DNA from: Caulifigura coniformis
Lineage (GTDB): Bacteria > Planctomycetota > Planctomycetia > Planctomycetales > Planctomycetaceae
Length of the DNA stretch: 64,000 bases
NCBI RefSeq assembly: GCF_007745175.1
Contig: NZ_CP036271.1
Span: forward strand, 5,778,314 to 5,842,313
Direction: 5' to 3'
This document shows, in pieces, positions 1-64,000 of the stretch (the first letter of the stretch is position 1; each line of letters starts with the position of its first letter). The notes under the pieces are model-generated. The model had not been told where the DNA came from and did no database searches. It was given only the letters and a program-made list of their open reading frames with translations. A program made the translations under genes and the position numbers.

Positions 1-3000
1 GCCGAGGCCGCGAAAGTCGCCGCTGTGGATGCGGCGAAAGAGAAACAGGACGACCCGAAGGTCCGCGAGCGGATCGCGGAACTCGAACGCCGCCGTCGTG
101 ACCTCCAGGCGCAGGTCGATCTCGTCTCCCGCGAAGCCAAGTTCAAGAATGCCGAACGCGACGTCGCCCGGGCCAATTTCGACCTCAACGTCCGCGACGC
201 CAAACCGCAGACCGTCCTCACCTCGCGCCTGAACGACTTCGATCAGCAGGCCGGCCTCGCCAGCGAAAACCTGTTGAAGCTCCAGCAGATCCAGGCCGAG
301 CTCCGGCTGGTGAAGGACGAACTCACCGAGATCTACGCCGAGAAGACGGCCGCCGAGGCCGATCTGGCCAAGTTCCGCGGCGATCGCACACGCCTCTATG
401 AGCAGCTGTACAAGATCTCGCCCAACGATGAGGCGCTTCCGGAAGACGACCGCAGCAGGTTTGCGGCGGCGAAGCGTGCCTTGAAGGAATTGCCGATCAT
501 CAATGGCTTCAACCCGCACCACGCCATCCAGTACGACTGGCCGAAGGATCTCGAGATCCAGCTCGGCATGGCGCGTGTCTCGCGCGTCGATCGCTGTCGG
601 TCGTGCCACGTGAACATCAACGACTTCGGTGCGGGCGACCTCCCGAATTTCCCGAAGGACAAGTACCACGAGCCGTTCACTTCGCATCCGCAGGCGAATC
701 TGTTCCTCACGTCGTCGAGTCCGCACCCGATCGAGCGTTTTGGCTGCACGGTCTGCCACGATGGCGACGGATCAGGAACGAGTTTTCAGGCGGCCGAGCA
801 CACGCCGCGCGATCCCGCCCAGGCGACGGAATGGGCCGACAAGTACGGCTGGCATTCCAATCACTTCTGGGAATACCCGATGCAGCCCGGGCAGTTCATC
901 GAATCGAGCTGCCTCAAGTGCCACCACAGCGTCGTTGAGCTCGGCGTCAACGAGAAGTACGGAGCCACTGCTCCGAAAGTCTTCGAGGGTTACGAGCTGA
1001 TCAAATCGTACGGATGTTTCGGCTGCCACGAGATCAATGGCTACGACGGCAAGCGGTCGATCGGTCCCGACATGCGTCTGGAGCCGAACTCCGCCGCCGA
1101 ACTGGCCGCGATTGAAGCGGATCCCAATTCGGCTCCTCCGGGCGACCTGCGCAAGGTCGGGCCGTCGCTGAGGCACGTTGGATCGAAGGTGACCGAGAAC
1201 TTCATCTCGTACTGGACGGAAGACCCGCAGCGGTTCCGCCCGTCGACGAAGATGCCGAAGTTCTTCCACCTGGAGAACCAGCACGACAATCTCGCCGAGG
1301 TGCTCCAGCCGGTCGAACTGGAAGCGATCCAGGCTTACTTGACGGCGAAGTCGGAGCCGATGGCGCTCGCCTCGCCGGCCGAGGGGTATACGCCCGATGC
1401 CGAGCGCGGGAAGATCGCCTTCCAGCGCCGCGGATGCCTCGCCTGCCACACCCGCGATGAAGAAGAGCTCAAGGACATCAAGTCCGATTTCGGTCCGAAC
1501 ATCACCAACATTCATGAGAAGCTGAAGCCCGGGCAGGATGGCTTCCGCTGGCTGTACACCTGGCTGAAGAACCCGGAACTGCATCATCCGCGGACGCGGA
1601 TGCCCAACCTGTTCCTGAACCCTGAAACCGTCGGGGGCGAACAGGTCGATCCGGCGGCCGATATCGCGGCCTACCTGCTGCAGGGCGGTCCGAAGGAGTT
1701 CCCGGCGCAGCCCGTCGGCGGACCGTCGCTCGGCCTCGTCTACGACAAGAACTTTACCGAGAAAACCGCGGATTCCCTTCGCGCTCCGCATCGCGGCGTG
1801 AGGGTCGTTGAAGTCCTCCAGACCGGAGCCGGATCGCGAGCCCTGTCGCTCGATGTGACTGGAAAGCCGCCGCTGGATGGGGCCGGCAATCCGAAGTCCG
1901 ACTTCGAACGCCTCGCCCCGGTCAGGCGGGATGACATTGTTCTGGAGTTCAACGGTCAGGCCGTGACTTCGAACGAGCAGCTCGACCAGCTGGCCTCCTC
2001 GGCCGGGCTTGGCACGAAGGTCACCCTGAAGCTTTTCAGCGACGGCCTCGAGCGCCTCGTGGAAGTGCGGATCAGCACTCCGCTGGAAGACCTCACGCGG
2101 CTGTATCTGTCGAAGTCGCTCCCCGATGCGGCCCAGGTCGACAAGACCCTGGCTGATCGTCGGTTCGCTTACCAGGTTCCCGCCTACGCCTACCAGCCGA
2201 AGACCGATGGCACAGCCTGGAACTTCCGTGAGTGGGTGAAGGGGGACGAGATTGAACTGGTCGCCCGCTCCCAGGATGAGCAGGTCAGCGAAGCGGTCTG
2301 GGCGACGCGGCAGATGGAATACATCGGTCGCCGGACGATTTCGCGCTACGGCTGCTACGCCTGCCATGACATCCCCGGCTTCGAAGACGCCAAGCCAATC
2401 GGCACGGCTCTCCAGGACTGGGGGCGTAAGGACACCTCCAAACTGGCGCCCGAGCACATCCTCGAGTTCCTGCATCATCACGGCGAACCCGATGGATCGA
2501 GCACGCACAAGCGGATTGATGCCATCGTCAAACGGGGAATCTTCGACAAGGACACCTCGGCCGCCGATCAGTCCGCCGCTTCGTTCTACCAGAGCCTCGA
2601 GCATCACGGGCGTCCCGGCTTCATCTGGCAGAAGCTGAGGGAGCCCCGCAGCTACGACTTCCGCAAGACGGAATCGAAAGGCTGGGACGAGCGTCTCAAG
2701 ATGCCGAAGTTCCCGATCAACGAGCAGCAGATCGAGTCGATCGCCACGTTCGTGCTGGGGCTTGTCAACGATCCACCGGCTCCGCAGTACCAGTATCGGC
2801 CCACGGGTCCGGCCCGGGATCGCATCGAAGGCGAGCGACTGGTCGACAAGTACAACTGCACCGGTTGCCACATTTTCGAGCTTCCCAGCATCACCTACAA
2901 AGCGCCGCTTCAGGAGCTGATCGGCGCCTCGAAGGATGAGCTGGCGAACTGGTTCATTGCCAACTCGGCGAAGATTGAAACGGGCGCGATCACGCAGGAG

Positions 3001-4248
3001 GCTCTCGCAGGCCGCGCAGCCGCGGATGCGGTCGAGCCCGAATCGATGCGTGCGGCGCTCGCAACATTCATCACCAACAGTGAACGCCTGCTCGAAGGGA
3101 CGCTGCCCCAGGGCGTCGATCCGAAGACCGGCCTGGCCACGTACCTCGCCGGGCTGGCCCGTCGCGGCGGCGGTCAGCCGCTGCGTGAGTTCTTTGTGAA
3201 TCATCCGGAGACGCTCGTCGCCGACGCGTTTCCGCCGGCTGATCACCCGGAGGCGCTCCGGCTGCTCCTGAAGCTGAAGCCCGCGGTCAGTGGTCTGAAG
3301 GCGAAGGCCGGGAAAGACGGACTTGCGCTGGTCCAGGCGCACGGCCTTCTGACCGGCGTGCCCGATCCCGAAGAAGAAGACCCCGAATTGCGGATGTATG
3401 GCCTCGATGTCTGGCAGACGCTCGACATCGCCGGACGCATCAAGCTGCCCGGTTCAAAGGCGGTCGTTCAGGAATCGAACGTCGTCGAGAAGAACGGCGG
3501 CCGCGGCGGCGACCTCGCTCACTGGCTGGTGGCGCATCTCCGCGAGGAACTTCAGGATGTCAACAAGGCGTGGCAGGCCTCTCCGCCGCCGCTCTACAAG
3601 CAAGGCATCAAAGTCCAGACCCCCTGGCTGTTCCGCTTCCTGAAGAACCCCGAACAACTTCGCTATACGACCGTGCTGCGCATGCCGCGGTTCAACATGA
3701 GCGATGAGGAAGCCCAGACGCTCGCGAACTACTTCGCGGCCGTGGATAACGTCGAGTATCCGTATCAGTCGATCCCGCAGCAGGAGCCGCAGTTCCTCGT
3801 ATCGATGGAGGAACAGTTCAAGTCGGCCCACGCGGGCGTCATGGACGGCTACGAGCTGCAGGCCTGGAAGACGCTCAACGGCCCGCTCTGCGCCAAGTGC
3901 CACCAGGTCGGCGGCAAGCCCTACAAGTCGACTGATCCCAAGGACATTCGCGGTCCGAACCTCGAACGCGTCGAGAAGCGGCTCCAGGGAGACTGGACGC
4001 GCGCCTGGATCTATAAACCGACCTGGTTCACTCCCTACACGTCGATGCCAGTGAACTTCCCGGCCGATAAGCCGCCGTTCCCCGATCTCTTCGGAGCCAG
4101 CTCGCGCGAGCAGGTGGAAGGGGTGGTCTTCAGCCTGATGAATTACAGTCGAATCCTCGAGAAGCTGGGTGTGGTGGCCTACGAGCCGCCGACGCCGGCG
4201 GAGCAGACTCCGCCGCCTGCCCCGCAGGCATCGGGAGGTGAGGAATGA
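1..4248 (+). CDS. Octaheme c-type cytochrome with coiled coil and PDZ domain (5' truncated by window)
   Basis: The frame is open to base 1, so the true start lies upstream; a GTG at 25 is only the first internal start codon. Counting residues from that GTG, eight CxxCH heme sites are visible: CRSCH 191-195, CTVCH 241-245, CLKCH 296-300, CFGCH 331-335, CLACH 471-475, CYACH 777-781, CTGCH 945-949 and CAKCH 1289-1293. Residues 1-140 are charged and heptad-like (coiled coil). A PDZ-like module sits at about 570-690. The C-terminus is Pro/Ala-rich. It heads a run of genes leading into cytochrome oxidase, so I infer a role as a large periplasmic electron carrier, possibly attached to a bc/alternative-complex-III type quinol oxidoreductase encoded upstream. 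The next gene overlaps its stop by 4 bases (ATGA), indicating translational coupling. Heme attachment is certain from the motifs; the partner complex is inference. Confidence 0.85.
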   Translation, partial: AEAAKVAAVDAAKEKQDDPKVRERIAELERRRRDLQAQVDLVSREAKFKNAERDVARANFDLNVRDAKPQTVLTSRLNDFDQQAGLASENLLKLQQIQAELRLVKDELTEIYAEKTAAEADLAKFRGDRTRLYEQLYKISPNDEALPEDDRSRFAAAKRALKELPIINGFNPHHAIQYDWPKDLEIQLGMARVSRVDRCRSCHVNINDFGAGDLPNFPKDKYHEPFTSHPQANLFLTSSSPHPIERFGCTVCHDGDGSGTSFQAAEHTPRDPAQATEWADKYGWHSNHFWEYPMQPGQFIESSCLKCHHSVVELGVNEKYGATAPKVFEGYELIKSYGCFGCHEINGYDGKRSIGPDMRLEPNSAAELAAIEADPNSAPPGDLRKVGPSLRHVGSKVTENFISYWTEDPQRFRPSTKMPKFFHLENQHDNLAEVLQPVELEAIQAYLTAKSEPMALASPAEGYTPDAERGKIAFQRRGCLACHTRDEEELKDIKSDFGPNITNIHEKLKPGQDGFRWLYTWLKNPELHHPRTRMPNLFLNPETVGGEQVDPAADIAAYLLQGGPKEFPAQPVGGPSLGLVYDKNFTEKTADSLRAPHRGVRVVEVLQTGAGSRALSLDVTGKPPLDGAGNPKSDFERLAPVRRDDIVLEFNGQAVTSNEQLDQLASSAGLGTKVTLKLFSDGLERLVEVRISTPLEDLTRLYLSKSLPDAAQVDKTLADRRFAYQVPAYAYQPKTDGTAWNFREWVKGDEIELVARSQDEQVSEAVWATRQMEYIGRRTISRYGCYACHDIPGFEDAKPIGTALQDWGRKDTSKLAPEHILEFLHHHGEPDGSSTHKRIDAIVKRGIFDKDTSAADQSAASFYQSLEHHGRPGFIWQKLREPRSYDFRKTESKGWDERLKMPKFPINEQQIESIATFVLGLVNDPPAPQYQYRPTGPARDRIEGERLVDKYNCTGCHIFELPSITYKAPLQELIGASKDELANWFIANSAKIETGAITQEALAGRAAADAVEPESMRAALATFITNSERLLEGTLPQGVDPKTGLATYLAGLARRGGGQPLREFFVNHPETLVADAFPPADHPEALRLLLKLKPAVSGLKAKAGKDGLALVQAHGLLTGVPDPEEEDPELRMYGLDVWQTLDIAGRIKLPGSKAVVQESNVVEKNGGRGGDLAHWLVAHLREELQDVNKAWQASPPPLYKQGIKVQTPWLFRFLKNPEQLRYTTVLRMPRFNMSDEEAQTLANYFAAVDNVEYPYQSIPQQEPQFLVSMEEQFKSAHAGVMDGYELQAWKTLNGPLCAKCHQVGGKPYKSTDPKDIRGPNLERVEKRLQGDWTRAWIYKPTWFTPYTSMPVNFPADKPPFPDLFGASSREQVEGVVFSLMNYSRILEKLGVVAYEPPTPAEQTPPPAPQASGGEE

Positions 4249-5117
4249 TGTCCGCTCGTTCGCGTCAGTTGTCTGGAATCGTCGGGCTGGCGCTGCTCGC
4301 CGTGTCGCCGATGAGTGGTTGCGGGAAACCGACAACCGCCCTGGGGCATGGCGCCACCGCCGAGCCCACGGTGACGGTCCTGCTGGCCGAAGGGGGAGGC
4401 GCTGCTGAGGCGGCCGCGACTCCGGCCGCGTCCACGGCGATCGCCGGTTACGGCACGTTCAAAGGACGCGTCGTCGTCAACGGTGCATTCAGCCCGCTCC
4501 CCGCCTTGCTTGCCCAGGGCGCTCCTACAAAGGATGCGATCTGCTCGCAGAAGGCCGTGCCGGATGAATCGGTCGTCGTCGGCTCGAACAACGGCCTGGC
4601 GAACGTCTTCATTTACCTGAAGAAGGTGCCAGGCGGCGAGGTTCCCCCCGCTCCCGCCGAGCCGATCTCCATCGATCAGCAGGGCTGCCGGTTCCTGCCG
4701 CACGCGGTCATCTGTCGCGTCGGTCAGCCGCTGAACTTCAAGAACTCCGATCCGGTCGCGCACAACACCGCGTTCGCGCCCCAGAGTTCGGCCGGCTTCA
4801 ACCAGACGATCGTCGCCAACGACCAGGCAGGCGCGAACTACACGTATTCCAAGGCCGAGGCCGTCCCGGTCCGCGCGAAGTGCGATTACCACGCATGGAT
4901 GGGAAGCTATCACCTGCCGCTCGCTCACCCATGGGGCGTCGTGACCGGCGAAGATGGTTCGTTCGAGATCAAGGGCGTGCCGGGAACCACCGTCGAATTC
5001 GTGGTCTGGCACGAGAAGGCGGACTACATCAGCCGCAGTCTGAAAGTCACGATTCCGGTGGATGGTGAAGTCGTTCAGGAAATTTCAGTCGAGGCCGCAA
5101 AGCTCGCGGCGAAGTGA
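4245..5117 (+). CDS. Cupredoxin-like lipoprotein with carboxypeptidase-regulatory-like C-terminus
   Basis: The 290-residue protein has a lipoprotein signal with lipobox MSGC (Cys26), so it is probably membrane-anchored on the periplasmic side. Residues 70-225 resemble a plastocyanin-like fold. A candidate type 1 copper site is His173 (AHNTAF), Cys213, His216 and Met219 (CDYHAWM). The spacing C-x2-H-x2-M is shorter than in plastocyanin. Residues 229-265 look like a small regulatory beta-sandwich (PWG..TGEDGSFEIKGVPG). The start ATG overlaps the upstream cytochrome stop; a second ATG follows immediately at 4248, and a GAGGTGAGG ribosome site precedes both. Position between multiheme cytochrome and CuA oxidase genes suggests electron transfer. 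Copper binding is inferred from residues only. Confidence 0.75.
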   Translation: MMSARSRQLSGIVGLALLAVSPMSGCGKPTTALGHGATAEPTVTVLLAEGGGAAEAAATPAASTAIAGYGTFKGRVVVNGAFSPLPALLAQGAPTKDAICSQKAVPDESVVVGSNNGLANVFIYLKKVPGGEVPPAPAEPISIDQQGCRFLPHAVICRVGQPLNFKNSDPVAHNTAFAPQSSAGFNQTIVANDQAGANYTYSKAEAVPVRAKCDYHAWMGSYHLPLAHPWGVVTGEDGSFEIKGVPGTTVEFVVWHEKADYISRSLKVTIPVDGEVVQEISVEAAKLAAK

Positions 5118-5152
5118 TCGTCGCGCGGGGATGCAGGGGGAGGGGAATCGAG

Positions 5153-5362
5153 ATGCGGCAATTCAGGCTGGCGACCGGCGTCGTGGCATTGGCCATGGCG
5201 GCAGGGGGATGTGGAGGCAACTCCAGCCCCGATCGAACGTCGACCAAGGTCCTTCGCCCCGAGGAAGTGAAGATCAGCCTGGGAAAGGAGCCGGCCCCCG
5301 CACCGGCCGCGGAAGAGTCGTCGTCGACGCCGGCAGGTTCGCCGGAAGCCTCGGCTCCCTGA
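5153..5362 (+). CDS. Small hypothetical lipoprotein in the respiratory operon
   Basis: The 69-residue protein has a short hydrophobic signal ending in AAGGC (Cys20), a typical lipoprotein signal, followed by a low-complexity Pro/Ala/Ser/Glu tail. The ATG at 5153 is chosen because a purine-rich GGGGGAGGGG ribosome site lies just upstream; an in-frame GTG at 5114 would put 13 extra charged residues before the signal. No enzymatic motif is seen. Its place between the cupredoxin-like and diheme cytochrome genes suggests an accessory or assembly role, but nothing in the sequence proves it. Confidence 0.6.
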   Translation: MRQFRLATGVVALAMAAGGCGGNSSPDRTSTKVLRPEEVKISLGKEPAPAPAAEESSSTPAGSPEASAP

Positions 5363-5434
5363 TGTCGAGGCAGGCTCACGGCCAACTGTGCACAGTCGAT
5401 TTGAGCACGGGCCAACAGTGAATGACGAGAAGCC

Positions 5435-6892
5435 ATGAAGAAGTCTGAGTTTTCCATCGGCACACGATCAACCGGAACGGCGCGCGGGCGCGCTTTCCCC
5501 GGCGCGCTGACCGCAGGGCTGCTGGCGATGGTGGCCCTCACGTCCGGCTGCGTCAGGCACGATGCCGAGTTCTCGCACCGCGAGGAATACAATGAACTCA
5601 TCCCGGAGGGGCAGGAATACGTCCACAAGGTTCTCGGGACCTACTTCGGAAAGCCCACGCGGATCGTCGCCTGGGAAAAGCTTCCGTTGAAGCTGCATGC
5701 AGCCGTCGGAACGGTCGGTGAAGGCGCCACCTCCCTCTCCGTCCCGGTCAATTTCACCCAGGAGAACCTGCCGCTCCGTCCGGAACTCGAAGCCGCCTGG
5801 CTGTCCGGCAACCTCTTCCAGAAGAACGACACTCCCGCGCTCATCGAAGCCATCGGCGAGAACGGATCCGTCATGTTTCCCGATCCTGGGCTGGCCCAAC
5901 TGCCGGCTGCAGGGGATCGCGTCGCTATCGGGCCGGGCGAAGTCCTGAAGTTCGGCCGCGTCCTGTACGCCGAGCACTGCCTGCACTGCCACGGCGTCTC
6001 AGGCGACTCCCACGGCCCGACCGCTCCTTACCTCAACCCGAAGCCGCGTGATTTCCGCCGCGGCATCTTCAAGTTCACGACGACCGTGGCCGCCAGCCGC
6101 GCGTCCCGGACGGATCTTTCCCGGACGATCGATGAAGGCATCCCGGGCACCTACATGCCGTCCTTCAAGCTGCTCACTCCCGACGAGAACATGGCGCTCG
6201 TCGAGTACGTCCTCTGGCTGGCAATGCGTGGCGAGGTCGAATACCAGCTCACCGGGCAGCTCAAGAACGACTACTCGAACGAAGCCTTCGCTGATCGCGT
6301 GAAAGGCGGTGAATCGGCCGCCGAGATCCGTAAGGAGCTCACCGACGCCGTCAACGGCGGCGAGATGGCCGACACGTTCAACGGCATCGTCGATACCGCG
6401 GTCGAACGCTGGGTGGCCGCCCAGGAAGAGGCCTCCCTCGTGACGCCAACCGTCAAGCATCTCGAGGCGACCGCCGAATCGATCGCCCGCGGCCGGGCGC
6501 TCTACCTGTCGAAAGACCTCAACTGCGTCGCCTGCCACGGCGAGGCAGGGCTGGGCGATGGACCGCAAACGTACTCGATCACCAAGAACTCCGCCGGCGC
6601 CGACAACCCGACGCCCGGCCTCTACGACGATTGGGGCAACCTCGTCGTTCCCCGAAACCTCACGACGGGAATCTACCGCGGAGGCCGCCGGCCGATCGAT
6701 CTGTTCAGCCGGCTGCACGGCGGAATCAAGGGAACCCCCATGCCGGCGTTCGGCGGAAAGAAATCGGATGAAGAGTTGTGGGACCTCGTGAACTACATCA
6801 TGAGCGTGCCCTACGAGAAGCGGACACCCGGCGATGGGTCGAAAGAAGCGAAGCCGGCCGAAGCGCCGCCGCAGGTCGCGGCGGGAGGGTGA
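5435..6892 (+). CDS. Diheme c-type cytochrome lipoprotein
   Basis: The 485-residue protein has a signal peptide ending in LTSGC (Cys39), so it is probably lipid-anchored. Two heme c sites are visible: CLHCH at 182-186 and CVACH at 364-368, each followed by Gly as in class I cytochrome c domains (CxxCHG). The second domain has a later TPMPAFGGK segment that could give the Met axial ligand; the first has TYMPSFK. It lies between the small lipoprotein and oxidase subunit II. It is probably the direct donor to the CuA centre, comparable to membrane-bound cytochromes in other oxidase operons. Heme attachment is read from the sequence; donor role is inference. Confidence 0.85.
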   Translation: MKKSEFSIGTRSTGTARGRAFPGALTAGLLAMVALTSGCVRHDAEFSHREEYNELIPEGQEYVHKVLGTYFGKPTRIVAWEKLPLKLHAAVGTVGEGATSLSVPVNFTQENLPLRPELEAAWLSGNLFQKNDTPALIEAIGENGSVMFPDPGLAQLPAAGDRVAIGPGEVLKFGRVLYAEHCLHCHGVSGDSHGPTAPYLNPKPRDFRRGIFKFTTTVAASRASRTDLSRTIDEGIPGTYMPSFKLLTPDENMALVEYVLWLAMRGEVEYQLTGQLKNDYSNEAFADRVKGGESAAEIRKELTDAVNGGEMADTFNGIVDTAVERWVAAQEEASLVTPTVKHLEATAESIARGRALYLSKDLNCVACHGEAGLGDGPQTYSITKNSAGADNPTPGLYDDWGNLVVPRNLTTGIYRGGRRPIDLFSRLHGGIKGTPMPAFGGKKSDEELWDLVNYIMSVPYEKRTPGDGSKEAKPAEAPPQVAAGG

Positions 6893-7030
6893 CGGTCGAA
6901 CGAGTGATGCGATGGCAGCCTGCGGGTTCACGAACACAGGCTGTGCGTGGGATGAGAACACATTTGGAGGGCGGTCGGTTCGAGCAACGGTGACGTTGCC
7001 GGTGAATCAGCAGTCCCTGGAGATGCGGCG

Positions 7031-7876
7031 GTGAAAAAGTTCTGGGTCTTCTTCTTCATGCTCGTGCCGGTGCTGGCCCTGTGGTCCTGCATCGTCGCGC
7101 CCGGGTATGGCTGGTGGTTCCCGGGCAGTGATGGGCCGTCGAAGGGAGTCGCCGCGTCGCCGCTCGGTCGCCGCATCGACGACCTCTTCTACATGATCCT
7201 CGTCATCACAACGATCACCTTCATCGGCGTGCAGCTCGCGCTCGGCTACGTCCTCTGGACTGGCATCCGCCGCGACAACCGGGAAGGCGACGTCGAGAAG
7301 GCGTGGTTTTCCCATGGCAGCCATGAACTCGAAGTGATCTGGTCGATCGTGCCCGCCGCGGTGCTCCTGTTCATCGCCCTGTACCAGATGGATGTCTGGG
7401 CCAGTTACCGCGTGAAGACGCACTTCCCCGAAGAGGTCCAGAACAAGCCGATGGCGGAAGTCACCGCCCGGCAGTTCGAATGGCGCATCCGCTATCCCGG
7501 GCTCGACGAGAACGGCAATGTTCTGCCGTTGATGCCCGATCCGCAGCCGACCGATCTCTACGCGGTGAACGACCTTCACCTGCCCTCCGGCAGGCCCGTG
7601 ATGATCAACCTGAAAACGCAGGACGTTCAGCATTCGTTCTTCCTGCCCGAGTTGCGCGTGAAGCAGGACGCCGTCCCCGGCCTGGTGATTCCCGTGTGGT
7701 TCGAGGCCGACAAGAGCGGGGAATACACGCTCCTGTGCGCCGAGCTTTGCGGATGGGGGCACTACAAGATGAAGGCCCGGTTCGTCGCGCGGCCCGAGGA
7801 GGAATTCATTCCGTATCTCCGGGAACTGACGAAGCAGCAGAGCTACGACGGCGTCAAAGAAGCTGCGGCGCAGTAG
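7031..7876 (+). CDS. ctaC: Cytochrome c oxidase subunit II (CuA)
   Basis: This 281-residue subunit carries the CuA electron-entry site of a heme-copper oxidase. Three hydrophobic stretches lie near the N-terminus (about 3-24, 50-76 and 100-120), then the periplasmic cupredoxin domain. CuA ligands are all present: His201 (VQHSFFLPELR), Cys236, Glu238, Cys240, His244 and Met247 (CAELCGWGHYKM). Translation starts at GTG 7031; no better ATG exists before the first membrane segment. It is followed 83 bases later by subunit I. No fused cytochrome c domain is present, consistent with separate cytochromes encoded upstream. Confidence 0.95.
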   Translation: MKKFWVFFFMLVPVLALWSCIVAPGYGWWFPGSDGPSKGVAASPLGRRIDDLFYMILVITTITFIGVQLALGYVLWTGIRRDNREGDVEKAWFSHGSHELEVIWSIVPAAVLLFIALYQMDVWASYRVKTHFPEEVQNKPMAEVTARQFEWRIRYPGLDENGNVLPLMPDPQPTDLYAVNDLHLPSGRPVMINLKTQDVQHSFFLPELRVKQDAVPGLVIPVWFEADKSGEYTLLCAELCGWGHYKMKARFVARPEEEFIPYLRELTKQQSYDGVKEAAAQ

Positions 7877-7959
7877 AGGCCACTCAGAAGAAAAGAAATT
7901 CCTGCGATTCGTTCGCAGGCCAGGTGGGCGCGGCGGACTGCCGCCCCGGGGAGCTGTTC

Positions 7960-9816
7960 ATGAGTTCGATTTCAACGACTGCCGACGCTCTGCATGGCCA
8001 CGATGCTCATGGTCATGATGCGCATGGCCACGGCCACGCTCATACACAGAGCTTCATCAGCAAGTACGTCTTCTCGACGGACCACAAGGTCATCGGCATC
8101 CAGTTCCTGGTGACGACGCTTCTGATGCTGATGGTCGGCGGAGCGCTGGCCCTGGGCGTGCGCTGGCAGCTCGCGTTTCCCTGGGAATCGATGCCGATCT
8201 TCGGCACGCTGTTCCCGATGGAAGGCGGACAGATCTCGCCCGACTTCTACACCATGCTCTTCACCATGCATGCCACGGTGATGATCTTCCTGGTCATCAT
8301 TCCCGTGCTTGCAGGCGCCTTCGGAAACTTCTTGATCCCGCTGATGATCGGCGCCGACGACATGGCGTTTCCGGTCCTCAACATGCTCAGCTACTGGTTC
8401 ATGTGGCCGGCGATCGGCTGCTTCGGGATGACCTTCCTCTGTGCGGGCTATGGCGCTGCCGGCGGCTGGACGTCTTATCCCCTGCTGTCCGCACTGGCCG
8501 AGGCCGCGCCCGGTTCAGGATCTGCGCAGACCTGGTGGCTTTTCGGGCTCACGTTCGTTGGCGTCTCATCGATGATGGGCTCGGTCAACTACATGACCAC
8601 CATCATCAACATGCGGGCCCCCGGCATGACGCTGTTCCGCATGCCGCTGACCATCTGGTCGATGTTCATCACGGCCATTCTGCAGGCCTTCGCCCTGCCG
8701 GTCCTGACAGCTGCCGGCTTCATGCTGGTCGCGGATCGGATCCTCGGGACGTGCTTCTTCATCCCGGCCGGCATCGTCGTGAACAATGCCGAGCCGACCG
8801 TCGGTGGCGGGCAGCCTCTGCTCTGGCAGCACCTGTTCTGGTTCTATTCGCATCCGGCCGTGTACATCATGCTGCTGCCCGCAATGGGCATGGTGAGCGA
8901 CATGCTCGCCTGCATGTGTCGTAAGCCGATCTTCGGCTACAAGCCAATGGTGTATTCGCTGGCGGCGATTGCGGGGCTGGGCTTCATTGTGTGGGGGCAC
9001 CACATGTTCACCTCCGGCATGAACCCGGCGCTCGGCATGACGTTCATGGTCTCAACGATCATGATCGCGCTGCCTTCGGCCGTGAAGGTGTTCAACTGGC
9101 TCGGCACCATGTGGGGCGGGAAGATCGAGTTCAACACCGTCCTGCTGAACTGCGCGGCGTTCGTGTCCATGTTCCTCATCGGCGGTCTCTCCGGCATCTT
9201 CATGGCCGCTGTCCCCGTCGACATCTACATCCACGACACGTACTTCATCGTGGCCCACTTCCACTACGTGCTGTTCGGGGCCACGCTCTTCGGAGTGTTC
9301 GGCGGCATCACGTTCTGGTTCCCGAAGATGTTCGGCCGGTTGATGAATGAGCCGGTCGGCAAGCTGCACTTTTTCCTGACCTTCATCGGCTTCAACGGGA
9401 CGTTCTTCCCGATGCACCTGCTGGGGGTCGCCGGCATGCCGCGGCGCTATGCCAACCCGTTCCTGTACGAGTACCTGGAACATCTTCTTCCGATGAACCA
9501 GTTCATGACGTACTCCGCGATCCTGATGGGCTTCGCGCAGTTCCTCCTGCTGGGGAATTTCCTGCTGTCGATCAAGTTTGGCCAGAAGTGCGGACGGAAT
9601 CCGTGGAACGCGAACGGCCTGGAATGGTCGGCCCCGTCGCCTCCGGGACACGGCAACTTCGACGTCCCTCCTGTCTGCTACCGTGGTCCTTATGAATACT
9701 CGCATCCCGACTGCCCGGAAGGGCAGGATTACTGGATGCAGACCGATCCGCGCGGGCGCAAGAAGCGTCCGGACGACCTCGCCGGCGGAAACGCCGCCGC
9801 ACCGGCGCACTCATGA
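7960..9816 (+). CDS. ctaD: Cytochrome c oxidase subunit I, A2 type
   Basis: The catalytic 618-residue subunit holds low-spin heme, heme a3 and CuB. Around twelve membrane helices are visible. The CuB/Tyr motif reads YSHPAVY (296-302): His298 and Tyr302 fit the crosslinked His-Tyr pair. The glutamate of the usual HPEVY is replaced by Ala and preceded by Tyr-Ser, the signature of A2-type oxidases. CuB histidines are His347-His348, and the heme ligands lie in HDTYFIVAHFHY (425-436). The N-terminus is unusual, with eight His in residues 12-28 (HGHDAHGHDAHGHGHAH). The ATG at 7960 follows a GGGGAG ribosome site. An open reading frame extends upstream of it across subunit II, but that part is not coding. 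Confidence 0.97.
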   Translation: MSSISTTADALHGHDAHGHDAHGHGHAHTQSFISKYVFSTDHKVIGIQFLVTTLLMLMVGGALALGVRWQLAFPWESMPIFGTLFPMEGGQISPDFYTMLFTMHATVMIFLVIIPVLAGAFGNFLIPLMIGADDMAFPVLNMLSYWFMWPAIGCFGMTFLCAGYGAAGGWTSYPLLSALAEAAPGSGSAQTWWLFGLTFVGVSSMMGSVNYMTTIINMRAPGMTLFRMPLTIWSMFITAILQAFALPVLTAAGFMLVADRILGTCFFIPAGIVVNNAEPTVGGGQPLLWQHLFWFYSHPAVYIMLLPAMGMVSDMLACMCRKPIFGYKPMVYSLAAIAGLGFIVWGHHMFTSGMNPALGMTFMVSTIMIALPSAVKVFNWLGTMWGGKIEFNTVLLNCAAFVSMFLIGGLSGIFMAAVPVDIYIHDTYFIVAHFHYVLFGATLFGVFGGITFWFPKMFGRLMNEPVGKLHFFLTFIGFNGTFFPMHLLGVAGMPRRYANPFLYEYLEHLLPMNQFMTYSAILMGFAQFLLLGNFLLSIKFGQKCGRNPWNANGLEWSAPSPPGHGNFDVPPVCYRGPYEYSHPDCPEGQDYWMQTDPRGRKKRPDDLAGGNAAAPAHS

Positions 9817-9855
9817 CTTTTCAACGATGTGCCGTGACGGCGCGACTGAACTGAC

Positions 9856-10851
9856 TTGCCCAACTCCCGATTCCTTCATCGATATGCGTGGTCGACTGTT
9901 GCTGTGGCGACGGTGACTCTGGTCGCCGGTGCGCTGACCACCAGCAAGAACGCAGGAATGGCGTTCCGCGACTGGCCGAATTCGGATGGCCAGTTCATGC
10001 TGACCTATCCCTGGTTCGCCGATTTCGCGAAAGACTGGGACAAGTTTCTCGAGCACGGGCATCGCCTGGCTGGAATCCTGATCGGCATCTGGGCCATCGG
10101 GCTCGTGGTGCTGACGGCCCTGAGTAGGTCGCGGCCGTCCGTCCTCTGGCTGGCAAGGGCTGTCCTCGCGGGAGTCATCCTGCAGGGTCTGCTGGGAGGC
10201 TTCCGTGTCCAACTCGACGAACGGGGCCTCGCCCTGATTCATGGCGCCTTTGCCGCAGTCGTCCTGTCGCTGATGGGCGGTGTTGCCACCCTGCTCAGTC
10301 CGAAATGGGCCGACGCCGGGGGTGAGTTGCCGGGCGCCTTCGATCGTGAGGCTCGCAATGACCGGCTTTCCCTGGCCCGCATTGCCGCCCTCCTCCTGCC
10401 GCTGCTCCTCATGACGCAGTTTCTCCTGGGGGGCATGGTTCGTCATCATGGCCGGAACCTGCATGAACACCTCGGCCTGGGCATCCTGGCTGCTTTCGCG
10501 ATCATCGCCAACGCGGTGATCGCCGGCCGGACGGGAGAACGCTGGATGCGCAGCTCAGCCCGCGCCGTGCTCGCCCTGGGCCTTCTCCAGGTGTCTCTGG
10601 GCATCGGGGCCTGGGTCACGAAATTTGGTTTTGCAGCCGCCGGCTACGTGGCCGTTGCGGATTCCATTGTGCAGGTCGCGAGTCGCTCGGCCCACACCGT
10701 CATCGGCATTCTGCTTGTGATGACGGCCGTGGTGCATGCGTTTCGCGTCTGCCACACCTGCGTCCTGAGAGAAGTCTCGGGCGCGTCCACTCAACAAACG
10801 ATGAAGGCGACTCCGCTTGCGGCGCTTTCGACGGGGAGCGCGACAAGATGA
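9856..10851 (+). CDS. ctaA: Heme A synthase (CtaA/Cox15 family)
   Basis: This 331-residue polytopic membrane protein converts heme O to heme A for the oxidase. Family features include the early segment TTSKNAGMAFRDWPN, the histidines in FLEHGHRLAG and ALIHGAF, and later HHGRNLHEHLG and SAHTVIG, which fit the conserved heme-binding His pairs. About eight membrane helices are predicted by eye. Translation appears to begin at TTG 9856: an in-frame stop lies at 9847 and the next in-frame Met comes well inside the conserved part. It overlaps ctaB by four bases (ATGA at 10848). Confidence 0.9.
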   Translation: MPNSRFLHRYAWSTVAVATVTLVAGALTTSKNAGMAFRDWPNSDGQFMLTYPWFADFAKDWDKFLEHGHRLAGILIGIWAIGLVVLTALSRSRPSVLWLARAVLAGVILQGLLGGFRVQLDERGLALIHGAFAAVVLSLMGGVATLLSPKWADAGGELPGAFDREARNDRLSLARIAALLLPLLLMTQFLLGGMVRHHGRNLHEHLGLGILAAFAIIANAVIAGRTGERWMRSSARAVLALGLLQVSLGIGAWVTKFGFAAAGYVAVADSIVQVASRSAHTVIGILLVMTAVVHAFRVCHTCVLREVSGASTQQTMKATPLAALSTGSATR

Positions 10852-11807
10852 GTTTTGAGAAGTCAGTCATGAACCAGTCTCCACAGTCCGCGGCGACCCT
10901 GGCGGTCGACGCGGGCCACGGCGTGCTCGCGAATGGCCTGCGGGAACGCCTCGCGGAGTACGTCACCCTTTCCAAGCCGCGCATCGGGACAATGGTCCTC
11001 GTCAGCGTGGCCGTCGGATTCACCGTCGCGACGGAACAGGGATTCGACCTGCGAACGCTCTGTGCGGCGCTCTTCGGCATTGGACTGTCAGCCGCTGCGT
11101 CGAGCATCCTGAACCAGTGGTACGAACGTGAGACCGACGCCCGCATGGTCCGGACGGCAAACCGGCCGCTTCCGGCCGGTCGAGTCTCGGAAGGTGAGGC
11201 GCTCCGTATGGGGGTCGCGCTCGCCGTGGTTTCGACGATCTGGCTCGCGGCGACCGTGAACCTGATGACGGCCGTCCTCACCCTGGCGACCTGCGTCATG
11301 TACGTTGGTGTCTATACCCCGCTCAAGCCGGTGACGGCGGCCTGCACGACGATCGGCGCCGTCCCCGGGGCGATGCCGCTTGTGCTGGGCTGGACGGCCG
11401 CGACGGGGGAACTTTCGTACGGGGCTCTGGTGCTGTTCGCCATCCTCTACGTGTGGCAGTTCCCGCATTTCCTGGCGATCGCCTGGATCTACCAGGATCA
11501 GTACCGCGGAGCCGGGCTGAAAATGCTTCCGGCGGATGGCCAGCGTCCCGCTCTGGTCGGGCTGGTGGCCGTCGCCCACGCGATGGTCCTCCTTCCCGTC
11601 ACCCTGTGGGCCCGCTCGCTGGGCCTGGCGGGCGATGCCTATGCCCTGACGGCGATCATCCTCGGCTGCTGGTACCTCCTGGCGACCGTGCGATTCGCCA
11701 GCGAACCGAATGTTCAGACCGCCCGCCGCCTGTTGTGGACGTCGCTCGCGCATCTCCCGATGCTGCTGGCCGCGCTCACGATCGACCACGTGCGGCTGAT
11801 GAGGTAA
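10848..11807 (+). CDS. ctaB: Protoheme IX farnesyltransferase (heme O synthase)
   Basis: This 319-residue UbiA-superfamily membrane prenyltransferase makes heme O from heme B and farnesyl diphosphate. The first Asp-rich motif is N-x-W-x-x-R-x-x-D-x-x-M (LNQWYERETDARM) followed by RTANRPLPAG. The second conserved loop appears as WQFPHFLAIAWIYQDQYRGAG. The start codon overlaps the ctaA stop, so the two heme-modifying enzymes are coupled. ATG 10848 is used; an internal ATG at 10869 is possible. Confidence 0.95.
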   Translation: MSFEKSVMNQSPQSAATLAVDAGHGVLANGLRERLAEYVTLSKPRIGTMVLVSVAVGFTVATEQGFDLRTLCAALFGIGLSAAASSILNQWYERETDARMVRTANRPLPAGRVSEGEALRMGVALAVVSTIWLAATVNLMTAVLTLATCVMYVGVYTPLKPVTAACTTIGAVPGAMPLVLGWTAATGELSYGALVLFAILYVWQFPHFLAIAWIYQDQYRGAGLKMLPADGQRPALVGLVAVAHAMVLLPVTLWARSLGLAGDAYALTAIILGCWYLLATVRFASEPNVQTARRLLWTSLAHLPMLLAALTIDHVRLMR

Positions 11808-11885
11808 CGACGAATTGAGTTGGAGTCTCGGCCTGCGGATTGCCGCGGGCCGAATCACGGGTCCTGAATCCTGAATCCTCCCGAA

Positions 11886-13031
11886 ATGTCCCATCCAGTT
11901 CATCCGCCCGCCGTGAAGATGGGCATCCCCATTCCCAACTCGAAGTTGGGAATGTGGCTGTTCCTCGGCACCGAGATCATGTTCTTCACGGCGTTCATCG
12001 GAACGTACATCGTGTTGTACTTCGGCTCGCCGGGCTGGCCGACGGACACGAACGTCACCCACATCAACATCGCGGCCGGCGGCATCAACACCTTCGTGCT
12101 GATTCTGTCGAGCTACTGGGTCGTGGTGGCGCACGAAGCGATGGCGCAGCGAAACTTCGCCAAGGCGAGGAAGTTCCTGACGGGCACCTTCGTGCTGGCG
12201 TGCGTGTTCCTCGGCATCAAGGCCTTTGAATACAAAGGCAAGTTCGATCACGAAATCCTGCCCGGTCGCATCGCAGAAACCGACACGCAGGCGATCGCCA
12301 AGCTCGTCAAGGACATCGACAAGGCAGCCAACCGTGACCTGAACGAGCTCGTCCCCGGCGACGCGAACGCCGATGCAAAGCGACAGCAGGCTCTCGCCCG
12401 GATGGCGAAGGCGGATGACGCTGAGAAGGTGCGCCTGACCGCCTACCAGCAACTGTTCCTCACCTTCTCGCGCCTCCGCGACGACGCTTCGGCCAACCGC
12501 CTCACGATGCCGGAAGCAACCCGCCGCCTGTGGGAGATGAAGCACCTCGTCAGCGTGAAAACGAAGGACGGGCAGCAGGAGTTTGCGACCGTCTACGACG
12601 GCAGTGAAGGGGCGCATAAGGAACCGGCCGGACATGACGTCCACGCCGGAGACGAGCTTGCCTGGCCCACCGTTCCCGAGGGCAAGCTGCTCCTCGTTTC
12701 GGCGAACGGCCAGTCGAAGGAAGTCGCGAAGGGAGACGTCGAGATCAACGGAGAGCCGGTTCTCGGTTCACTTCTCGCGGGCGTGCACGATCCCCATCCG
12801 ATCCTCTACGGCAACCTGTTCGCTTCGACCTACTTCCTGATGACCGGGTTCCACGCGATCCACGTCATCGTCGGCATGATTCTGTTCGCGATGGTGCTGA
12901 TGCAGGGGAGCCGGCTGGATGCGAAATGGACCGACTGGGTCGAGAACAGCGGTCTCTACTGGCACTTTGTCGACCTCGTCTGGATCTTCCTGTTCCCGCT
13001 GCTGTACATCGCGCCGGGCTTCGGACGTTAG
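11886..13031 (+). CDS. ctaE: Cytochrome c oxidase subunit III with a large hydrophilic insertion
   Basis: The 381-residue protein has five membrane helices of the short bacterial subunit III: about 21-45, 61-88, 98-121, 310-345 and 355-377. Diagnostic segments are [29 protein letters not shown] and [14 protein letters not shown]. Between the third and fourth helices lies a stretch of about 185 mostly charged, helical residues (122-306). The usual loop here is only a few tens of residues. The reading frame is intact through it and codon use looks the same as in the neighbours, so it is not an assembly artefact by eye. Function of the insertion is unknown. Confidence 0.93.
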
Positions 13032-13080
13032 GCTTTCCGCTTCAGGCGTCCTTCCCGCCCGATTTTCGACTGAGACCGAC

Positions 13081-13515
13081 ATGACGACTCACGAACACAC
13101 GAACACACTGGCCCACGTGCATGACGAAATGGAGCATGCGCAGGGCCACCATCATGTGAATTACCTGAGCGTGTTCATCGCCCTCTGCATCTGCACGCTG
13201 CTGTCGATCGCTTTCGACATCATCCACATGCCGAAGGCCGTCACGGTTGCCCTCGTGCTGGCGGTCGCCGTCGCCAAGGCGTCGTTCGTTCTCACCTACT
13301 TCATGCACCTGAAGTTCGAAGGGGGCTGGAAGTACATCATCCTCGCTCCCACGGCGATTCTTGCGGTCGGCCTGATGATCGCACTCGCCCCTGATATCGG
13401 CCTGCATTACTACACCCCCGATGTCCCCCAGCTCCGGGCGCTCGAAGAGCAGGGGGATCATCCGCACGACCACGACACCGGCAAGGCGGTGTCCGACGGC
13501 GCCAAGGCCCACTGA
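13081..13515 (+). CDS. ctaF: Cytochrome c oxidase subunit IV family protein
   Basis: The 144-residue protein has three hydrophobic segments (about 27-47, 53-78 and 85-103), typical of the small prokaryotic subunit IV (COX4_pro). The conserved AKASFVLTYFMHLKFE segment is present. The N-terminus is His-rich (His 4, 6, 12, 14, 19, 23, 24, 25), and the C-terminus again carries HPHDHD. It is the last gene of the oxidase operon; a strong terminator follows at 13573. ATG 13081 is 49 bases after ctaE. Confidence 0.9.
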   Translation: MTTHEHTNTLAHVHDEMEHAQGHHHVNYLSVFIALCICTLLSIAFDIIHMPKAVTVALVLAVAVAKASFVLTYFMHLKFEGGWKYIILAPTAILAVGLMIALAPDIGLHYYTPDVPQLRALEEQGDHPHDHDTGKAVSDGAKAH

Positions 13516-13572
13516 ACTCCGATCGCGGGATCGCGCCAGACCGGTCCGCGTTCAACCATCGATCCGGCTTCC

Positions 13573-13597
13573 GTCCGCGGCTCTGCCGCGGACTTTT
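13573..13597 (+). terminator. Intrinsic terminator of the oxidase operon
   Basis: A perfect 9-bp stem (GTCCGCGGC / GCCGCGGAC) with a 3-base loop is followed by TTTT. It lies 57 bases after the ctaF stop and before prs, so it closes the respiratory operon. Confidence 0.8.
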
Positions 13598-13660
13598 GCG
13601 TTCCGGACCCAAGACTGTCACACTGGCGGAACTCTCACTTCCGCCGCGTTCATACCGCCG

Positions 13661-14608
13661 ATGTACGATCATCTCACGCTCATCAGCGGTCGCTGCCATC
13701 CGGCACTCGCGTCTGCCATTTCCGATTACCTCGGCGTCCCGCTGGCGCGCGTCGAGCTCGGAGACTTCCCGGACGGCGAGTCGTCGGTCCGCCTGAACCA
13801 CAACGTTCGCGGTCGCGACGTCTTCCTCATTCAGCCGACCGGGCCGCCGGCGAATGACACCCTGATGGAGCTGCTGATCCTCATCGACACCTGCAAGCGC
13901 GCCAGCGCCGAGCGGATCACGGCCGTCATTCCCTACTTCGGATACGCCCGGCAGGACCGCAAAGACGCCGGCCGTGTGCCGATCACCTCGAAGCTTGTCG
14001 CCAACCTGATCACCGAGGCCGGCGCCGATCGTGTCCTCACGATGGATCTCCACGCGGCGCAGATCCAGGGGTTCTTCGACCTGCCCGTCGACCATCTCTA
14101 CGGCAGCCCGGTACTCGATGAGTACTTCCGCTCGCTGCAGTTCCCGTCCGGTGAAATCGTGATCGTCAGCCCCGATGAGGGGAGCATCAAGCGCGCGATG
14201 CAGCACGTCGAAGGCCTGGGAGGGGCGCTGGCGATCGTCGACAAACGACGCGCCAGTGCCACCGAAACCCGCCAGGCCAACCTCATCGGCGGCTCCCTCG
14301 AAGGCAAAACGGCTCTCGTCTTTGACGACATGATCAGCACGGCCGGCTCGATCTGCGGCGCCGTCGATGTCTGCAAACGGTTCGGCGCGCGGGATGTGTA
14401 CGTCGCCGCGACTCACGGAGTCTTCTGCGGCTCCGCTCTGGAGAAACTCGCAAAGGCCCCCGTGAAGGAAATCGTGGTCACCGATTCCCTCCCGCTGCCC
14501 GACGAGAAACGCCTGCCGAACATCCGCACCGTCAGCATCGCCCCGATGCTCGGTGAGGCGATTCGCAGGATTCACCGCAACGAATCCGTCAGCGTGCTGT
14601 TCGACTGA
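13661..14608 (+). CDS. prs: Ribose-phosphate pyrophosphokinase
   Basis: The 315-residue cytosolic enzyme makes PRPP from ribose 5-phosphate and ATP. Family motifs are GDFPDGESSVRL near residue 30, the flexible-loop region GYARQDRKD, the metal-binding TMDLHAAQIQGFFD and the PRPP-binding loop VFDDMISTAGSI. Length matches the family. The ATG at 13661 is chosen because MYDHLTLISG aligns with the normal N-terminus; the frame is open further upstream but that part overlaps the terminator. tsaC begins 5 bases after its stop. Confidence 0.95.
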   Translation: MYDHLTLISGRCHPALASAISDYLGVPLARVELGDFPDGESSVRLNHNVRGRDVFLIQPTGPPANDTLMELLILIDTCKRASAERITAVIPYFGYARQDRKDAGRVPITSKLVANLITEAGADRVLTMDLHAAQIQGFFDLPVDHLYGSPVLDEYFRSLQFPSGEIVIVSPDEGSIKRAMQHVEGLGGALAIVDKRRASATETRQANLIGGSLEGKTALVFDDMISTAGSICGAVDVCKRFGARDVYVAATHGVFCGSALEKLAKAPVKEIVVTDSLPLPDEKRLPNIRTVSIAPMLGEAIRRIHRNESVSVLFD

Positions 14609-14612
14609 ACTC

Positions 14613-15572
14613 ATGACGGCCCCCATCACGAACGACCCGGCGGAAGCCGCCGACGTCATCCGCCGCGGCGGACTGGCGGCCTTTGCCACAGAGACCGTCT
14701 ACGGCCTCGGCGCCAACGCCCTCGACGCCGCGGCCGTTTCACGGATCTTCGAAGCCAAGCAGCGGCCCGAATTCGATCCACTCATCGTTCATGTCGCCCG
14801 TCCCGAGGCCGTCGACGAACTTGCAGTCGAGGCGTCCCAGGCTGCCCGCGCCCTGATGGCCCGATTCTGGCCTGGACCGCTCACCCTCGTGCTCAGGAAG
14901 AGGTCCATCGTTCCCGACATCGTCACCGCCGGTCTCGAAACGGTCGGCATCCGCATCCCCGACCACGCCCAGGCCCGGGAACTGATCCGCCTCGCGGGCT
15001 GCCCGGTGGCCGCTCCCAGCGCCAATCTCTTCGGCCTGGTCAGCCCCACCCAGGCCGCGCATGTTGCCGACCAGCTTGGCGATCGGGTCGACATGATCCT
15101 CGATGGCGGCCCCTGCCGCGTCGGTGTGGAGTCGACCGTCGTCGACCTTTCCGGAGCAGTCCCCATTCTTCGCCGCCCCGGAGGGACGACGCTGGAAGCG
15201 ATCGAGTCGGCGATCGGCCCCGTTCAGACGGCAACCACCATTCTCCAGGGAGCCGCCGCGCCGGCGCCTGGAATGCTCGATCGCCACTATTCCACGCGCA
15301 CGCCCCTCCGTCTGTGGCGGCCCGAAGATCCCGTTCCCATGGGGAGAATCGGCCTGCTGACATGGTGTGCTCCCGCCGGTGACACCCGGTTTGCGAAAGT
15401 GGTCGATCTGTCTCCTGAGGGCGATCTCGCCTGCGCCGCCGCTGCCCTGTTCGGCGCCATGCGAAGCCTCGATGCGGCCGGCCTCGATGTCATTCTCGCG
15501 ACGCGATTCCCAGAGACGGGCCTGGGCCGCGCGATCAACGATCGCCTGCGCCGCGCAGCCGCCCGGGGCTGA
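14613..15572 (+). CDS. tsaC: L-threonylcarbamoyladenylate synthase, Sua5 type
   Basis: The 319-residue enzyme makes threonylcarbamoyl-AMP for the t6A37 tRNA modification. The YrdC domain covers about 8-200, with the KQRPEFDPLIVHV substrate motif and APSANLFG. A C-terminal Sua5 domain follows, marked by APGMLDRHYSTRTPL and ETGLGRAINDRL, so this is the longer Sua5 form rather than a TsaC-only protein. ATG 14613 lies four bases after the prs stop, suggesting cotranscription. Confidence 0.93.
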   Translation: MTAPITNDPAEAADVIRRGGLAAFATETVYGLGANALDAAAVSRIFEAKQRPEFDPLIVHVARPEAVDELAVEASQAARALMARFWPGPLTLVLRKRSIVPDIVTAGLETVGIRIPDHAQARELIRLAGCPVAAPSANLFGLVSPTQAAHVADQLGDRVDMILDGGPCRVGVESTVVDLSGAVPILRRPGGTTLEAIESAIGPVQTATTILQGAAAPAPGMLDRHYSTRTPLRLWRPEDPVPMGRIGLLTWCAPAGDTRFAKVVDLSPEGDLACAAAALFGAMRSLDAAGLDVILATRFPETGLGRAINDRLRRAAARG

Positions 15573-15607
15573 TCGGGCACCTCTTCACTCCATCCCGGCG
15601 AAGTCCC

Positions 15608-15632
15608 GCCTGGAATTCGGCATCTTCCAGGC
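15608..15632 (+). terminator. Possible terminator after tsaC
   Basis: An 8-bp inverted repeat (GCCTGGAA / TTCCAGGC) with a 9-base loop is followed by CTTTCGTC. The T-rich tail is weak, so termination is only suggested. Confidence 0.4.
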
Positions 15633-15701
15633 CTTTCGTCCTCGCTACAATTCATCGATCGCGTTCGTGGCCCTCCGGACGCGCCCCACAGGGAGGTCAG
15701 A

Positions 15702-16754
15702 ATGCTGTCACGCCGTGAAATGCTGCAAGCCGGAATCGCTCTCGCCGCGACGGCCGCCGGCGCGGGGCCGGTCTTCGCAGCCATGCAGACTCGGCGCGAT
15801 CCCAGGGTGGAAGCGGCCACGTCCAAAGCCCTCGATTTCCTCGCCCGCGAACAGAAACGGCAGGGTTACTGGGAAGCCAACGGCGGGGCGTATCGCGCGG
15901 CGATGACGGCGCTCGCCGGCGCGGCCCTCCTCGCGGAAGGATCGACGACGACACGCGGCAAGTACGCCCCGAACATCGTGCTGGCCGTCGATTTTCTGCT
16001 CGATGCTTCGCAGGACGGAACAGGCCTGATCGGCTATCCCGACGACTACCACTACACCTACGGGCATGGCTTTTCGATGCTCATGCTCTCCCAGGTCTTC
16101 GGTGAAGAGGAAGACGCCCAGCGCCGCGAGAGAATCAAAAAGGTCCTGGAAAAAGCCGTCCGCTTCAGTGCCGAAGCCCAGACGACCCGCGGCGGCTGGG
16201 GTTATGTCTCCGCCCGCGAAGGCCAGGATTTTGACGAAGGTTCCACCTGCATCACCCAGGTGCAGGGCCTGCGTGCCTGTCGCAATGCGGGCATCGTCGT
16301 CCCCCGGGAAATCATCGATCGCGCCAAGAAATACATCGCCGACTGCACCACCTCGGAAGGGGGCGTCCAGTACAGCATTCGCGGAGGCGGAGCCCGTCCT
16401 CCCATCACGGCCGCGGCGCTGGCGGCTCTGTTCAACGCGGGCGAATACCAGGGCGACCACGTCGAAAAACTGATGAGCTACTGCCGCGAACACGTCTGGC
16501 CCGGCGGCGGAGGAATCACGCAGACCCAGCAGTTCGGGCACTGGCACTACACTCACTACTACTACAGCCAGGTCATGTACCGTCTCGAGAAGGAATGGAT
16601 GAAGTATTTCGGCGAAGTGTCGGCCGAACTCGTCCGCACCCAGGCCTCCTCGGGCGGCTGGCAGGACGCCACCTATGGGCCGGTCTACGTCACGTCGATC
16701 AACGCGACCATTCTGCAGATGGATAAAGGCTACCTGCCGATCTACCAGCGATGA
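15702..16754 (+). CDS. Secreted prenyltransferase/squalene-oxidase-repeat (alpha-toroid) protein
   Basis: The 350-residue protein has an N-terminal SRREMLQAG segment and a hydrophobic stretch ending near FAAMQ, consistent with Tat export. The mature part shows QW-type repeats such as QKRQGYWEA, TTRGGWGYV, GGVQYSIRGGG and QASSGGWQDATYG, which indicate the alpha-alpha toroid shared by terpene cyclases and complement-like proteins. No DxDD or DCTAE catalytic motif of squalene cyclases was seen, so cyclase activity is doubtful. A GGGAGGT ribosome site precedes ATG 15702. Such proteins are common in planctomycetes with no known role. Confidence 0.8.
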   Translation: MLSRREMLQAGIALAATAAGAGPVFAAMQTRRDPRVEAATSKALDFLAREQKRQGYWEANGGAYRAAMTALAGAALLAEGSTTTRGKYAPNIVLAVDFLLDASQDGTGLIGYPDDYHYTYGHGFSMLMLSQVFGEEEDAQRRERIKKVLEKAVRFSAEAQTTRGGWGYVSAREGQDFDEGSTCITQVQGLRACRNAGIVVPREIIDRAKKYIADCTTSEGGVQYSIRGGGARPPITAAALAALFNAGEYQGDHVEKLMSYCREHVWPGGGGITQTQQFGHWHYTHYYYSQVMYRLEKEWMKYFGEVSAELVRTQASSGGWQDATYGPVYVTSINATILQMDKGYLPIYQR

Positions 16755-16872
16755 GGCCTGCCGGGTGGCCAACCTTCTGGCCCTGTCGGACCCGTCTTGC
16801 CGGAAATCGCCCTTTTGCCTGTAATTCCCGCTGGCGGCGGAAGTTGGATGGACCCTCGAAGGAACGCGTCAC

Positions 16873-17619
16873 ATGCGAATGCTCACGCTCACTGGAGCTC
16901 TCGGGGCCCTGCTGGTGCTCCTCTCTTCATCCCCCGTTCAGGCGCAGAAAGTCGGCGACACCGTCACTCCTCTCGAGTCGGTTGACCTGAAAATCAAGGA
17001 CCGCGTCGTCACGACGGTCAAACCCAGGGACCTCCTCACTGTTGAGAAGGTCCAGGAAGACTGGCTCTGGGTCGCGTCCGCCGCCGGAGAACGCGGCTGG
17101 CTGATGAAGGGCGACGTGCAGATCGCCAAGACTCCCCCTGCCGCACCCGATTCCCCCGTTGCCAAGCCGTCCGCCCCGGCCGAACCCGGGGCAGAGCCCC
17201 CCGTCGACGAGCGGCTCTATCTGATCGGCGCCATGGGCGCCACGCAGGTCTATCTCAGCTATGCCTACATCGGCGCCATTGGCGACGGCTACGTCAACAA
17301 GTCGTACGACGCCGCGAAGGTGCAGGAGCTGATGGGCGAAATCTCCGGCATGTCGCAACACCTGGTCCAGCAGCTCGAGAAGGTGAATGCCGGCGAGCTC
17401 ACCAATGAAGATCGGCTCGCGATCACGCAGATGATCGATATCAATCGGCTCCTCAAGAAAGAAGCCGATGCACTAGTGGCCTTCAGCCAGAAGCCGACCG
17501 CCCAGAACGCCGAGTCGTTTGAAGCGGTCCGTCGCGAAGTCTGGCCGAAAATCGCCAAGCTCCTGGGCATTCCGACCACCGACGAGGCCCAGGCCGAAGA
17601 GAAGCCCGCCTCGAAATAG
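16873..17619 (+). CDS. Secreted SH3-like hypothetical protein
   Basis: The 248-residue protein has a signal peptide ending at VQAQ (about residue 25). Residues 27-85 resemble a bacterial SH3-like domain (KIKDRVVTTVKPRDLLTVEKV..DWLWV). A Pro/Ala linker follows at about 92-115, and then a mainly helical C-terminal half. It lies 15 bases before the HtrA gene on the same strand, so the two may form an envelope quality-control operon. No catalytic motif is seen. Confidence 0.7.
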   Translation: MRMLTLTGALGALLVLLSSSPVQAQKVGDTVTPLESVDLKIKDRVVTTVKPRDLLTVEKVQEDWLWVASAAGERGWLMKGDVQIAKTPPAAPDSPVAKPSAPAEPGAEPPVDERLYLIGAMGATQVYLSYAYIGAIGDGYVNKSYDAAKVQELMGEISGMSQHLVQQLEKVNAGELTNEDRLAITQMIDINRLLKKEADALVAFSQKPTAQNAESFEAVRREVWPKIAKLLGIPTTDEAQAEEKPASK

Positions 17620-17634
17620 TGGCGGCGGGCAGTT

Positions 17635-18870
17635 ATGGAACGAGACATTGGAACGGACGACGCAATGCACGGCCTGCGGACGCTGGGAATCAGCTTGGGA
17701 TCTGCCGTCCTGGCGAGCCTCTTCACGGTCTGGCTGACGGGCCGCGGGCAGGATATCGGCAACCTCGCCATGGGCGATGTGCCTGCAGCGCCGGTCCGCC
17801 GCGCGCCGGCACAGGGGGCTGCGCCAGTCGACGGTGAACTCCAATCCCAGCTTCCGTCTCTGCCGGCTCTCGGCTTTGCCGCCTCTTCTCCCGATGAGGC
17901 CGTCAACATCGCCGTGTATGAACGCTGCAACAAGAGTGTCGTGAACATCTCAACGGTGACGGTCGTCGCGAACAGTCTTCTGTTCGGCGTCGTCCCGGGC
18001 GAAGGGAATGGATCGGGGTCCATTCTCGATAAGCAGGGCCACATCCTGACCAACAACCACGTCATCAACGACGCCCGCGAGATTCAGGTCACGCTGTTTA
18101 ACGAGGAAATCTACACGGCGGAACTCGTCGGGGCCGATCCGATCAACGACATCGCTGTCCTCCGGATCAAGGCGCCCGCGGAACAGCTCTTTCCCATGAC
18201 GCTCGGCGACTCCGACGAACTCAAGGTCGGCCTCCGCGTGTTCGCTCTCGGGAATCCTTTCGGCCTGTTCCGGACCATGAGCGAAGGCATCATCTCCAGC
18301 CTGAATCGCTCGCTGGCCGTTCACGACAACTGGGAAATCAAATCAATCATCCAGATTGACGCGAACATCAACCCGGGTAATTCGGGCGGTCCGCTGCTCG
18401 ATGCCCAGGGACGCCTGATCGGCATGAACACGGCCATCGCCAGCAAGGTGCAGCAAAGCGCCGGCATCGGCTTCGCCATCCCCGTGAACCTCGTGAAACG
18501 GGTCGTCCCCGAACTGCTGAAGCATGGACGCGTGATCCGCGGCGATATCGGCATCACGCATGTCACCGTCACCGACAACGGCCTGCGGATCGCGAGGCTG
18601 TCACCTGGAGGCCCGGCGGAGCAGGCCGGTCTCCGCCCCCCTCAGGCAGTGCGCTCGCGGTTCGGAATCCGACCGCAGATCGACCGCAGCACGGCCGATG
18701 TCATCACGGCGATCGATGGCACGAAGGTGACCAACGCGTCCGAGTTCCTGTCCGTCATCGAGAGCAAGAAGCCCGGCGATGTCGTCGAGCTGTCGGTGCT
18801 GCGTGAAGGTCGCGTGATTCGCGTCCGCGTCCGGCTCGGAAGTGACGAGCCGGTGTCGACAAAACGCTGA
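17635..18870 (+). CDS. Membrane-anchored HtrA/Deg family serine protease with PDZ
   Basis: The 411-residue protein has one N-terminal membrane segment (about 14-33) and a Pro/Ala linker. The S1C protease domain has a complete triad: His142 (TNNHVI), Asp172 (NDIAVL) and Ser250 (GNSGGPL). One C-terminal PDZ domain spans about 305-405. This layout matches DegS/HtrA-type envelope proteases that degrade or sense misfolded proteins outside the cytoplasm. ATG 17635 is used; ATG 17665 would remove ten residues before the membrane segment. Confidence 0.92.
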   Translation: MERDIGTDDAMHGLRTLGISLGSAVLASLFTVWLTGRGQDIGNLAMGDVPAAPVRRAPAQGAAPVDGELQSQLPSLPALGFAASSPDEAVNIAVYERCNKSVVNISTVTVVANSLLFGVVPGEGNGSGSILDKQGHILTNNHVINDAREIQVTLFNEEIYTAELVGADPINDIAVLRIKAPAEQLFPMTLGDSDELKVGLRVFALGNPFGLFRTMSEGIISSLNRSLAVHDNWEIKSIIQIDANINPGNSGGPLLDAQGRLIGMNTAIASKVQQSAGIGFAIPVNLVKRVVPELLKHGRVIRGDIGITHVTVTDNGLRIARLSPGGPAEQAGLRPPQAVRSRFGIRPQIDRSTADVITAIDGTKVTNASEFLSVIESKKPGDVVELSVLREGRVIRVRVRLGSDEPVSTKR

Positions 18871-18878
18871 ACGCGACT

Positions 18879-18894
18879 CGCCAGCGCCCTGGCG
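18879..18894. terminator. Short hairpin between convergent genes
   Basis: CGCCAG / CTGGCG with a 4-base loop lies just after the HtrA stop. There is no T-run, so it is a weak terminator candidate. Confidence 0.25.
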
Positions 18895-18991
18895 CCGCAG
18901 GGCAGGGCGAGGCGCCTGCCGGGCCACGAATGCTGCCAGAGAGACGCCTGAAGGACCTGAGCGCCAAAGGGGCCCGCGGCCGGCACTGCGG

Positions 18992-19516
18992 CTACGGAGC
19001 GGGGCGGACCGAATCGAGAAACTCTGTTGACTCGTGACGCGAGTCGCGGGTGATCCCCGCCGCGTCGAGCGCTTCGAACAGCGCCTGTCGTGCGCCGGCA
19101 GTCGCCCGCTTGGTCCGCTCGATCCGAATCCGGATTCCCTGGTCATCGCCGGTGGTCGACTTCGTCAGCTGTGCGATCTCCGTGGCGTCGAGCGTCTTTC
19201 CCTCCTGTCCGCTTTCCGAACTCGCCAGGACGTAGTGATCCCCGTCGATGATCACGCGCAGCCGTTCGGGCGGAACGACACCCGCTGCAGAGGGCGTTTC
19301 CGAGCTGACGATCGTGGCGGACGGCGTTCCTGTCCGCGGCTCTTCGCTCGACGTTTCCGTGCCGGCCGTCCCGGAATCACCGGAGCCTGTTCCGAAGCCG
19401 AGTCCTTTCCCTAACCCGAAGCCGGGAAAGTACTGCCCCAGCCAGATTCCCAATGCAACAAGGCCGAGAGCGCCTGCGCCCACGGCCTTGCGTCTGAGAC
19501 TTCCCTTCTTCGCCAT
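18992..19516 (-). CDS. Single-pass membrane protein with ExbD-like periplasmic domain
   Basis: The 174-residue protein has a basic N-terminus (MAKKGSLRRK), one membrane helix (about 11-29), a Gly/Ser/Thr-rich linker, and a domain at about 85-160. That domain resembles the periplasmic part of ExbD/TolR proteins (LRVIIDGDHYVLA ... IRIRIERTKRATAGARQALFEALDAAGI). The membrane-helix Asp that is essential in ExbD is not present in GAGALGLVALGIWLGQYF, so proton coupling looks unlikely. No exbB is nearby. The fold call is a weak inference. It is transcribed toward the HtrA gene. Confidence 0.6.
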   Translation of the reverse strand: MAKKGSLRRKAVGAGALGLVALGIWLGQYFPGFGLGKGLGFGTGSGDSGTAGTETSSEEPRTGTPSATIVSSETPSAAGVVPPERLRVIIDGDHYVLASSESGQEGKTLDATEIAQLTKSTTGDDQGIRIRIERTKRATAGARQALFEALDAAGITRDSRHESTEFLDSVRPAP

Positions 19517-19672
19517 GCTGATCTCCGCCAGGTGTCAGCATGACCATACCCCGCCCGGCGCACCCCTGCCAGACGGTTTTGCCCCCAGGCACTCTTTCGA
19601 TTCCGCGTGACACCTCCACCGAGCCCACGACTCCGCGAGCCGTCGGCCCGGCGTTCACGCTCGAAGAACGCC

Positions 19673-20512
19673 TCAGGCGGCCTTGTGCCGTCCGTTGTTC
19701 GACTGCACCGCCAGGACCGGCTGGGCCCGTTCTCCGCTGCACAACACCACCAGCAGGTTGGAAATCAACTGGTCGCGGTCCGTCTCATCGAGGTCGAATC
19801 CCGCGTCGGTCAGCTGCGTCACTGCATCACGAACGATCTGCACGGCTCCCTCGACGATCGTCTTCCGGGCGTCGATCAGGGCGAGCGCCTGCTGTCTCAT
19901 CAGCATCGCCTGCGCAATTTCGGGAGCGTAGGTCAGGTCGTTCAACCGCACCATCAGCACTTCAATCCCCGCTGGGTCGACCGCTTCCTGGAGTTCACTG
20001 ATGAACGCCTTCGTCACCACGTCGCTTTCTTTCTTCAGGCACGAAACGCTGTCGTCGGCCGATTCGTACGGGAACAGCGAGCTGACGCGCTTGATCACCG
20101 CCCCCGCCTGGTCGTTCAGGAACTGCCGGTAGTTTTCCACGTGCAGTGATGCCTTGACCGTATCCAGCACGCGGTACAGCACCACCGCGCTGATCTGGAT
20201 CGGGTTGCCGTTCTTTTCGACGACCGTTTCCGATGGGATGTCGAGCGTCGTGTCACGGGTCGAGATTCGATGCAGAGTCCGCCCCACGGGATGAATCCAG
20301 CGGATTCCCTGCTCCTTGAGCGTGGTGACATACTTGCCGAAACGCAGGACGACGATTTCCTCACGAGGGTTCACGACGAAGAACCCGAACAGCAGGATCG
20401 GCGGAAAGATAATGCTCACGCCGACAACCAGAAGCATCTCCAGGAATCCCTGGGTGACGACCGAGGGCTCGTGATAAGCCTTACCGCTGAGCGTCGACTG
20501 TTCGGCGTTCAT
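19673..20512 (-). CDS. SPFH/Band 7 (prohibitin-like) membrane protein
   Basis: The 279-residue protein has one membrane segment (about 24-47) followed by a Band 7 domain: NPREEIVVLRFGKYVTTLKEQGIRW, then TLDIPSETVVEKNGNPIQISAVVLYRV, and a charged helical tail with the usual AEIAQAMLMRQQALALIDARK-like segment. SPFH proteins form membrane rings or microdomains and often control membrane proteases. It lies 156 bases upstream of the ExbD-like gene on the same strand; a shared transcript is possible. No FtsH homologue is in the window. Confidence 0.88.
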   Translation of the reverse strand: MNAEQSTLSGKAYHEPSVVTQGFLEMLLVVGVSIIFPPILLFGFFVVNPREEIVVLRFGKYVTTLKEQGIRWIHPVGRTLHRISTRDTTLDIPSETVVEKNGNPIQISAVVLYRVLDTVKASLHVENYRQFLNDQAGAVIKRVSSLFPYESADDSVSCLKKESDVVTKAFISELQEAVDPAGIEVLMVRLNDLTYAPEIAQAMLMRQQALALIDARKTIVEGAVQIVRDAVTQLTDAGFDLDETDRDQLISNLLVVLCSGERAQPVLAVQSNNGRHKAA

Positions 20513-20742
20513 GCCAGTTCTCCGGGGTGCGTTGAACGTGTTCGCCCACAGAAACGTAGGCGGGAACCGCGCGGCTCAGCAATTCGGCTTCGTTTTCCGG
20601 AATGCACTGGTAAAGCTCAGTCTGCTTCGGCCAACTTAACGCCGGAGAGCGCCAGAGCCGTCACCTCATGCACGGTCCCGTCTCCGACGGCATGACCTCG
20701 TGACCCGCCATCCGGCCGAACCTGCCCTGAATCGATGAAACT

Positions 20743-20770
20743 TGATGAGGTGACTGATGTTCACTCATCA
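20743..20770 (-). terminator. Hairpin downstream of the small hypothetical gene
   Basis: TGATGAGGTGA pairs with TCACTCATCA around a 7-base loop, with one bulged G. It sits 3' of the minus-strand gene at 20790-21074, so it may end that transcript. The T-rich tail is weak. Confidence 0.3.
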
Positions 20771-20789
20771 GACGCGTGAGGCGCGCCGC

Positions 20790-21074
20790 CTAGACGCCAT
20801 CCTCCCATTGCGCTGCGTTCACACCGAACATCGCGGCAGCGCCTTGCATTGCCTTCTCGAGCGAGTCGTACCACCAATCGCCGCTCATTGAGCCATCCTG
20901 CGATTCGTAAAGCAGCAGGGAGCCTCCGTCGACATTCTCAATCCTCAGATTGAGCACGAGGTGGCGAATCGGAGTCGGCAACGGCTTCGCTGCGCCAGGC
21001 GGAAGCCACCCAGAGTGTTCCTCACCCCCCTCTTGATACGCGACGCCTTCGATGTGCTTGACGATTTGCGACAT
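20790..21074 (-). CDS. Small hypothetical protein
   Basis: The 94-residue protein has no signal peptide or recognised motif. It is acidic, Trp-rich at the C-terminal half (DWWYDSLEKAMQGAAAMFGV) and looks like a compact alpha/beta domain. It starts 18 bases after the stop of the Rieske ferredoxin gene on the same strand, so the two are probably cotranscribed. Function unknown. Confidence 0.6.
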   Translation of the reverse strand: MSQIVKHIEGVAYQEGGEEHSGWLPPGAAKPLPTPIRHLVLNLRIENVDGGSLLLYESQDGSMSGDWWYDSLEKAMQGAAAMFGVNAAQWEDGV

Positions 21075-21092
21075 GACGTGTTGAGCGCGATC

Positions 21093-21404
21093 TCAGCCAT
21101 TCTGAGCGAGGTAAAGCATGCCACCGTCTTCGACGACCTCAAAAGTCTTCTGCTGAATCCGCGGTGTGAGCTGATGTTTCCCCGTGGTCACGTCGAACTG
21201 CCAGCCGTGCCAGGGACAGGTGACGACGGTTCCCGTCACGCAGCCGTTCGCGAGCGGCCCGCCGGCATGCGGGCAGATGCCGTCGATGGCGTGGTATCGC
21301 CCATCAATGTTGAAGACGGCGATGATCCGGTCATCGGCGACGCACTCTTTTCCAGTCCCGGGGGGAACGTCGGACGCCTGGCAAAGGGGAATGCGTTCAG
21401 CCAT
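21093..21404 (-). CDS. Rieske [2Fe-2S] ferredoxin (NirD/BphF-like)
   Basis: The 103-residue soluble Rieske domain has both ligand pairs: Cys44-Pro-His46 (CPHAGGPL) and Cys63-Pro-Trp-His66 (CPWHGWQFD). Length matches free-standing Rieske ferredoxins that feed oxygenases or act as the small subunit of nitrite reductase. Neither partner is encoded nearby, so the partner cannot be named. A small hypothetical protein is encoded just downstream. Confidence 0.92.
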   Translation of the reverse strand: MAERIPLCQASDVPPGTGKECVADDRIIAVFNIDGRYHAIDGICPHAGGPLANGCVTGTVVTCPWHGWQFDVTTGKHQLTPRIQQKTFEVVEDGGMLYLAQNG

Positions 21405-21571
21405 TGTCTTCGAAATCGGGGAGAAACGTATCGAACAGCCCCACGATCAGGGCCGGGGAGGTCGTAGTCTGCCTGAAGGCATGCCCCCAGGCCATCGGGA
21501 TGGTACTCTCGTGACAGTGTGCGGTCGCCTGATCTGAATCTCGAAGATTCCTGACCCCGAAGCCTCATCCT

Positions 21572-22468
21572 GTGTCGACGACTCAGCAGTTCACGACGCT
21601 CCTGCCGAACGACGTCCTGGCCCGCGTCGAGCGGATGCGGCTGGCTCCGGTCAAACGGCTCACGAACCGGCAGCGCGGTGAACACCTTTCGGATAAGGGG
21701 GGAACCAGTGTCGACTTCGCCGACTACCGCGACTACGTGGCGGGCGACGACCTCCGGCATATCGACTGGAACATCTTCTCCCGGCTCAATCAGCCCTACC
21801 TGAAACTGTATGCCCACGAAGAGGACATGCACTGCGTGCTGATCCTCGACGGGTCGACGTCGATGATGTTCGAAGGCAAGTTCGAACTGGCCCGTCAGAT
21901 CGCTGCCGCGCTGGGCGTGATGGGCCTGATGAATGTGGAACGTGTTTCCGTCTATGCCTGCTCCGCCAGCCAGAAAGAACCGGTCTTTCTTCCTCCTTCC
22001 GGAGGCCGGGCAAGTCTCAAGCGATTCTTTTCATTCCTGGAAGGGTTGACCGGGGGCGGCGACTGCACCGTGGAAGCGGCCGTCGAAGCGGCTCTCCGCC
22101 GTCATCGCGGACGCGGGATCGCCGTCGTACTGTCCGACTTCCTGACATTCGGGGACGTCGTTCGCCCGTTCAACCAGCTGAATGCCGCCGGGCTGGAGAT
22201 CTATGGAATTCAGATTCTCGCGCCGATCGAGATTCATCCCGAACTGAACGGCGACCTCCGAATCGTCGACTCCGAGAACGAGCAGACGCTTGATATCTCT
22301 TCCGCGGGAGAACTGCTCGGGCTGTATCACGAGCATCGAATCGCCCTCGAACACCACCTCACGGCGGAGTGCCGGAAACGGAACGGGCGTTTTCATTCCG
22401 TCAGTTCGGCGGACTCGATCAAGACTGTTTTATTCGATGGTCTTCTTCGCAGGGGCTGGGTGCGGTGA
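21572..22468 (+). CDS. DUF58 / von Willebrand A-like protein
   Basis: The 298-residue cytosolic protein has the DUF58 core: GTSVDFADYRDYVAGDDLRHIDWN at about 44-67, followed by a vWA-like fold with a MIDAS-type DGSTSMMF motif near residue 93. Such proteins usually act with MoxR-type AAA ATPases, but no moxR gene is in the window. Translation begins at GTG 21572. The stop overlaps the GTG start of moaE (GTGA at 22465-22468). Confidence 0.88.
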   Translation: MSTTQQFTTLLPNDVLARVERMRLAPVKRLTNRQRGEHLSDKGGTSVDFADYRDYVAGDDLRHIDWNIFSRLNQPYLKLYAHEEDMHCVLILDGSTSMMFEGKFELARQIAAALGVMGLMNVERVSVYACSASQKEPVFLPPSGGRASLKRFFSFLEGLTGGGDCTVEAAVEAALRRHRGRGIAVVLSDFLTFGDVVRPFNQLNAAGLEIYGIQILAPIEIHPELNGDLRIVDSENEQTLDISSAGELLGLYHEHRIALEHHLTAECRKRNGRFHSVSSADSIKTVLFDGLLRRGWVR

Positions 22469-22896
22469 GCCGTTGTGAAACACGGATCGATCTGACCCGC
22501 GAGGTCATCGATTTCAGTGAACTGACGGAGTGGGTTCGCTCAACCCAGGCCGGGGCGGTGGTCCTGTTTCTCGGGACCGTTCGCGAGATGACGGGCGGGC
22601 TTCGCACCATTGCTCTCGATTACGAAGCGTATCCGGAGATGGCCCGGGCCAAGATGCAGGAGATCGCCGACGAGGCGGCGCGCCGCTGGCCCGCGATCCG
22701 CATTGCCCTGGCTCACCGATTCGGCCGGCTGGAGCTTGGGGACGTCAGCGTGGCCGTCGCCGTCAGCACCCCACACCGGGGGGACTCGTTCGAGGCCGGC
22801 CGGTTTCTCATCGACACCCTGAAGCAGGTCGTCCCGATCTGGAAGCAGGAAAACTGGGCCGACGGCACGAAGGAGTGGGTCGACCCAGGCGCGTGA
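22465..22896 (+). CDS. moaE: Molybdopterin synthase catalytic subunit MoaE
   Basis: The 143-residue protein converts precursor Z to molybdopterin using sulfur carried by MoaD. Family segments are GAVVLFLGTVREMTGG, LDYEAYPEMA, IALAHRFGRLELGDVSVAVAVS and the active-site region VPIWKQENWADGTKEWV. The GTG at 22465 is chosen because it overlaps the DUF58 stop and starts right before the conserved domain; an ATG at 22369 would add residues that overlap the DUF58 coding region. No moaD is in the window. The stop lies 9 bases from the end of leuC on the other strand. Confidence 0.92.
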   Translation: MSRCETRIDLTREVIDFSELTEWVRSTQAGAVVLFLGTVREMTGGLRTIALDYEAYPEMARAKMQEIADEAARRWPAIRIALAHRFGRLELGDVSVAVAVSTPHRGDSFEAGRFLIDTLKQVVPIWKQENWADGTKEWVDPGA

Positions 22897-22905
22897 CCAC
22901 TGACG

Positions 22906-24327
<1,422 letters not shown>

Positions 24328-25050
24328 GACTTGCAGCGGAATGGGTTACAAAATTAGACAGCGCGGTCGGACAGCGGTTCACGCGTGATCGGCGCATCAT
24401 GCTGGATTGTCGGCAGTTCCGAACGAAATGACAAGGAGGGACGCCCGCCCAAATCATGAAGGTGAGCAAGGAGGGCGCGTGTCTGTGTGTGGTTGCGCCT
24501 TCTTGGCCCTTCTCCCTTGTCCTGACCCGTGGAGGGTGAGGCGGATTCCCGGCGGAGAGGTCGTACCGGGATGCGGGCGTGCGACTGTGTCCGCAACGAA
24601 AACGCCCGGCTGCGTCCCTCGGTTGCATGCCAGACCTGGGCGCCGTCCGCGATTTCTCCGGAGAAGTCGGGGTTTCCAATGCCTGCCGCGACTCTGCAGG
24701 CAGATTCTGAGAGCCGTGGGCGCGTGACGGGCTGAATCGGATGGTGTTCATAGCTCCTCCACCAGTCCGTGAGCGGTTGCGCGGAGGTCTGGAGGAGGGG
24801 GGACGGGATCAGGGACCCGCAGTTCCTGCCGATCTCCCCCGTCTGCCGGTCGGCAAGGTTCTCCCTCATCTTGACCGAAATTCGGTGAACTGGGAGATTT
24901 TCCGTGTTGACCTCCGGGGAACTGGACTCGCCGGGGTCGACCGACCTTCGTTTACATCGCCCCGCGGGGGGCATCAGGCCATGTTCGGATCAAATTCGGC
25001 TGCCGCGGGCGGCCGGGACTCGTCCGGCCCAGCAAAGGAGTGCTTTCGCC
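24328..25050. other. Long non-coding interval between divergent leuC and ompH
   Basis: In these 723 bases I see no reading frame with convincing protein-like composition and no recognised RNA gene. It must hold the promoters for leuC (leftward) and the ompH-lpxC-lpxA operon (rightward). A palindrome at 24874-24886 is listed separately. Confidence 0.6.
24874..24886. promoter_or_regulatory. Palindrome ACCGAA-A-TTCGGT upstream of ompH
   Basis: A perfect 6-bp inverted repeat with a 1-base centre overlaps a TTGACC that resembles a -35 box, 165 bases before ompH. It could be an operator. There is no second copy in the window that I noticed, so this is only a candidate. Confidence 0.25.
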
Positions 25051-25713
25051 GTGAAGAAGCTCATTATCTGCTCCGCCGCCGCACTGATGGCGGCCGGATT
25101 GTTCCTCTCAGCCCGGGACTCGCTCGGGCAGGGCACTGCGGCGCCGAAGTCGGCCGCACACCAGGTCGGCCTGATCGACATGGCTCATGTCTTCAAGAAC
25201 TATGAGAAGTTCAAGACCTCGACGGCCGCGCTGCAGGAGCAGATCAAGGCGGCTGACGAGCAGGCGAAGAAGCAGATCGACGCGATGAAGGCCATCCAGG
25301 AGCGGATGACCCAGCTGCAGCAGGGAAGCCCGGACTACAGCAAGATGGAAGCCGAGCTGATCGCGGCGACCACGAAGCTCGAGACCTTCAAGAAGACCTC
25401 GCAGCTGACGTTCCTGCGTGCCGAGGCGGACATCTACAAGACCGTGTACCTGGAAGTCCAGAACGCGGTTCAGCAGTACGCCGGCGTTTACAAGTACACG
25501 CTCATCATGCGGTTCAACCGCAATCCGGTGGAAGACGCCGAGAATCCCCAGGCGATCATCCAGAGCATGAACCGCCAGGTGGTTTACTATCGCGGTGAAG
25601 ACGACCTCACCGACCCGATCCTGAACTACCTGAACGACAAGTACGCGAAGACCTCGGGCGCTGCCAAGCCGCGCACCGCGACCGCGCCTGCCGGCGGACC
25701 CGCGACCCGCTGA
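25051..25713 (+). CDS. OmpH/Skp-family periplasmic chaperone
   Basis: The 220-residue protein has a signal peptide (about 1-27, ending near SLGQG), then QVGLIDMAHVFKNYEKF, the typical OmpH/Skp opening, and a long helical coiled region at about 50-140 (AALQEQIKAADEQAKKQIDAMK). Skp holds outer-membrane proteins on their way to the BAM complex. GTG 25051 is chosen because an AAAGGAG ribosome site lies 10 bases before it and the signal peptide starts there. The family's link to lpx genes, known in other Gram-negatives, is kept here: lpxC and lpxA follow. Confidence 0.88.
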   Translation: MKKLIICSAAALMAAGLFLSARDSLGQGTAAPKSAAHQVGLIDMAHVFKNYEKFKTSTAALQEQIKAADEQAKKQIDAMKAIQERMTQLQQGSPDYSKMEAELIAATTKLETFKKTSQLTFLRAEADIYKTVYLEVQNAVQQYAGVYKYTLIMRFNRNPVEDAENPQAIIQSMNRQVVYYRGEDDLTDPILNYLNDKYAKTSGAAKPRTATAPAGGPATR

Positions 25714-25744
25714 GCAAGCTGCGAACTGGCTTGAGTTTCTTCAG

Positions 25745-25775
25745 GCACGGATGGGCCCAATCCGCCCATCCGTGC
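25745..25775 (+). terminator. 12-bp perfect hairpin between ompH and lpxC
   Basis: GCACGGATGGGC pairs perfectly with GCCCATCCGTGC across a 7-base loop, 31 bases after the ompH stop. The following TTCTGC is only weakly T-rich, so it may attenuate rather than end transcription into lpxC, or protect the ompH mRNA end. Confidence 0.5.
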
Positions 25776-25826
25776 TTCTGCATATCGGGACGCTTTTTCC
25801 GCTTTTCTTTCCGCAGTGATGTCCTG

Positions 25827-26699
25827 ATGACACTGGACCGCCAGCGTTCGATTGCGACGACCGCCGAGGTCTCAGGATTCGGGCTTTTCGGCGGCATCGA
25901 CTGCCGCCTGGTGTTTCACCCGGCAGAGGAAGGCTCTGGAATCGCCTTCCGCCGCGTCGACCTTCCTCATTCGAGGCCCGTCCCGGCGACAGCGGAATTT
26001 GTCGCCCGCGTGCCGCGACGCACGGCCCTCTCCGACGGCCATTCCACAATTGAAACGGTCGAGCACGTCATGGCCGCCCTGGCCGGACTGTGCATCGACA
26101 ACTGCCTCGTCGAACTCGATGCGCCCGAGGCGCCGATTGGCGACGGCTCGGCCCTGCCGTTTGTCGAAGCGCTGCTCGTGGCGGGAATCGTCGAACAGTC
26201 GGCCGAAGTGGAAGCGTTTCGGCCTGCCTCCCCGTTCTCCGTTGAAGGAAACGGCGGCCAGACCATCGAAGCGAATGGGGATCCAGAATACCGGGTCCGG
26301 TATTCCCTCGATTACGGGCCCGGCTCCCCCATTCCGAAGCAATCGGCGTGCGTCGCTGTCCGTCCGGAAACGTTTCTCCGAGAGATCGCCGGAGCGCGGA
26401 CTTTTGTACTCGCCTCGGAGATTGAAGGGCTGCGGGCGATGGGATATGGCCGTCGCGCGACCACGGAGAACCTGCTCGTCTTTCACGACGGCGGAATCGA
26501 AGACAATTCCCTGCGCTGGCCCGATGAGTGCGCCCGCCACAAGCTGCTCGACGCCATTGGCGACCTGGCATTGTGCGGCGGGCGGCTGACAGGCCACTTT
26601 CACGCGACCCGTTCGGGCCATCACCTCAATCACGAGATGGCCCGAAGGCTGACGACCTTTCCGAACAGTTCCAGGCAGACTCTCCGCCGGGCGGCATGA
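25827..26699 (+). CDS. lpxC: UDP-3-O-acyl-N-acetylglucosamine deacetylase
   Basis: The 290-residue zinc enzyme catalyses the committed step of lipid A synthesis. Catalytic residues match the family: Glu79-His80 (TVEHVMAAL), His238 and Asp242 (HKLLDAIGDLAL), and a late His265/266 (RSGHHLNH). ATG 25827 is chosen because the family N-terminus (QRSIATTAEVSGFGLFGG) begins just after it; the frame extends upstream only through the hairpin. It shows that this organism has at least the start of an LPS pathway. Confidence 0.94.
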   Translation: MTLDRQRSIATTAEVSGFGLFGGIDCRLVFHPAEEGSGIAFRRVDLPHSRPVPATAEFVARVPRRTALSDGHSTIETVEHVMAALAGLCIDNCLVELDAPEAPIGDGSALPFVEALLVAGIVEQSAEVEAFRPASPFSVEGNGGQTIEANGDPEYRVRYSLDYGPGSPIPKQSACVAVRPETFLREIAGARTFVLASEIEGLRAMGYGRRATTENLLVFHDGGIEDNSLRWPDECARHKLLDAIGDLALCGGRLTGHFHATRSGHHLNHEMARRLTTFPNSSRQTLRRAA

Positions 26700-26736
26700 C
26701 TTGCCCGGAAGAACGGCCCCTACGAAAGACGCCACG

Positions 26737-27573
26737 ATGGCGACCTCCATCTCACGCCTGTCTGAAGTGCATCCTTCCGCCGAGATCGGCGAGAACGTCC
26801 AGATCGGGCCGTTCTGCGTCGTCGGACCGAAAGTGGTCGTCGGGGACGACTGCATCCTCGACAGTCACGTCGCCCTTGTCGGCCGCACGACGATCGGCCG
26901 GGGCAACCGGTTCTGGCCCAACAGCGTGATCGGCGGCGAGCCGCAGGATAAGTCGTATGTCGAAGGGGAGACGCAGGTCGTCATCGGCGACAACAACCAG
27001 TTCCGGGAAGGGGTGACGGTCCACCGCGGCGCTGAAAAAGAAGATGGCATCACCCGCATCGGCGACAGAAATCTGCTGATGGCGAATGCCCATGTCGCCC
27101 ACAACTGTCGCCTCTACGACGACACGATCATCGTCAACGGCGTCCTCCTGGGCGGGCATGTCCATGTCCATGATCGAGCCGTGATCTCTGGCAACTCCGT
27201 CATTCACCACTTCGGATCTGTCGGAACGTGCGCCATGATTGGCGGCGGTTCACGGGTGACGATCGACGTCGCCCCGTACATGCTGGCCTTCGGCAGCGAC
27301 CAGGTCACCATGCTGAATATCAACGTCGTCGGAATGCAGCGGGCCGGCGTCTCAGCCGAGTCGATTGCCGTCATCAAGCAGGCACATCGACTTCTCTTCC
27401 GTCAGAAGAAGGCCCTGAAAGAGGTCCGCGAACACTTTTCAGCGCAGCTCGCCGGCCAGCTTCCGCCCGAGCTGGTGCATCTCCTCGACTTCATCGCGCG
27501 GCAGGCCGAGGGCAAGATGGGGCGTCAGCGCGAAGCGTTCCGCAATGCGCCGACGACCGCGAAAGCTGCGTGA
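26737..27573 (+). CDS. lpxA: UDP-N-acetylglucosamine O-acyltransferase (LpxA)
   Basis: The 278-residue left-handed beta-helix acyltransferase shows many hexapeptide repeats in the first 190 residues and a helical C-terminus. The catalytic region LLMANAHVAHNC has His122 at the position of E. coli His125. The C-terminal part contains NINVVGMQRAGVS, which fits LpxA rather than LpxD. ATG 26737 is preferred over an in-frame TTG at 26701. It lies downstream of lpxC, and a Gfo/Idh/MocA gene follows. Confidence 0.92.
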   Translation: MATSISRLSEVHPSAEIGENVQIGPFCVVGPKVVVGDDCILDSHVALVGRTTIGRGNRFWPNSVIGGEPQDKSYVEGETQVVIGDNNQFREGVTVHRGAEKEDGITRIGDRNLLMANAHVAHNCRLYDDTIIVNGVLLGGHVHVHDRAVISGNSVIHHFGSVGTCAMIGGGSRVTIDVAPYMLAFGSDQVTMLNINVVGMQRAGVSAESIAVIKQAHRLLFRQKKALKEVREHFSAQLAGQLPPELVHLLDFIARQAEGKMGRQREAFRNAPTTAKAA

Positions 27574-27733
27574 CCACGAAGGAGGCGATTGTCCCTTCGC
27601 GGACACGTCTCTGGCTCCGGCCGCACGTTGAGGTCCCTGTAGCATCGAATCATTGCAATTGCTACAACACACCCGCCGTGCCAGAGCGCGCGGCGAAGGG
27701 GATGGAATCTCTTCGAGGCAGGGGAGCAGAGTC

Positions 27734-28780
27734 ATGGAACGACTGAAACTGGCTGTCATCGGCGTGGGCGCTCTGGGCCGGCATCACGCACGAATTCTTT
27801 CCAGCAATCCGGCTGTCGAACTGGTTGCTGTCGCCGATCCGAACGAAACGCAGGGCAAGGCGGTTGCGGACGCCTGCCATTGCGAATGGACGCCCGATTA
27901 TCGCACGTTGCTCGGACGCGTCGACGCCGCGTCGATCGTGGTGCCAACCGGCATGCACGCAGACGTCGCCGCGAGTTTCCTGCGCCGCAGCACGCCCGTG
28001 CTCGTTGAAAAGCCGCTGGCCGCCAATACCGAAGAGGGCCGGATGCTGGTCCGCCTGGCGAGCGAACATCGCGTGCCGATCCAGGTCGGGCATATCGAAC
28101 GCTTCAATCCGGCGTTCGAGGCGCTGGACCGGCTCGTCTCGAAGCCCCGCTATCTGCGGGCCGAACGTTTCAGTCCGTATGCCTTTCGCTCGATGGATAT
28201 CAGCGCGGTCCACGACCTGATGATCCACGACATTGAGTTGTGCCTGCAGTTGGCGGGCAGTGCGGTGTCCAACGTCGAGGCGATGGGGGCGACGATTGCC
28301 GGCGGCCTGGAAGATGGCGTCCAGGCACGCATCACGTTTGACAGCGGCTGCGTTGCCGATCTCTCCGCCCTGCGGGTGTGCCCCTTCTTCCGGCGTTCCA
28401 TGATCGCCTGGACGAATTCGGGCTGCGTTCACGCCGACCTCCACGAGCGCAAGGTCACCTGCTATCGCCCTGGCCCGCGCGCTGAAAATGGCGAGCTTCC
28501 CTTTGAACTGGCGCAGCAGCCGGGCGTCGACATCGCCGGCCTGAAGGAAAGCATGTTCACCGACTTCATCGCCATCGAACATCCGGAGATTCCAACGGGT
28601 GTCGATGCGCTGACGGCCGAGCTGGCCGATTTCCTGCAGGCCGTCCGGACGGGTGAATCGCCGCGGGTGGATGGTCGCCGCGGGCTGGCGGCGCTTGATG
28701 TGGCCGATCGCATTCTGGAGGCCGTGCGAAATCAGGCGCGTCCCGCGCTGCGGCTCGCCCCGATGTCGGCGGCGGCGTGA
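27734..28780 (+). CDS. Gfo/Idh/MocA family oxidoreductase, possible GnnA-type UDP-GlcNAc 3-dehydrogenase
   Basis: The 348-residue protein has an N-terminal Rossmann fold (VIGVGALGRHHARIL), the conserved VEKPLA lysine motif at about 94-99, and IQVGHIERFNPAF. In Acidithiobacillus and Leptospira the GnnA enzyme of this family sits beside lpxA and makes a 3-keto sugar nucleotide for amide-linked lipid A. That context is matched here, but no GnnB-like aminotransferase is nearby. The GnnA assignment is therefore inference; the family call is firm. ATG 27734 follows a GGGGAG ribosome site. Confidence 0.85.
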   Translation: MERLKLAVIGVGALGRHHARILSSNPAVELVAVADPNETQGKAVADACHCEWTPDYRTLLGRVDAASIVVPTGMHADVAASFLRRSTPVLVEKPLAANTEEGRMLVRLASEHRVPIQVGHIERFNPAFEALDRLVSKPRYLRAERFSPYAFRSMDISAVHDLMIHDIELCLQLAGSAVSNVEAMGATIAGGLEDGVQARITFDSGCVADLSALRVCPFFRRSMIAWTNSGCVHADLHERKVTCYRPGPRAENGELPFELAQQPGVDIAGLKESMFTDFIAIEHPEIPTGVDALTAELADFLQAVRTGESPRVDGRRGLAALDVADRILEAVRNQARPALRLAPMSAAA

Positions 28781-28812
28781 GTCGCTCGTCTCCACGAAGC
28801 CAAGTTGATTTC

Positions 28813-28850
28813 CACGAAGCCCGGCGTTCCTGTGACCGCCGGGCTTCGTG
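28813..28850 (+). terminator. 14-bp perfect hairpin ending the lipid A operon
   Basis: CACGAAGCCCGGCG pairs with CGCCGGGCTTCGTG around a 10-base loop, 32 bases after the oxidoreductase stop. The T-tail is short (CGTTGTTG). Confidence 0.6.
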
Positions 28851-28920
28851 CGTTGTTGCGGTCTGGATGGGCTCGTCGCATACTCCGGCATCTCCCCTGG
28901 AAACGTTCGGAGCGACCGTG

Positions 28921-30144
28921 ATGCGCCTCTCGTCGCGATGTGTGCTGGCTGTTGTCTGCCTTGTTTCCGCGAGCGCCCCGGCGGCCGAGCCGTTCCTGGA
29001 AAAGGTCGATTTGTTCAAGGCCGGAGATGATGGCTATGCCCTCTATCACATCCCGGGGATTGTCGTGACGGCGAAGGGGACGGTCCTGGCCTGGTGCGAA
29101 GCGCGTCGCGTTCGCAGCGACTGGGACATGATCGACGTTCTTCTTCGCCGCTCGGAAGATGGCGGGCGGACGTGGTCGAAGGCCGAAAAGGTTGTCGATG
29201 TCCCCGGGCCGAAAACCAAGAACCCGGTCGCGCTGCGCCTGAAGAACGTGAAGCCGGGCGACGTCACCTACAACAACCCGGTGCTGATTGCCGACCGGGA
29301 TGGAACCGTCCACTTCCTGTTCTGCCTCGAGTATTTCCGCTGTTTCTACATGAACAGCAGGGACGACGGCCGCACCTGGTCGTCTCCCGTCGAAATCACC
29401 GACGCTTTTGAAGCATTCCGGAAGCACTACGACTGGAAAGTTCTTGCCACCGGACCGGACCACGGGATCCAGCTCACCAACGGCCGCCTGGTCGTTCCGG
29501 TCTGGCTGTCGACGGCCACCGGCGGCAACGCGCACCGGCCGTCGGTCTCCTCGACGATCTACAGCGACGACCAGGGCAAGACGTGGCACGCGGGCGAGAT
29601 CGCCGTTCCGCTGACAGACGAGATCATCAACCCCAGTGAAACCCTCGCAATTGAACTCGTCGATGGCCGGGTGATGCTGAACGCCAGGAACGAGTCGAAG
29701 GCCCACCGGAGGCTCGTGACGATCAGCCCCGATGGCGCGACGAACTGGTCGACGCCGGTGTTTGACGATGCGCTGATCGAGCCGATCTGCATGGGGAGCC
29801 TGGTGCGGCTGTCGACGGAAAAGACTGCCGGAAAGAATCGCATTCTGTTCGCCAATCCGGCCAACCTCGAACGGGCGGATGGAAAGGCCGATCCGGGTAA
29901 GAGCCGCGATCGCCGGAACATGACCGTTCGCGTCAGCTACGACGAAGGGAAGACCTGGGCCGTATCGAAATCGGTCGAGCCTTCGTGGGCGGCGTACAGC
30001 GACCTGGGCGTGACGAAGGACGGGACAATTCTGTGTTTCTACGGGACGGGGGCAAAGTCGGACTTCGCCGGGGAGAAGCTGACCGTGGCGCGGTTCAACC
30101 TCGAATGGCTGACGGACGGGCAGGACAGCCTCGAGACGAAGTAG
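28921..30144 (+). CDS. Secreted BNR-repeat sialidase/neuraminidase-like protein
   Basis: The 407-residue protein has a signal peptide (about 1-21, ending PAAE). A six-bladed propeller is indicated by four Asp-boxes: SEDGGRTW, SRDDGRTW, SDDQGKTW and SYDEGKTW. The YHIPGIVV segment resembles the FRIP motif that gives the catalytic Arg, but Arg is replaced by His here, so true sialidase activity is uncertain. ATG 28921 begins the signal peptide; the frame is open upstream across the hairpin. Sulfatases encoded nearby fit a polysaccharide-degrading lifestyle. Confidence 0.85.
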   Translation: MRLSSRCVLAVVCLVSASAPAAEPFLEKVDLFKAGDDGYALYHIPGIVVTAKGTVLAWCEARRVRSDWDMIDVLLRRSEDGGRTWSKAEKVVDVPGPKTKNPVALRLKNVKPGDVTYNNPVLIADRDGTVHFLFCLEYFRCFYMNSRDDGRTWSSPVEITDAFEAFRKHYDWKVLATGPDHGIQLTNGRLVVPVWLSTATGGNAHRPSVSSTIYSDDQGKTWHAGEIAVPLTDEIINPSETLAIELVDGRVMLNARNESKAHRRLVTISPDGATNWSTPVFDDALIEPICMGSLVRLSTEKTAGKNRILFANPANLERADGKADPGKSRDRRNMTVRVSYDEGKTWAVSKSVEPSWAAYSDLGVTKDGTILCFYGTGAKSDFAGEKLTVARFNLEWLTDGQDSLETK

Positions 30145-30169
30145 GGGGCCTGGAACGCTCTCGCTTCGC

Positions 30170-31135
30170 TCAGGCTCGCCGTTTTCGTGGTGACGCTTTC
30201 TTGTCGCCGTTCTCGGCATCGGCCTCCCAGAACTTGTGCCCGGTCCGCTGGATGAAGACATCCTCCAGCGTCGGTTTACCAAGCGTGCAGGACCTCACGA
30301 GATCACCGGCGGCCGCGACAACGTCGCGGAGCAGTTCGTGTCCCTGGGCATGTTCGATGCGGAGCGATTCTCCGAGTCGCTGAACCGGGACGCGGAACTG
30401 GTCGAGGATCAGCGATTCCAGGCGATCGGGATCAGGCGACTGGAGCGTGACGCAGTCGCCGCCGATCGAGCTTCGCAGCTCCATTGGCGTTCCGATGGCG
30501 ACCAGGGCGCCGTTGTCGAGAATCCCCAGGCGGTCGCACTTTTCGGCTTCTTCCATCAAGTGCGTCGTGACCAGCACGGTGACACCCGCTGCGCGCAGCT
30601 GTCCCAGGTAGCGCCACAGGTCGTGGCGGGCGCCGGGGTCGAGGCCGGTGCTGGGCTCATCGAGCAGCAGCAGTTGTGGATCGTGGAGCATGCCTTTGGC
30701 GATCTCGACACGGCGCTGCAGCCCGCCGGAAAGCGTGCCGGCGATGTCGCCTCGACGGTCGGAAAGGCCCAACTGCTCGAGCAGCCGATCCATCCGGGTG
30801 CGGAGGTCGTGCCCCATCAGCCCGTACAGGTGCCCCTGATGCTGCAGGTTCTCGGAGACCGTCAGCTTGCGATCGAGACTTGGCGACTGGAACGTGACGC
30901 CGATCTGCTGGCGAACTGCGTGGGAATCCCGGGAAACATCGAGCCCGAGAACCGTGATCGCCCCGGTCTGCAGAGGCAGCGACGTACTCAGGAGCCGGAA
31001 AAGGGTCGTCTTCCCGCCGCCGTTGGGGCCGAGCAATCCGAAGATTTCGCCGGTCGCGACGTCGAACGAAAGCCCCGCGAGTGCCTGCCGGTCGCCGTAG
31101 CGATGTTCAACGTGGTCGACGGTAACGGCAGTCAT
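30170..31135 (-). CDS. ABC transporter ATP-binding protein (ABC-2 / drug-export type)
   Basis: The 321-residue ATPase has Walker A GPNGGGKT (36-43), signature LSGG (135-138), Walker B LLLLDEP (155-161) and a switch His in TTHLMEEAE. The C-terminal extension is of the DrrA/CcmA-exporter type. No permease gene is adjacent. The only ABC-2 permease in the window is at 52910, about 22 kb away; a partnership is possible but not shown. The last residues (KKASPRKRRA) are strongly basic. Confidence 0.92.
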   Translation of the reverse strand: MTAVTVDHVEHRYGDRQALAGLSFDVATGEIFGLLGPNGGGKTTLFRLLSTSLPLQTGAITVLGLDVSRDSHAVRQQIGVTFQSPSLDRKLTVSENLQHQGHLYGLMGHDLRTRMDRLLEQLGLSDRRGDIAGTLSGGLQRRVEIAKGMLHDPQLLLLDEPSTGLDPGARHDLWRYLGQLRAAGVTVLVTTHLMEEAEKCDRLGILDNGALVAIGTPMELRSSIGGDCVTLQSPDPDRLESLILDQFRVPVQRLGESLRIEHAQGHELLRDVVAAAGDLVRSCTLGKPTLEDVFIQRTGHKFWEADAENGDKKASPRKRRA

Positions 31136-31195
31136 GATGGGGCTGACGAATGAGAAGCGACGAGGAGGGCCCGGGGGCGTGCGATTCGAGACGCG

Positions 31196-32593
31196 TCATT
31201 CAGGCCGCTTGGGAAACGACCCGGCGAACACCTCGTCGAACCAGCCGATCGCCCGGTTTTTCAGCCGGGCGGCGACGTCGGGATTGGCGGCGACGACGTT
31301 CTTCTGCTCCGTCGCGTCGGCGTTGAGGTCGTAGAGCTCGAGGCCGCTGCCATCCTGCATGGTGAGCAGCTTCCAGTGGCCCTCACGAATCGCCAGATCG
31401 GGGAGCGGGGCATCCTTCGGCCCTGGCCGGTCGGGCGGACGGACCCAGAGTGCGGCCGATTTTCGGGACTGGCTTTCGCGTCCGAGCAGCGTGGCGCTCA
31501 GGTCCTCGCCGTCGAGCGTCCCTTTCTCCGGCAGCGACGCTCCACCGATCGTCAGCAGCGAACGGGCGACATCGACCGACGTGAGCCACGACGAGCGGTT
31601 CTGCGTGCCGATCGCGGACCTGTTCATCAAGCCCGGGGCCCAGACGATGAGTGGCTCGCGGATGCCTCCCTCCCAGAGCTGTCCTTTCGATCCGCGATAC
31701 GGCTCGGCCGATCCGGCGCCTGGTTCCGGTCCGTTATCGCTGGTGACGATGATGATGGTGTTCTGATGCAGGGTCTCGTCGTTTCGAATGCGGTCGAACA
31801 GGGCTCCGAACTGGCGGTCCATGTCCTCCGCGACGGCCAGGTAGCGCCGTCGCTTCATTTTGAGGTCGGATTTCGCTTCCGAGGGAAAGAAGGGGGAGTG
31901 GACGTCGTCGGGCCAGAGATTGATGAAGAAGGGCTTCTTCTGAGCCTGGGAGTGATCGATGAAGGCGAGCGCTCCCTCGACGAATGCGCCGGTGACTCGA
32001 TCGCGATCGAGCCAGCGGATGTTACCGCGTCCCAGGTTGTCGCTTCCGAGCGCATGGCGTCTGGGCTCCGTTCCGTCAAAGGCGTTCAGGAGCGGGAGGA
32101 CGCGGTCGCCGAGACCTTCAAAGTTCGTCAAAGAGCGGTCGAATCCGTACTCCGTGATCAGGGGAGCTTCGCCGACGTCGCGCTGCCCTCCCATGTGCCA
32201 CTTCCCGAAATGGCCCGTCGCATAGCCGGCCGCCTTGAGGCCGTCGGCGATGGTCCAGACGTCGGGATTGAGCCACTGCGGCATGCCGCGTTTCTCGTTG
32301 TCCGCGCGGTTCGAGAGAAACGAGAGGATCCGGAGGCGGGCGGGGTACTGCCCGGTCGTCCACGCGGTCCTTGAAGGAGAGCAGATCGGGGAGTTCGTGT
32401 AGAAGTTGGCGAACCGCAGTCCTTCCGACGCCAGGCGGTCGATCTGGGGCGTCTTCACCTCGCCATTGCCGTAGCATCCGAGGTCGGAACACCCCATGTC
32501 ATCGATCAGGACGTGAACGATGTTCGGTGCTGCGGCCGTTACCTGGCCGTTCAGGGCCAGCAGAAGCAGACAGACGAGGAGTGGGAGGCGCAT
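31196..32593 (-). CDS. Secreted formylglycine-dependent sulfatase
   Basis: The 465-residue S1-family sulfatase has a signal peptide (1-21). The sulfatase signature CSPSR has Cys71, which must be converted to formylglycine. Metal-binding Asp-Asp follows at HVLIDDMG, and SDNGPEPG and a GHFGKWHMGG segment are also present. The start Met is chosen at 32593, at the signal peptide; the frame runs further upstream but overlaps the thiL promoter region. Substrate is unknown. The 60-base gap to the ABC gene suggests they may share a transcript. Confidence 0.92.
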   Translation of the reverse strand: MRLPLLVCLLLLALNGQVTAAAPNIVHVLIDDMGCSDLGCYGNGEVKTPQIDRLASEGLRFANFYTNSPICSPSRTAWTTGQYPARLRILSFLSNRADNEKRGMPQWLNPDVWTIADGLKAAGYATGHFGKWHMGGQRDVGEAPLITEYGFDRSLTNFEGLGDRVLPLLNAFDGTEPRRHALGSDNLGRGNIRWLDRDRVTGAFVEGALAFIDHSQAQKKPFFINLWPDDVHSPFFPSEAKSDLKMKRRRYLAVAEDMDRQFGALFDRIRNDETLHQNTIIIVTSDNGPEPGAGSAEPYRGSKGQLWEGGIREPLIVWAPGLMNRSAIGTQNRSSWLTSVDVARSLLTIGGASLPEKGTLDGEDLSATLLGRESQSRKSAALWVRPPDRPGPKDAPLPDLAIREGHWKLLTMQDGSGLELYDLNADATEQKNVVAANPDVAARLKNRAIGWFDEVFAGSFPKRPE

Positions 32594-32782
32594 CAAGACA
32601 GGCACAGCAGTGTTTCCCGGTCGGCGCGAGGCAGGGAGGGTGTCGACGCGACAGTCGCGAAGGCACGGTGCTTCACTGTAGGGTTCAGGGAGCGAACCGC
32701 AATCACCGCGCTCGATGAACGGCATCAGTGATGGTCGGCGGTTCGATGAATTCCCACTCTCCCGGAATCACACCCCGTCGCC

Positions 32783-33709
32783 ATGCCGCCTGCGGAACAC
32801 TCGGAATGGAACTGGATCGACGATGTCCGTCGCAGGGCGGGGAGCGGTCCGCGGGTGGCCATCGGCATTGGAGATGACACGGCGCTGCTCAAAACGTCCA
32901 CGGCGACCCTGGTGACCACGGACATGCTGATGGACGGCGTTGATTTCGTCGTCGGAGAGACACCTGCAGACCTGATCGGCCGAAAGTGTCTCGCGGTCAA
33001 CCTGAGCGACATTGCGGCGATGGCCGGCCGGCCGACGGGAGCGGTCGTCAGCCTTGCGTTGCCGCGTCGCGGCGGCCGCGCACTCGCAGAGGGGCTGTAT
33101 GACGGGCTTCTTCGTCTCGCACAGGAGTCGGGCTGTCCGATCGTCGGGGGCGACACCAATTCCTGGGACGGGCCACTCGTCGTGAATGTGGCCGTCCTGG
33201 GGGAGCCAACGGGGAGGGGGGCTGTGACGCGGGCGGGAGCGCGGCCGGGCGACCGGGTGTTTGTGACCGGCCCGGTTGGCGGAAGTCTTCCCTCGCTCCG
33301 TCACTGCACGTTTCGCCCCCGACTCTCAGAGGCCCAGGCCCTGCATCAGTGCGTCGAATTGCACGCCATGCTCGATCTCAGCGACGGATTGTCCTCGGAC
33401 CTGTTTCACATTGTCGAAGCGAGCCAGGTTGGAATCGAACTCGATGCCGGGGCGATCCCGATTCACGACGATGTGGCCCCGGGACAGCCTCACGCCGACC
33501 GCCTCAACCACGCGCTTTCCGACGGAGAAGACTTCGAGTTGCTGTTCTGCGTCAGCGAAGAGGATGCTCAAACGCTGCTGTCGCAGCCGCCCGGTGGAGT
33601 TGAACTGTATTCCATTGGCCGATGCGTTCCTGAGCCTGGCGTCTGGCTGCTCGGCGCCGACTCGCGTCGCCCCCTGGGCCGAGGCGGCTGGGAGCATCGG
33701 TTCACGTAA
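32783..33709 (+). CDS. thiL: Thiamine-monophosphate kinase
   Basis: The 308-residue cytosolic kinase forms thiamine diphosphate from thiamine monophosphate. Family motifs are IGDDTALL near residue 29, TTDMLMDGVDF at about 45, VNLSDIAAMAG at about 72, IVGGDTN at about 120 and LDLSDGLSSDL at about 198. It is divergently transcribed from the sulfatase gene and followed 71 bases later by a phosphatase gene. Confidence 0.92.
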   Translation: MPPAEHSEWNWIDDVRRRAGSGPRVAIGIGDDTALLKTSTATLVTTDMLMDGVDFVVGETPADLIGRKCLAVNLSDIAAMAGRPTGAVVSLALPRRGGRALAEGLYDGLLRLAQESGCPIVGGDTNSWDGPLVVNVAVLGEPTGRGAVTRAGARPGDRVFVTGPVGGSLPSLRHCTFRPRLSEAQALHQCVELHAMLDLSDGLSSDLFHIVEASQVGIELDAGAIPIHDDVAPGQPHADRLNHALSDGEDFELLFCVSEEDAQTLLSQPPGGVELYSIGRCVPEPGVWLLGADSRRPLGRGGWEHRFT

Positions 33710-33780
33710 TGCTTGTCCCCTGCGGCGATTTGCTTACTGTGCGGTGATCTTCACCGTCTGACCTGTATTGGAACGCGATC

Positions 33781-34755
33781 ATGGGGTTCGAGAAGGAACT
33801 GGCAACCGCTCTGGAAGCGGTTCGCGAAGCGAGCGAAATCTGCCGCAAGGTGCAGAAGGAGATCGCCGGATCGTCGCTGGAGAAAGACGACCGCAGTCCC
33901 GTCACGATCGCGGATTTCGCCAGCCAGGCGGTGGTCTGCCGGATCCTGACGGATGCATTTCCGAACGACCCGATCATCGGCGAAGAGACGGCGGCCGACC
34001 TGCTCAGCGACGAGCGGCGGCCGTTCCTTGACCGGGTTGTCGGGTTGTTGACGCCGGCCAATCCGGGCGTGCACGCGGAGACCGTCTGCGGCTGGATCGA
34101 CGCCGGACGGGGGGACGGCGGCGACCGCTTCTGGACGCTCGACCCGATCGACGGCACGAAGGGGTTCCTGCGGGGCGAGCAGTACGCGGTGTCGCTGGCG
34201 CTGATCGTCGATGGGCAGATCGTGGTGAGCCTCCTGGGGTGCCCGAACCTCTCGGCCGAAGATGGCTGGGATCGCGACACGGGCTGCCTGTTCTCGGCGG
34301 TTCGCGGAAAAGGGGCAACGCTGCGACGGCTCGACGGCTCGAACGAGACGAAGCCGGTCCGCGTCAGCGGAACGGGCAAGGCATCAGCCGCAAGGTTCTG
34401 CGAGAGTGTCGAATCGGGGCATAGCGCCCACGGGCGCTCGTCGCAGATTGCCGCGCTGCTGGGAATCGAGTCCACGCCTGTCCGGCTCGACAGCCAGGCG
34501 AAGTATGGCGTCGTGGCCCGGGGCGAGGCGGATGCCTATCTCCGCCTGCCGACGAAGGCCGGTTACCGCGAGAAGATCTGGGATCACGCTGGCGGCGTGC
34601 TGGTCGTGGAAGAGGCGGGCGGCAAAGTCTCCGACGTCGATGGCAAGCCGCTCGAGTTCACTCATGGCCGCGAACTGTCCGCCAATCGCGGCGTCATCGT
34701 CAGTAACGGCCTGATTCACGACGCTCTGCTGGAGGCCGTCGCCAGGACGGCCTGA
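33781..34755 (+). CDS. 3'(2'),5'-bisphosphate nucleotidase-like (inositol monophosphatase superfamily)
   Basis: The 324-residue protein has the superfamily metal sites: GEET (about 61-64), WTLDPIDGTKGFLRG (about 119-133) and WDHAGG near 267. The DPIDGTKGF version and length fit the HAL2/SAL1 type, which removes the 3' phosphate from PAP/PAPS, rather than short CysQ or IMPase. PAP is a by-product of sulfate metabolism, and two sulfatase genes flank it. The substrate is inferred from motif type. Confidence 0.85.
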   Translation: MGFEKELATALEAVREASEICRKVQKEIAGSSLEKDDRSPVTIADFASQAVVCRILTDAFPNDPIIGEETAADLLSDERRPFLDRVVGLLTPANPGVHAETVCGWIDAGRGDGGDRFWTLDPIDGTKGFLRGEQYAVSLALIVDGQIVVSLLGCPNLSAEDGWDRDTGCLFSAVRGKGATLRRLDGSNETKPVRVSGTGKASAARFCESVESGHSAHGRSSQIAALLGIESTPVRLDSQAKYGVVARGEADAYLRLPTKAGYREKIWDHAGGVLVVEEAGGKVSDVDGKPLEFTHGRELSANRGVIVSNGLIHDALLEAVARTA

Positions 34756-34762
34756 AAATAAG

Positions 34763-34843
34763 CCACGGAATACACGAAATCCGCGGAGGACGCGGAAAGA
34801 CAACGTCTGAACGTTCTTTCCGTTTCATCCGACCTTTCCGTGG
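34763..34843. repeat. Imperfect palindromic non-coding element
   Basis: CCACGGAA at 34763 and TTCCGTGG at 34836 form the ends of an 81-base segment that also holds internal CGCGGAAAG / CTTTCCG-like matches. It fills most of the gap between the nucleotidase and the second sulfatase. It resembles the CACGGAA/TTCCGTG-rich intergenic elements seen in planctomycete genomes, but only one copy is in this window. Confidence 0.35.
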
Positions 34844-34871
34844 TCCCCTCCTTTGTTTCGGGAACGGATCA

Positions 34872-36320
34872 ATGACTGTCAGTCGCCACATCCAGCCAAT
34901 TGCCGTAGCGATTGCAATGCTTGCCGCGATGGCCAGTGGTTCTCGCGCGGCCGATCGTCCGCCGAACGTCGTTCTGATCGTCAGCGACGACCAGGGGTAC
35001 AACGACCTCGGGCTCACCAATCCGGAAGTCATCACGCCCGCGCTCGACCGGATTGCGCGGGAAGGCGTTCGGCTGACCAGTTTCTACGTCGCCTGGCCGG
35101 CCTGCACTCCCTCCCGCGGGGCCCTGCTCACCGGACGCTACCCGCAGCGGAATGGCATCTACGACATGATCCGTAACGAAGCCCCGGACTATGGTCACAA
35201 ATACTCCGCGGCCGAGTACGAGGTCACCTTCGAGCGGATCGGCGGGATGGACACTCGCGAAGTGCTGCTGCCGGCGGTGTTGAAAACGGCCGGCTATCAG
35301 AGCGCGCTGTACGGGAAGTGGGACCTCGGGACGCTGAAGCGATTCCTCCCTTTGCAGAAAGGCTTCGACGACTTCTACGGCTTCGTGAACACGGGGATCG
35401 ACTACTTCACGCACGAGCGGTATGGCGTCCCCTCGATGTATGCCGGCAACGAGCCGACGACGAAGGATCAAGGAACCTACTGCACCGACCTGTTCCGCGA
35501 CCGGGGCGTCGAGTTCATCCGTCAGAATCGCGACCGGCCATTTTTCCTCTACTTGCCGTTCAACGCTCCCCACAGTGCGTCCAACCTCGATCCGGTCATC
35601 CGCTCTTCCGCGCAGGGCCCGGATGAATTCAAGAAGAAGTTCCCGCATCTGAAGGACGACACCCAGCCCGGGAAGTCGCGTGGCAAGGAAGCGATCGTCG
35701 CGACTCCTTCGAAACGAAAGCTGGAATATCTGTCGGCGCTCGCCTCGATGGATGCCGCGATCGGCCGGGTGCTCGAGACGCTCGATGAACTCAAGCTGGC
35801 CGACAACACACTGGTGTTGTTCTTCTCCGACAATGGGGGATCGGGCCAGGCAAGCAACGGCCAGTTGCGAGGGCACAAATCGCAGATGTTCGAAGGGGGG
35901 ATTCGCGTGCTTGCGTTGGCCCGTTATCCCGGCGTGATCAAGCCGGGCACGTCGTCGGACGAGTTCCTGACCAGTCTCGAAGTGTTCCCGACGGTCACCA
36001 GGCTGTGCGGCGCGCCAAACCCGGCGGGCGTCACGCTGGATGGTTTCGACATGCTTCCGGTGCTGAGGGGAAGTGCGCCATCGCCGCGGACGGAGATGTT
36101 CTGGCAGCGACGGGATCATTCCGCGGCCCGCATCGGCGAATGGAAATGGATTCGCCTGGGCGAGCGCGAAATGCTGTTCAATCTTGCCCGTGATCTCGAA
36201 GAGAAGAACGACCTGCTCAAAGCCGAGCCCGAGAAAGCCGCTGAGTTGAGGGCGAAGTTCGCAGACTGGAAGAAGACGATGGACGCGGCCGAGCCTCGGG
36301 GGCCGTTCCGCGATTTCTGA
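34872..36320 (+). CDS. Secreted arylsulfatase
   Basis: The 482-residue S1 sulfatase has a signal peptide (about 1-27). The active-site motif CTPSRGALLTGR has Cys78 for conversion to formylglycine. The metal-binding start is VVLIVSDDQGYND, and later FFSDNGGSG is present. It differs enough from the sulfatase at 31196 to be a separate subfamily, not a recent duplicate. No sulfatase-modifying enzyme (FGE) gene is visible in the window. Confidence 0.93.
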   Translation: MTVSRHIQPIAVAIAMLAAMASGSRAADRPPNVVLIVSDDQGYNDLGLTNPEVITPALDRIAREGVRLTSFYVAWPACTPSRGALLTGRYPQRNGIYDMIRNEAPDYGHKYSAAEYEVTFERIGGMDTREVLLPAVLKTAGYQSALYGKWDLGTLKRFLPLQKGFDDFYGFVNTGIDYFTHERYGVPSMYAGNEPTTKDQGTYCTDLFRDRGVEFIRQNRDRPFFLYLPFNAPHSASNLDPVIRSSAQGPDEFKKKFPHLKDDTQPGKSRGKEAIVATPSKRKLEYLSALASMDAAIGRVLETLDELKLADNTLVLFFSDNGGSGQASNGQLRGHKSQMFEGGIRVLALARYPGVIKPGTSSDEFLTSLEVFPTVTRLCGAPNPAGVTLDGFDMLPVLRGSAPSPRTEMFWQRRDHSAARIGEWKWIRLGEREMLFNLARDLEEKNDLLKAEPEKAAELRAKFADWKKTMDAAEPRGPFRDF

Positions 36321-36345
36321 GAGATCTTTCTGAACGGGCGGTGAC

Positions 36346-36843
36346 ATGACGTTGATGCCCATGCCGGCCGGCGGTGATGTTCCCGGCATCGATGCGGACG
36401 CCGAACGTGGACGCTTCATGCTGATGCTGGCCGCGACTGCGGCCTTCCTTGTCGCGTCGTGGCACACGTTTCACGAACTTCGCTACTTCGTATCCGGTCA
36501 ACAGGCCGTCGCGACGGTCCAGCGGGTCAATCGCGTTGTCGAACCGGGACGACGCTCGCGGGAGTACCTGCGTGTCGAAGCCGAGTTCGAAGATCGCGGC
36601 GGGGCGCGGCGTGCGGCCGTGCTGCGGGCACCGCTCGATTCCGGGATCAGCGACGGCCAACGCGTCGACATTGAATTCCTGCCGTCCGATCCGGATCGGG
36701 TGCGGATCAAAGGAGACCGGAACGTCGCCTGGATGGCCGTATTCGCCGTTTCAACTGCGTGGATGACGCGGACGCTCGTGCGGCTCGTGCGGGAGTCGCG
36801 ACGTCCCATCCCGTCGTCGCGTGGGCGACGTTCGTCCCGGTGA
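36346..36843 (+). CDS. DUF3592-like two-helix membrane protein
   Basis: The 165-residue protein has two membrane segments (about 24-40 and 126-144) around a small beta domain (residues 52-120: QAVATVQRVNRVVEPG ... VDIEFLPSDPDRVRIKG). The layout matches DUF3592 proteins. The C-terminus is very basic. It starts 25 bases after the sulfatase stop. Function unknown. Confidence 0.65.
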   Translation: MTLMPMPAGGDVPGIDADAERGRFMLMLAATAAFLVASWHTFHELRYFVSGQQAVATVQRVNRVVEPGRRSREYLRVEAEFEDRGGARRAAVLRAPLDSGISDGQRVDIEFLPSDPDRVRIKGDRNVAWMAVFAVSTAWMTRTLVRLVRESRRPIPSSRGRRSSR

Positions 36844-36892
36844 GGCCCGCTCGTTAGGATCATTCCGTCCTCACGTTCCCCCGGAGGTTGTC

Positions 36893-38218
36893 ATGCGAAC
36901 GGCGTTCGTGTTCTGGCTTGCCCTGGGTTCATTGCTGTCGGCCGCTCCCCCGAACCTTCGGGAGCAGAAGGTTCGGGCCGACAAGGCCAAAGTCGAAGCC
37001 GAAGGGTTCTGGATCTACAACGATCTCGAGAAAGGCTTCGCACAGGCGCGCGCGACCGGGAAGCCGCTGGTTGTCGTGCTGCGGTGCATTCCTTGCGAGG
37101 AATGCGTGAAGCTGGATGATGAACTGGTCGACACCGATCCGGTGATCAAGCCGCTGCTGGAAAAATACGTGTGCGTTCGAATCGTCGGGACCAACGGACT
37201 CGACCTGTCGCTGTTCCAGTATGACACCGACCAGTCGTTCGCGGTGTTCCTGCTCAATGCCGACAAGACCATCTACGGCCGATTCGGAACACGCTCGCAC
37301 CGTACCGAGTGGGTGGGGGACGTTTCGCTGACCGGCATGGCAAAAGCCCTCGCGAGGGGGCTTGAACTGCACGCGGCCTTTCCGGGGAACCGGGAATCGC
37401 TGGCCGGCAAACGAGGCCCCGCGACGGAATTCGCCTCTCCCGAGCAGTACCCCGCTCTCAAGGAAAAATACACCGCAACGCTGAATTACGAAGGGAACGT
37501 TGTTCAGAGCTGCATTCACTGTCACCAGATCGGCGACGCCCAGCGCGAGTTGTACTGGAAATCGGGGAAGCCCGTTCCGGAATCGGTCATGTTCCCGGCC
37601 CCGCATCCTTCGGTTGTCGGGCTGACGCTCGATCCCAGGGAGTGTGCCACGGTGCTCAGCGTCGAACCCGGGAGCGCGGCCGCGACGGCCGGCATTCAGC
37701 CCGGTGACGCCATCGTTTCGCTCGCCGGCCAGCCGCTGGTTTCCATCGCGGACGTTCAGTGGGTGCTGCATCGCACTCCCGCGGAAGGGGGGACGATCAA
37801 GGCCGAGCTGCAGCGCGGCGGCAAGATGGTGCCCGCGACGCTGACTCTTCCGGCGGGGTGGAAGCGGGCGGGAGATATTTCCTGGCGAGTCACGTCGTGG
37901 GGCCTGCGCCGCATGACGCTGGGGGGCATGCGGCTCGAGCCTCTCGGTGAGTCGGAACGCGAGTCGCAGGGGATCGCGAAGGGGCAGACGGCGCTGCGCG
38001 TCATCGGACTCGGTAAGTACGGCGCGCACGCGACCGCCCTGAAGGCCGGTCTGAAGGAGGGGGATGTGATCGTCGCTTACGACGGCGAGACCGCTCTCGA
38101 GCGCGAGGCGGACGTCTTCTGGCACGCGGTGTCGAAACGGCATCCGGGCGACAAAGTCGCCATCAAGGTGACACGGGTCGGCCAGCCGATGGAGTTCACG
38201 ATTCCGCTGCAGGAATAG
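36893..38218 (+). CDS. Secreted thioredoxin-like / heme c / double PDZ fusion protein
   Basis: The 441-residue protein has a signal peptide (1-18). A thioredoxin-like domain spans about 35-165 with CIPCEEC (Cys65, Cys68, Cys71). A single heme c site, CIHCH, lies at 207-211, and two PDZ domains at about 250-345 and 375-440. The combination suggests a periplasmic redox protein that binds peptides. ATG 36893 follows a good GGAGGT site. Its 3' end overlaps the stop of the convergent gene at 38196 by 23 bases. Domain calls come from motif reading. Confidence 0.8.
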   Translation: MRTAFVFWLALGSLLSAAPPNLREQKVRADKAKVEAEGFWIYNDLEKGFAQARATGKPLVVVLRCIPCEECVKLDDELVDTDPVIKPLLEKYVCVRIVGTNGLDLSLFQYDTDQSFAVFLLNADKTIYGRFGTRSHRTEWVGDVSLTGMAKALARGLELHAAFPGNRESLAGKRGPATEFASPEQYPALKEKYTATLNYEGNVVQSCIHCHQIGDAQRELYWKSGKPVPESVMFPAPHPSVVGLTLDPRECATVLSVEPGSAAATAGIQPGDAIVSLAGQPLVSIADVQWVLHRTPAEGGTIKAELQRGGKMVPATLTLPAGWKRAGDISWRVTSWGLRRMTLGGMRLEPLGESERESQGIAKGQTALRVIGLGKYGAHATALKAGLKEGDVIVAYDGETALEREADVFWHAVSKRHPGDKVAIKVTRVGQPMEFTIPLQE

Positions 38219-38672
38219 CCAGCGATTCCAGGTCGGCCTCGAGCATCTTCCGCTCTTCAGGATCGGTGACCAGTTCCAGGAGCTGGCGCGCCTCGTCGAG
38301 GTGGCGCGTCACGGCCGGTTCGTGATGCAGGACGTGCCCGGCGCGGGCCAGTGCTTCGTGCGCGTAGGCCATGTAGAACGGCGGTTCGCCGGTCGCATGC
38401 AGGGCGGCGCGTGCGGCGAACCGACGGGCTTCGAGTCCATTTCCAAGCATTGCCTGGACCCGCGACACCAGCCAGTAGCCGACCGCCAGGTTGCGCGGAC
38501 GGCAGTCTTCCCGCCGGGACCAGTGCCAGAGAGAGGCGACGGCCGAATGCAGCATTTCGTCGTTCTCGGCCGACGTGCGGTCGGGCTTGTCAAGCAGTTC
38601 CCACGCCCGGTTGAAGCACGCCGGAGCGAAGTGCAGGTGGGCGGCGGCGACGTCGATGGAAGTGGAAGTCAT
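38196..38672 (-). CDS. Small TPR-like helical hypothetical protein
   Basis: The 158-residue cytosolic protein is almost entirely helical. Segments such as NLAVGYWLVSRVQAMLGNGL and PFYMAYAHEALARAGHVLHH have the Ala/Gly/Tyr spacing of tetratricopeptide repeats. ATG 38672 is chosen because the frame upstream of it overlaps galM on the other strand. It is divergent from galM and converges on the thioredoxin/PDZ gene with overlapping ends. Function unknown. Confidence 0.65.
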   Translation of the reverse strand: MTSTSIDVAAAHLHFAPACFNRAWELLDKPDRTSAENDEMLHSAVASLWHWSRREDCRPRNLAVGYWLVSRVQAMLGNGLEARRFAARAALHATGEPPFYMAYAHEALARAGHVLHHEPAVTRHLDEARQLLELVTDPEERKMLEADLESLAIPAAES

Positions 38673-38825
38673 GACCAGCTCGAACTGCCGACGGGTTGGA
38701 AGACGACTTGTTTGCGGGAGGCCGCGACGCAGTGTAGCGTGGCGCAGGTCCGTTGCCCGGCTGGAGAGCCTTTGCGTCCAGGTCTCTCCCGAACCTCCGG
38801 CGCTGCACCAGCCGAGTGAAGATCC

Positions 38826-39851
38826 ATGAGCGTCTCCGTCGAACGCTGGGGCACGTCTGAAGATGGCCGCGATTGCCTGCTGTTCACCATCACGGGGGCG
38901 AACGGACTGAGTGCGAAGGTCACCAACCAGGGGGCCGCGCTGGTCGAGGTGAACGTGCCGGACAAATCCGGCAAGCTGGCCAACGTCAACGTGCGGCACG
39001 CCCAGTCGAGCGACTACACGTTGAACCCAGGTTCGCTCGGCGCCATCTGCGGCCGGTACGCCAATCGGATCCGCGGCGCGAAGTTCACGCTCGATGGCAA
39101 GGAATATCACGTCACCGCCAACAGCGGAAAGAACCATATCCACGGCGGAAAGATCGGTTTTAACAAGCGCATCTGGAGCGGTTCGGCCACGGACGCGGGT
39201 GATGGCGTCGTTCTTCGTTACCGCGCGGCAGACGGTGAGGAAGGCTATCCAGGCAACATCGATGTCGAGGTGACGTACAGGCTCACCGCCGATGGCGAAC
39301 TGCGGATGGAATACGCCGCCACGAGCGACCAGCCGACCGTCCTCAATCTCACGAACCACGCCTACTGGAACCTGTCGGGCTCAGGTTCCGGGCCGATTCT
39401 CGATCACGAAATGCAGATCTCCGCGGACCGCTACTGCCTCGCGGACGAAACCGGCACGGTCACCGGCGAGGTCAAACCGGTCGCCGATACGTCGTTTGAT
39501 TTCACCAATCCCCGTCCGATCGGTCTGCACATCGGCGAAGTCGGGAAGGGCTACGACCACTGCTACCTGGTCAACGGCGAGCTCGGAAAGCTCAGGCCCT
39601 GTGCGAAAGTCCGCGATCCGAAATCGGGCCGCGTGATGGAAGTTCTCACGACTGAACCCGGCGTGCAGTTCTACACGGCCAACAACCTGAAGCCCGAGCA
39701 GTCGCCCCACCAGCAGCCGCAGACGTCGTTCTGCCTCGAGTGCCAGCACTGCCCGGACAGCCCGAATCATGCTCATTTTCCGTCGACGGTGCTGAGGCCG
39801 GGGGAGAGCTACCGACAGACGACGGTGCACCGGTTCAGCACGGACATGTGA
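38826..39851 (+). CDS. galM: Aldose 1-epimerase
   Basis: The 341-residue enzyme interconverts alpha and beta anomers of sugars such as galactose. Active-site residues are His106 (KNHIHGG), His178 (NLTNHAYWNL) and the base Glu305 (FCLECQHCPD). Segments GRYANRI and QFYTANNL are typical of the family. There is no signal peptide. It stands alone rather than in a gal operon. Confidence 0.94.
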   Translation: MSVSVERWGTSEDGRDCLLFTITGANGLSAKVTNQGAALVEVNVPDKSGKLANVNVRHAQSSDYTLNPGSLGAICGRYANRIRGAKFTLDGKEYHVTANSGKNHIHGGKIGFNKRIWSGSATDAGDGVVLRYRAADGEEGYPGNIDVEVTYRLTADGELRMEYAATSDQPTVLNLTNHAYWNLSGSGSGPILDHEMQISADRYCLADETGTVTGEVKPVADTSFDFTNPRPIGLHIGEVGKGYDHCYLVNGELGKLRPCAKVRDPKSGRVMEVLTTEPGVQFYTANNLKPEQSPHQQPQTSFCLECQHCPDSPNHAHFPSTVLRPGESYRQTTVHRFSTDM

Positions 39852-39874
39852 CGAAAGAGACTGAAGTCGTCACG

Positions 39875-40096
39875 TCACCCCACTTCCTGCATGGGCCTCG
39901 TCCGTGGCTCTGGAAGTCTCCGGCCTTCACGCTCGATTTGATCAATCACTTCATCGACGATTTCGCACAGATCTGCATAGAGCTTCACGGGATCGTCGCC
40001 GTGGATTCCAGTCATCAGGTCAGGGCAGCGACCGAGATAGACCCCGTCTTCGTCGCTCCATTCCACCCATTTGTGATAGCGATCAGCGGCTTTCAT
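39875..40096 (-). CDS. hicB: HicB-family antitoxin
   Basis: The 73-residue protein opens with KWVEWSDEDGVYLGRCPDL, the HicB partial RNase-H-like fold, and ends in a short helical and polar tail. No separate DNA-binding domain is visible, as in the short HicB type. Its ATG lies inside the last codons of the upstream hicA remnant, the usual hicA-hicB overlap, which confirms the pairing. Translation beginning further upstream is unlikely since that region is the hicA frame. Confidence 0.8.
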   Translation of the reverse strand: MKAADRYHKWVEWSDEDGVYLGRCPDLMTGIHGDDPVKLYADLCEIVDEVIDQIEREGRRLPEPRTRPMQEVG

Positions 40097-40292
40097 TGAT
40101 CGACTCGATTGCTCGGGCCACCTGCTTTTCCTGGTACGGCTTCGCATCGTCGCCGTCGTGTCCACTGCTTGTAACGATCCCCTCAAAGTCCGGGTGGCTG
40201 AACTGTCGATGTCAGCCTTTTCCGCCTCCTTGCGCAAGCTGGAAGTTCGCGTGCAGGAGTTCGCGAACGAGCTCGCGGATCTTTCTCGGCAT
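40083..40292 (-). pseudogene. hicA: hicA toxin gene interrupted by one in-frame TGA
   Basis: Reading from ATG 40292 gives MPRKIRELVRELLHANFQLA and then QGGGKG, followed by TGA at codon 27 (40214-40212). In the same frame it continues as HRQFSHPDFEGIVTSSGHDG, then DDAKPYQEKQVARAIES, ending at 40083. This is the standard HicA mRNA interferase sequence, where a Ser codon would be expected between KG and HR (KGSHR). One base change (TCA to TGA) explains the stop. The toxin is probably inactive while the antitoxin stays intact. Confidence 0.8.
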
Positions 40293-40338
40293 CACAATGC
40301 TCGACTGAACCCGAGGGGAGCGTCGTCACGGTCTCCTG

Positions 40339-41394
40339 TTACCTGACATCCACCGCCTTCGAGGTCCTGATGCTCTCGGCCTCGGCGTGGCACAGCTTGA
40401 GGGCGTCGAGGGCCAGCTGGCCCGACAGAATCGGCGACTCGTCGCCCGTCTCGATGGCGTTGCAGGCCGTCTGGATTTCGTCCGCGAAGGCCGAGCACCA
40501 TTCGGATCCGCCGCCGGGTTCAGGATTCGTGACCGCGCCGTCGTTGGTGATCAGCGTGAGCGGCCGATTGACGACCCATTCGTCTCCGTAGGTCCCGGCG
40601 TCGAATTCGATCGTCGCCTGCTCGAGGATGATCGAGTAGCCATGGGCGAATTTGAGTCCTGCGGCCGCGATGCCGCCGCTCGTGCAGCTCACCGTCATCT
40701 CGGGGTCGTCGAACAGGTATTGCGAGCAGACGTGGTTCACGAGGCCGTCGACCAGGATGCCGCGCGAGTAGACCTGCTTCGGCGTCCCGCACAGGAGGCC
40801 GATGAAGTGATTGTCGTGAATATGGAGGTCGATCCCCCAGCCGCCGAGCTTCCGGAAATCGGCGATGTCCTTTGACCAGTCGGGCGGGGCGATCACCCGG
40901 CGGAACGTTGCCGACTTGAGCTTGCCGTACATGCCGCTGCGAACGATGTCCGCGGCGTAGCGGAACTCGGCGTGGAACGGCAGCACGTGCGCCACCATCA
41001 GCAGCTTGCCCGCCTTCTTCGCGGCGTCGACCATCCGCTGACCGGCGGCCGTTTCGATCGCGATCGGTTTTTCAACCAGCACATGCTTTCCGGCCGCCAG
41101 CGCTTCGAGGGCGACTTTTTCGTGCTGGTCCGTCGGCAGGCAGATGTCGACGAGCTGCACGCGGGGGTTCTTCAGCAGATCTTGGTAGTCGCTGTGACAG
41201 TCGACCCCATTGAGATCGGTGAGGGAGTCGCCGCGGGGGCCGAAGTTGCCCTGGATGCTGGACCAGTCGCCCTGGAGCTTCTTCGGATCGCGAGTGGCGA
41301 TCGCGACGACCTCGGCGTTTCCGGCCCGTTTGGCGCCTTCGAAATGCGTCATGCCCATGAAGCCGACGCCGATGATTCCGATCCCTACGCTCAT
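40339..41394 (-). CDS. Gfo/Idh/MocA family oxidoreductase
   Basis: The 351-residue NAD(P)-dependent oxidoreductase has the Rossmann motif GIIGVGFMGMTHFEG, the catalytic VEKPIA lysine motif, and GGWGIDLHIHDNHFIG with the His residues of the C-terminal domain. Families of this type oxidise or epimerise sugars. No signal peptide is present. The start at 41394 puts the Rossmann motif at residue 5; the frame upstream is not protein-like. It is not part of an obvious operon. Confidence 0.9.
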   Translation of the reverse strand: MSVGIGIIGVGFMGMTHFEGAKRAGNAEVVAIATRDPKKLQGDWSSIQGNFGPRGDSLTDLNGVDCHSDYQDLLKNPRVQLVDICLPTDQHEKVALEALAAGKHVLVEKPIAIETAAGQRMVDAAKKAGKLLMVAHVLPFHAEFRYAADIVRSGMYGKLKSATFRRVIAPPDWSKDIADFRKLGGWGIDLHIHDNHFIGLLCGTPKQVYSRGILVDGLVNHVCSQYLFDDPEMTVSCTSGGIAAAGLKFAHGYSIILEQATIEFDAGTYGDEWVVNRPLTLITNDGAVTNPEPGGGSEWCSAFADEIQTACNAIETGDESPILSGQLALDALKLCHAEAESIRTSKAVDVR

Positions 41395-41516
41395 TGCTGC
41401 CTGATCCCGTTGGTGGCGCCCGCGGGCGCCCGTGACTGAACTCGATCGGGCAATTGTGAATGCTCGAATCGTGGCAGGAAAGTCACTGCCTTCGATTCCT
41501 GCCGGCCTGAGCGCCG

Positions 41517-41933
41517 TTACTGTGGAATCTGGGCCTGGGACCGGAAGTTTCGGCCGCGCTCGATCAGGGAGCCCGGATTTTCTGAATCGGGGCTCGAGGG
41601 GACCAGCCGGTAGTTGAAGACGTGGCGGTCCGTGATGTGCGTCAGCGCAAAGTTGTCCGAGAAAAACTCGAACGGGAAGATCTGGTACCAGGGCGTGCGC
41701 TGCGGCTGCTCGACGGCCAGGGTCTGGTAGCCGGGTTTGGAGAGCGTGATGTTCCGGGTACCGTAGTAGGTGAAGTCCATCGAGACCGGCGTGACGCCAA
41801 TTCGCTGGCCGTCTACCTCCACCAGGGCGCCCGGCGGGTCCGAGATCACCGTAAACCGACGGCTGACGCAACCCGACCCGGCCGCGATCAGGATCGCGGC
41901 GACGAGCGACAGGCGGACGGCGACGGGGGACAT
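41517..41933 (-). CDS. PEGA-domain lipoprotein
   Basis: The 138-residue protein has a lipobox ending GSGC (Cys22). Residues 27-72 are a PEGA domain (FTVISDPPGALVEVDGQRIG ... GTRNITLSKPGY), a small beta fold often found in surface proteins. The C-terminal half is unassigned. It lies 122 bases upstream of the oxidoreductase gene on the same strand. Confidence 0.75.
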   Translation of the reverse strand: MSPVAVRLSLVAAILIAAGSGCVSRRFTVISDPPGALVEVDGQRIGVTPVSMDFTYYGTRNITLSKPGYQTLAVEQPQRTPWYQIFPFEFFSDNFALTHITDRHVFNYRLVPSSPDSENPGSLIERGRNFRSQAQIPQ

Positions 41934-42300
41934 GAAATCGGGGTCAAGCTTGGGTGGGAAGCGTGGAATCGGCGGCTTTTACCTCAACCTCGGCTTGGGC
42001 GGGAAGATGAGGTTTGCCACCCGTGAGGCCGCGACTGGGCGTTTCGACTCCTGTTGGGGAGTGTGGGCAAGCTGCGCAATTGCTCCGGCATTTCCTAACC
42101 AGGGCTGGGCGGGCGGTTTGACGTGCGTGGAAACGCGTCGAAGCACTCAAGTTTCGGCCGCCTGGCTCACGGGTCAGGTTTAGATTTGCCTGTCGGTCGC
42201 CTGCACGGCGTCCACGAGCAGACGCCCGTGGAATGCCAGGGCCACTGATGCCGCCGTGTCGGGTCGCCGGCGGTCGACGTGATTGCCGGAGAGGTCGTTC
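41934..42300. other. Non-coding interval between divergent genes
   Basis: I see no plausible gene or RNA in these 367 bases. It should hold the promoters of the PEGA lipoprotein (leftward) and the hypothetical membrane protein (rightward). Confidence 0.55.
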
Positions 42301-43194
42301 ATGGACCACCGTCATCGCTATTTCCAAGAGGTTGACGTGTCGAGAACCAAGCCATTCCTGTTTGGCCTTATCCTCGGGGCCGGACTGTCGTTTATCGCGC
42401 TGCGGTATCACGTCGTTCGCTACAGCGAAGGCTTCATGCTGGTCCCCCGGACCGACCAGCCACCGATCCGCAGCGCGTATGCGGACGTGCGTGAATGGGG
42501 GACTGCCATGTGGAAGCAATACCCCGAGCTGGCCGCGGCCCTCGTCGCCGACGGGCAGGCCAAGCTGGTGGCGGATTCGTTGACGGACGATCTCCTGGGG
42601 CGCGCCACGGGAGACAATGCCGAATCGTTCGACCTGCTTCCTGACGAGCAGGCGGCGGCTCCGAAGAGCCCGGCCCCGGAAGGGGGCAAGACGGCTCCGT
42701 CTCCGATTCGACTGACTCCGGCCGCGAGCGAGCGCCGCGTCGCGCCGGAACGTCCGGCGCGGTTGTCGCAGCCCGCGGACGTCACCGCCCCGCGCGTGTC
42801 GATGGAGACGGCGAGTTCCGTCCCGGCCGACCAGTCGGCTGTCCGGGTCCGCTCGGCTTTGGAGACACTGTTCGCCCCGTACGGCGCGGCGGGATCCGGT
42901 GCCCCGGCTGCTGCTGCGGAAAGCGCGCCGTCATCCCCCGGGGCGCGTTCCTCAGTCCCGGTTCCCGCTGCGGAGCCGACCGACCGCGTCCTGGACCTGA
43001 AAGACATCGAAATCGACCTCGGACCCGCTCGGCAGGTGATTCCTGCCAGCTCGATTCCCCACCAGGCCGCCTCGGCCGGTCTGTTCTCGCCTCGGCGGGT
43101 GTACGACGCTGCAAAAGTCGCCGCTTCTCCTACCCAACCCGCATCAGGGACAGCAGTTTCGACCGCTCCGACGTATCAATTTCCGTTGAAGTGA
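42301..43194 (+). CDS. Hypothetical single-pass membrane protein with Pro/Ala-rich tail
   Basis: The 297-residue protein has one membrane segment near residues 17-35 and a disordered-looking Pro/Ala/Ser-rich region at about 110-250. A conserved-looking acidic motif, LDLKDIEIDLGPARQVIP, lies near 230-250. ATG 42301 is preferred over 42283 because of a GAGAGG ribosome site. No family recognised. Confidence 0.6.
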   Translation: MDHRHRYFQEVDVSRTKPFLFGLILGAGLSFIALRYHVVRYSEGFMLVPRTDQPPIRSAYADVREWGTAMWKQYPELAAALVADGQAKLVADSLTDDLLGRATGDNAESFDLLPDEQAAAPKSPAPEGGKTAPSPIRLTPAASERRVAPERPARLSQPADVTAPRVSMETASSVPADQSAVRVRSALETLFAPYGAAGSGAPAAAAESAPSSPGARSSVPVPAAEPTDRVLDLKDIEIDLGPARQVIPASSIPHQAASAGLFSPRRVYDAAKVAASPTQPASGTAVSTAPTYQFPLK

Positions 43195-43366
43195 ATCATT
43201 GACAGGTCATCTGCCGACACGTCTAATCCATGAAGATTCGATGGCGGCGTGTAGGGATGAGGCACACCGTCTGACTTATTGCGCCACGAGGGGCCGAATG
43301 ATGCGAGCCGCTCTGGTGGGTAAACGCCATCGAAACCAACCCCTGCGCGATTGGAGCGAGTAGCGT

Positions 43367-43732
43367 ATGAAGCGATTTTCGATGTTTGTTCTGGCGATCG
43401 TCGCGATCGCGGCCACGGGACTGATGGCGCCGGAACGGGCTCAGGCCCGGTTGCAGTACTTCAAGGCCTTCAAAGAGACCTACACGAAGCTCGACCAGGC
43501 CAAGGTCGATGAATCGAAGTGCGGCATCTGCCATGGCGGGGAAAAGGGAGCCAACAAGAAGAAGCTCTCGAAGTACGCCCAGGAGTTCGGCACGGCCGTC
43601 GGCGGAAAGAACGTCAAGGACGAACCCAAGATCAAGGAAGCCCTCAAGACGGCCGAGTCGAAGGACGCCGGTGAAGGCAAGACCTATGGCGACCTCCTGA
43701 AGGATGGCAAGTTCCCGGCCGCCGCAGAGTAA
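43367..43732 (+). CDS. Small secreted monoheme cytochrome-like protein
   Basis: The 121-residue protein has a signal peptide (about 1-27, ending RAQA). One heme c site, CGICH, lies at 52-56. The rest is Lys-rich and helical, with no obvious Met ligand. It may be a small soluble electron carrier. A strong terminator follows at 43761. Confidence 0.78.
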   Translation: MKRFSMFVLAIVAIAATGLMAPERAQARLQYFKAFKETYTKLDQAKVDESKCGICHGGEKGANKKKLSKYAQEFGTAVGGKNVKDEPKIKEALKTAESKDAGEGKTYGDLLKDGKFPAAAE

Positions 43733-43760
43733 TCCGCGACGCGTCGCTGCAGTCACCGAG

Positions 43761-43793
43761 ACCGCCTTCATAAAGAAGGCGGTTTCTTTTTTT
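43761..43793 (+). terminator. Intrinsic terminator after the monoheme cytochrome
   Basis: A 9-bp stem (ACCGCCTTC / GAAGGCGGT) with a 5-base loop is followed by TTCTTTTTTT. Before the IS630 insertion it would also have lain close to the end of the convergent outer-membrane-type gene. Confidence 0.85.
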
Positions 43794-43898
43794 ATCCCGA
43801 CCGAAAAGCTGCCCCTTTAGAGCACTTCCACAGTTGCTTTTCAGAGGGATGATAGGGGAAAGGATTTCTCAAGTGGTTGGCTCAATCAAGGAAGAGTC

Positions 43899-44249
43899 AT
43901 GCCCACCCCCTACTCAATGGATTTGAGGCGACGTGTCGTGGCCGAAGTCGACCGCGGCTCTCCGCCGGCCGAAGTCGCCCGGCGATTTCAGGTCACTGAA
44001 CGAACCATCTGGAACTGGCTCGCGCTTCGCAAAGAGACTGGCCAGATCACTCCCCGGCAGGGAGATGTCGGCCCGGAGTGCGTTCTGGAACCGCATCGGG
44101 AGCGGATTTTCAAAAGCGTCCAGGACGACCCCGGCCTGACGCTCGCCCAAAGGCAACGCCAACTCGGTCTGCCGGGCTGCGCGACCACTCTGTGGAATGC
44201 GCTTCGGCGCTGGGGAATCACTCTCAAAAAAAGTGCTCAAAGCTGCTGA
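43899..44249 (+). CDS. IS630 transposase, N-terminal part (orfA)
   Basis: The 116-residue frame carries the helix-turn-helix DNA-binding half of the transposase: MDLRRRVVAEVDRG ... EVARRFQVTERTIWNWLALRK. It runs out of frame after a run of seven A (44226-44232), ending in unrelated residues SAQSC. The catalytic half continues in another frame. Confidence 0.85.
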   Translation: MPTPYSMDLRRRVVAEVDRGSPPAEVARRFQVTERTIWNWLALRKETGQITPRQGDVGPECVLEPHRERIFKSVQDDPGLTLAQRQRQLGLPGCATTLWNALRRWGITLKKSAQSC

Positions 44250-44838
44250 ACAACAGCGGCCGGATGTGGCTCAGAAGCGCCGCTGGTGGAACATCCTGGT
44301 GCAGTCGAAAGCCTGTCGCCGTCTGGTGTTCTTCGACGAAACCGGGGCCGACACGAAGATGACGCGACGCTATGGCTGGGGACCAAAATCACGCCGGGTC
44401 GTGGACCATGTCCCTCAAGGGCATTGGAAAACGACGACGTTCGCAGCGGCGCTCAGGGCCAGCGGAGTGATTGCTCCCCTGGTGCTGGATGGCCCGATGG
44501 ATGGGGAATGCTTTCTGGCTTACGTCCGTCAGTTCCTGATCCCGGCGCTGGAGCCGGGAGACTTGGTGGTCATGGACAACCTCAGCAGCCACAAGCAGAG
44601 CGCGGTGGGTGACGCGATTCGACAGGCCGGGGCTGAGGTGTACTACCTGCCGCCGTACTCACCCGATCTCAACCCGATCGAGAAGTTGTTCTCGAAGTTC
44701 AAGACGCTTTTGCGGACGAGCGCTGAACGGACGACAGAAGGACTCTGGAACCGGATCGGAGTGCTGGTGGACGAGTTCACTCCGAGCGAATGCCTGAACT
44801 ACATCCGTTCCTGCGGATACACTGCACACGAATCATGA
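44197..44838 (+). CDS. IS630 transposase, DDE catalytic part (orfB)
   Basis: The frame opens at 44197, but meaningful sequence begins after the A7 run at about 44233 (VLKAAEQQRPDVAQKRRWW). It carries the full DDE triad: Asp in LVFFDETGAD, Asp in LVVMDNLSSHK, and Glu in SPDLNPIEKLFSKFK. Joining orfA to orfB needs a +1 or -2 shift at the A7 run, by programmed frameshifting or transcript slippage, or else a one-base deletion has broken the gene. Confidence 0.85.
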   Translation: MRFGAGESLSKKVLKAAEQQRPDVAQKRRWWNILVQSKACRRLVFFDETGADTKMTRRYGWGPKSRRVVDHVPQGHWKTTTFAAALRASGVIAPLVLDGPMDGECFLAYVRQFLIPALEPGDLVVMDNLSSHKQSAVGDAIRQAGAEVYYLPPYSPDLNPIEKLFSKFKTLLRTSAERTTEGLWNRIGVLVDEFTPSECLNYIRSCGYTAHES

Positions 44839-44845
44839 AGTTGCT

Positions 44846-45682
44846 CTAGTACCAGACTCGCAGGCCGGCGACTCCCGTCGGGATATCGACTCCTTCGACA
44901 TTCAAGTAGTCGAATCCGGTGTAGATCTCGAAGCGTTCGATCAGGGCGCCCACGGTTGTCCGGCTGCGGAAGAAACTGGCGCCTCCCAACCCGCCGAGGT
45001 CGATCGACGACGACACGACCAGCGGCTTCGCCGGGAACCAGTCTGCTCCATAGGTGAAATTGAAGCCGGCGTCGAAGTCGCCGTGATCTTCGAGCCAGTT
45101 GAAGCCCAGGCCGGTGTAGAACAGGGCCGTTTCGCTCTGGGCAAACCGGAAGACGACATTCGCGTCTCCCAGAGTCATGTCGTCGCGGCCGCCCGGAACG
45201 CGCTCATTCAGGTTCGTCCACGACGCGTCGATCCCGAACCGATTCCGGTGTTCGAGCTGGAGTCGGCCGCTGAGAGTGAACAGGTCATCGAAGTTGCCGC
45301 CGGAGTCGATCGAGAGTCGCCCGGCCCACTCGCGACTGGAGTCGGGGGATTCGGTCAGCGTCACGTAGCCTTTCGGATTGGACTGGTAGGGAGCGCCGTC
45401 GAATGCAGCATCCCGTTCGTACTGGTCGTCGGTGAACACGATCGGCAGCGTGAACGGGCTGGTCACGACCCGAAGGGTGATCCAGGTCGCCACGTCGCCG
45501 AAGAGTCCGTCGTCTTCATCGTCGCATGAAGAGGAGGAGTTTCCTCCCTGGTCGGAGCCGCCGCCGCTCGAAGACTCGTTCACTTCGCCTCGCACTCTGC
45601 CGAGAATGCCGGCCGCATCGACGTTGGAGCGTCCGCTGATGGAGGCGGCGACGACGATCACAATCAGCCAGCGCCCTGCCAT
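44846..45682 (-). CDS. Outer-membrane beta-barrel-like hypothetical protein; stop codon rebuilt by IS630
   Basis: The 278-residue protein has a signal peptide (MAGRWLIVIVVAASISG...) and a low-complexity Ser/Gly/Asp region. A series of amphipathic strand-like segments follows (GRLSIDSGGNFDDLFTLSGRLQLEHR ... RFEIYTGFDYLNV) and the protein ends in an aromatic residue, as many barrels do. ATG 45682 is preferred over 45745 because it starts the signal peptide. Its TAG stop takes T and A from the target site and G from the IS end. Confidence 0.7.
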   Translation of the reverse strand: MAGRWLIVIVVAASISGRSNVDAAGILGRVRGEVNESSSGGGSDQGGNSSSSCDDEDDGLFGDVATWITLRVVTSPFTLPIVFTDDQYERDAAFDGAPYQSNPKGYVTLTESPDSSREWAGRLSIDSGGNFDDLFTLSGRLQLEHRNRFGIDASWTNLNERVPGGRDDMTLGDANVVFRFAQSETALFYTGLGFNWLEDHGDFDAGFNFTYGADWFPAKPLVVSSSIDLGGLGGASFFRSRTTVGALIERFEIYTGFDYLNVEGVDIPTGVAGLRVWY

Positions 45683-45820
45683 TCCAGCCCTCGGCAGCAG
45701 TTGGAGATCTTTCGTCTCACGTGCCCAATGTCGAGGGGGGAACATAGGCCGAATGCGAACATCGCGGCAAGATGAGCGCGGATCCCCGCATCCGGAGTGC
45801 GTGAGATGGTTGCGAGGCTT

Positions 45821-48037
45821 TTATCTGCGGAACAGGAACTCGTTTGAGTTCACCAGCGCCCAGGCGAGGTCTTCCAGCACGATGCGGCGATCGGGGACGC
45901 TGCCGAGCTTTGCGCTCGCGGCCCGAAACTCCGCGTCGGAGGGCTCGCGGCTGAGGGCCGACCAGTAGAGTTCGCGCACGATGTCGCTGTCGGAGCGTCC
46001 CTCGGCCAGCCAGCGGCCGATGCTGTTGTTCTTCGTCACGAGCATCGAGTCGAGCACGGGGCCGCTCACGAGTTGGAATGTCTGCGCCAGCGTGGGGGCT
46101 GTCACGCGTTCACATTCGCATGATTGCTGACGGGCCGGTTTGCCGAACGTCGTGAGCAACTGCTCGCCCATGGTGGAGGTCCGTCCCCGGCGGACACTGG
46201 CCCCCGTTCCGGCCAGTTCGCCGGCGGTCGTGCCGGCCGGGTAGCCGGTGAACTCCAGAGGCGAGCCAAGCACCTGGACGAGCGCATCGGCCATCGCCTC
46301 GGCGGCGATCCGCCGCGGCGGGACATGTGAATAGTTCAGTTCGTCGCGTGCGTTCGCATCATTGGTTTCGGACGCCAGCTGGTAGGTGGCGGAGTTCATG
46401 ACCAGGCGGATCATCGGCTTCAGCCGGAAGCCGCTGGTGCGAAACTCCTGCGTCAGCCATTCCAGCAGTTCCGGATGCGACGCCGGATTGGTGAGCCGGA
46501 AGTCGTCGATCGGGTCGACGAGTCCGCGTCCGAGGAGGTGGAACCAGATGCGGTTCACCTGGGCCTGCGCGAAGTAGGGATTGCCGTCGGCCACGACCCA
46601 ATCGGCCAGTTCATCGAGTCGGTCGGCCGTGACTGGCAGGGCGGCCTCGTGCTCATCGAGCATTCGCGGCGCGCGGGGCTCGCCCGTGCGCGGGTCTTTG
46701 ACGTCGCCGGTCCTGGGAACGAAGACGACCTGCTCGCCATCGAACTCGTGCTTGTCGTTGGTGTCCCGCCGGCGGTTCTCGAGAACCTTGTAGTCGACGC
46801 GGGAAAATGCGTTCGTCCAGGCGTAGTAGTCGTTTTGGGTCCAGCGATCGAACGGGTGGCTGTGGCACTTGGCGCACTGCAACCGCACGCCGAGAAACAG
46901 CTGGGCCGTGGTTTCGGCGCGCGTGAAGGGATCTCTCAGGGCCCGGTAGTAGTTCGACGCCGGTTCGGAATAAGTGCTGCCTCGCGACGAGAGAAGCTCG
47001 CGGGCCATTTCGTTCCAGGGACGGTCGACCGTCATCTGGATCTTGAGCCAGGTGTTGAAATTGTCGACCCCCTTGCGGTCGAGTGTCCGCTCTTCGTTCC
47101 GCAGGAGGTCGGACCACTTGAGGGCCCAGGTCTGTGCGAACTGCGGCCGGTCGAGCAATTCCTCGACAAGCTTTGACCTCTTCCCGGGATCGTTCGACTG
47201 CACGAAGCGGCGTGCTTCCTCGGCCGTGGGGATCGTTCCGCACAGATCGAGCGTGGCCCGCCGGATGAAAGCGGTGTCGTCGCTGAGCGGCGCGGGTGGC
47301 AGATTCAGCGATTTCAGTTTTCCGAAGACCAGCTCGTCGATGCGGTTTCGCGGCGGCGTGCTTTGCCAGGGGGCGCTGGCAGGGCGGATGAACGCGAGGC
47401 GCACCGGGACCTGCTTGTCGAGGTAGCGGACGACGACGGTCACTTCTCCCGGCTGAGTCGGCGTGACGCGTCCGGCCTCGGTGATTTCGACGATCGGTTG
47501 TGATGGCTCATAACAGGCCCAGCGCGTCACGTCGTCCTGCGTCCCATCCGAGAGGGTGGCCATCACCTTGAGCTGCGCGTGTTTCACCGGCTCCGTGACG
47601 ATCGCGTCGCGCGGTTCGACGTCGAGCGAGACGACGCGCAGGGCTTTTTCGGCATCGTCCCGCGCGCCGGCGGCGATCCAGTTGAGGAAGACCTGGTATT
47701 CCGGGGAATCGACGGCGAAACGCAGGCCGCCTTCGTGGGCGACCTGCATCGTCGGCTTGCGGAGCAGCAGGCTTTCGGCGGGAGCGAGCACATTCACGCG
47801 GCGGCTGGTGACTTCCCTCGTCAGCACCTTGTAATCGCCGGCGGGATCTTCGCCGCGGAGCGAGATTTTGAATCCCCCTTTGCCGTTGGCGTTGCCGTGG
47901 CAGGTCCCGAGGTTGCAGCCTGCCCTTGAGAGCGCAGCCATCACGTGGCGGCGGAATGACGGTTCTTGACCGGTCGATGTGGTCGACGACAGCAGGATCG
48001 CTGCGACCACCGACAGGCAGGTTCCGGCACGGAGCAT
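45821..48037 (-). CDS. DUF1549/DUF1553 planctomycete cytochrome-type protein
   Basis: The 738-residue secreted protein has a signal peptide (about 1-23). The N-terminal CNLGTCHG (Cys41, Cys46, His47) is the CX4CH form typical of these planctomycete proteins. An Ig-like region at about 130-215 follows, then DUF1549 and DUF1553 with a classical CAKCH at 388-392 and CHSHPFDRW. Such proteins are abundant in planctomycetes and of unknown function, often beside DUF1501 genes; none is visible here. Confidence 0.9.
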   Translation of the reverse strand: MLRAGTCLSVVAAILLSSTTSTGQEPSFRRHVMAALSRAGCNLGTCHGNANGKGGFKISLRGEDPAGDYKVLTREVTSRRVNVLAPAESLLLRKPTMQVAHEGGLRFAVDSPEYQVFLNWIAAGARDDAEKALRVVSLDVEPRDAIVTEPVKHAQLKVMATLSDGTQDDVTRWACYEPSQPIVEITEAGRVTPTQPGEVTVVVRYLDKQVPVRLAFIRPASAPWQSTPPRNRIDELVFGKLKSLNLPPAPLSDDTAFIRRATLDLCGTIPTAEEARRFVQSNDPGKRSKLVEELLDRPQFAQTWALKWSDLLRNEERTLDRKGVDNFNTWLKIQMTVDRPWNEMARELLSSRGSTYSEPASNYYRALRDPFTRAETTAQLFLGVRLQCAKCHSHPFDRWTQNDYYAWTNAFSRVDYKVLENRRRDTNDKHEFDGEQVVFVPRTGDVKDPRTGEPRAPRMLDEHEAALPVTADRLDELADWVVADGNPYFAQAQVNRIWFHLLGRGLVDPIDDFRLTNPASHPELLEWLTQEFRTSGFRLKPMIRLVMNSATYQLASETNDANARDELNYSHVPPRRIAAEAMADALVQVLGSPLEFTGYPAGTTAGELAGTGASVRRGRTSTMGEQLLTTFGKPARQQSCECERVTAPTLAQTFQLVSGPVLDSMLVTKNNSIGRWLAEGRSDSDIVRELYWSALSREPSDAEFRAASAKLGSVPDRRIVLEDLAWALVNSNEFLFRR

Positions 48038-48350
48038 AGGGCTGGCCAGGGAGGGAGGACTTCAGGCGGGACCGGAGACAGGCGAGGCATGTCTCCAGCA
48101 TGGGAAGTGTAACCACGGCTGTCGGGGGAGTCACGGAAATGTCAGGCAAGGGGCCCGAGGAGGGGCAATGATTTTGGTGGGGCGGAGGCCGGAATCGGGC
48201 GTCGCTCCGGAACCTTCGCGAGACCGCCGGCTGACGCAGCCACGTCACTCGCGCTCTGGCCGTCAATTCCCGTGCGACGGCACGGGGGCCGCGTTACCAT
48301 GTCTGTCGAGATTCCTCGGCCGTCCCTTCCGTGAGTCCGGTCCCGCGCGA
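48038..48350. other. Non-coding interval between divergent genes
   Basis: No plausible gene or RNA is seen in these 313 bases. It should contain the promoters for the DUF1549/DUF1553 gene (leftward) and the membrane propeller gene (rightward). Confidence 0.55.
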
Positions 48351-49673
48351 ATGTCGTTCTTCCGTCGTCGTCCGCTGTTCACTGCACTGCTGTCAGCCGT
48401 GCTGTCCTGGATCGTGGCGGGGTGGTGGTGGGGGCCTGTGCAGTCGTACTCGTTCCAGTTGGCGCCCGCGGAGTGCTGCAGCGTCCTGGGACTCGCGGAA
48501 GATGGAGCGCTGATCGGGGCCGAGCGGGCGCCGCACACGGCCAACTGGACCGTGTGGAAGCGGCAATTCCCCGACGGCGGGCGCGAGGAGATCTGGCACA
48601 CGACCGGGATGCGCAAAGAGGCTCCGGATGATGTGGCGTTCCGGATTCAACCCGGCGGACGGTGGCTGTTCGTCACCAAGCTGGGGACGCATGTGGGCCA
48701 GCATGACGACTCGATCATCGATCTCCGCACCGGGAAGGTGTCCGCGGGCGACGATGACGGCATGCGGTGGGTCACACCGGACGGCGCAAGGCTGTTGACG
48801 GATGACGGTCTGGACGGAATCCGGGTGAACGATTTCGAGACGGGGCGCGAAATCGGCCGCGTGGAAGGGGGCTGGATCAACGCGATGAGTCCTGACGGCA
48901 AGTGGGTTGCCGCGGAGACGGAAGGGGTGCTTCGACTGTGGACGCTTTCAGACGAGGGGCCGAGGCCGACGGAGATGACCTGTCCCGTCGCCCCCGTTCC
49001 CGGATCGCGACTCGGCGTGCTGAATGACGGCGACCATCAGTCGACCTGCCAGTTCTCCAGCGACTCGAGTCGCTTTCTCGTGTTTGGCACCCACCGGCTG
49101 GACGTGTTCGACGTGGAGGCCGGGAAGCAGATCGCGGAGCAGCTCGATCCGTCTCCGATCGCGGTCTCCAGCGACGGAACGCGGGCCTACGAAGCGAACG
49201 GGCATGTGCTCGACACGGTCTCCGGAAAGACGATTGTCGATTCCTCGGGCTGGCGGAACGATATCACGGGCGTGCGTGCCCAGCCCGACGGATGGTTTGT
49301 GAGTCAACGGAGCCAGATGTCATGGTGGGGGCGCGGGCTTCCTGGCGCGCAGTTCCGGATCGGCCCGTACACCATCGCGATTTCGGCCGACAACTCTCTG
49401 CCGAATGTCGGTTGCGACATCATGCAGGCGGAAACCGGCCGGCGTCTGATGCTTCCGCAGTGGTTTCTGCCGTCGACGCTGACGCCCGGGGGGAGCCGCG
49501 AGGAATGGTCGCTGTACACGCATCCGGAGCGACTGGCGTTCCACAATGAGGAATCCGGGCTTGTCCGCGTGCTGGAGATGCCTCCAGTCGACACGACGAT
49601 GCACCGATTGCTGATGGCGCTGGCCGTGTTTGCCGTCCCGGGCTGGTGGTGCTGGCGGAATCGCGGGCGTTAA
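48351..49673 (+). CDS. Membrane-anchored WD40/YVTN-like beta-propeller protein
   Basis: The 440-residue protein has an N-terminal membrane segment (about 9-27) and a second one near the C-terminus (about 415-435). Between them lie repeats such as INAMSPDGKWVAAETEGVLRLWTL, TCQFSSDSSRFLVFG and IAVSSDGTRAYEANG, typical of WD40/YVTN propellers. The frame is open upstream, but ATG 48351 begins the membrane segment. No catalytic motif is seen. Confidence 0.75.
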   Translation: MSFFRRRPLFTALLSAVLSWIVAGWWWGPVQSYSFQLAPAECCSVLGLAEDGALIGAERAPHTANWTVWKRQFPDGGREEIWHTTGMRKEAPDDVAFRIQPGGRWLFVTKLGTHVGQHDDSIIDLRTGKVSAGDDDGMRWVTPDGARLLTDDGLDGIRVNDFETGREIGRVEGGWINAMSPDGKWVAAETEGVLRLWTLSDEGPRPTEMTCPVAPVPGSRLGVLNDGDHQSTCQFSSDSSRFLVFGTHRLDVFDVEAGKQIAEQLDPSPIAVSSDGTRAYEANGHVLDTVSGKTIVDSSGWRNDITGVRAQPDGWFVSQRSQMSWWGRGLPGAQFRIGPYTIAISADNSLPNVGCDIMQAETGRRLMLPQWFLPSTLTPGGSREEWSLYTHPERLAFHNEESGLVRVLEMPPVDTTMHRLLMALAVFAVPGWWCWRNRGR

Positions 49674-49758
49674 AGGTGGGCCAGGCTGGAAAGAAGTTAG
49701 TTGACGCCTCTGAGGCAGGTGGATACGTTTGTTGAGACAGAGTCTCAGGTTCACGGCA

Positions 49759-50001
49759 ATGACCGCTACCAAAGTCCTCGCCAACTCCACCATCTGCCGC
49801 TGTTTCGGCGTCCGCGAATCGCAGATTCGCGATGCCGTGGCCGTGTATGGCTGTGAGACGGTGAAAGAAGTTTCCGCCGCGACCGACGCTGGCCGCGGAT
49901 GTACTGTCTGTCACTGCAAGATCCGGCAGATGATCGCCGACTATCAGCGCGAACGGGCCGACGCCGCGGCGACCGTCGCTGACGCGTCCGAGTCGCTCTG
50001 A
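49759..50001 (+). CDS. BFD-like [2Fe-2S] binding protein
   Basis: The 80-residue protein has Cys13-x-Cys15 (ICRCFGV) and Cys48-x2-Cys51 (GCTVCHCK), the cluster ligands of bacterioferritin-associated ferredoxin-like domains. A further Cys53 lies beside them. The domain also occurs inside nitrite reductases and NifU; here it stands alone. No bacterioferritin gene is in the window. ATG 49759 precedes the domain by ten residues. Confidence 0.85.
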   Translation: MTATKVLANSTICRCFGVRESQIRDAVAVYGCETVKEVSAATDAGRGCTVCHCKIRQMIADYQRERADAAATVADASESL

Positions 50002-50022
50002 ACGCCGGGTTGCTGAAGTGAA

Positions 50023-50048
50023 AGACCGCCAGTTGACACCGGCGGTCT
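50023..50048. terminator. Hairpin between convergent BFD and ThuA genes
   Basis: AGACCGCC pairs with GGCGGTCT across a 10-base loop. It lies between convergent stops, so it may serve both genes. There is no T-run on the + side. Confidence 0.4.
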
Positions 50049-50097
50049 CGTCGTGGCTGACTGGTCGTCACCGGTCGCGTGTTCCAGCCCGGCTGTT

Positions 50098-51129
50098 TCA
50101 GCGGCCTTGTTTCAGCGACGCCGGCTTGATTCCCGGATCGAATCCATTGTTCCGGAACTTCAGTCCCTTGTAGTCGCCCACGAAATCGACCTTCGATTTC
50201 GCCGGGATCGTCTCCTCAAGACCGAGGGCCCAGAAGCAGGCGTTCACGCTCATGCGGCGGAGTCCTTCGTTCTCGAAGTCTTCGCCGCCGGCGATCGTGC
50301 TCGTGAAGATCCGGGCCTTCTTTCCTTCCGCCGCGTCAAAGGTCTTCACCCAGGCGATCGGCATCAGCGGATCGTTCTGCGGGCCGGAAACGGCGGGATC
50401 GCCAGGCTGCATGCCGGTCAGCACTTCCCCGAGCAGCAGCGGCTGACTGTCGCCGGGAAGGGGGAGATTGACCCGGTAGACGTCGGTCGGTCCCCAGACA
50501 TCGCCGCTCTTGATTCCCTTCAGGATCGGGTGACTCTCTGCGCCCGGAGCGATGACGCCCCGCGTGCTCTCCTTGCCGTGTTTGCCGTGGTGAGCGACCC
50601 ACGTTTCTCCAAGGATCTGCCTGCCGAATCCTCCCTGCCAGCCGTCCAGTTTCGAGTTCCACGAGTACTTCGCGTAAGTCGAGCTGGCCGGAAGCTGGAA
50701 GGCGTGGGTGGCGGTGCGGAAGGCGACAATCGGCTTTCCCGACTGGAAATAGCGGTCGAAGTGGGCCATCTGGTCGTCCGGCAGGTTCCGGAAGCGGGTG
50801 AACAGGACGAGGAGGTCGGCCTGGTCGAGGTGGTTGAGCCCTGGAATGTTCGTGGTGACGTTCGGGTTGATTGCGCCATCCTTGGGATCGATCGCGAAGA
50901 GCACCGTGCAGTGGAAGCCGTGGTGGGTCGCGAGGATGCGCGCGAGGGCAGGAAACACCTGTTCGGAGCGGTATTCCTCGTCGCCGCTCACGAGCACCAC
51001 GCGTTTGCCGTTGGCGTTCGCGCCGGGCTCGTAGGCGACCCATTGGTCGTCGGCCGCCGCAGCGCGGGCAAAGAGAGCGAGACCGCAGACAACAACCATT
51101 CGCATCGTGGAGCGCATCAGGCCGAGCAT
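50098..51129 (-). CDS. Secreted ThuA-domain (class I glutamine amidotransferase-like) protein
   Basis: The 343-residue protein has a signal peptide (about 1-25) and a ThuA domain: KRVVLVSGDEEYRSEQVFPALARIL, DLLVLFTRFRNLPDDQMAHFDRY and GKPIVAFRTATHAF. The last segment has Arg in place of the Cys of true amidotransferases, as in the ThuA family. In planctomycetes ThuA proteins often accompany Gfo/Idh/MocA genes; here it stands alone. ATG 51129 is preferred to earlier in-frame codons because it opens the signal region. Confidence 0.85.
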   Translation of the reverse strand: MLGLMRSTMRMVVVCGLALFARAAAADDQWVAYEPGANANGKRVVLVSGDEEYRSEQVFPALARILATHHGFHCTVLFAIDPKDGAINPNVTTNIPGLNHLDQADLLVLFTRFRNLPDDQMAHFDRYFQSGKPIVAFRTATHAFQLPASSTYAKYSWNSKLDGWQGGFGRQILGETWVAHHGKHGKESTRGVIAPGAESHPILKGIKSGDVWGPTDVYRVNLPLPGDSQPLLLGEVLTGMQPGDPAVSGPQNDPLMPIAWVKTFDAAEGKKARIFTSTIAGGEDFENEGLRRMSVNACFWALGLEETIPAKSKVDFVGDYKGLKFRNNGFDPGIKPASLKQGR

Positions 51130-51352
51130 GGAGAGTTCCCGAAATGTGTGTTGCAGCACCCGGGCCGAATGGATCAACCCGCAGCACAATCGAGCGATGT
51201 CCGCCGGTGGGCGTTGGCGGAACGTTGTTATATCAGAGTGAAGAGGGTGGGATGAGGCTGGACAACGCCCGGTCCATGGCCAAGACTTCACTGTCTTTCG
51301 TATCTTACGGAAACTATGGCAGTCGCTCGATGGCTCGTCGGTCGGCTGGCGG

Positions 51353-52870
51353 GTGGTGAGGCTTGGGAAGGTAGGTTGGCGTCGCGTGCATGATTACGGA
51401 TGGTGGGAACGCGGACGGTGCTTCACTGCCTTGTGTGCCCTGCTGGTGGCGAGTGCGTCGGCGACAGCTGCTGAGAACCTGAGTGCCGCGGTGGCTTCGG
51501 TCACGCGGACCGACCTGTCACGACACATCTATTTCCTTGCCAGCGATGCCCTCGAAGGGCGCGAAGCCGGATCCCGTGGCGGCCATGCCGCCGTCGCTTA
51601 CATCAGCGATCGTCTCAAGGCCTTCGGCGCTCAGCCGCTGGGCGAGGACGACTCGTTCGTCCAGGAATTCGGGGCGGGCTACCGGAATGTTCTCGCGATC
51701 ATCCCGGGGAGCGATCCGGTTCTGAAAAACGAGTGCATCCTCATTGGAGGACATCTCGACCACGTTGGGTATGGCTCGCGGCTCAACAGCAATGGTCCGA
51801 TCGGCCGCATTCACAACGGCGCGGACGACAATGCGAGTGGCGTGTCGGGCATCCTTGAGATCGTCGAGGGACTGTCGCGTCTTTCGACTCCGCTGCCGCG
51901 GTCGATCGTCGTGGCGTTCTGGGATGGCGAAGAGAAGGGGCTGCTGGGGTCGGAGCATTGGGCGAACAATCCGACGATCCCGCTGGACCGCATCAAGGTG
52001 GCGTTCAATCTCGACATGATCGGCCGGCTGACGAATGACACCGTAACGATCTACGGTTCGCGAACGGCGGTTGGCTTGCGTCGCGCCCTGGTTCGCAGCA
52101 ACGAAGCGACGGCCATCACGTTCCAGTACGACTTCAAGAACCGCGACGACAGCGATCACTACACGTTCTTCCGGAAGCGGATTCCGTACCTGATGATCTA
52201 CACGGGAGAGCACCCGGACTACCACCGCCCGAGCGACGATGCGGACCGCATCAACTTCGAAGGGCTGGAACGCATTACGCGGATGACGCTCCACACGCTC
52301 GTCGACCTGGCCGAAGCGCCGAAGTGCGGCGGCTTTCATGAGCGCTGCCGTGAAGAGACCACTCTTGCCCGGATCAAGTTTGGCGCGGCGCCTCCGCGTC
52401 TGGGGCTGACGTGGTCGGGTAAGCCCCAGCCCGATGGAACGTTTGTCGTCATTGGAGTGGACGACAACACGCCTGCACACCGGGCGGGAATTCGCACCGG
52501 CGACTGCATTACGGAAGTCGGCGGCGTGCCTGCCTCGGCGGTTGGCGAACTGCGCGACATCGTCCGCCTTTCTCCGGGCGACCTGGAGCTTTCGATCCGG
52601 AAGGCGGGGACGGATGTCGTGGAGTCGCTCAAAATCCAGCTGGATGGGGTTCCGCTGCCGTCGGGGCTGATCCTGGGACGGGATGAAACCGATCCGGGGA
52701 CCCTCGTCGTGAACGCCGTGGCTCTCCACTCGGAAGCGGACAACGCGGGATTCCGCGACGGCGACCGGATCCTGGTCGACCATTTCCCCGGAGCCGCCCC
52801 TGACCGGGCGACTTCGTGGATCGTCGAGCGTTCGGGACGCATGCTCACGCTTCCGGAGAAACAGGACTAA
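51353..52870 (+). CDS. Secreted M28-family zinc peptidase with PDZ domain
   Basis: The roughly 505-residue protein has a signal region (CFTALCALLVASASATAAE). A di-zinc peptidase domain has ligands in GGHLDHVG, NGADDNASG, WDGEEKGLLGS and NLDMIGR, and the late His in DYHRPSDD. The C-terminal part has one clear PDZ domain (GVDDNTPAHRAGIRTGDCI) and possibly a second at the end (ADNAGFRDGDRILV). The start is uncertain: GTG 51353, 51356 or 51386. Confidence 0.88.
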   Translation: MVRLGKVGWRRVHDYGWWERGRCFTALCALLVASASATAAENLSAAVASVTRTDLSRHIYFLASDALEGREAGSRGGHAAVAYISDRLKAFGAQPLGEDDSFVQEFGAGYRNVLAIIPGSDPVLKNECILIGGHLDHVGYGSRLNSNGPIGRIHNGADDNASGVSGILEIVEGLSRLSTPLPRSIVVAFWDGEEKGLLGSEHWANNPTIPLDRIKVAFNLDMIGRLTNDTVTIYGSRTAVGLRRALVRSNEATAITFQYDFKNRDDSDHYTFFRKRIPYLMIYTGEHPDYHRPSDDADRINFEGLERITRMTLHTLVDLAEAPKCGGFHERCREETTLARIKFGAAPPRLGLTWSGKPQPDGTFVVIGVDDNTPAHRAGIRTGDCITEVGGVPASAVGELRDIVRLSPGDLELSIRKAGTDVVESLKIQLDGVPLPSGLILGRDETDPGTLVVNAVALHSEADNAGFRDGDRILVDHFPGAAPDRATSWIVERSGRMLTLPEKQD

Positions 52871-52909
52871 GATCAGCCGGAAGTTTTTCCGTCCTGATCG
52901 AGACGACTG

Positions 52910-53752
52910 ATGTCGACTGCGTCCCCCACGTCTTCCCGGAGCGCCCGCACCGCGCTGCTTGCGGCGGGCTCGCTGGCCTGGCGAGAGCTGCGACGCTTCT
53001 TCCGCCAGCGGAGTCGGGTCATCGGCGCCCTGGTGCAGCCGATCCTGTTCTGGATCCTGTTCGGCGCTGGCCTGGGTGGCTCGTTCCGCATGCCCGGAGG
53101 CCCGGCCTCGGCCGGCTATGCAAACTACTTCCTCCCCGGCGTGGCAGTGATGATCCTGCTGTTCACGGCCATTTTCTCGACGATCTCGATCATTGAAGAC
53201 CGGCGGGAAGGCTTTCTGCAGGCGGTTCTCGTCTCGCCGATTCCACGCTTCTCGCTTGTGCTGGGGAAGGTGCTGGGGGGATCGATCCTGGCAGTGATCC
53301 AGGCGCTGGTGTTTGTGGGAATCGCCCCCGTGCTGGCGAGCCTCGGCGCGGTTTCCCCGGTTTCGCTCGATCTTCCCTGGATGACGTGGGCGGCGGCCGT
53401 GGCCTGGATGGCCGTGCTGGCGTTTCTCCTGACGTCGCTCGGGTACCTGATCGCGTGGCCGATGGAATCGACGCAGGGGTTCCACGCGGTCATGAGCGTG
53501 TTCCTGATGCCGATGTGGCTGCTTTCGGGGGCGTTCTTCCCGGTTCCGGAGCAGGGTTGGCTGGCGTGGATCATGCGGGCCAATCCGTTGACGTACGGCC
53601 TGGCCGGGCTGCGGCGGCTGATGTCAACCGGGGATCCCGTCGCCCTCGGCCCACTTCCGGCATGGTCGACGTGCGTGGCCGTCACGGTTTCGATCGCCGC
53701 GGCGATCTTTCTGGCCGATGTTGTGCTGACCCGTCACAAGCACGTGGCCTGA
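52910..53752 (+). CDS. ABC-2 type transporter permease
   Basis: The 280-residue membrane protein has six hydrophobic helices in the ABC-2 layout. Family segments include QRSRVIGALVQPILFWILFG, IEDRREGFLQAVLVSPIPR and the late LSGAFFPVPEQGWLAWIMRANPLTY. It needs an ATPase partner; none is adjacent, and the only candidate in the window is at 30170. It starts 39 bases after the peptidase stop, so it may be cotranscribed with it. Confidence 0.92.
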   Translation: MSTASPTSSRSARTALLAAGSLAWRELRRFFRQRSRVIGALVQPILFWILFGAGLGGSFRMPGGPASAGYANYFLPGVAVMILLFTAIFSTISIIEDRREGFLQAVLVSPIPRFSLVLGKVLGGSILAVIQALVFVGIAPVLASLGAVSPVSLDLPWMTWAAAVAWMAVLAFLLTSLGYLIAWPMESTQGFHAVMSVFLMPMWLLSGAFFPVPEQGWLAWIMRANPLTYGLAGLRRLMSTGDPVALGPLPAWSTCVAVTVSIAAAIFLADVVLTRHKHVA

Positions 53753-53838
53753 GGACGCTGCTTGTTGCCGAACCCGTGTGAGTCGCGGTAAAAACAGGTC
53801 TCTCCAGTTTGTTCCCCTCGCCCTGCCACGGTCTCCGT

Positions 53839-55146
53839 ATGCCCCGCGCGATTCTCTTTCTGCTGGTGTGCTTCTCACTCGTGGCCGCAGACGCTGTGGC
53901 TGACAACTGGCCGGCGTGGCGCGGTCCGACGAACAACGGAATCGCCGTCGGGAAGAACATTCCGACGGAGTGGATGAACCAGAAGGAAAACATCGCGTGG
54001 CGGCTGGAGCTTCCCGGGCCGAGCGGCGCGACGCCGGCCATCTGGGAGGATCGGATTTACCTGTCGAGCGCGGAAGGGGACGACCTCGTCCTGATGTGCG
54101 TGTCGACGGCTGGAAAAGAACTGTGGAAGAAGGTTGTCACGACGGGGAACAAGCTGGCCCGCGCCGGCGAAGGGAATTCCGCCTCGCCGTCGCCGTCGAC
54201 GGATGGCAAGCACGTCTGGTGCTTCTTCGGCAACGGGATCCTCTGCTGCTACGACCGCGACGGAAACGAGGTCTGGAAGCTCGACGTCCAGGACCGCTAC
54301 GGCAAGATCGACATCCAGTTCGGCATGACGATGACGCCGGTTCTCTTCGGCGATCACCTGTACCTGCAACTCATTCACGGCACGTGGGGCGGGCCCTACA
54401 CCGTCGGAAAGGTGATCAAGCTGAATAAGAAGGACGGCAGCGAAGTGTGGGCCGTCGAGCGTGAAACCGGAGCGGACGACGAGTGCAAGCACTCGTACGC
54501 GTCGCCCATCCTGTATGACGATGGCACGACGAAGTTCCTGGTCACTCACGGTGCCAATCACACGATCGGCTATAACCTCGAAGACGGAAGCGAACGCTGG
54601 CGAATCTCCGGCCTGAACGGGCCGTCGGAGTTCAACAAGAACAAGTACGACAACACGTTCCGGCTCGTCGCGTCTCCGGGAGTGGCGCCGGGGACGATCA
54701 TCATTCCGACCTGCAAGAAGGGGCCGGTCTTTGCCTTCAAGGTGAACGACGCTCTCTCGGGGCTGATCGAAGGCCCGAACGGTGCCTACCGGTGGACGTT
54801 CCGGAGCACGCCGGATGTTCCCTGCCCGCTGATCAAGGATGGTCTCGTCTATCTCTTCATGTCTGATGGCAAGTTTGCCTGCGTCGACCTCGAGACGGGC
54901 GAGGAGGTCTACTTTGAGCGGAACCATAACTCGCAGTCGCGATCGAGCCCGCTGTACGTCGATGGCCACATCTACCTGGCCGCGAAGGACGGTACGGTGA
55001 TGGTCATCAAGGCGGGCCGGAAGTACGAAGTCGTCGCGGAGAACTCGATGAACGGAGAAGGGATCACTGCGTCGCCGATTGTCGCCAACGATGTCCTGTA
55101 CATTCGGAGCGCGGCGGCGCTGTATGCGATCAAGTCGCCGAAGTAG
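53839..55146 (+). CDS. Secreted PQQ-type (BamB-like) beta-propeller protein
   Basis: The 435-residue protein has a signal peptide (about 1-21, ending DAVAD). WPAWRGPTNNGIA is the typical opening of planctomycete PQQ-repeat proteins. Blades show the Trp/Gly pattern (TAGKELWKKVVTT, RDGNEVWKLDVQD, KDGSEVWAVERETG). Such proteins may bind PQQ or act as scaffolds; no dehydrogenase catalytic Asp motif was identified. ATG 53839 opens the signal peptide. Confidence 0.88.
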   Translation: MPRAILFLLVCFSLVAADAVADNWPAWRGPTNNGIAVGKNIPTEWMNQKENIAWRLELPGPSGATPAIWEDRIYLSSAEGDDLVLMCVSTAGKELWKKVVTTGNKLARAGEGNSASPSPSTDGKHVWCFFGNGILCCYDRDGNEVWKLDVQDRYGKIDIQFGMTMTPVLFGDHLYLQLIHGTWGGPYTVGKVIKLNKKDGSEVWAVERETGADDECKHSYASPILYDDGTTKFLVTHGANHTIGYNLEDGSERWRISGLNGPSEFNKNKYDNTFRLVASPGVAPGTIIIPTCKKGPVFAFKVNDALSGLIEGPNGAYRWTFRSTPDVPCPLIKDGLVYLFMSDGKFACVDLETGEEVYFERNHNSQSRSSPLYVDGHIYLAAKDGTVMVIKAGRKYEVVAENSMNGEGITASPIVANDVLYIRSAAALYAIKSPK

Positions 55147-55211
55147 CTGCTGCTGCGGAGGCCGTCGCTCCGCCTCGTCGCGAATGCACATTCCGTCACA
55201 ACGGCGCTGAA

Positions 55212-56096
55212 ATGCCGACGTTTCTTGATGACCTTCCTCCCACGCCCGCGCGTCCCCCGGATTCACACAAGGGAACGTTCGGGCGGGTGCTGATCGTCGC
55301 GGGGAGCCGCGGAATGAGCGGGGCGGCGTGCCTGTCGGGCCTGGGGGCGCTCCGTGGTGGAGCCGGTCTCGTTGATGTGGCGACACCCGCGAGCCTCCAG
55401 CCGCTGATTGCGTCGTTTGAACCGTCGTGGCTGACGTTCCCGCTTCCCGAAGACGCCCATGGTCGCCTGGACGGGTCGGCGTTTTCGCTGATCGCCGACC
55501 GGTGGGAGTCGGTGTCCGCCGTGGCGATGGGGCCCGGCTGGAGCGTCACGGACAACACGCGCTCGCTGGCGCGGCTGATGATCGAGCAGTGTCCGCGGCC
55601 GATGGTGATCGATGCCGATGGGCTGACGGCCCTCGTCGATCAGGCGGACGCCTGGAGAAAGTCGCCCGCGGCGCGGGTCGTGACCCCGCATCCGGGAGAA
55701 TTCGGGCGGATGCGTGGCGTCGACGCGAAGGTGATCCAGGCGGACCGCGTGGAGCATGCCACGGAGTTCGCCCGGGAGCACGGGGTGATCGTCGTGCTCA
55801 AGGGGCACGGGACAGTGGTCACGGACGGGGAACGGATTGTCATCAACTCCACCGGCAATCCCGGAATGGCGACGGGGGGCACCGGGGATGTCCTCACCGG
55901 GCTGACCGGAGCCCTGCTGGCCCAGAAAATGGCCCCCTTCGATGCCGCGCGCCTGGCCGTTTACCTGCATGGGCTGGCGGGGGACCTGGCGGCGAAGGAA
56001 CTTTCGCAGCCGGGCCTGATTGCGAGCGATCTCCCCAGTTTCCTGGGGCCGGCGTGGCTCAAACTGCAGGAATTGCGAGGGCGGGCGGGGGGGTAG
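55212..56096 (+). CDS. nnrD: ADP-dependent NAD(P)H-hydrate dehydratase
   Basis: The 294-residue ribokinase-like enzyme repairs damaged NAD(P)H hydrates. Motifs are HKGTFGRVLIVAGSRGMSGA, VTPHPGEFGRM and the catalytic NPGMATGGTGDVLTG. The usual partner epimerase domain (NnrE) is not fused here, and no separate gene for it is in the window. Confidence 0.93.
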   Translation: MPTFLDDLPPTPARPPDSHKGTFGRVLIVAGSRGMSGAACLSGLGALRGGAGLVDVATPASLQPLIASFEPSWLTFPLPEDAHGRLDGSAFSLIADRWESVSAVAMGPGWSVTDNTRSLARLMIEQCPRPMVIDADGLTALVDQADAWRKSPAARVVTPHPGEFGRMRGVDAKVIQADRVEHATEFAREHGVIVVLKGHGTVVTDGERIVINSTGNPGMATGGTGDVLTGLTGALLAQKMAPFDAARLAVYLHGLAGDLAAKELSQPGLIASDLPSFLGPAWLKLQELRGRAGG

Positions 56097-56241
56097 GGCG
56101 GCCGTCCCTGCAGGGGGCGGCGTCCCTTGCCGATCGATTGCGGCCGAACAGGTGCAGCGGCGACCCGCGTTGCCCGTTTTTCGCGTTTCGGGCTATAAAC
56201 CGGCCCCTGACGAACGGATTCGTCCCGGATAAGGAACTGCG

Positions 56242-57114
56242 ATGGATCGCTCACGCTGGATTTTGTTGTCGCTGGTGCTGTCTCCCTGCCTGGCGAGCTT
56301 CGTCGCATGGACGAGCCCGGCGGCTCCGGGCGCCATCAGCGGCGGGCATCCGAAGTCGGCTTTGTCGTTCTCGCAGTACGCCGTGAACTGGAAGGAGACG
56401 CGGGCGGTGCCGTCGGTGCGGGCTCACTTCAACTTTCGGAACACGTCCGACCGTCCGGTGAAGATTCTCAGCGCGAAGCCAAGCTGCGGCTGCGTTTCGG
56501 CGAACATCGTCGGCTTCAGGTCGAACGCCGAGACAGCGGAACGCTACAAGCTGACATACGCGCCGGGGGAAGCGGGACGGATCGAACTGGCCCTGCCGAC
56601 CGCGAACGAGGAAGCAGGCCGCCACGAATACACCATCGCCGTTGCCTACAACGACGGTGAAGACCGCAAAGCCGAGTTGAAATTCAATGTGGAGTTGCCG
56701 GCGAAATCGGTCCGCCTCGAGCCTTCGGAACTCTACTTCTACCAGTACGGCGAACCGCTGTCGCGCACGCTGAAGGTCATCGACGACCGGAACAAGGTGC
56801 TGGACGTGACCGATGTCCGGATCGAGTACCACCGTCCCCGGGGCCAGACGCCCGAGGTGGTGTCGACCGACCTGGCCGAGGCGACGATCGAACCTTCGGA
56901 GATCACGCCGCAGGGGCGTCGGGCGACCCCCATCCGCATCGACGTCGCGGGGGATATCGACCCGGTGGAAAAGATCGCCCATGTGGTGATCACCACGAGC
57001 GATCCCGACTTCAAGGTGCTGAAAGTTCCGATGCTGATCCAGCCGCGCCCGAAGAAAGAGACGCCGGTTCAGCAGTCCTCAGTCCCCTTCGCGCCGGGGC
57101 CGGTCACCCGCTGA
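56242..57114 (+). CDS. Secreted DUF1573 protein
   Basis: The 290-residue protein has an N-terminal signal/membrane segment (about 6-26). The DUF1573 core reads FNFRNTSDRPVKILSAKPSC followed by GCVSA, an Ig-like fold with the CGC motif characteristic of the family. A second beta domain follows at about 150-275. Its stop lies 10 bases from the end of the convergent dehydratase gene. Function unknown; the family is very common in Bacteroidetes and planctomycetes. Confidence 0.85.
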   Translation: MDRSRWILLSLVLSPCLASFVAWTSPAAPGAISGGHPKSALSFSQYAVNWKETRAVPSVRAHFNFRNTSDRPVKILSAKPSCGCVSANIVGFRSNAETAERYKLTYAPGEAGRIELALPTANEEAGRHEYTIAVAYNDGEDRKAELKFNVELPAKSVRLEPSELYFYQYGEPLSRTLKVIDDRNKVLDVTDVRIEYHRPRGQTPEVVSTDLAEATIEPSEITPQGRRATPIRIDVAGDIDPVEKIAHVVITTSDPDFKVLKVPMLIQPRPKKETPVQQSSVPFAPGPVTR

Positions 57115-57124
57115 CGGCGGCACG

Positions 57125-58137
<1,013 letters not shown>

Positions 58138-58141
<4 letters not shown>

Positions 58142-58668
58142 CGGGATTCCTCCGTCGACGAGCGTTGGGAATGCTCGACATACCAGTCGAGCAGCACGCG
58201 GAGCGGGGAGGAAAAGTCGGCGGGATCGTCGATCATCCGCTGTTTCGCCTCCGCCAGCGACATTGTCTCCATCCGCAGAATTTCGGCCGGATCGGGCTGC
58301 GGTTCGCTGTCGCTGACCAGCCGGTAGAGCACGGTGTGTTCGTAGGCCGTCTCGACCGTGGCCGGGAACTTGTGCAGGAACTCGAGGCTCCCCGAGAGCT
58401 CGATCTCCTCCTGCATCTCGCGGTGGGCCGCCTGTTCGTAGTCTTCGCCGGCCCCGAGGTGCCCTGAGCAGGAGGAGGTGAGCTTGAGCGGGGCTTCGTC
58501 CTTGGTGGCGGAACGGCGCTGGAGCAGGAGTTCGCCCCGGCTGTTGAAGACGAACACATGCACGGCCCGGTGCAGCAGCCGCTCGGCATGCACGCGGGAG
58601 CGAGGCGCCGTGGCGATCACCCGGTCGTTCTCATCGCAGACGTCGAAGACTTCTTCGGAAACGGCCAT
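58138..58668 (-). CDS. Nudix hydrolase (IPP-isomerase/YfcD-like)
   Basis: The 176-residue protein has a complete Nudix box at 69-91 (GHLGAGEDYEQAAHREMQEE). The opening EVFDVCDENDRVIATAPRS and HRAVHVFVFNSRGELLLQRRS resemble the YfcD / isopentenyl-diphosphate-isomerase-like branch. True isomerase needs extra Cys and Glu residues; a Cys is present at SSCSGH, but the assignment stays open. It is translationally coupled to rfbB. Confidence 0.88.
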
Positions 58669-58801
58669 AGGGGCGAACTTAGTCGGTCGTGCCGGGACCG
58701 TCTATCGCCACTTGGTCCCCCTTTCGCGTTCTGTTACAGTCGCGCTTCAATTTCCAGCCGGTCGGAGTTCTGTCTCCGCCGAAATTCAATCTGCGTGGAC
58801 A

Positions 58802-59284
58802 ATGCCCCGTCCCAAGCTGCAAGCATCGATTTCCGAATCCGGTCGCCTGACCGGCCGGATCCTCATCGCCGACGACAACCTGCAGAATCGTGAGCTGCTC
58901 GAGGCGTATCTCGCCGACGAGGGGCACGAGATCCTGATGGCGGCCGACGGTCGTCAGACGGTCGACGTCGCCACGGAATCGCAGCCGGACCTGATCCTGC
59001 TGGACATCATGATGCCCAAGCTGAGCGGGTATGAGGTCTGCGAGAAGCTGAAGGTGGACGAGCGGACGAAGAACATCCCGATCCTGATGGTGACGGCGCT
59101 GCGCGACATGGCGGATATCGAGAAAGCCGTGGCCGCCGGGGCGGACGATTTTCTCTCCAAGCCGGTCCACAGGATCGAGCTGAAGACTCGCGTGAAGTCG
59201 CTCCTGCGCGTCCGCCATCTCACGAGCGAACGCGATCGGCTGCTCGCGTACCTGTCCGAGGTCGAGAAGTCGGAAACGAACTGA
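58802..59284 (+). CDS. Receiver-only response regulator
   Basis: The 160-residue protein consists of one receiver domain (about 18-135) with the phospho-acceptor Asp68 (LILLDIMMP), acidic pair Asp24/Asp25, Thr98 and Lys120 (DFLSKP). A short helical tail follows, with no output domain. This type (CheY/DivK-like) passes signals through protein contacts. No histidine kinase gene is nearby. The frame is open upstream, but ATG 58802 begins just before the domain. Confidence 0.92.
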   Translation: MPRPKLQASISESGRLTGRILIADDNLQNRELLEAYLADEGHEILMAADGRQTVDVATESQPDLILLDIMMPKLSGYEVCEKLKVDERTKNIPILMVTALRDMADIEKAVAAGADDFLSKPVHRIELKTRVKSLLRVRHLTSERDRLLAYLSEVEKSETN

Positions 59285-59352
59285 CTTTGTGGCTTCCGTG
59301 CGCCAGGCTTCGTCCCAGGTCCGCCATGCGGAGGGCCCGGGACGAGGGCCGC

Positions 59353-59384
59353 GATTCCGGCAGGCAGTGATTCCGGCAGGCAGT
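59353..59384. repeat. Tandem duplication of a 16-base unit
   Basis: GATTCCGGCAGGCAGT occurs twice in direct succession in the non-coding gap between the response regulator and truA. It looks like a simple slippage duplication. Confidence 0.8.
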
Positions 59385-59612
59385 GCAGGGGGACGATGAT
59401 TGCGCTGATCGCAATCACGACCAATCGCTCAATACGGGTCAATGCGCGCGGCGACTCAGAGTCACGGCATCAGGTCGATTCCAAGCCGCTTGCGGATCGG
59501 CTGCGTGGATAGCGGCCCGGGATCGCCATAGGCCCCGTCCCCGGATTTCTCGATGCTCATAGGCCATCGCAACGCACTTGCCGACGTCCACGCATCTGTT
59601 CATCTTCCCCGC

Positions 59613-60404
59613 ATGGCCCGCAACATCCGTCTCACACTCGCCTACGACGGCACCCGCTACGCCGGTTGGCAGGTCCAGCGGGATCGCGTCTCCGTTCAGT
59701 CGACCGTCGAAGCCTCCATCGAAGCCCTGACCGGGGAACGGGTCAGTCTGTTGTCGGCCGGCCGGACCGACGCGGGCGTGCACGCGCTCGGGCAGGTGGT
59801 CAACTTCTTCACCGAATCGACGATCCCTCCCGACAAATGGCAGCCGGCCCTTCAGACCCGACTTCCTCACGACATTGTCGTCCGCGATTCGCAGGAAGTC
59901 CCGGCCGATTTTCACGCCACCTACGGGGCGAAGCTCAAACGCTATCGCTACGTGATCCACGAATCGCGGATCGAGAATCCGTTCATCCGGCCGTTCGCGT
60001 GGCGGCAGAATGGGCCGCTGGATGTGGACGCCATGCAGAACGCGGCCGATCTGCTTGTTGGAACGCACGATTTCCGCAGCTTCGAGTCGCATTGGCCCAA
60101 CACCGATACGAGCGTTCGGACCATGTTCGAGGCGCGGCTGACGCGCGCGTCCGGCTGGAACGTGTGGGGGGCCGCGCCGGTGAGCGCCGACCCCGGCGCT
60201 GATGCGGATTACATCGTGTTCGAGATCGTCGGCGACGGTTTTCTCTACAACATGGTGCGTTCCATTGTCGGCACGCTGGTTTGCGTCGGCCGCAGGGCGT
60301 GGACGCTCGCCCAGTTCCAGCACGCGTTTCAGGCACTCGATCGCAACGTCGCCGGCGAAACGGCCCCGGCGCAGGGACTGTTCCTGGTTTCTGTGACCTA
60401 TTGA
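59613..60404 (+). CDS. truA: tRNA pseudouridine(38-40) synthase
   Basis: The 263-residue enzyme has the catalytic Asp53 in AGRTDAGVHALGQV. LTLAYDGTRYAGWQ opens the domain, and the late GDGFLYNMVRSIVGTL is characteristic of TruA. Length is normal. ATG 59613 opens the conserved domain; no clear ribosome site precedes it. Confidence 0.95.
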   Translation: MARNIRLTLAYDGTRYAGWQVQRDRVSVQSTVEASIEALTGERVSLLSAGRTDAGVHALGQVVNFFTESTIPPDKWQPALQTRLPHDIVVRDSQEVPADFHATYGAKLKRYRYVIHESRIENPFIRPFAWRQNGPLDVDAMQNAADLLVGTHDFRSFESHWPNTDTSVRTMFEARLTRASGWNVWGAAPVSADPGADADYIVFEIVGDGFLYNMVRSIVGTLVCVGRRAWTLAQFQHAFQALDRNVAGETAPAQGLFLVSVTY

Positions 60405-60468
60405 GGTTGTCGCAGGCGCTGCCGGAAACCGGGAGAGCCACTGCTGGCAGAGTCGGCCGCAAATACGA

Positions 60469-62334
60469 TTAGTCGCCGAGGCGACTCCACTGGCGCTTGG
60501 CCGCGTCGAAGACGAAGGGGGTTCGCTCCGGGAAGAGACGTGCCGCGAGTTCGCGGTTCACGGAGGGCCTCAGCCGGGCGACGAGCACGGGGCCATCGAG
60601 CGTCGGCCGGTTCGTCACGTAGTCCATGTGCAGGTCGGTTGGATCGGGCTTCACGAAGACGATCATCGGTCCGTTCGTCGCCAGCTCCTCCGCCTGCGCG
60701 CGGAACTGGCCGTATCGCCGCCGCGCGAACATCGCCTCACTGCGGGCGATGGCGACCCGTGAAGTCCAGAGGGGCTCGATGGAGATGTCGTTGATCAGGA
60801 TGGCCAGGGCGAGCAGGGCGGCCCACCAGAGACGCATTCTCGGCATGGACCAGGAGCGCCAGATCGAGCCCAGACGCACCGTGGCATACGCGATGATCAG
60901 CAGCAGAAGCGGTCCTGATTCGAACACGTAGTGCCAGTCCATGATCCCTGTAAACCAATAAGGGATATGAACGGCGTGCAGGCTGACGATCGAAGCGCAC
61001 ACGAGTTTCCAGGCGGCTGACAGCCTTCGCCAGTCGAGAAGTACAACGGCCAGCGACAAAAGCAGGGGGATTGTGGCCAGAGTCCAGCGGGAGCTGCTGG
61101 TGGCGCGGATGCCGACGTTTTTCAGCGCGAGGGCTGGAGTGAGGTTTTCAGCCCAGCTGTCGTAGTGTTCGAGCGTTTTCGGCCCGGCGACCTTCTCGCC
61201 GCGCGTCACGTTGTTAAAGCCGTAAACGTGCCGGGGGGTGTAGAGGTCGGTGTAGAGTTGATAAGGCGAGACGAGGGCATCGCCAGTGATGGAGTGGTTG
61301 TAGGCGAGCAATCCGACGGCCCCGATGACGAGTGGGAAGCCAAGGGCCAGGGTTTGCAGGATCGAGGGGGGGAGGCGCGCTTTGAGTGTGTCGGCTCCCG
61401 GCATGGAGGGCTGGCGTCGGATAAGCCGCCAAATCCAGTCGATGCCGAAGGGGAGCGCGAATCCCGCGGCCGTCATCGGGCGGCAGAGCATGGCGAACGC
61501 GAGGCCCGTTCCGGCGATCAACGCCAGGCCGGCGGATGGCCGCTGACGGCAGGCGAGCATTGCGGACAGGAAGAGGATCAACCCGAGCATGGTGGGCATG
61601 TGGGCGACGAGCATGTTGCTGAAGACGAGCATGCCGGGCGAGACGACATACAGGAGGCCGGCCACGATCCCGACGGCGCGTCCGGAGAGGAGTCGGCCCA
61701 CCAGGAACAGACCCGCGGCGATCAGGCCGTTCGCCAGCCATTGACCTTCCCATGGGTTTCCAAGGCTCACGAACGGAGCGAGCCACGCGCCGACGCCCGG
61801 GAAATACCGGCTGGCGAAACGCCCTTCGTTCAGGACGTGCATCTGATCGAAGAGATCGGAATACTCGGGAAAGCTGGGCAGCCAGGTTCGCCCGTCGAGA
61901 AAGGTCTCGGCCTGGAACAGGTAGCTGTATTCGTCGTGGATTGCCGGAGGAAGCCCTGCGAAGGGTGCCGCGTACCAGCGGGCCGCGAATGTTCCGGCGG
62001 CGGCGAACACGAGCGCGAGGAGGAAGTCGACGAGGGGTTGCGGCGGGGATCCAGCCGGCGCGGTGGGGCGCTCGCGTCGACGACGTCCGGACTGCCAGAC
62101 GAGGGGGGCTGCGAGGAGCAGGACGAGGAACGGGCTGGAGTTTTTCGAGTCTTCGAAGAAGCGGCCGTTGAGGGCTGCGGCCCTGTTACCGGCGTCTGAA
62201 AAGTGGAGCGCGACGAATGCTGCAGTCGCGAACGTGATGAGGGCCCAGGCGATGGCGTGTGTGGCCGGGCGTTCGACGAGTGGCCGCCGCGGAGCGGGAT
62301 CGAGCGTAGGAGCGTCGGTCGGGGCGGAAGACAC
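60469..62334 (-). CDS. Polytopic GT-C-like glycosyltransferase family membrane protein
   Basis: The 621-residue protein has around ten to twelve membrane helices and an early loop with IHDEYSYLFQAETF (Asp134-Glu135). The acidic pair is typical of GT-C enzymes that use lipid-linked sugars (GT39/ArnT-like). A soluble C-terminal part follows the last helix. Substrate unknown; envelope glycosylation is likely. It is convergent with truA, with 64 bases between stops. Confidence 0.75.
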   Translation of the reverse strand: MSSAPTDAPTLDPAPRRPLVERPATHAIAWALITFATAAFVALHFSDAGNRAAALNGRFFEDSKNSSPFLVLLLAAPLVWQSGRRRRERPTAPAGSPPQPLVDFLLALVFAAAGTFAARWYAAPFAGLPPAIHDEYSYLFQAETFLDGRTWLPSFPEYSDLFDQMHVLNEGRFASRYFPGVGAWLAPFVSLGNPWEGQWLANGLIAAGLFLVGRLLSGRAVGIVAGLLYVVSPGMLVFSNMLVAHMPTMLGLILFLSAMLACRQRPSAGLALIAGTGLAFAMLCRPMTAAGFALPFGIDWIWRLIRRQPSMPGADTLKARLPPSILQTLALGFPLVIGAVGLLAYNHSITGDALVSPYQLYTDLYTPRHVYGFNNVTRGEKVAGPKTLEHYDSWAENLTPALALKNVGIRATSSSRWTLATIPLLLSLAVVLLDWRRLSAAWKLVCASIVSLHAVHIPYWFTGIMDWHYVFESGPLLLLIIAYATVRLGSIWRSWSMPRMRLWWAALLALAILINDISIEPLWTSRVAIARSEAMFARRRYGQFRAQAEELATNGPMIVFVKPDPTDLHMDYVTNRPTLDGPVLVARLRPSVNRELAARLFPERTPFVFDAAKRQWSRLGD

Positions 62335-62444
62335 GGGGGAGCGTTGGGCGGAGCGGGATCAGCCAGGCGCACAGGCGCTGGACGAAAAACGCCCCGGCGA
62401 AGAGCGGACGGCCGGGGCGCGAATGGCCTGGATTTCAAACGTGA

Positions 62445-62476
62445 AGCCCCCGGCTGCTGGCGAGCGGCCGGGGGCT
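62445..62476 (-). terminator. Terminator-type hairpin after the peroxiredoxin gene
   Basis: A 10-bp perfect stem (AGCCCCCGGC / GCCGGGGGCT) with a 12-base loop lies 9 bases after the peroxiredoxin stop on the minus strand. Confidence 0.55.
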
Positions 62477-62484
62477 GTTTCGAT

Positions 62485-63051
62485 TTACTTCAGCGACTTG
62501 GCGACTTCGGCCACCGTCTTGCTGTCCTCGGCGGCCTTCACCATCTTGTCGATGTACGCGACCTTCTTGTTTTTGTCGACGATGATCGTCCAGCGGGCCG
62601 TCGTGATCGGTCGGACGAGTTCCTCCGTCTTGCCGTCGATGACGGCCTTCACCGTGCCGCCAGCCTTGGTGGGAACTCCGAACGCCTCGGCGACTTTGCC
62701 TTCGGTATCGGCTAACAGCGCGAAGTTGAGGTTTTCCTTCTTCTTGAAGAGCTGGTGGTTCTTCACGGTGTCGCCGCTGACGCCGACGACCTCGATACCG
62801 GCCTCCTTCAGCTTGGGCAGATCGTCGCGGTAGGCGCACGCCTGCTTGGTGCACCCGCCGGTGGTGTCGGCCGGGTAGAAGTAGATCACGACGACGTTCT
62901 TGCCATAGTGGTCGGAGGCCTTCCAGTCGTTCCCCTGGTCATCTTTGACCGTGAAATCCGGGGCCGCATCGCCGACTTTCACTTCGGCCGACATGACGTT
63001 CGTTCCTGCAAAGACCAGAGAAAATACCGCTGACAGAACAACCGATTTCAC
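62485..63051 (-). CDS. Secreted BCP/PrxQ-type peroxiredoxin
   Basis: The 188-residue protein reduces peroxides. A signal peptide (VKSVVLSAVFSLVFAGTNVMSA) precedes the thioredoxin-fold domain. The peroxidatic Cys lies in YPADTTGGCTKQAC, with the second Cys five residues later as in PrxQ. GTG 63051 is chosen because AGAGGTG lies seven bases upstream and the signal begins there; an in-frame ATG further upstream would place charged residues first. Export of a BCP-type enzyme is somewhat unusual. Confidence 0.88.
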   Translation of the reverse strand: MKSVVLSAVFSLVFAGTNVMSAEVKVGDAAPDFTVKDDQGNDWKASDHYGKNVVVIYFYPADTTGGCTKQACAYRDDLPKLKEAGIEVVGVSGDTVKNHQLFKKKENLNFALLADTEGKVAEAFGVPTKAGGTVKAVIDGKTEELVRPITTARWTIIVDKNKKVAYIDKMVKAAEDSKTVAEVAKSLK

Positions 63052-63212
63052 GAGAGCACCTCTTGGAGTGGGCAGGCCGTAAGTGGCCGTCGATGGGGCA
63101 GGACGCGTCATGCGAACGGTGTGGGACGCGGGGGAACATCCGTCCGCGATTCTGAAAGCATGAGCGCCGCGGGAAACTTCCACAACCTTGCAGGGCTTCC
63201 CGCGCCGACCGC

Positions 63213-63584
63213 TCACTTCATCGAATGCAGCCCGATCGAGTTCCCTTCACTGTCCGAGAACCACGCGATGAACCCGTGCGGTCCGATCGACTTCTTCGGG
63301 AACAGGGTCTTGCCTCCCGCCTGCTCGATCTTCACCAGGGCGGCCGGAATGTCGTCCACGGGGAAGTAGACCACCGTCCCGGTCGACGTCGGCTCGTAGC
63401 CTTTGCCCGCAATCAGCGCGCCCGCGGCCCCGGGGGCCTGAGAGTCCATCGGGAAGAAGACCATCTCGTACTCGTTGACGCGTCCCGAGGTCATCTCGAA
63501 GCCGAAGACGCTCTGGTAGAACCGGGACGCCCTGGAGAGGTCTTTGGCGGAGATCTCAAACCAGCCCACGGGGTTCATCTTCAT
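63213..63584 (-). CDS. VOC-family (glyoxalase-like) protein
   Basis: The 123-residue protein has paired beta-alpha-beta-beta-beta modules: VGWFEISAKDLSRASRFYQSVFGFEM, then VVYFPVDDIPAALVKIEQAGGKTLFP and IAWFSDSEGNSIGL. Possible metal ligands are Glu10 and others, but specificity cannot be told. It lies upstream of the peroxiredoxin gene on the same strand. Confidence 0.85.
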   Translation of the reverse strand: MKMNPVGWFEISAKDLSRASRFYQSVFGFEMTSGRVNEYEMVFFPMDSQAPGAAGALIAGKGYEPTSTGTVVYFPVDDIPAALVKIEQAGGKTLFPKKSIGPHGFIAWFSDSEGNSIGLHSMK

Positions 63585-63616
63585 CGCATCGCTCTCCGTC
63601 GATGGACATTCGGTCG

Positions 63617-64000
63617 TCAGTCACGCTCAAGCTTCGCCGTCATCGATTCTCCGCCGTACTTCGCCACCAGCTTCTGGCAGGCATCGCGGATTCTCGGATC
63701 GGTCCGTTGATTGTGAAGCTCAACCAGCGCGCCGGCCACCTTCAATTTCAGGGAATCGGGGATTCCGAATCCCAGTCCCCACAGGGCCCGGCCGCCGTTG
63801 TTGACCCAGTCTGGATCGCTGAGCGTCTCGATCAGGCATGCGATCACCGCTTCATTCTTCTCGGAGAGCGTCGAGACCCCGAAATAGATCGCGTCATGAT
63901 GCGAGGCCTGATCCGAAACCAGTTCGACCAGCCGGGCGGCCAGCGCGTCAGAAACACGCGCCCCCCACAGCCCTCGCAGCACTTCGCGACGAACGTTCCG
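63617..64000 (-). CDS. HEAT-repeat-like protein (5' end outside the window)
   Basis: The frame is open to the window edge, so only the C-terminal part is seen. It is helical with HEAT-like spacing (LAARLVELVSDQASHHDAIYFGVSTL, AVIACLIETLSDPDWVNNGGRALWGLG). The end is a charged tail. A GTG at 63982 is only the first internal start codon. Function unknown; proteins of this type are usually scaffolds. Confidence 0.55.
   Translation of the reverse strand, partial: RNVRREVLRGLWGARVSDALAARLVELVSDQASHHDAIYFGVSTLSEKNEAVIACLIETLSDPDWVNNGGRALWGLGFGIPDSLKLKVAGALVELHNQRTDPRIRDACQKLVAKYGGESMTAKLERD

Follow-up and report, generated by a model that had tools for sequence, protein, structure and literature searches.

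A planctomycete Trx7/PDZ protein family with an invariant CxHCH motif, a putative heme c site, and recurrent selenocysteine at its redox site

Introduction

Papers on the Global Ocean Sampling data report a selenoprotein under the name "putative secreted serine protease MucD", which is taken from a secreted protease of PDZ type, and describe it as having a CxxU or CxxC/U motif, a PDZ fusion and an extra conserved Cys 'without clear function' (PMC2398784; PMC9402790). Magnetochrome, a small CXXCH heme domain found beside PDZ domains in MamE and MamP, mostly occurs in tandem and is described there only from magnetotactic bacteria; in MamE, which has an HtrA-like layout, the heme domain lies between the protease and the PDZ domains (PMC3971196). 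A c-type cytochrome of Geobacter with a predicted selenocysteine (Sec) residue brings a Sec candidate and CXXCH together in one polypeptide (PMC1914089). In the thioredoxin (Trx) fold, the cis-Pro before the third beta strand likely contributes to the binding of substrate and may shield the CxxC motif from metals, and this residue is also replaced in peroxiredoxins, by Arg (PMC2757866).

The window analysed here, a 64,000-nucleotide stretch of the Caulifigura coniformis genome, encodes a protein that is almost certainly a full-length member, in its Cys form, of the family catalogued by NCBIfam as NF041199, "Trx7/PDZ domain-containing (seleno)protein". The name and description line of this entry mention neither CxHCH nor heme, and neither a functional study of the family nor a paper naming heme in it was found in the literature searched. 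What is new is the invariance of CxHCH across a family census, the counts of TGA codons with their accompanying hairpin, and the family-wide absence of the cis-Pro.

Domain architecture of the protein

The open reading frame at 36893-38218 (+) begins with an ATG at 36893, closely preceded by GGAGG, and its stop codon ends at 38218; the product has 441 amino acids (Table 1). An earlier note had described a secreted protein here, combining a thioredoxin-like CIPCEEC site, a CIHCH motif and two PDZ domains, and all of these parts, including the leader, are confirmed.

Table 1. Features of the gene and its product, in window positions.
Feature	Position	Strand	Basis
Whole gene, exported Trx7/PDZ protein, 441 aa	36893..38218	+	ORF; NF041199 413.3 bits
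Hydrophobic leader, probable signal peptide, residues ~1-18	36893..36946	+	Sequence; family hydropathy
Thioredoxin-fold domain, residues 37-164	37001..37384	+	Pfam Thioredoxin_7 40-123; VIA-align to 3f9u
CIPCEEC redox site, residues 65-71	37085..37105	+	Sequence; family census
Ser115, just ahead of strand 116-121, usual place of the cis-Pro	37235..37237	+	Census; modelled strand
His160, strongly conserved, outside the motif	37370..37372	+	198/214 census rows
Linker with CxHCH, residues 165-240, modelled helices and loops	37385..37612	+	AF2 of residues 146-250
CIHCH, residues 207-211, putative covalent heme c site	37511..37525	+	Invariant in census
PDZ domain 1, residues ~244-320	37622..37852	+	Pfam PDZ_2 252-319; DegQ/DegP PDZ; HtrA2 PDZ
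PDZ domain 2, residues ~341-438	37913..38206	+	Second PDZ_2 stretch; AlgW PDZ Z 13.9 over 341-441

A hydrophobic leader is found in 211 of 212 family rows with a crude hydropathy window. In the Pfam scan, the window protein matches Thioredoxin_7 over residues 40-123 with 62.2 bits and, in two stretches, PDZ_2 with 62.6 bits (cut-off 27 for each); no trypsin-like protease domain appears at E up to 1. The AlphaFold2 model, made with 51 sequences, has a mean pLDDT of 90.7, and its first domain is indeed a thioredoxin fold, as the earlier note had proposed: residues 37-164 superpose on 3f9u, titled as the C-terminal domain of a putative exported cytochrome c biogenesis-related protein, with Z 13.1 and rmsd 2.4 over 116 residues (VIA-align). 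Both PDZ regions superpose on HtrA-type PDZ domains by the same program, MamP being among the structural matches via its PDZ domain (Z 11.3), and conservation is strong in and between the PDZ domains, for example at W323 and D287. An origin of the combination of motif and domains by chance or artefact is excluded, both being kept family-wide. Mean pLDDT is lower in the blocks of the redox site (76 for residues 61-70 and 70 for 71-80) and in the loop 131-140 (window 37283-37312; 73), itself conserved (G132 and R134, after R130), as if a cofactor or partner were absent from the model.

Family distribution and census

The window protein matches NF041199 with 413.3 bits, against a cut-off of 300, over positions 1-389 of the 390 of the profile. 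Of 392 Planctomycetota genomes, an even sample of the phylum, 124 contain a protein of this family at E up to 1e-30, 110 of them over the cut-off, and none of 14 control genomes does; at the looser limit of E up to 1e-8, six of the 14 control genomes match, none over the cut-off. The domain order, which the earlier note had taken for an unusual chimera, is thus that of a named family, present in these 124 genomes of the phylum. The genome of C. coniformis itself holds a single copy, seven further matches being confined to the PDZ region. GTDB contigs yielded 117 confirmed relatives, and among 80 of these, 76 carry planctomycete titles, three read only 'bacterium' and one reads Verrucomicrobia.

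The census was assembled from 218 loci, which gave 216 extracted matches with TGA read as Sec. Three were dropped: L001_0 and L035_0 duplicate the window gene, and L207_1 is a piece of PDZ sequence lacking the motifs. The addition of the query brought the census to 214 rows, of which 211 are different according to the tree program with two columns masked; some genomes are seemingly in both collections, as in the case of L040 and L149, whose contigs are equally long. Clade A consists of the 118 rows, query included, that score above 500 bits against the window protein, and clade B of the 96 more distant rows. Extra TGA codons at the last aligned residues of eight rows are taken as the stop codon read through in extraction. 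A second family set, with 35 family rows, overlaps the census in part; L278-L284 of this set match in the PDZ part only and are left out of the counts, while L270, in which the Trx site lies in another frame than the PDZ part and no frame holds CxHCH, looks like an assembly break or deletion.

Four stretches (L119, L120, L121 and L122) each carry two family copies, some differing in their Sec/Cys make-up, as in L122, where one copy has Sec at 65 and 68 and the other is a Cys form; this suggests that copies were duplicated locally in clade B. A divergent group, all of it Cys and with the motif RCLPCKQC (L209, L210, L212-L214, L216-L218, L266, L277 and L285) scores around the NF041199 cut-off, has several members in SelB-bearing genomes and is possibly a separate subfamily.

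No conserved partner gene emerges from BLAST clusters of the ORFs around 210 loci, where many clade-B loci have short flanks. The largest neighbour clusters reach 17 of the 210 loci at scattered offsets and are, by eye, FGE-, DUF1501-, sulfatase- and DUF1549-like, all genes common in planctomycetes. The neighbours of the gene in the window, likewise judged by eye, are a sulfatase and a short ORF of membrane type (36346-36843) on the upstream side and an aldose epimerase on the downstream side. As for defence, no PADLOC model matches at E up to 0.01.

The redox site and its selenocysteine forms

Position 68 is Cys or Sec in all 214 census rows and position 65 in 213, the remaining row being masked as X. 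Position 71 is Cys in 204 rows and Sec in none, and because the ten clade-B rows without C71 retain both 65 and 68, the 65-68 pair seems, as far as the alignment tells, to be the essential one. The ordinary thioredoxin CxxC is probably C68-E-E-C71, with C65 as an additional upstream Cys. This register is drawn from the nearly gapless Thioredoxin_7 alignment (84 residues on 83 positions), from the model, in which a strand ends at 64 and a helix begins at 69, and from a gapless but non-significant alignment (E 0.76-0.84) that places the CxxC of TXNDC12 on C68-E-E-C71; the register search gave five matches in all, every one non-significant (E 0.47-2.5). With the register set in this way, the CxxC stands at the start of helix 1 in the model, as in a canonical thioredoxin. 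If the register is right, Sec always occupies the position of the thioredoxin nucleophile, and the Cys or Sec three residues before it is an addition of this family. The cis-Pro before the third beta strand is missing throughout: Pro occurs at 114, 115 or 116 in 0 of 214 rows, and 115 is Ser or Thr in 207.

TGA, read as Sec, is found at the redox site in 86 of the 214 rows, at both 65 and 68 in 59 of them and at 68 alone in 27. Sec never occurs at 65 alone or at 71, so 68 is always Sec when any Sec is used, and apart from the terminal TGAs in eight rows, TGA codons are restricted to the redox Cys columns. Clade A contains four rows with Sec at 65 and 68 (L133, L166, L168 and L169, reading UIPUHAC), the other 114 being Cys forms. 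The window copy, with TGC at 65 and 68, has no in-frame TGA at the site. Compared with codon shuffles, the 48 nt from codon 68 fold more strongly in Sec rows (mean z -1.39, n=86) than in Cys rows (-0.38, n=127; Mann-Whitney p 9e-11), the G+C content of this stretch being 0.62 and 0.55, respectively. In the eight best rows, those examined, a hairpin starts about 20 nt downstream; its loop reads, for example, CAGGTTG, CAGGTGG or CAGTTGG.

SelB, tested in 49 of the 124 family genomes, exceeds its cut-off in 24 of the 27 with TGA copies, the three others being genomes 76-86% complete. Among the 22 tested genomes that have no TGA copies, 8 have SelB and 14 do not, so genomes that use Sec can also harbour Cys forms; C. 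coniformis itself has no SelB over the cut-off, its best score being 165 bits against 242.25. On a FastTree phylogeny with columns 65 and 68 masked, in which long branches meet, only four changes are needed to account for the Cys/Sec state at 68 among the 214 rows. Three genomes with two linker matches (G394, G401 and G395) come from the window's own taxonomic family: L219 and L220 are Cys clade-A copies of G401 and G394, and L227, L230 and L231 (G401, G394 and G395) are distant copies whose redox site has TGA, so Cys and Sec forms can share one genome.

The redox activity that the earlier note had assigned to CIPCEEC gains support from this use of Sec at the same site. Because so many relatives use Sec there, the protein probably works as a genuine redox enzyme beyond the cytoplasm, and thiol or selenol redox catalysis can be predicted for the family with high confidence.

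The CxHCH motif and the heme question

C207, H209, C210 and H211 are each invariant in all 214 census rows, and CxHCH is present in 34 of the 35 family rows of the second set, L270 being the exception; the motif that had been read as a heme site is therefore conserved in the homologues. Binding of heme c is the reading that we favour, with some reserve. It is consistent with the exported-type leader, the exact CXXCH, the invariance in the census and the presence of CxHCH in two other proteins of the genome that resemble cytochromes. One of these, at window 5435-6892 (+), is a Cytochrom_C protein (79.5 bits in two stretches) with the motifs CLHCH and CVACH; the other, near 6191.6 kb (L233, 1570-2079 (-)), has four CXXCH, among them CIHCH and CVHCH, and is NrfH-like by eye. 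L232, a short match in a relative, likewise ends in a CVHCH protein of this kind. The cytochrome c assembly protein PF01578 is found in 119 of the 124 family-bearing genomes and in 225 of the 268 others (Fisher p 4e-4, relatedness ignored), a weak association given that 344 of the 392 genomes have PF01578 anyway; the family genomes without it (G117, G253, G280, G343 and G349) are drafts, 55-90% complete. No distal-ligand candidate is fully conserved: H160 is kept in 198 of 214 rows, which makes it a candidate second heme ligand, and H238 in 107 of 118 rows of clade A and 2 of 96 of clade B.

Alternatively, CxHCH may be a non-heme site, either a second dithiol, with a disulfide relay carrying electrons from the Trx site, or a Zn, Cu or Fe site; this has a lesser though appreciable probability. 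C-x-H-C resembles the CPHC disulfide of DsbA-type proteins. The inner His of C-x-H-C-H equals the two Cys and the outer His in invariance, which exceeds what heme attachment needs, and the surrounding region has no recognisable cytochrome fold or domain. Residues 146-250, modelled alone by AlphaFold2, reach a pLDDT of 86.6, and for this region Foldseek gives a best E of 3.9, VIA-align against 16 chains no Z of 2 or more, and a profile search of the PDB a best E of 0.25 (protein kinase C, a chance match). No Pfam family falls in the linker of the window protein; on the linkers of 64 members, the best Pfam E is 0.076, for a zinc finger in one member that was taken as chance. PSCyt3 (DUF1588), matched in two members with a best E of 0.23, was likewise dismissed. 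A novel heme mini-domain would, however, show no similarity either.

The string CXXCH also arises in the Trx site itself, where His69 in 28 Cys-type relatives produces C-x-P-C-H, a second CXXCH. Since four Sec relatives have U-x-P-U-H at this place, His69 is not there for heme, and the two variants together mean that CXXCH alone is not diagnostic in this family. For a non-heme site it can further be argued that loss of the cis-Pro removes a possible metal-excluding residue, a point that bears on the Trx site (PMC2757866). Against such a site stand the exact CXXCH in exported proteins, the c-heme assembly gene in 119 of 124 host genomes and the use of CxHCH by the two cytochrome-like proteins. 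In the C. coniformis genome as a whole (G000), DNA that could be translated as CxHCH is found 22 times when both strands are counted, and a reversed control pattern 12 times, so only part of the CxHCH sites can exceed chance.

The earlier note had further supposed that heme and PDZ form a recurring planctomycete design. The C. coniformis genome offers no support for this, as CXXCH occurs in three of the 24 PDZ frames examined (27 were found), and the combination is rare there. The three are the window gene, a giant multiheme cytochrome and a frame in L248. The giant cytochrome (window 1-4248 (+); 1415 aa, 5' open) has eight CXXCH and a PDZ-like stretch at residues 641-690 that scores 19.2 bits, below the cut-off of 27. 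In the PDZ frame of L248 (3170.5-3175.5 kb of the genome), CRCCH lies at residue 22 of the stop-to-stop frame and may precede the true start and be untranslated.

Proposed mechanism and alternatives

Beyond the anatomy and the conserved redox site, we infer the substrate, the direction of electron flow and the coupling. Taken as a whole, an exported thiol or selenol oxidoreductase, targeted by its PDZ domains and equipped with a heme relay, is the best explanation, at about even odds of being right. The PDZ pair would hold unfolded or C-terminally exposed envelope proteins, and the 65/68/71 site, with position 68 as the nucleophile of the thioredoxin CxxC, would exchange disulfides with the protein substrate so held. 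CxHCH would take up one covalent heme c after export, and the Trx site would give electrons to this heme or take them from it; such electron coupling between the two sites is proposed tentatively. The reaction would then be tied to the periplasmic cytochrome pool in place of a DsbB- or DsbD-type membrane partner. A coupling to protein quality control, which the earlier note had envisaged, may be read from the PDZ domains only.

The most specific form of this proposal, an envelope disulfide machine that joins a PDZ-held substrate, a Cys/Sec pair without cis-Pro and a covalent heme c in one polypeptide wired to the cytochrome pool, is speculative and rather unlikely to hold in every part. In such a machine, C/U65-x-x-C/U68 would be able to form a diselenide, and some family members would have both Sec and heme c.

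A peroxide- or radical-reducing enzyme is improbable. In such an enzyme, Sec or Cys68 would attack hydroperoxides and be resupplied with electrons by the heme or by a PDZ-bound partner, the PDZ domains docking that partner and not unfolded clients. In its favour, there are several families in which selenocysteine promotes peroxide chemistry. The replacement of the cis-Pro is also shared with peroxiredoxins, though these use Arg (PMC2757866). Against it, the profile matches include no peroxiredoxin or GPx model, and the best match of the Trx fold is a DsbD-like domain. It is more improbable still that the protein is an HtrA-derived, redox-switched PDZ chaperone or adaptor whose Trx part only senses the redox state, for although its PDZ pair is closest to those of DegQ, DegP and AlgW and conservation in and between the PDZ domains is strong (W323, D287), the recurrence of Sec at the Trx site speaks for catalysis over sensing.

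With two redox motifs kept throughout, Sec used repeatedly and the cis-Pro lost, the family provides a simple test case. If CxHCH does bind heme c, the enzyme would join disulfide chemistry on exported proteins to cytochromes, with some members combining Sec and heme; if it does not, an invariant CxHCH beside a selenothiol site would be an unexplained cofactor or relay site.

Comparison with known systems

The MucD selenoprotein of the Global Ocean Sampling papers, compared here by description only, probably belongs to NF041199. If it is of the same family, its CxxU would correspond to positions 65-68; the description of it in these papers mentions no heme (PMC2398784; PMC9402790). MamE and MamP are alike in the placing of a small CXXCH domain beside PDZ domains, but the catalytic part of MamE is a trypsin (PMC3971196), whereas that of the window protein is a thioredoxin. 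The profiles of MamE (NF040960) and MamP (NF040965) match the window protein in its PDZ region only, far below their cut-offs.

The best fold match, 3f9u (Z 13.1), is by its title a DsbD-type C-terminal Trx domain. In contrast to DsbD-type proteins, the window protein has no membrane domain and no cis-Pro, and it carries the extra Cys65. With HtrA, DegP and DegQ it shares the PDZ domains, though not the trypsin-like domain. The Geobacter cytochrome is alike in bringing together a Sec candidate and CXXCH, yet it has five hemes, and Trx and PDZ go unmentioned in its description (PMC1914089), whereas the window protein joins a Trx fold, two PDZ domains and a single CxHCH.
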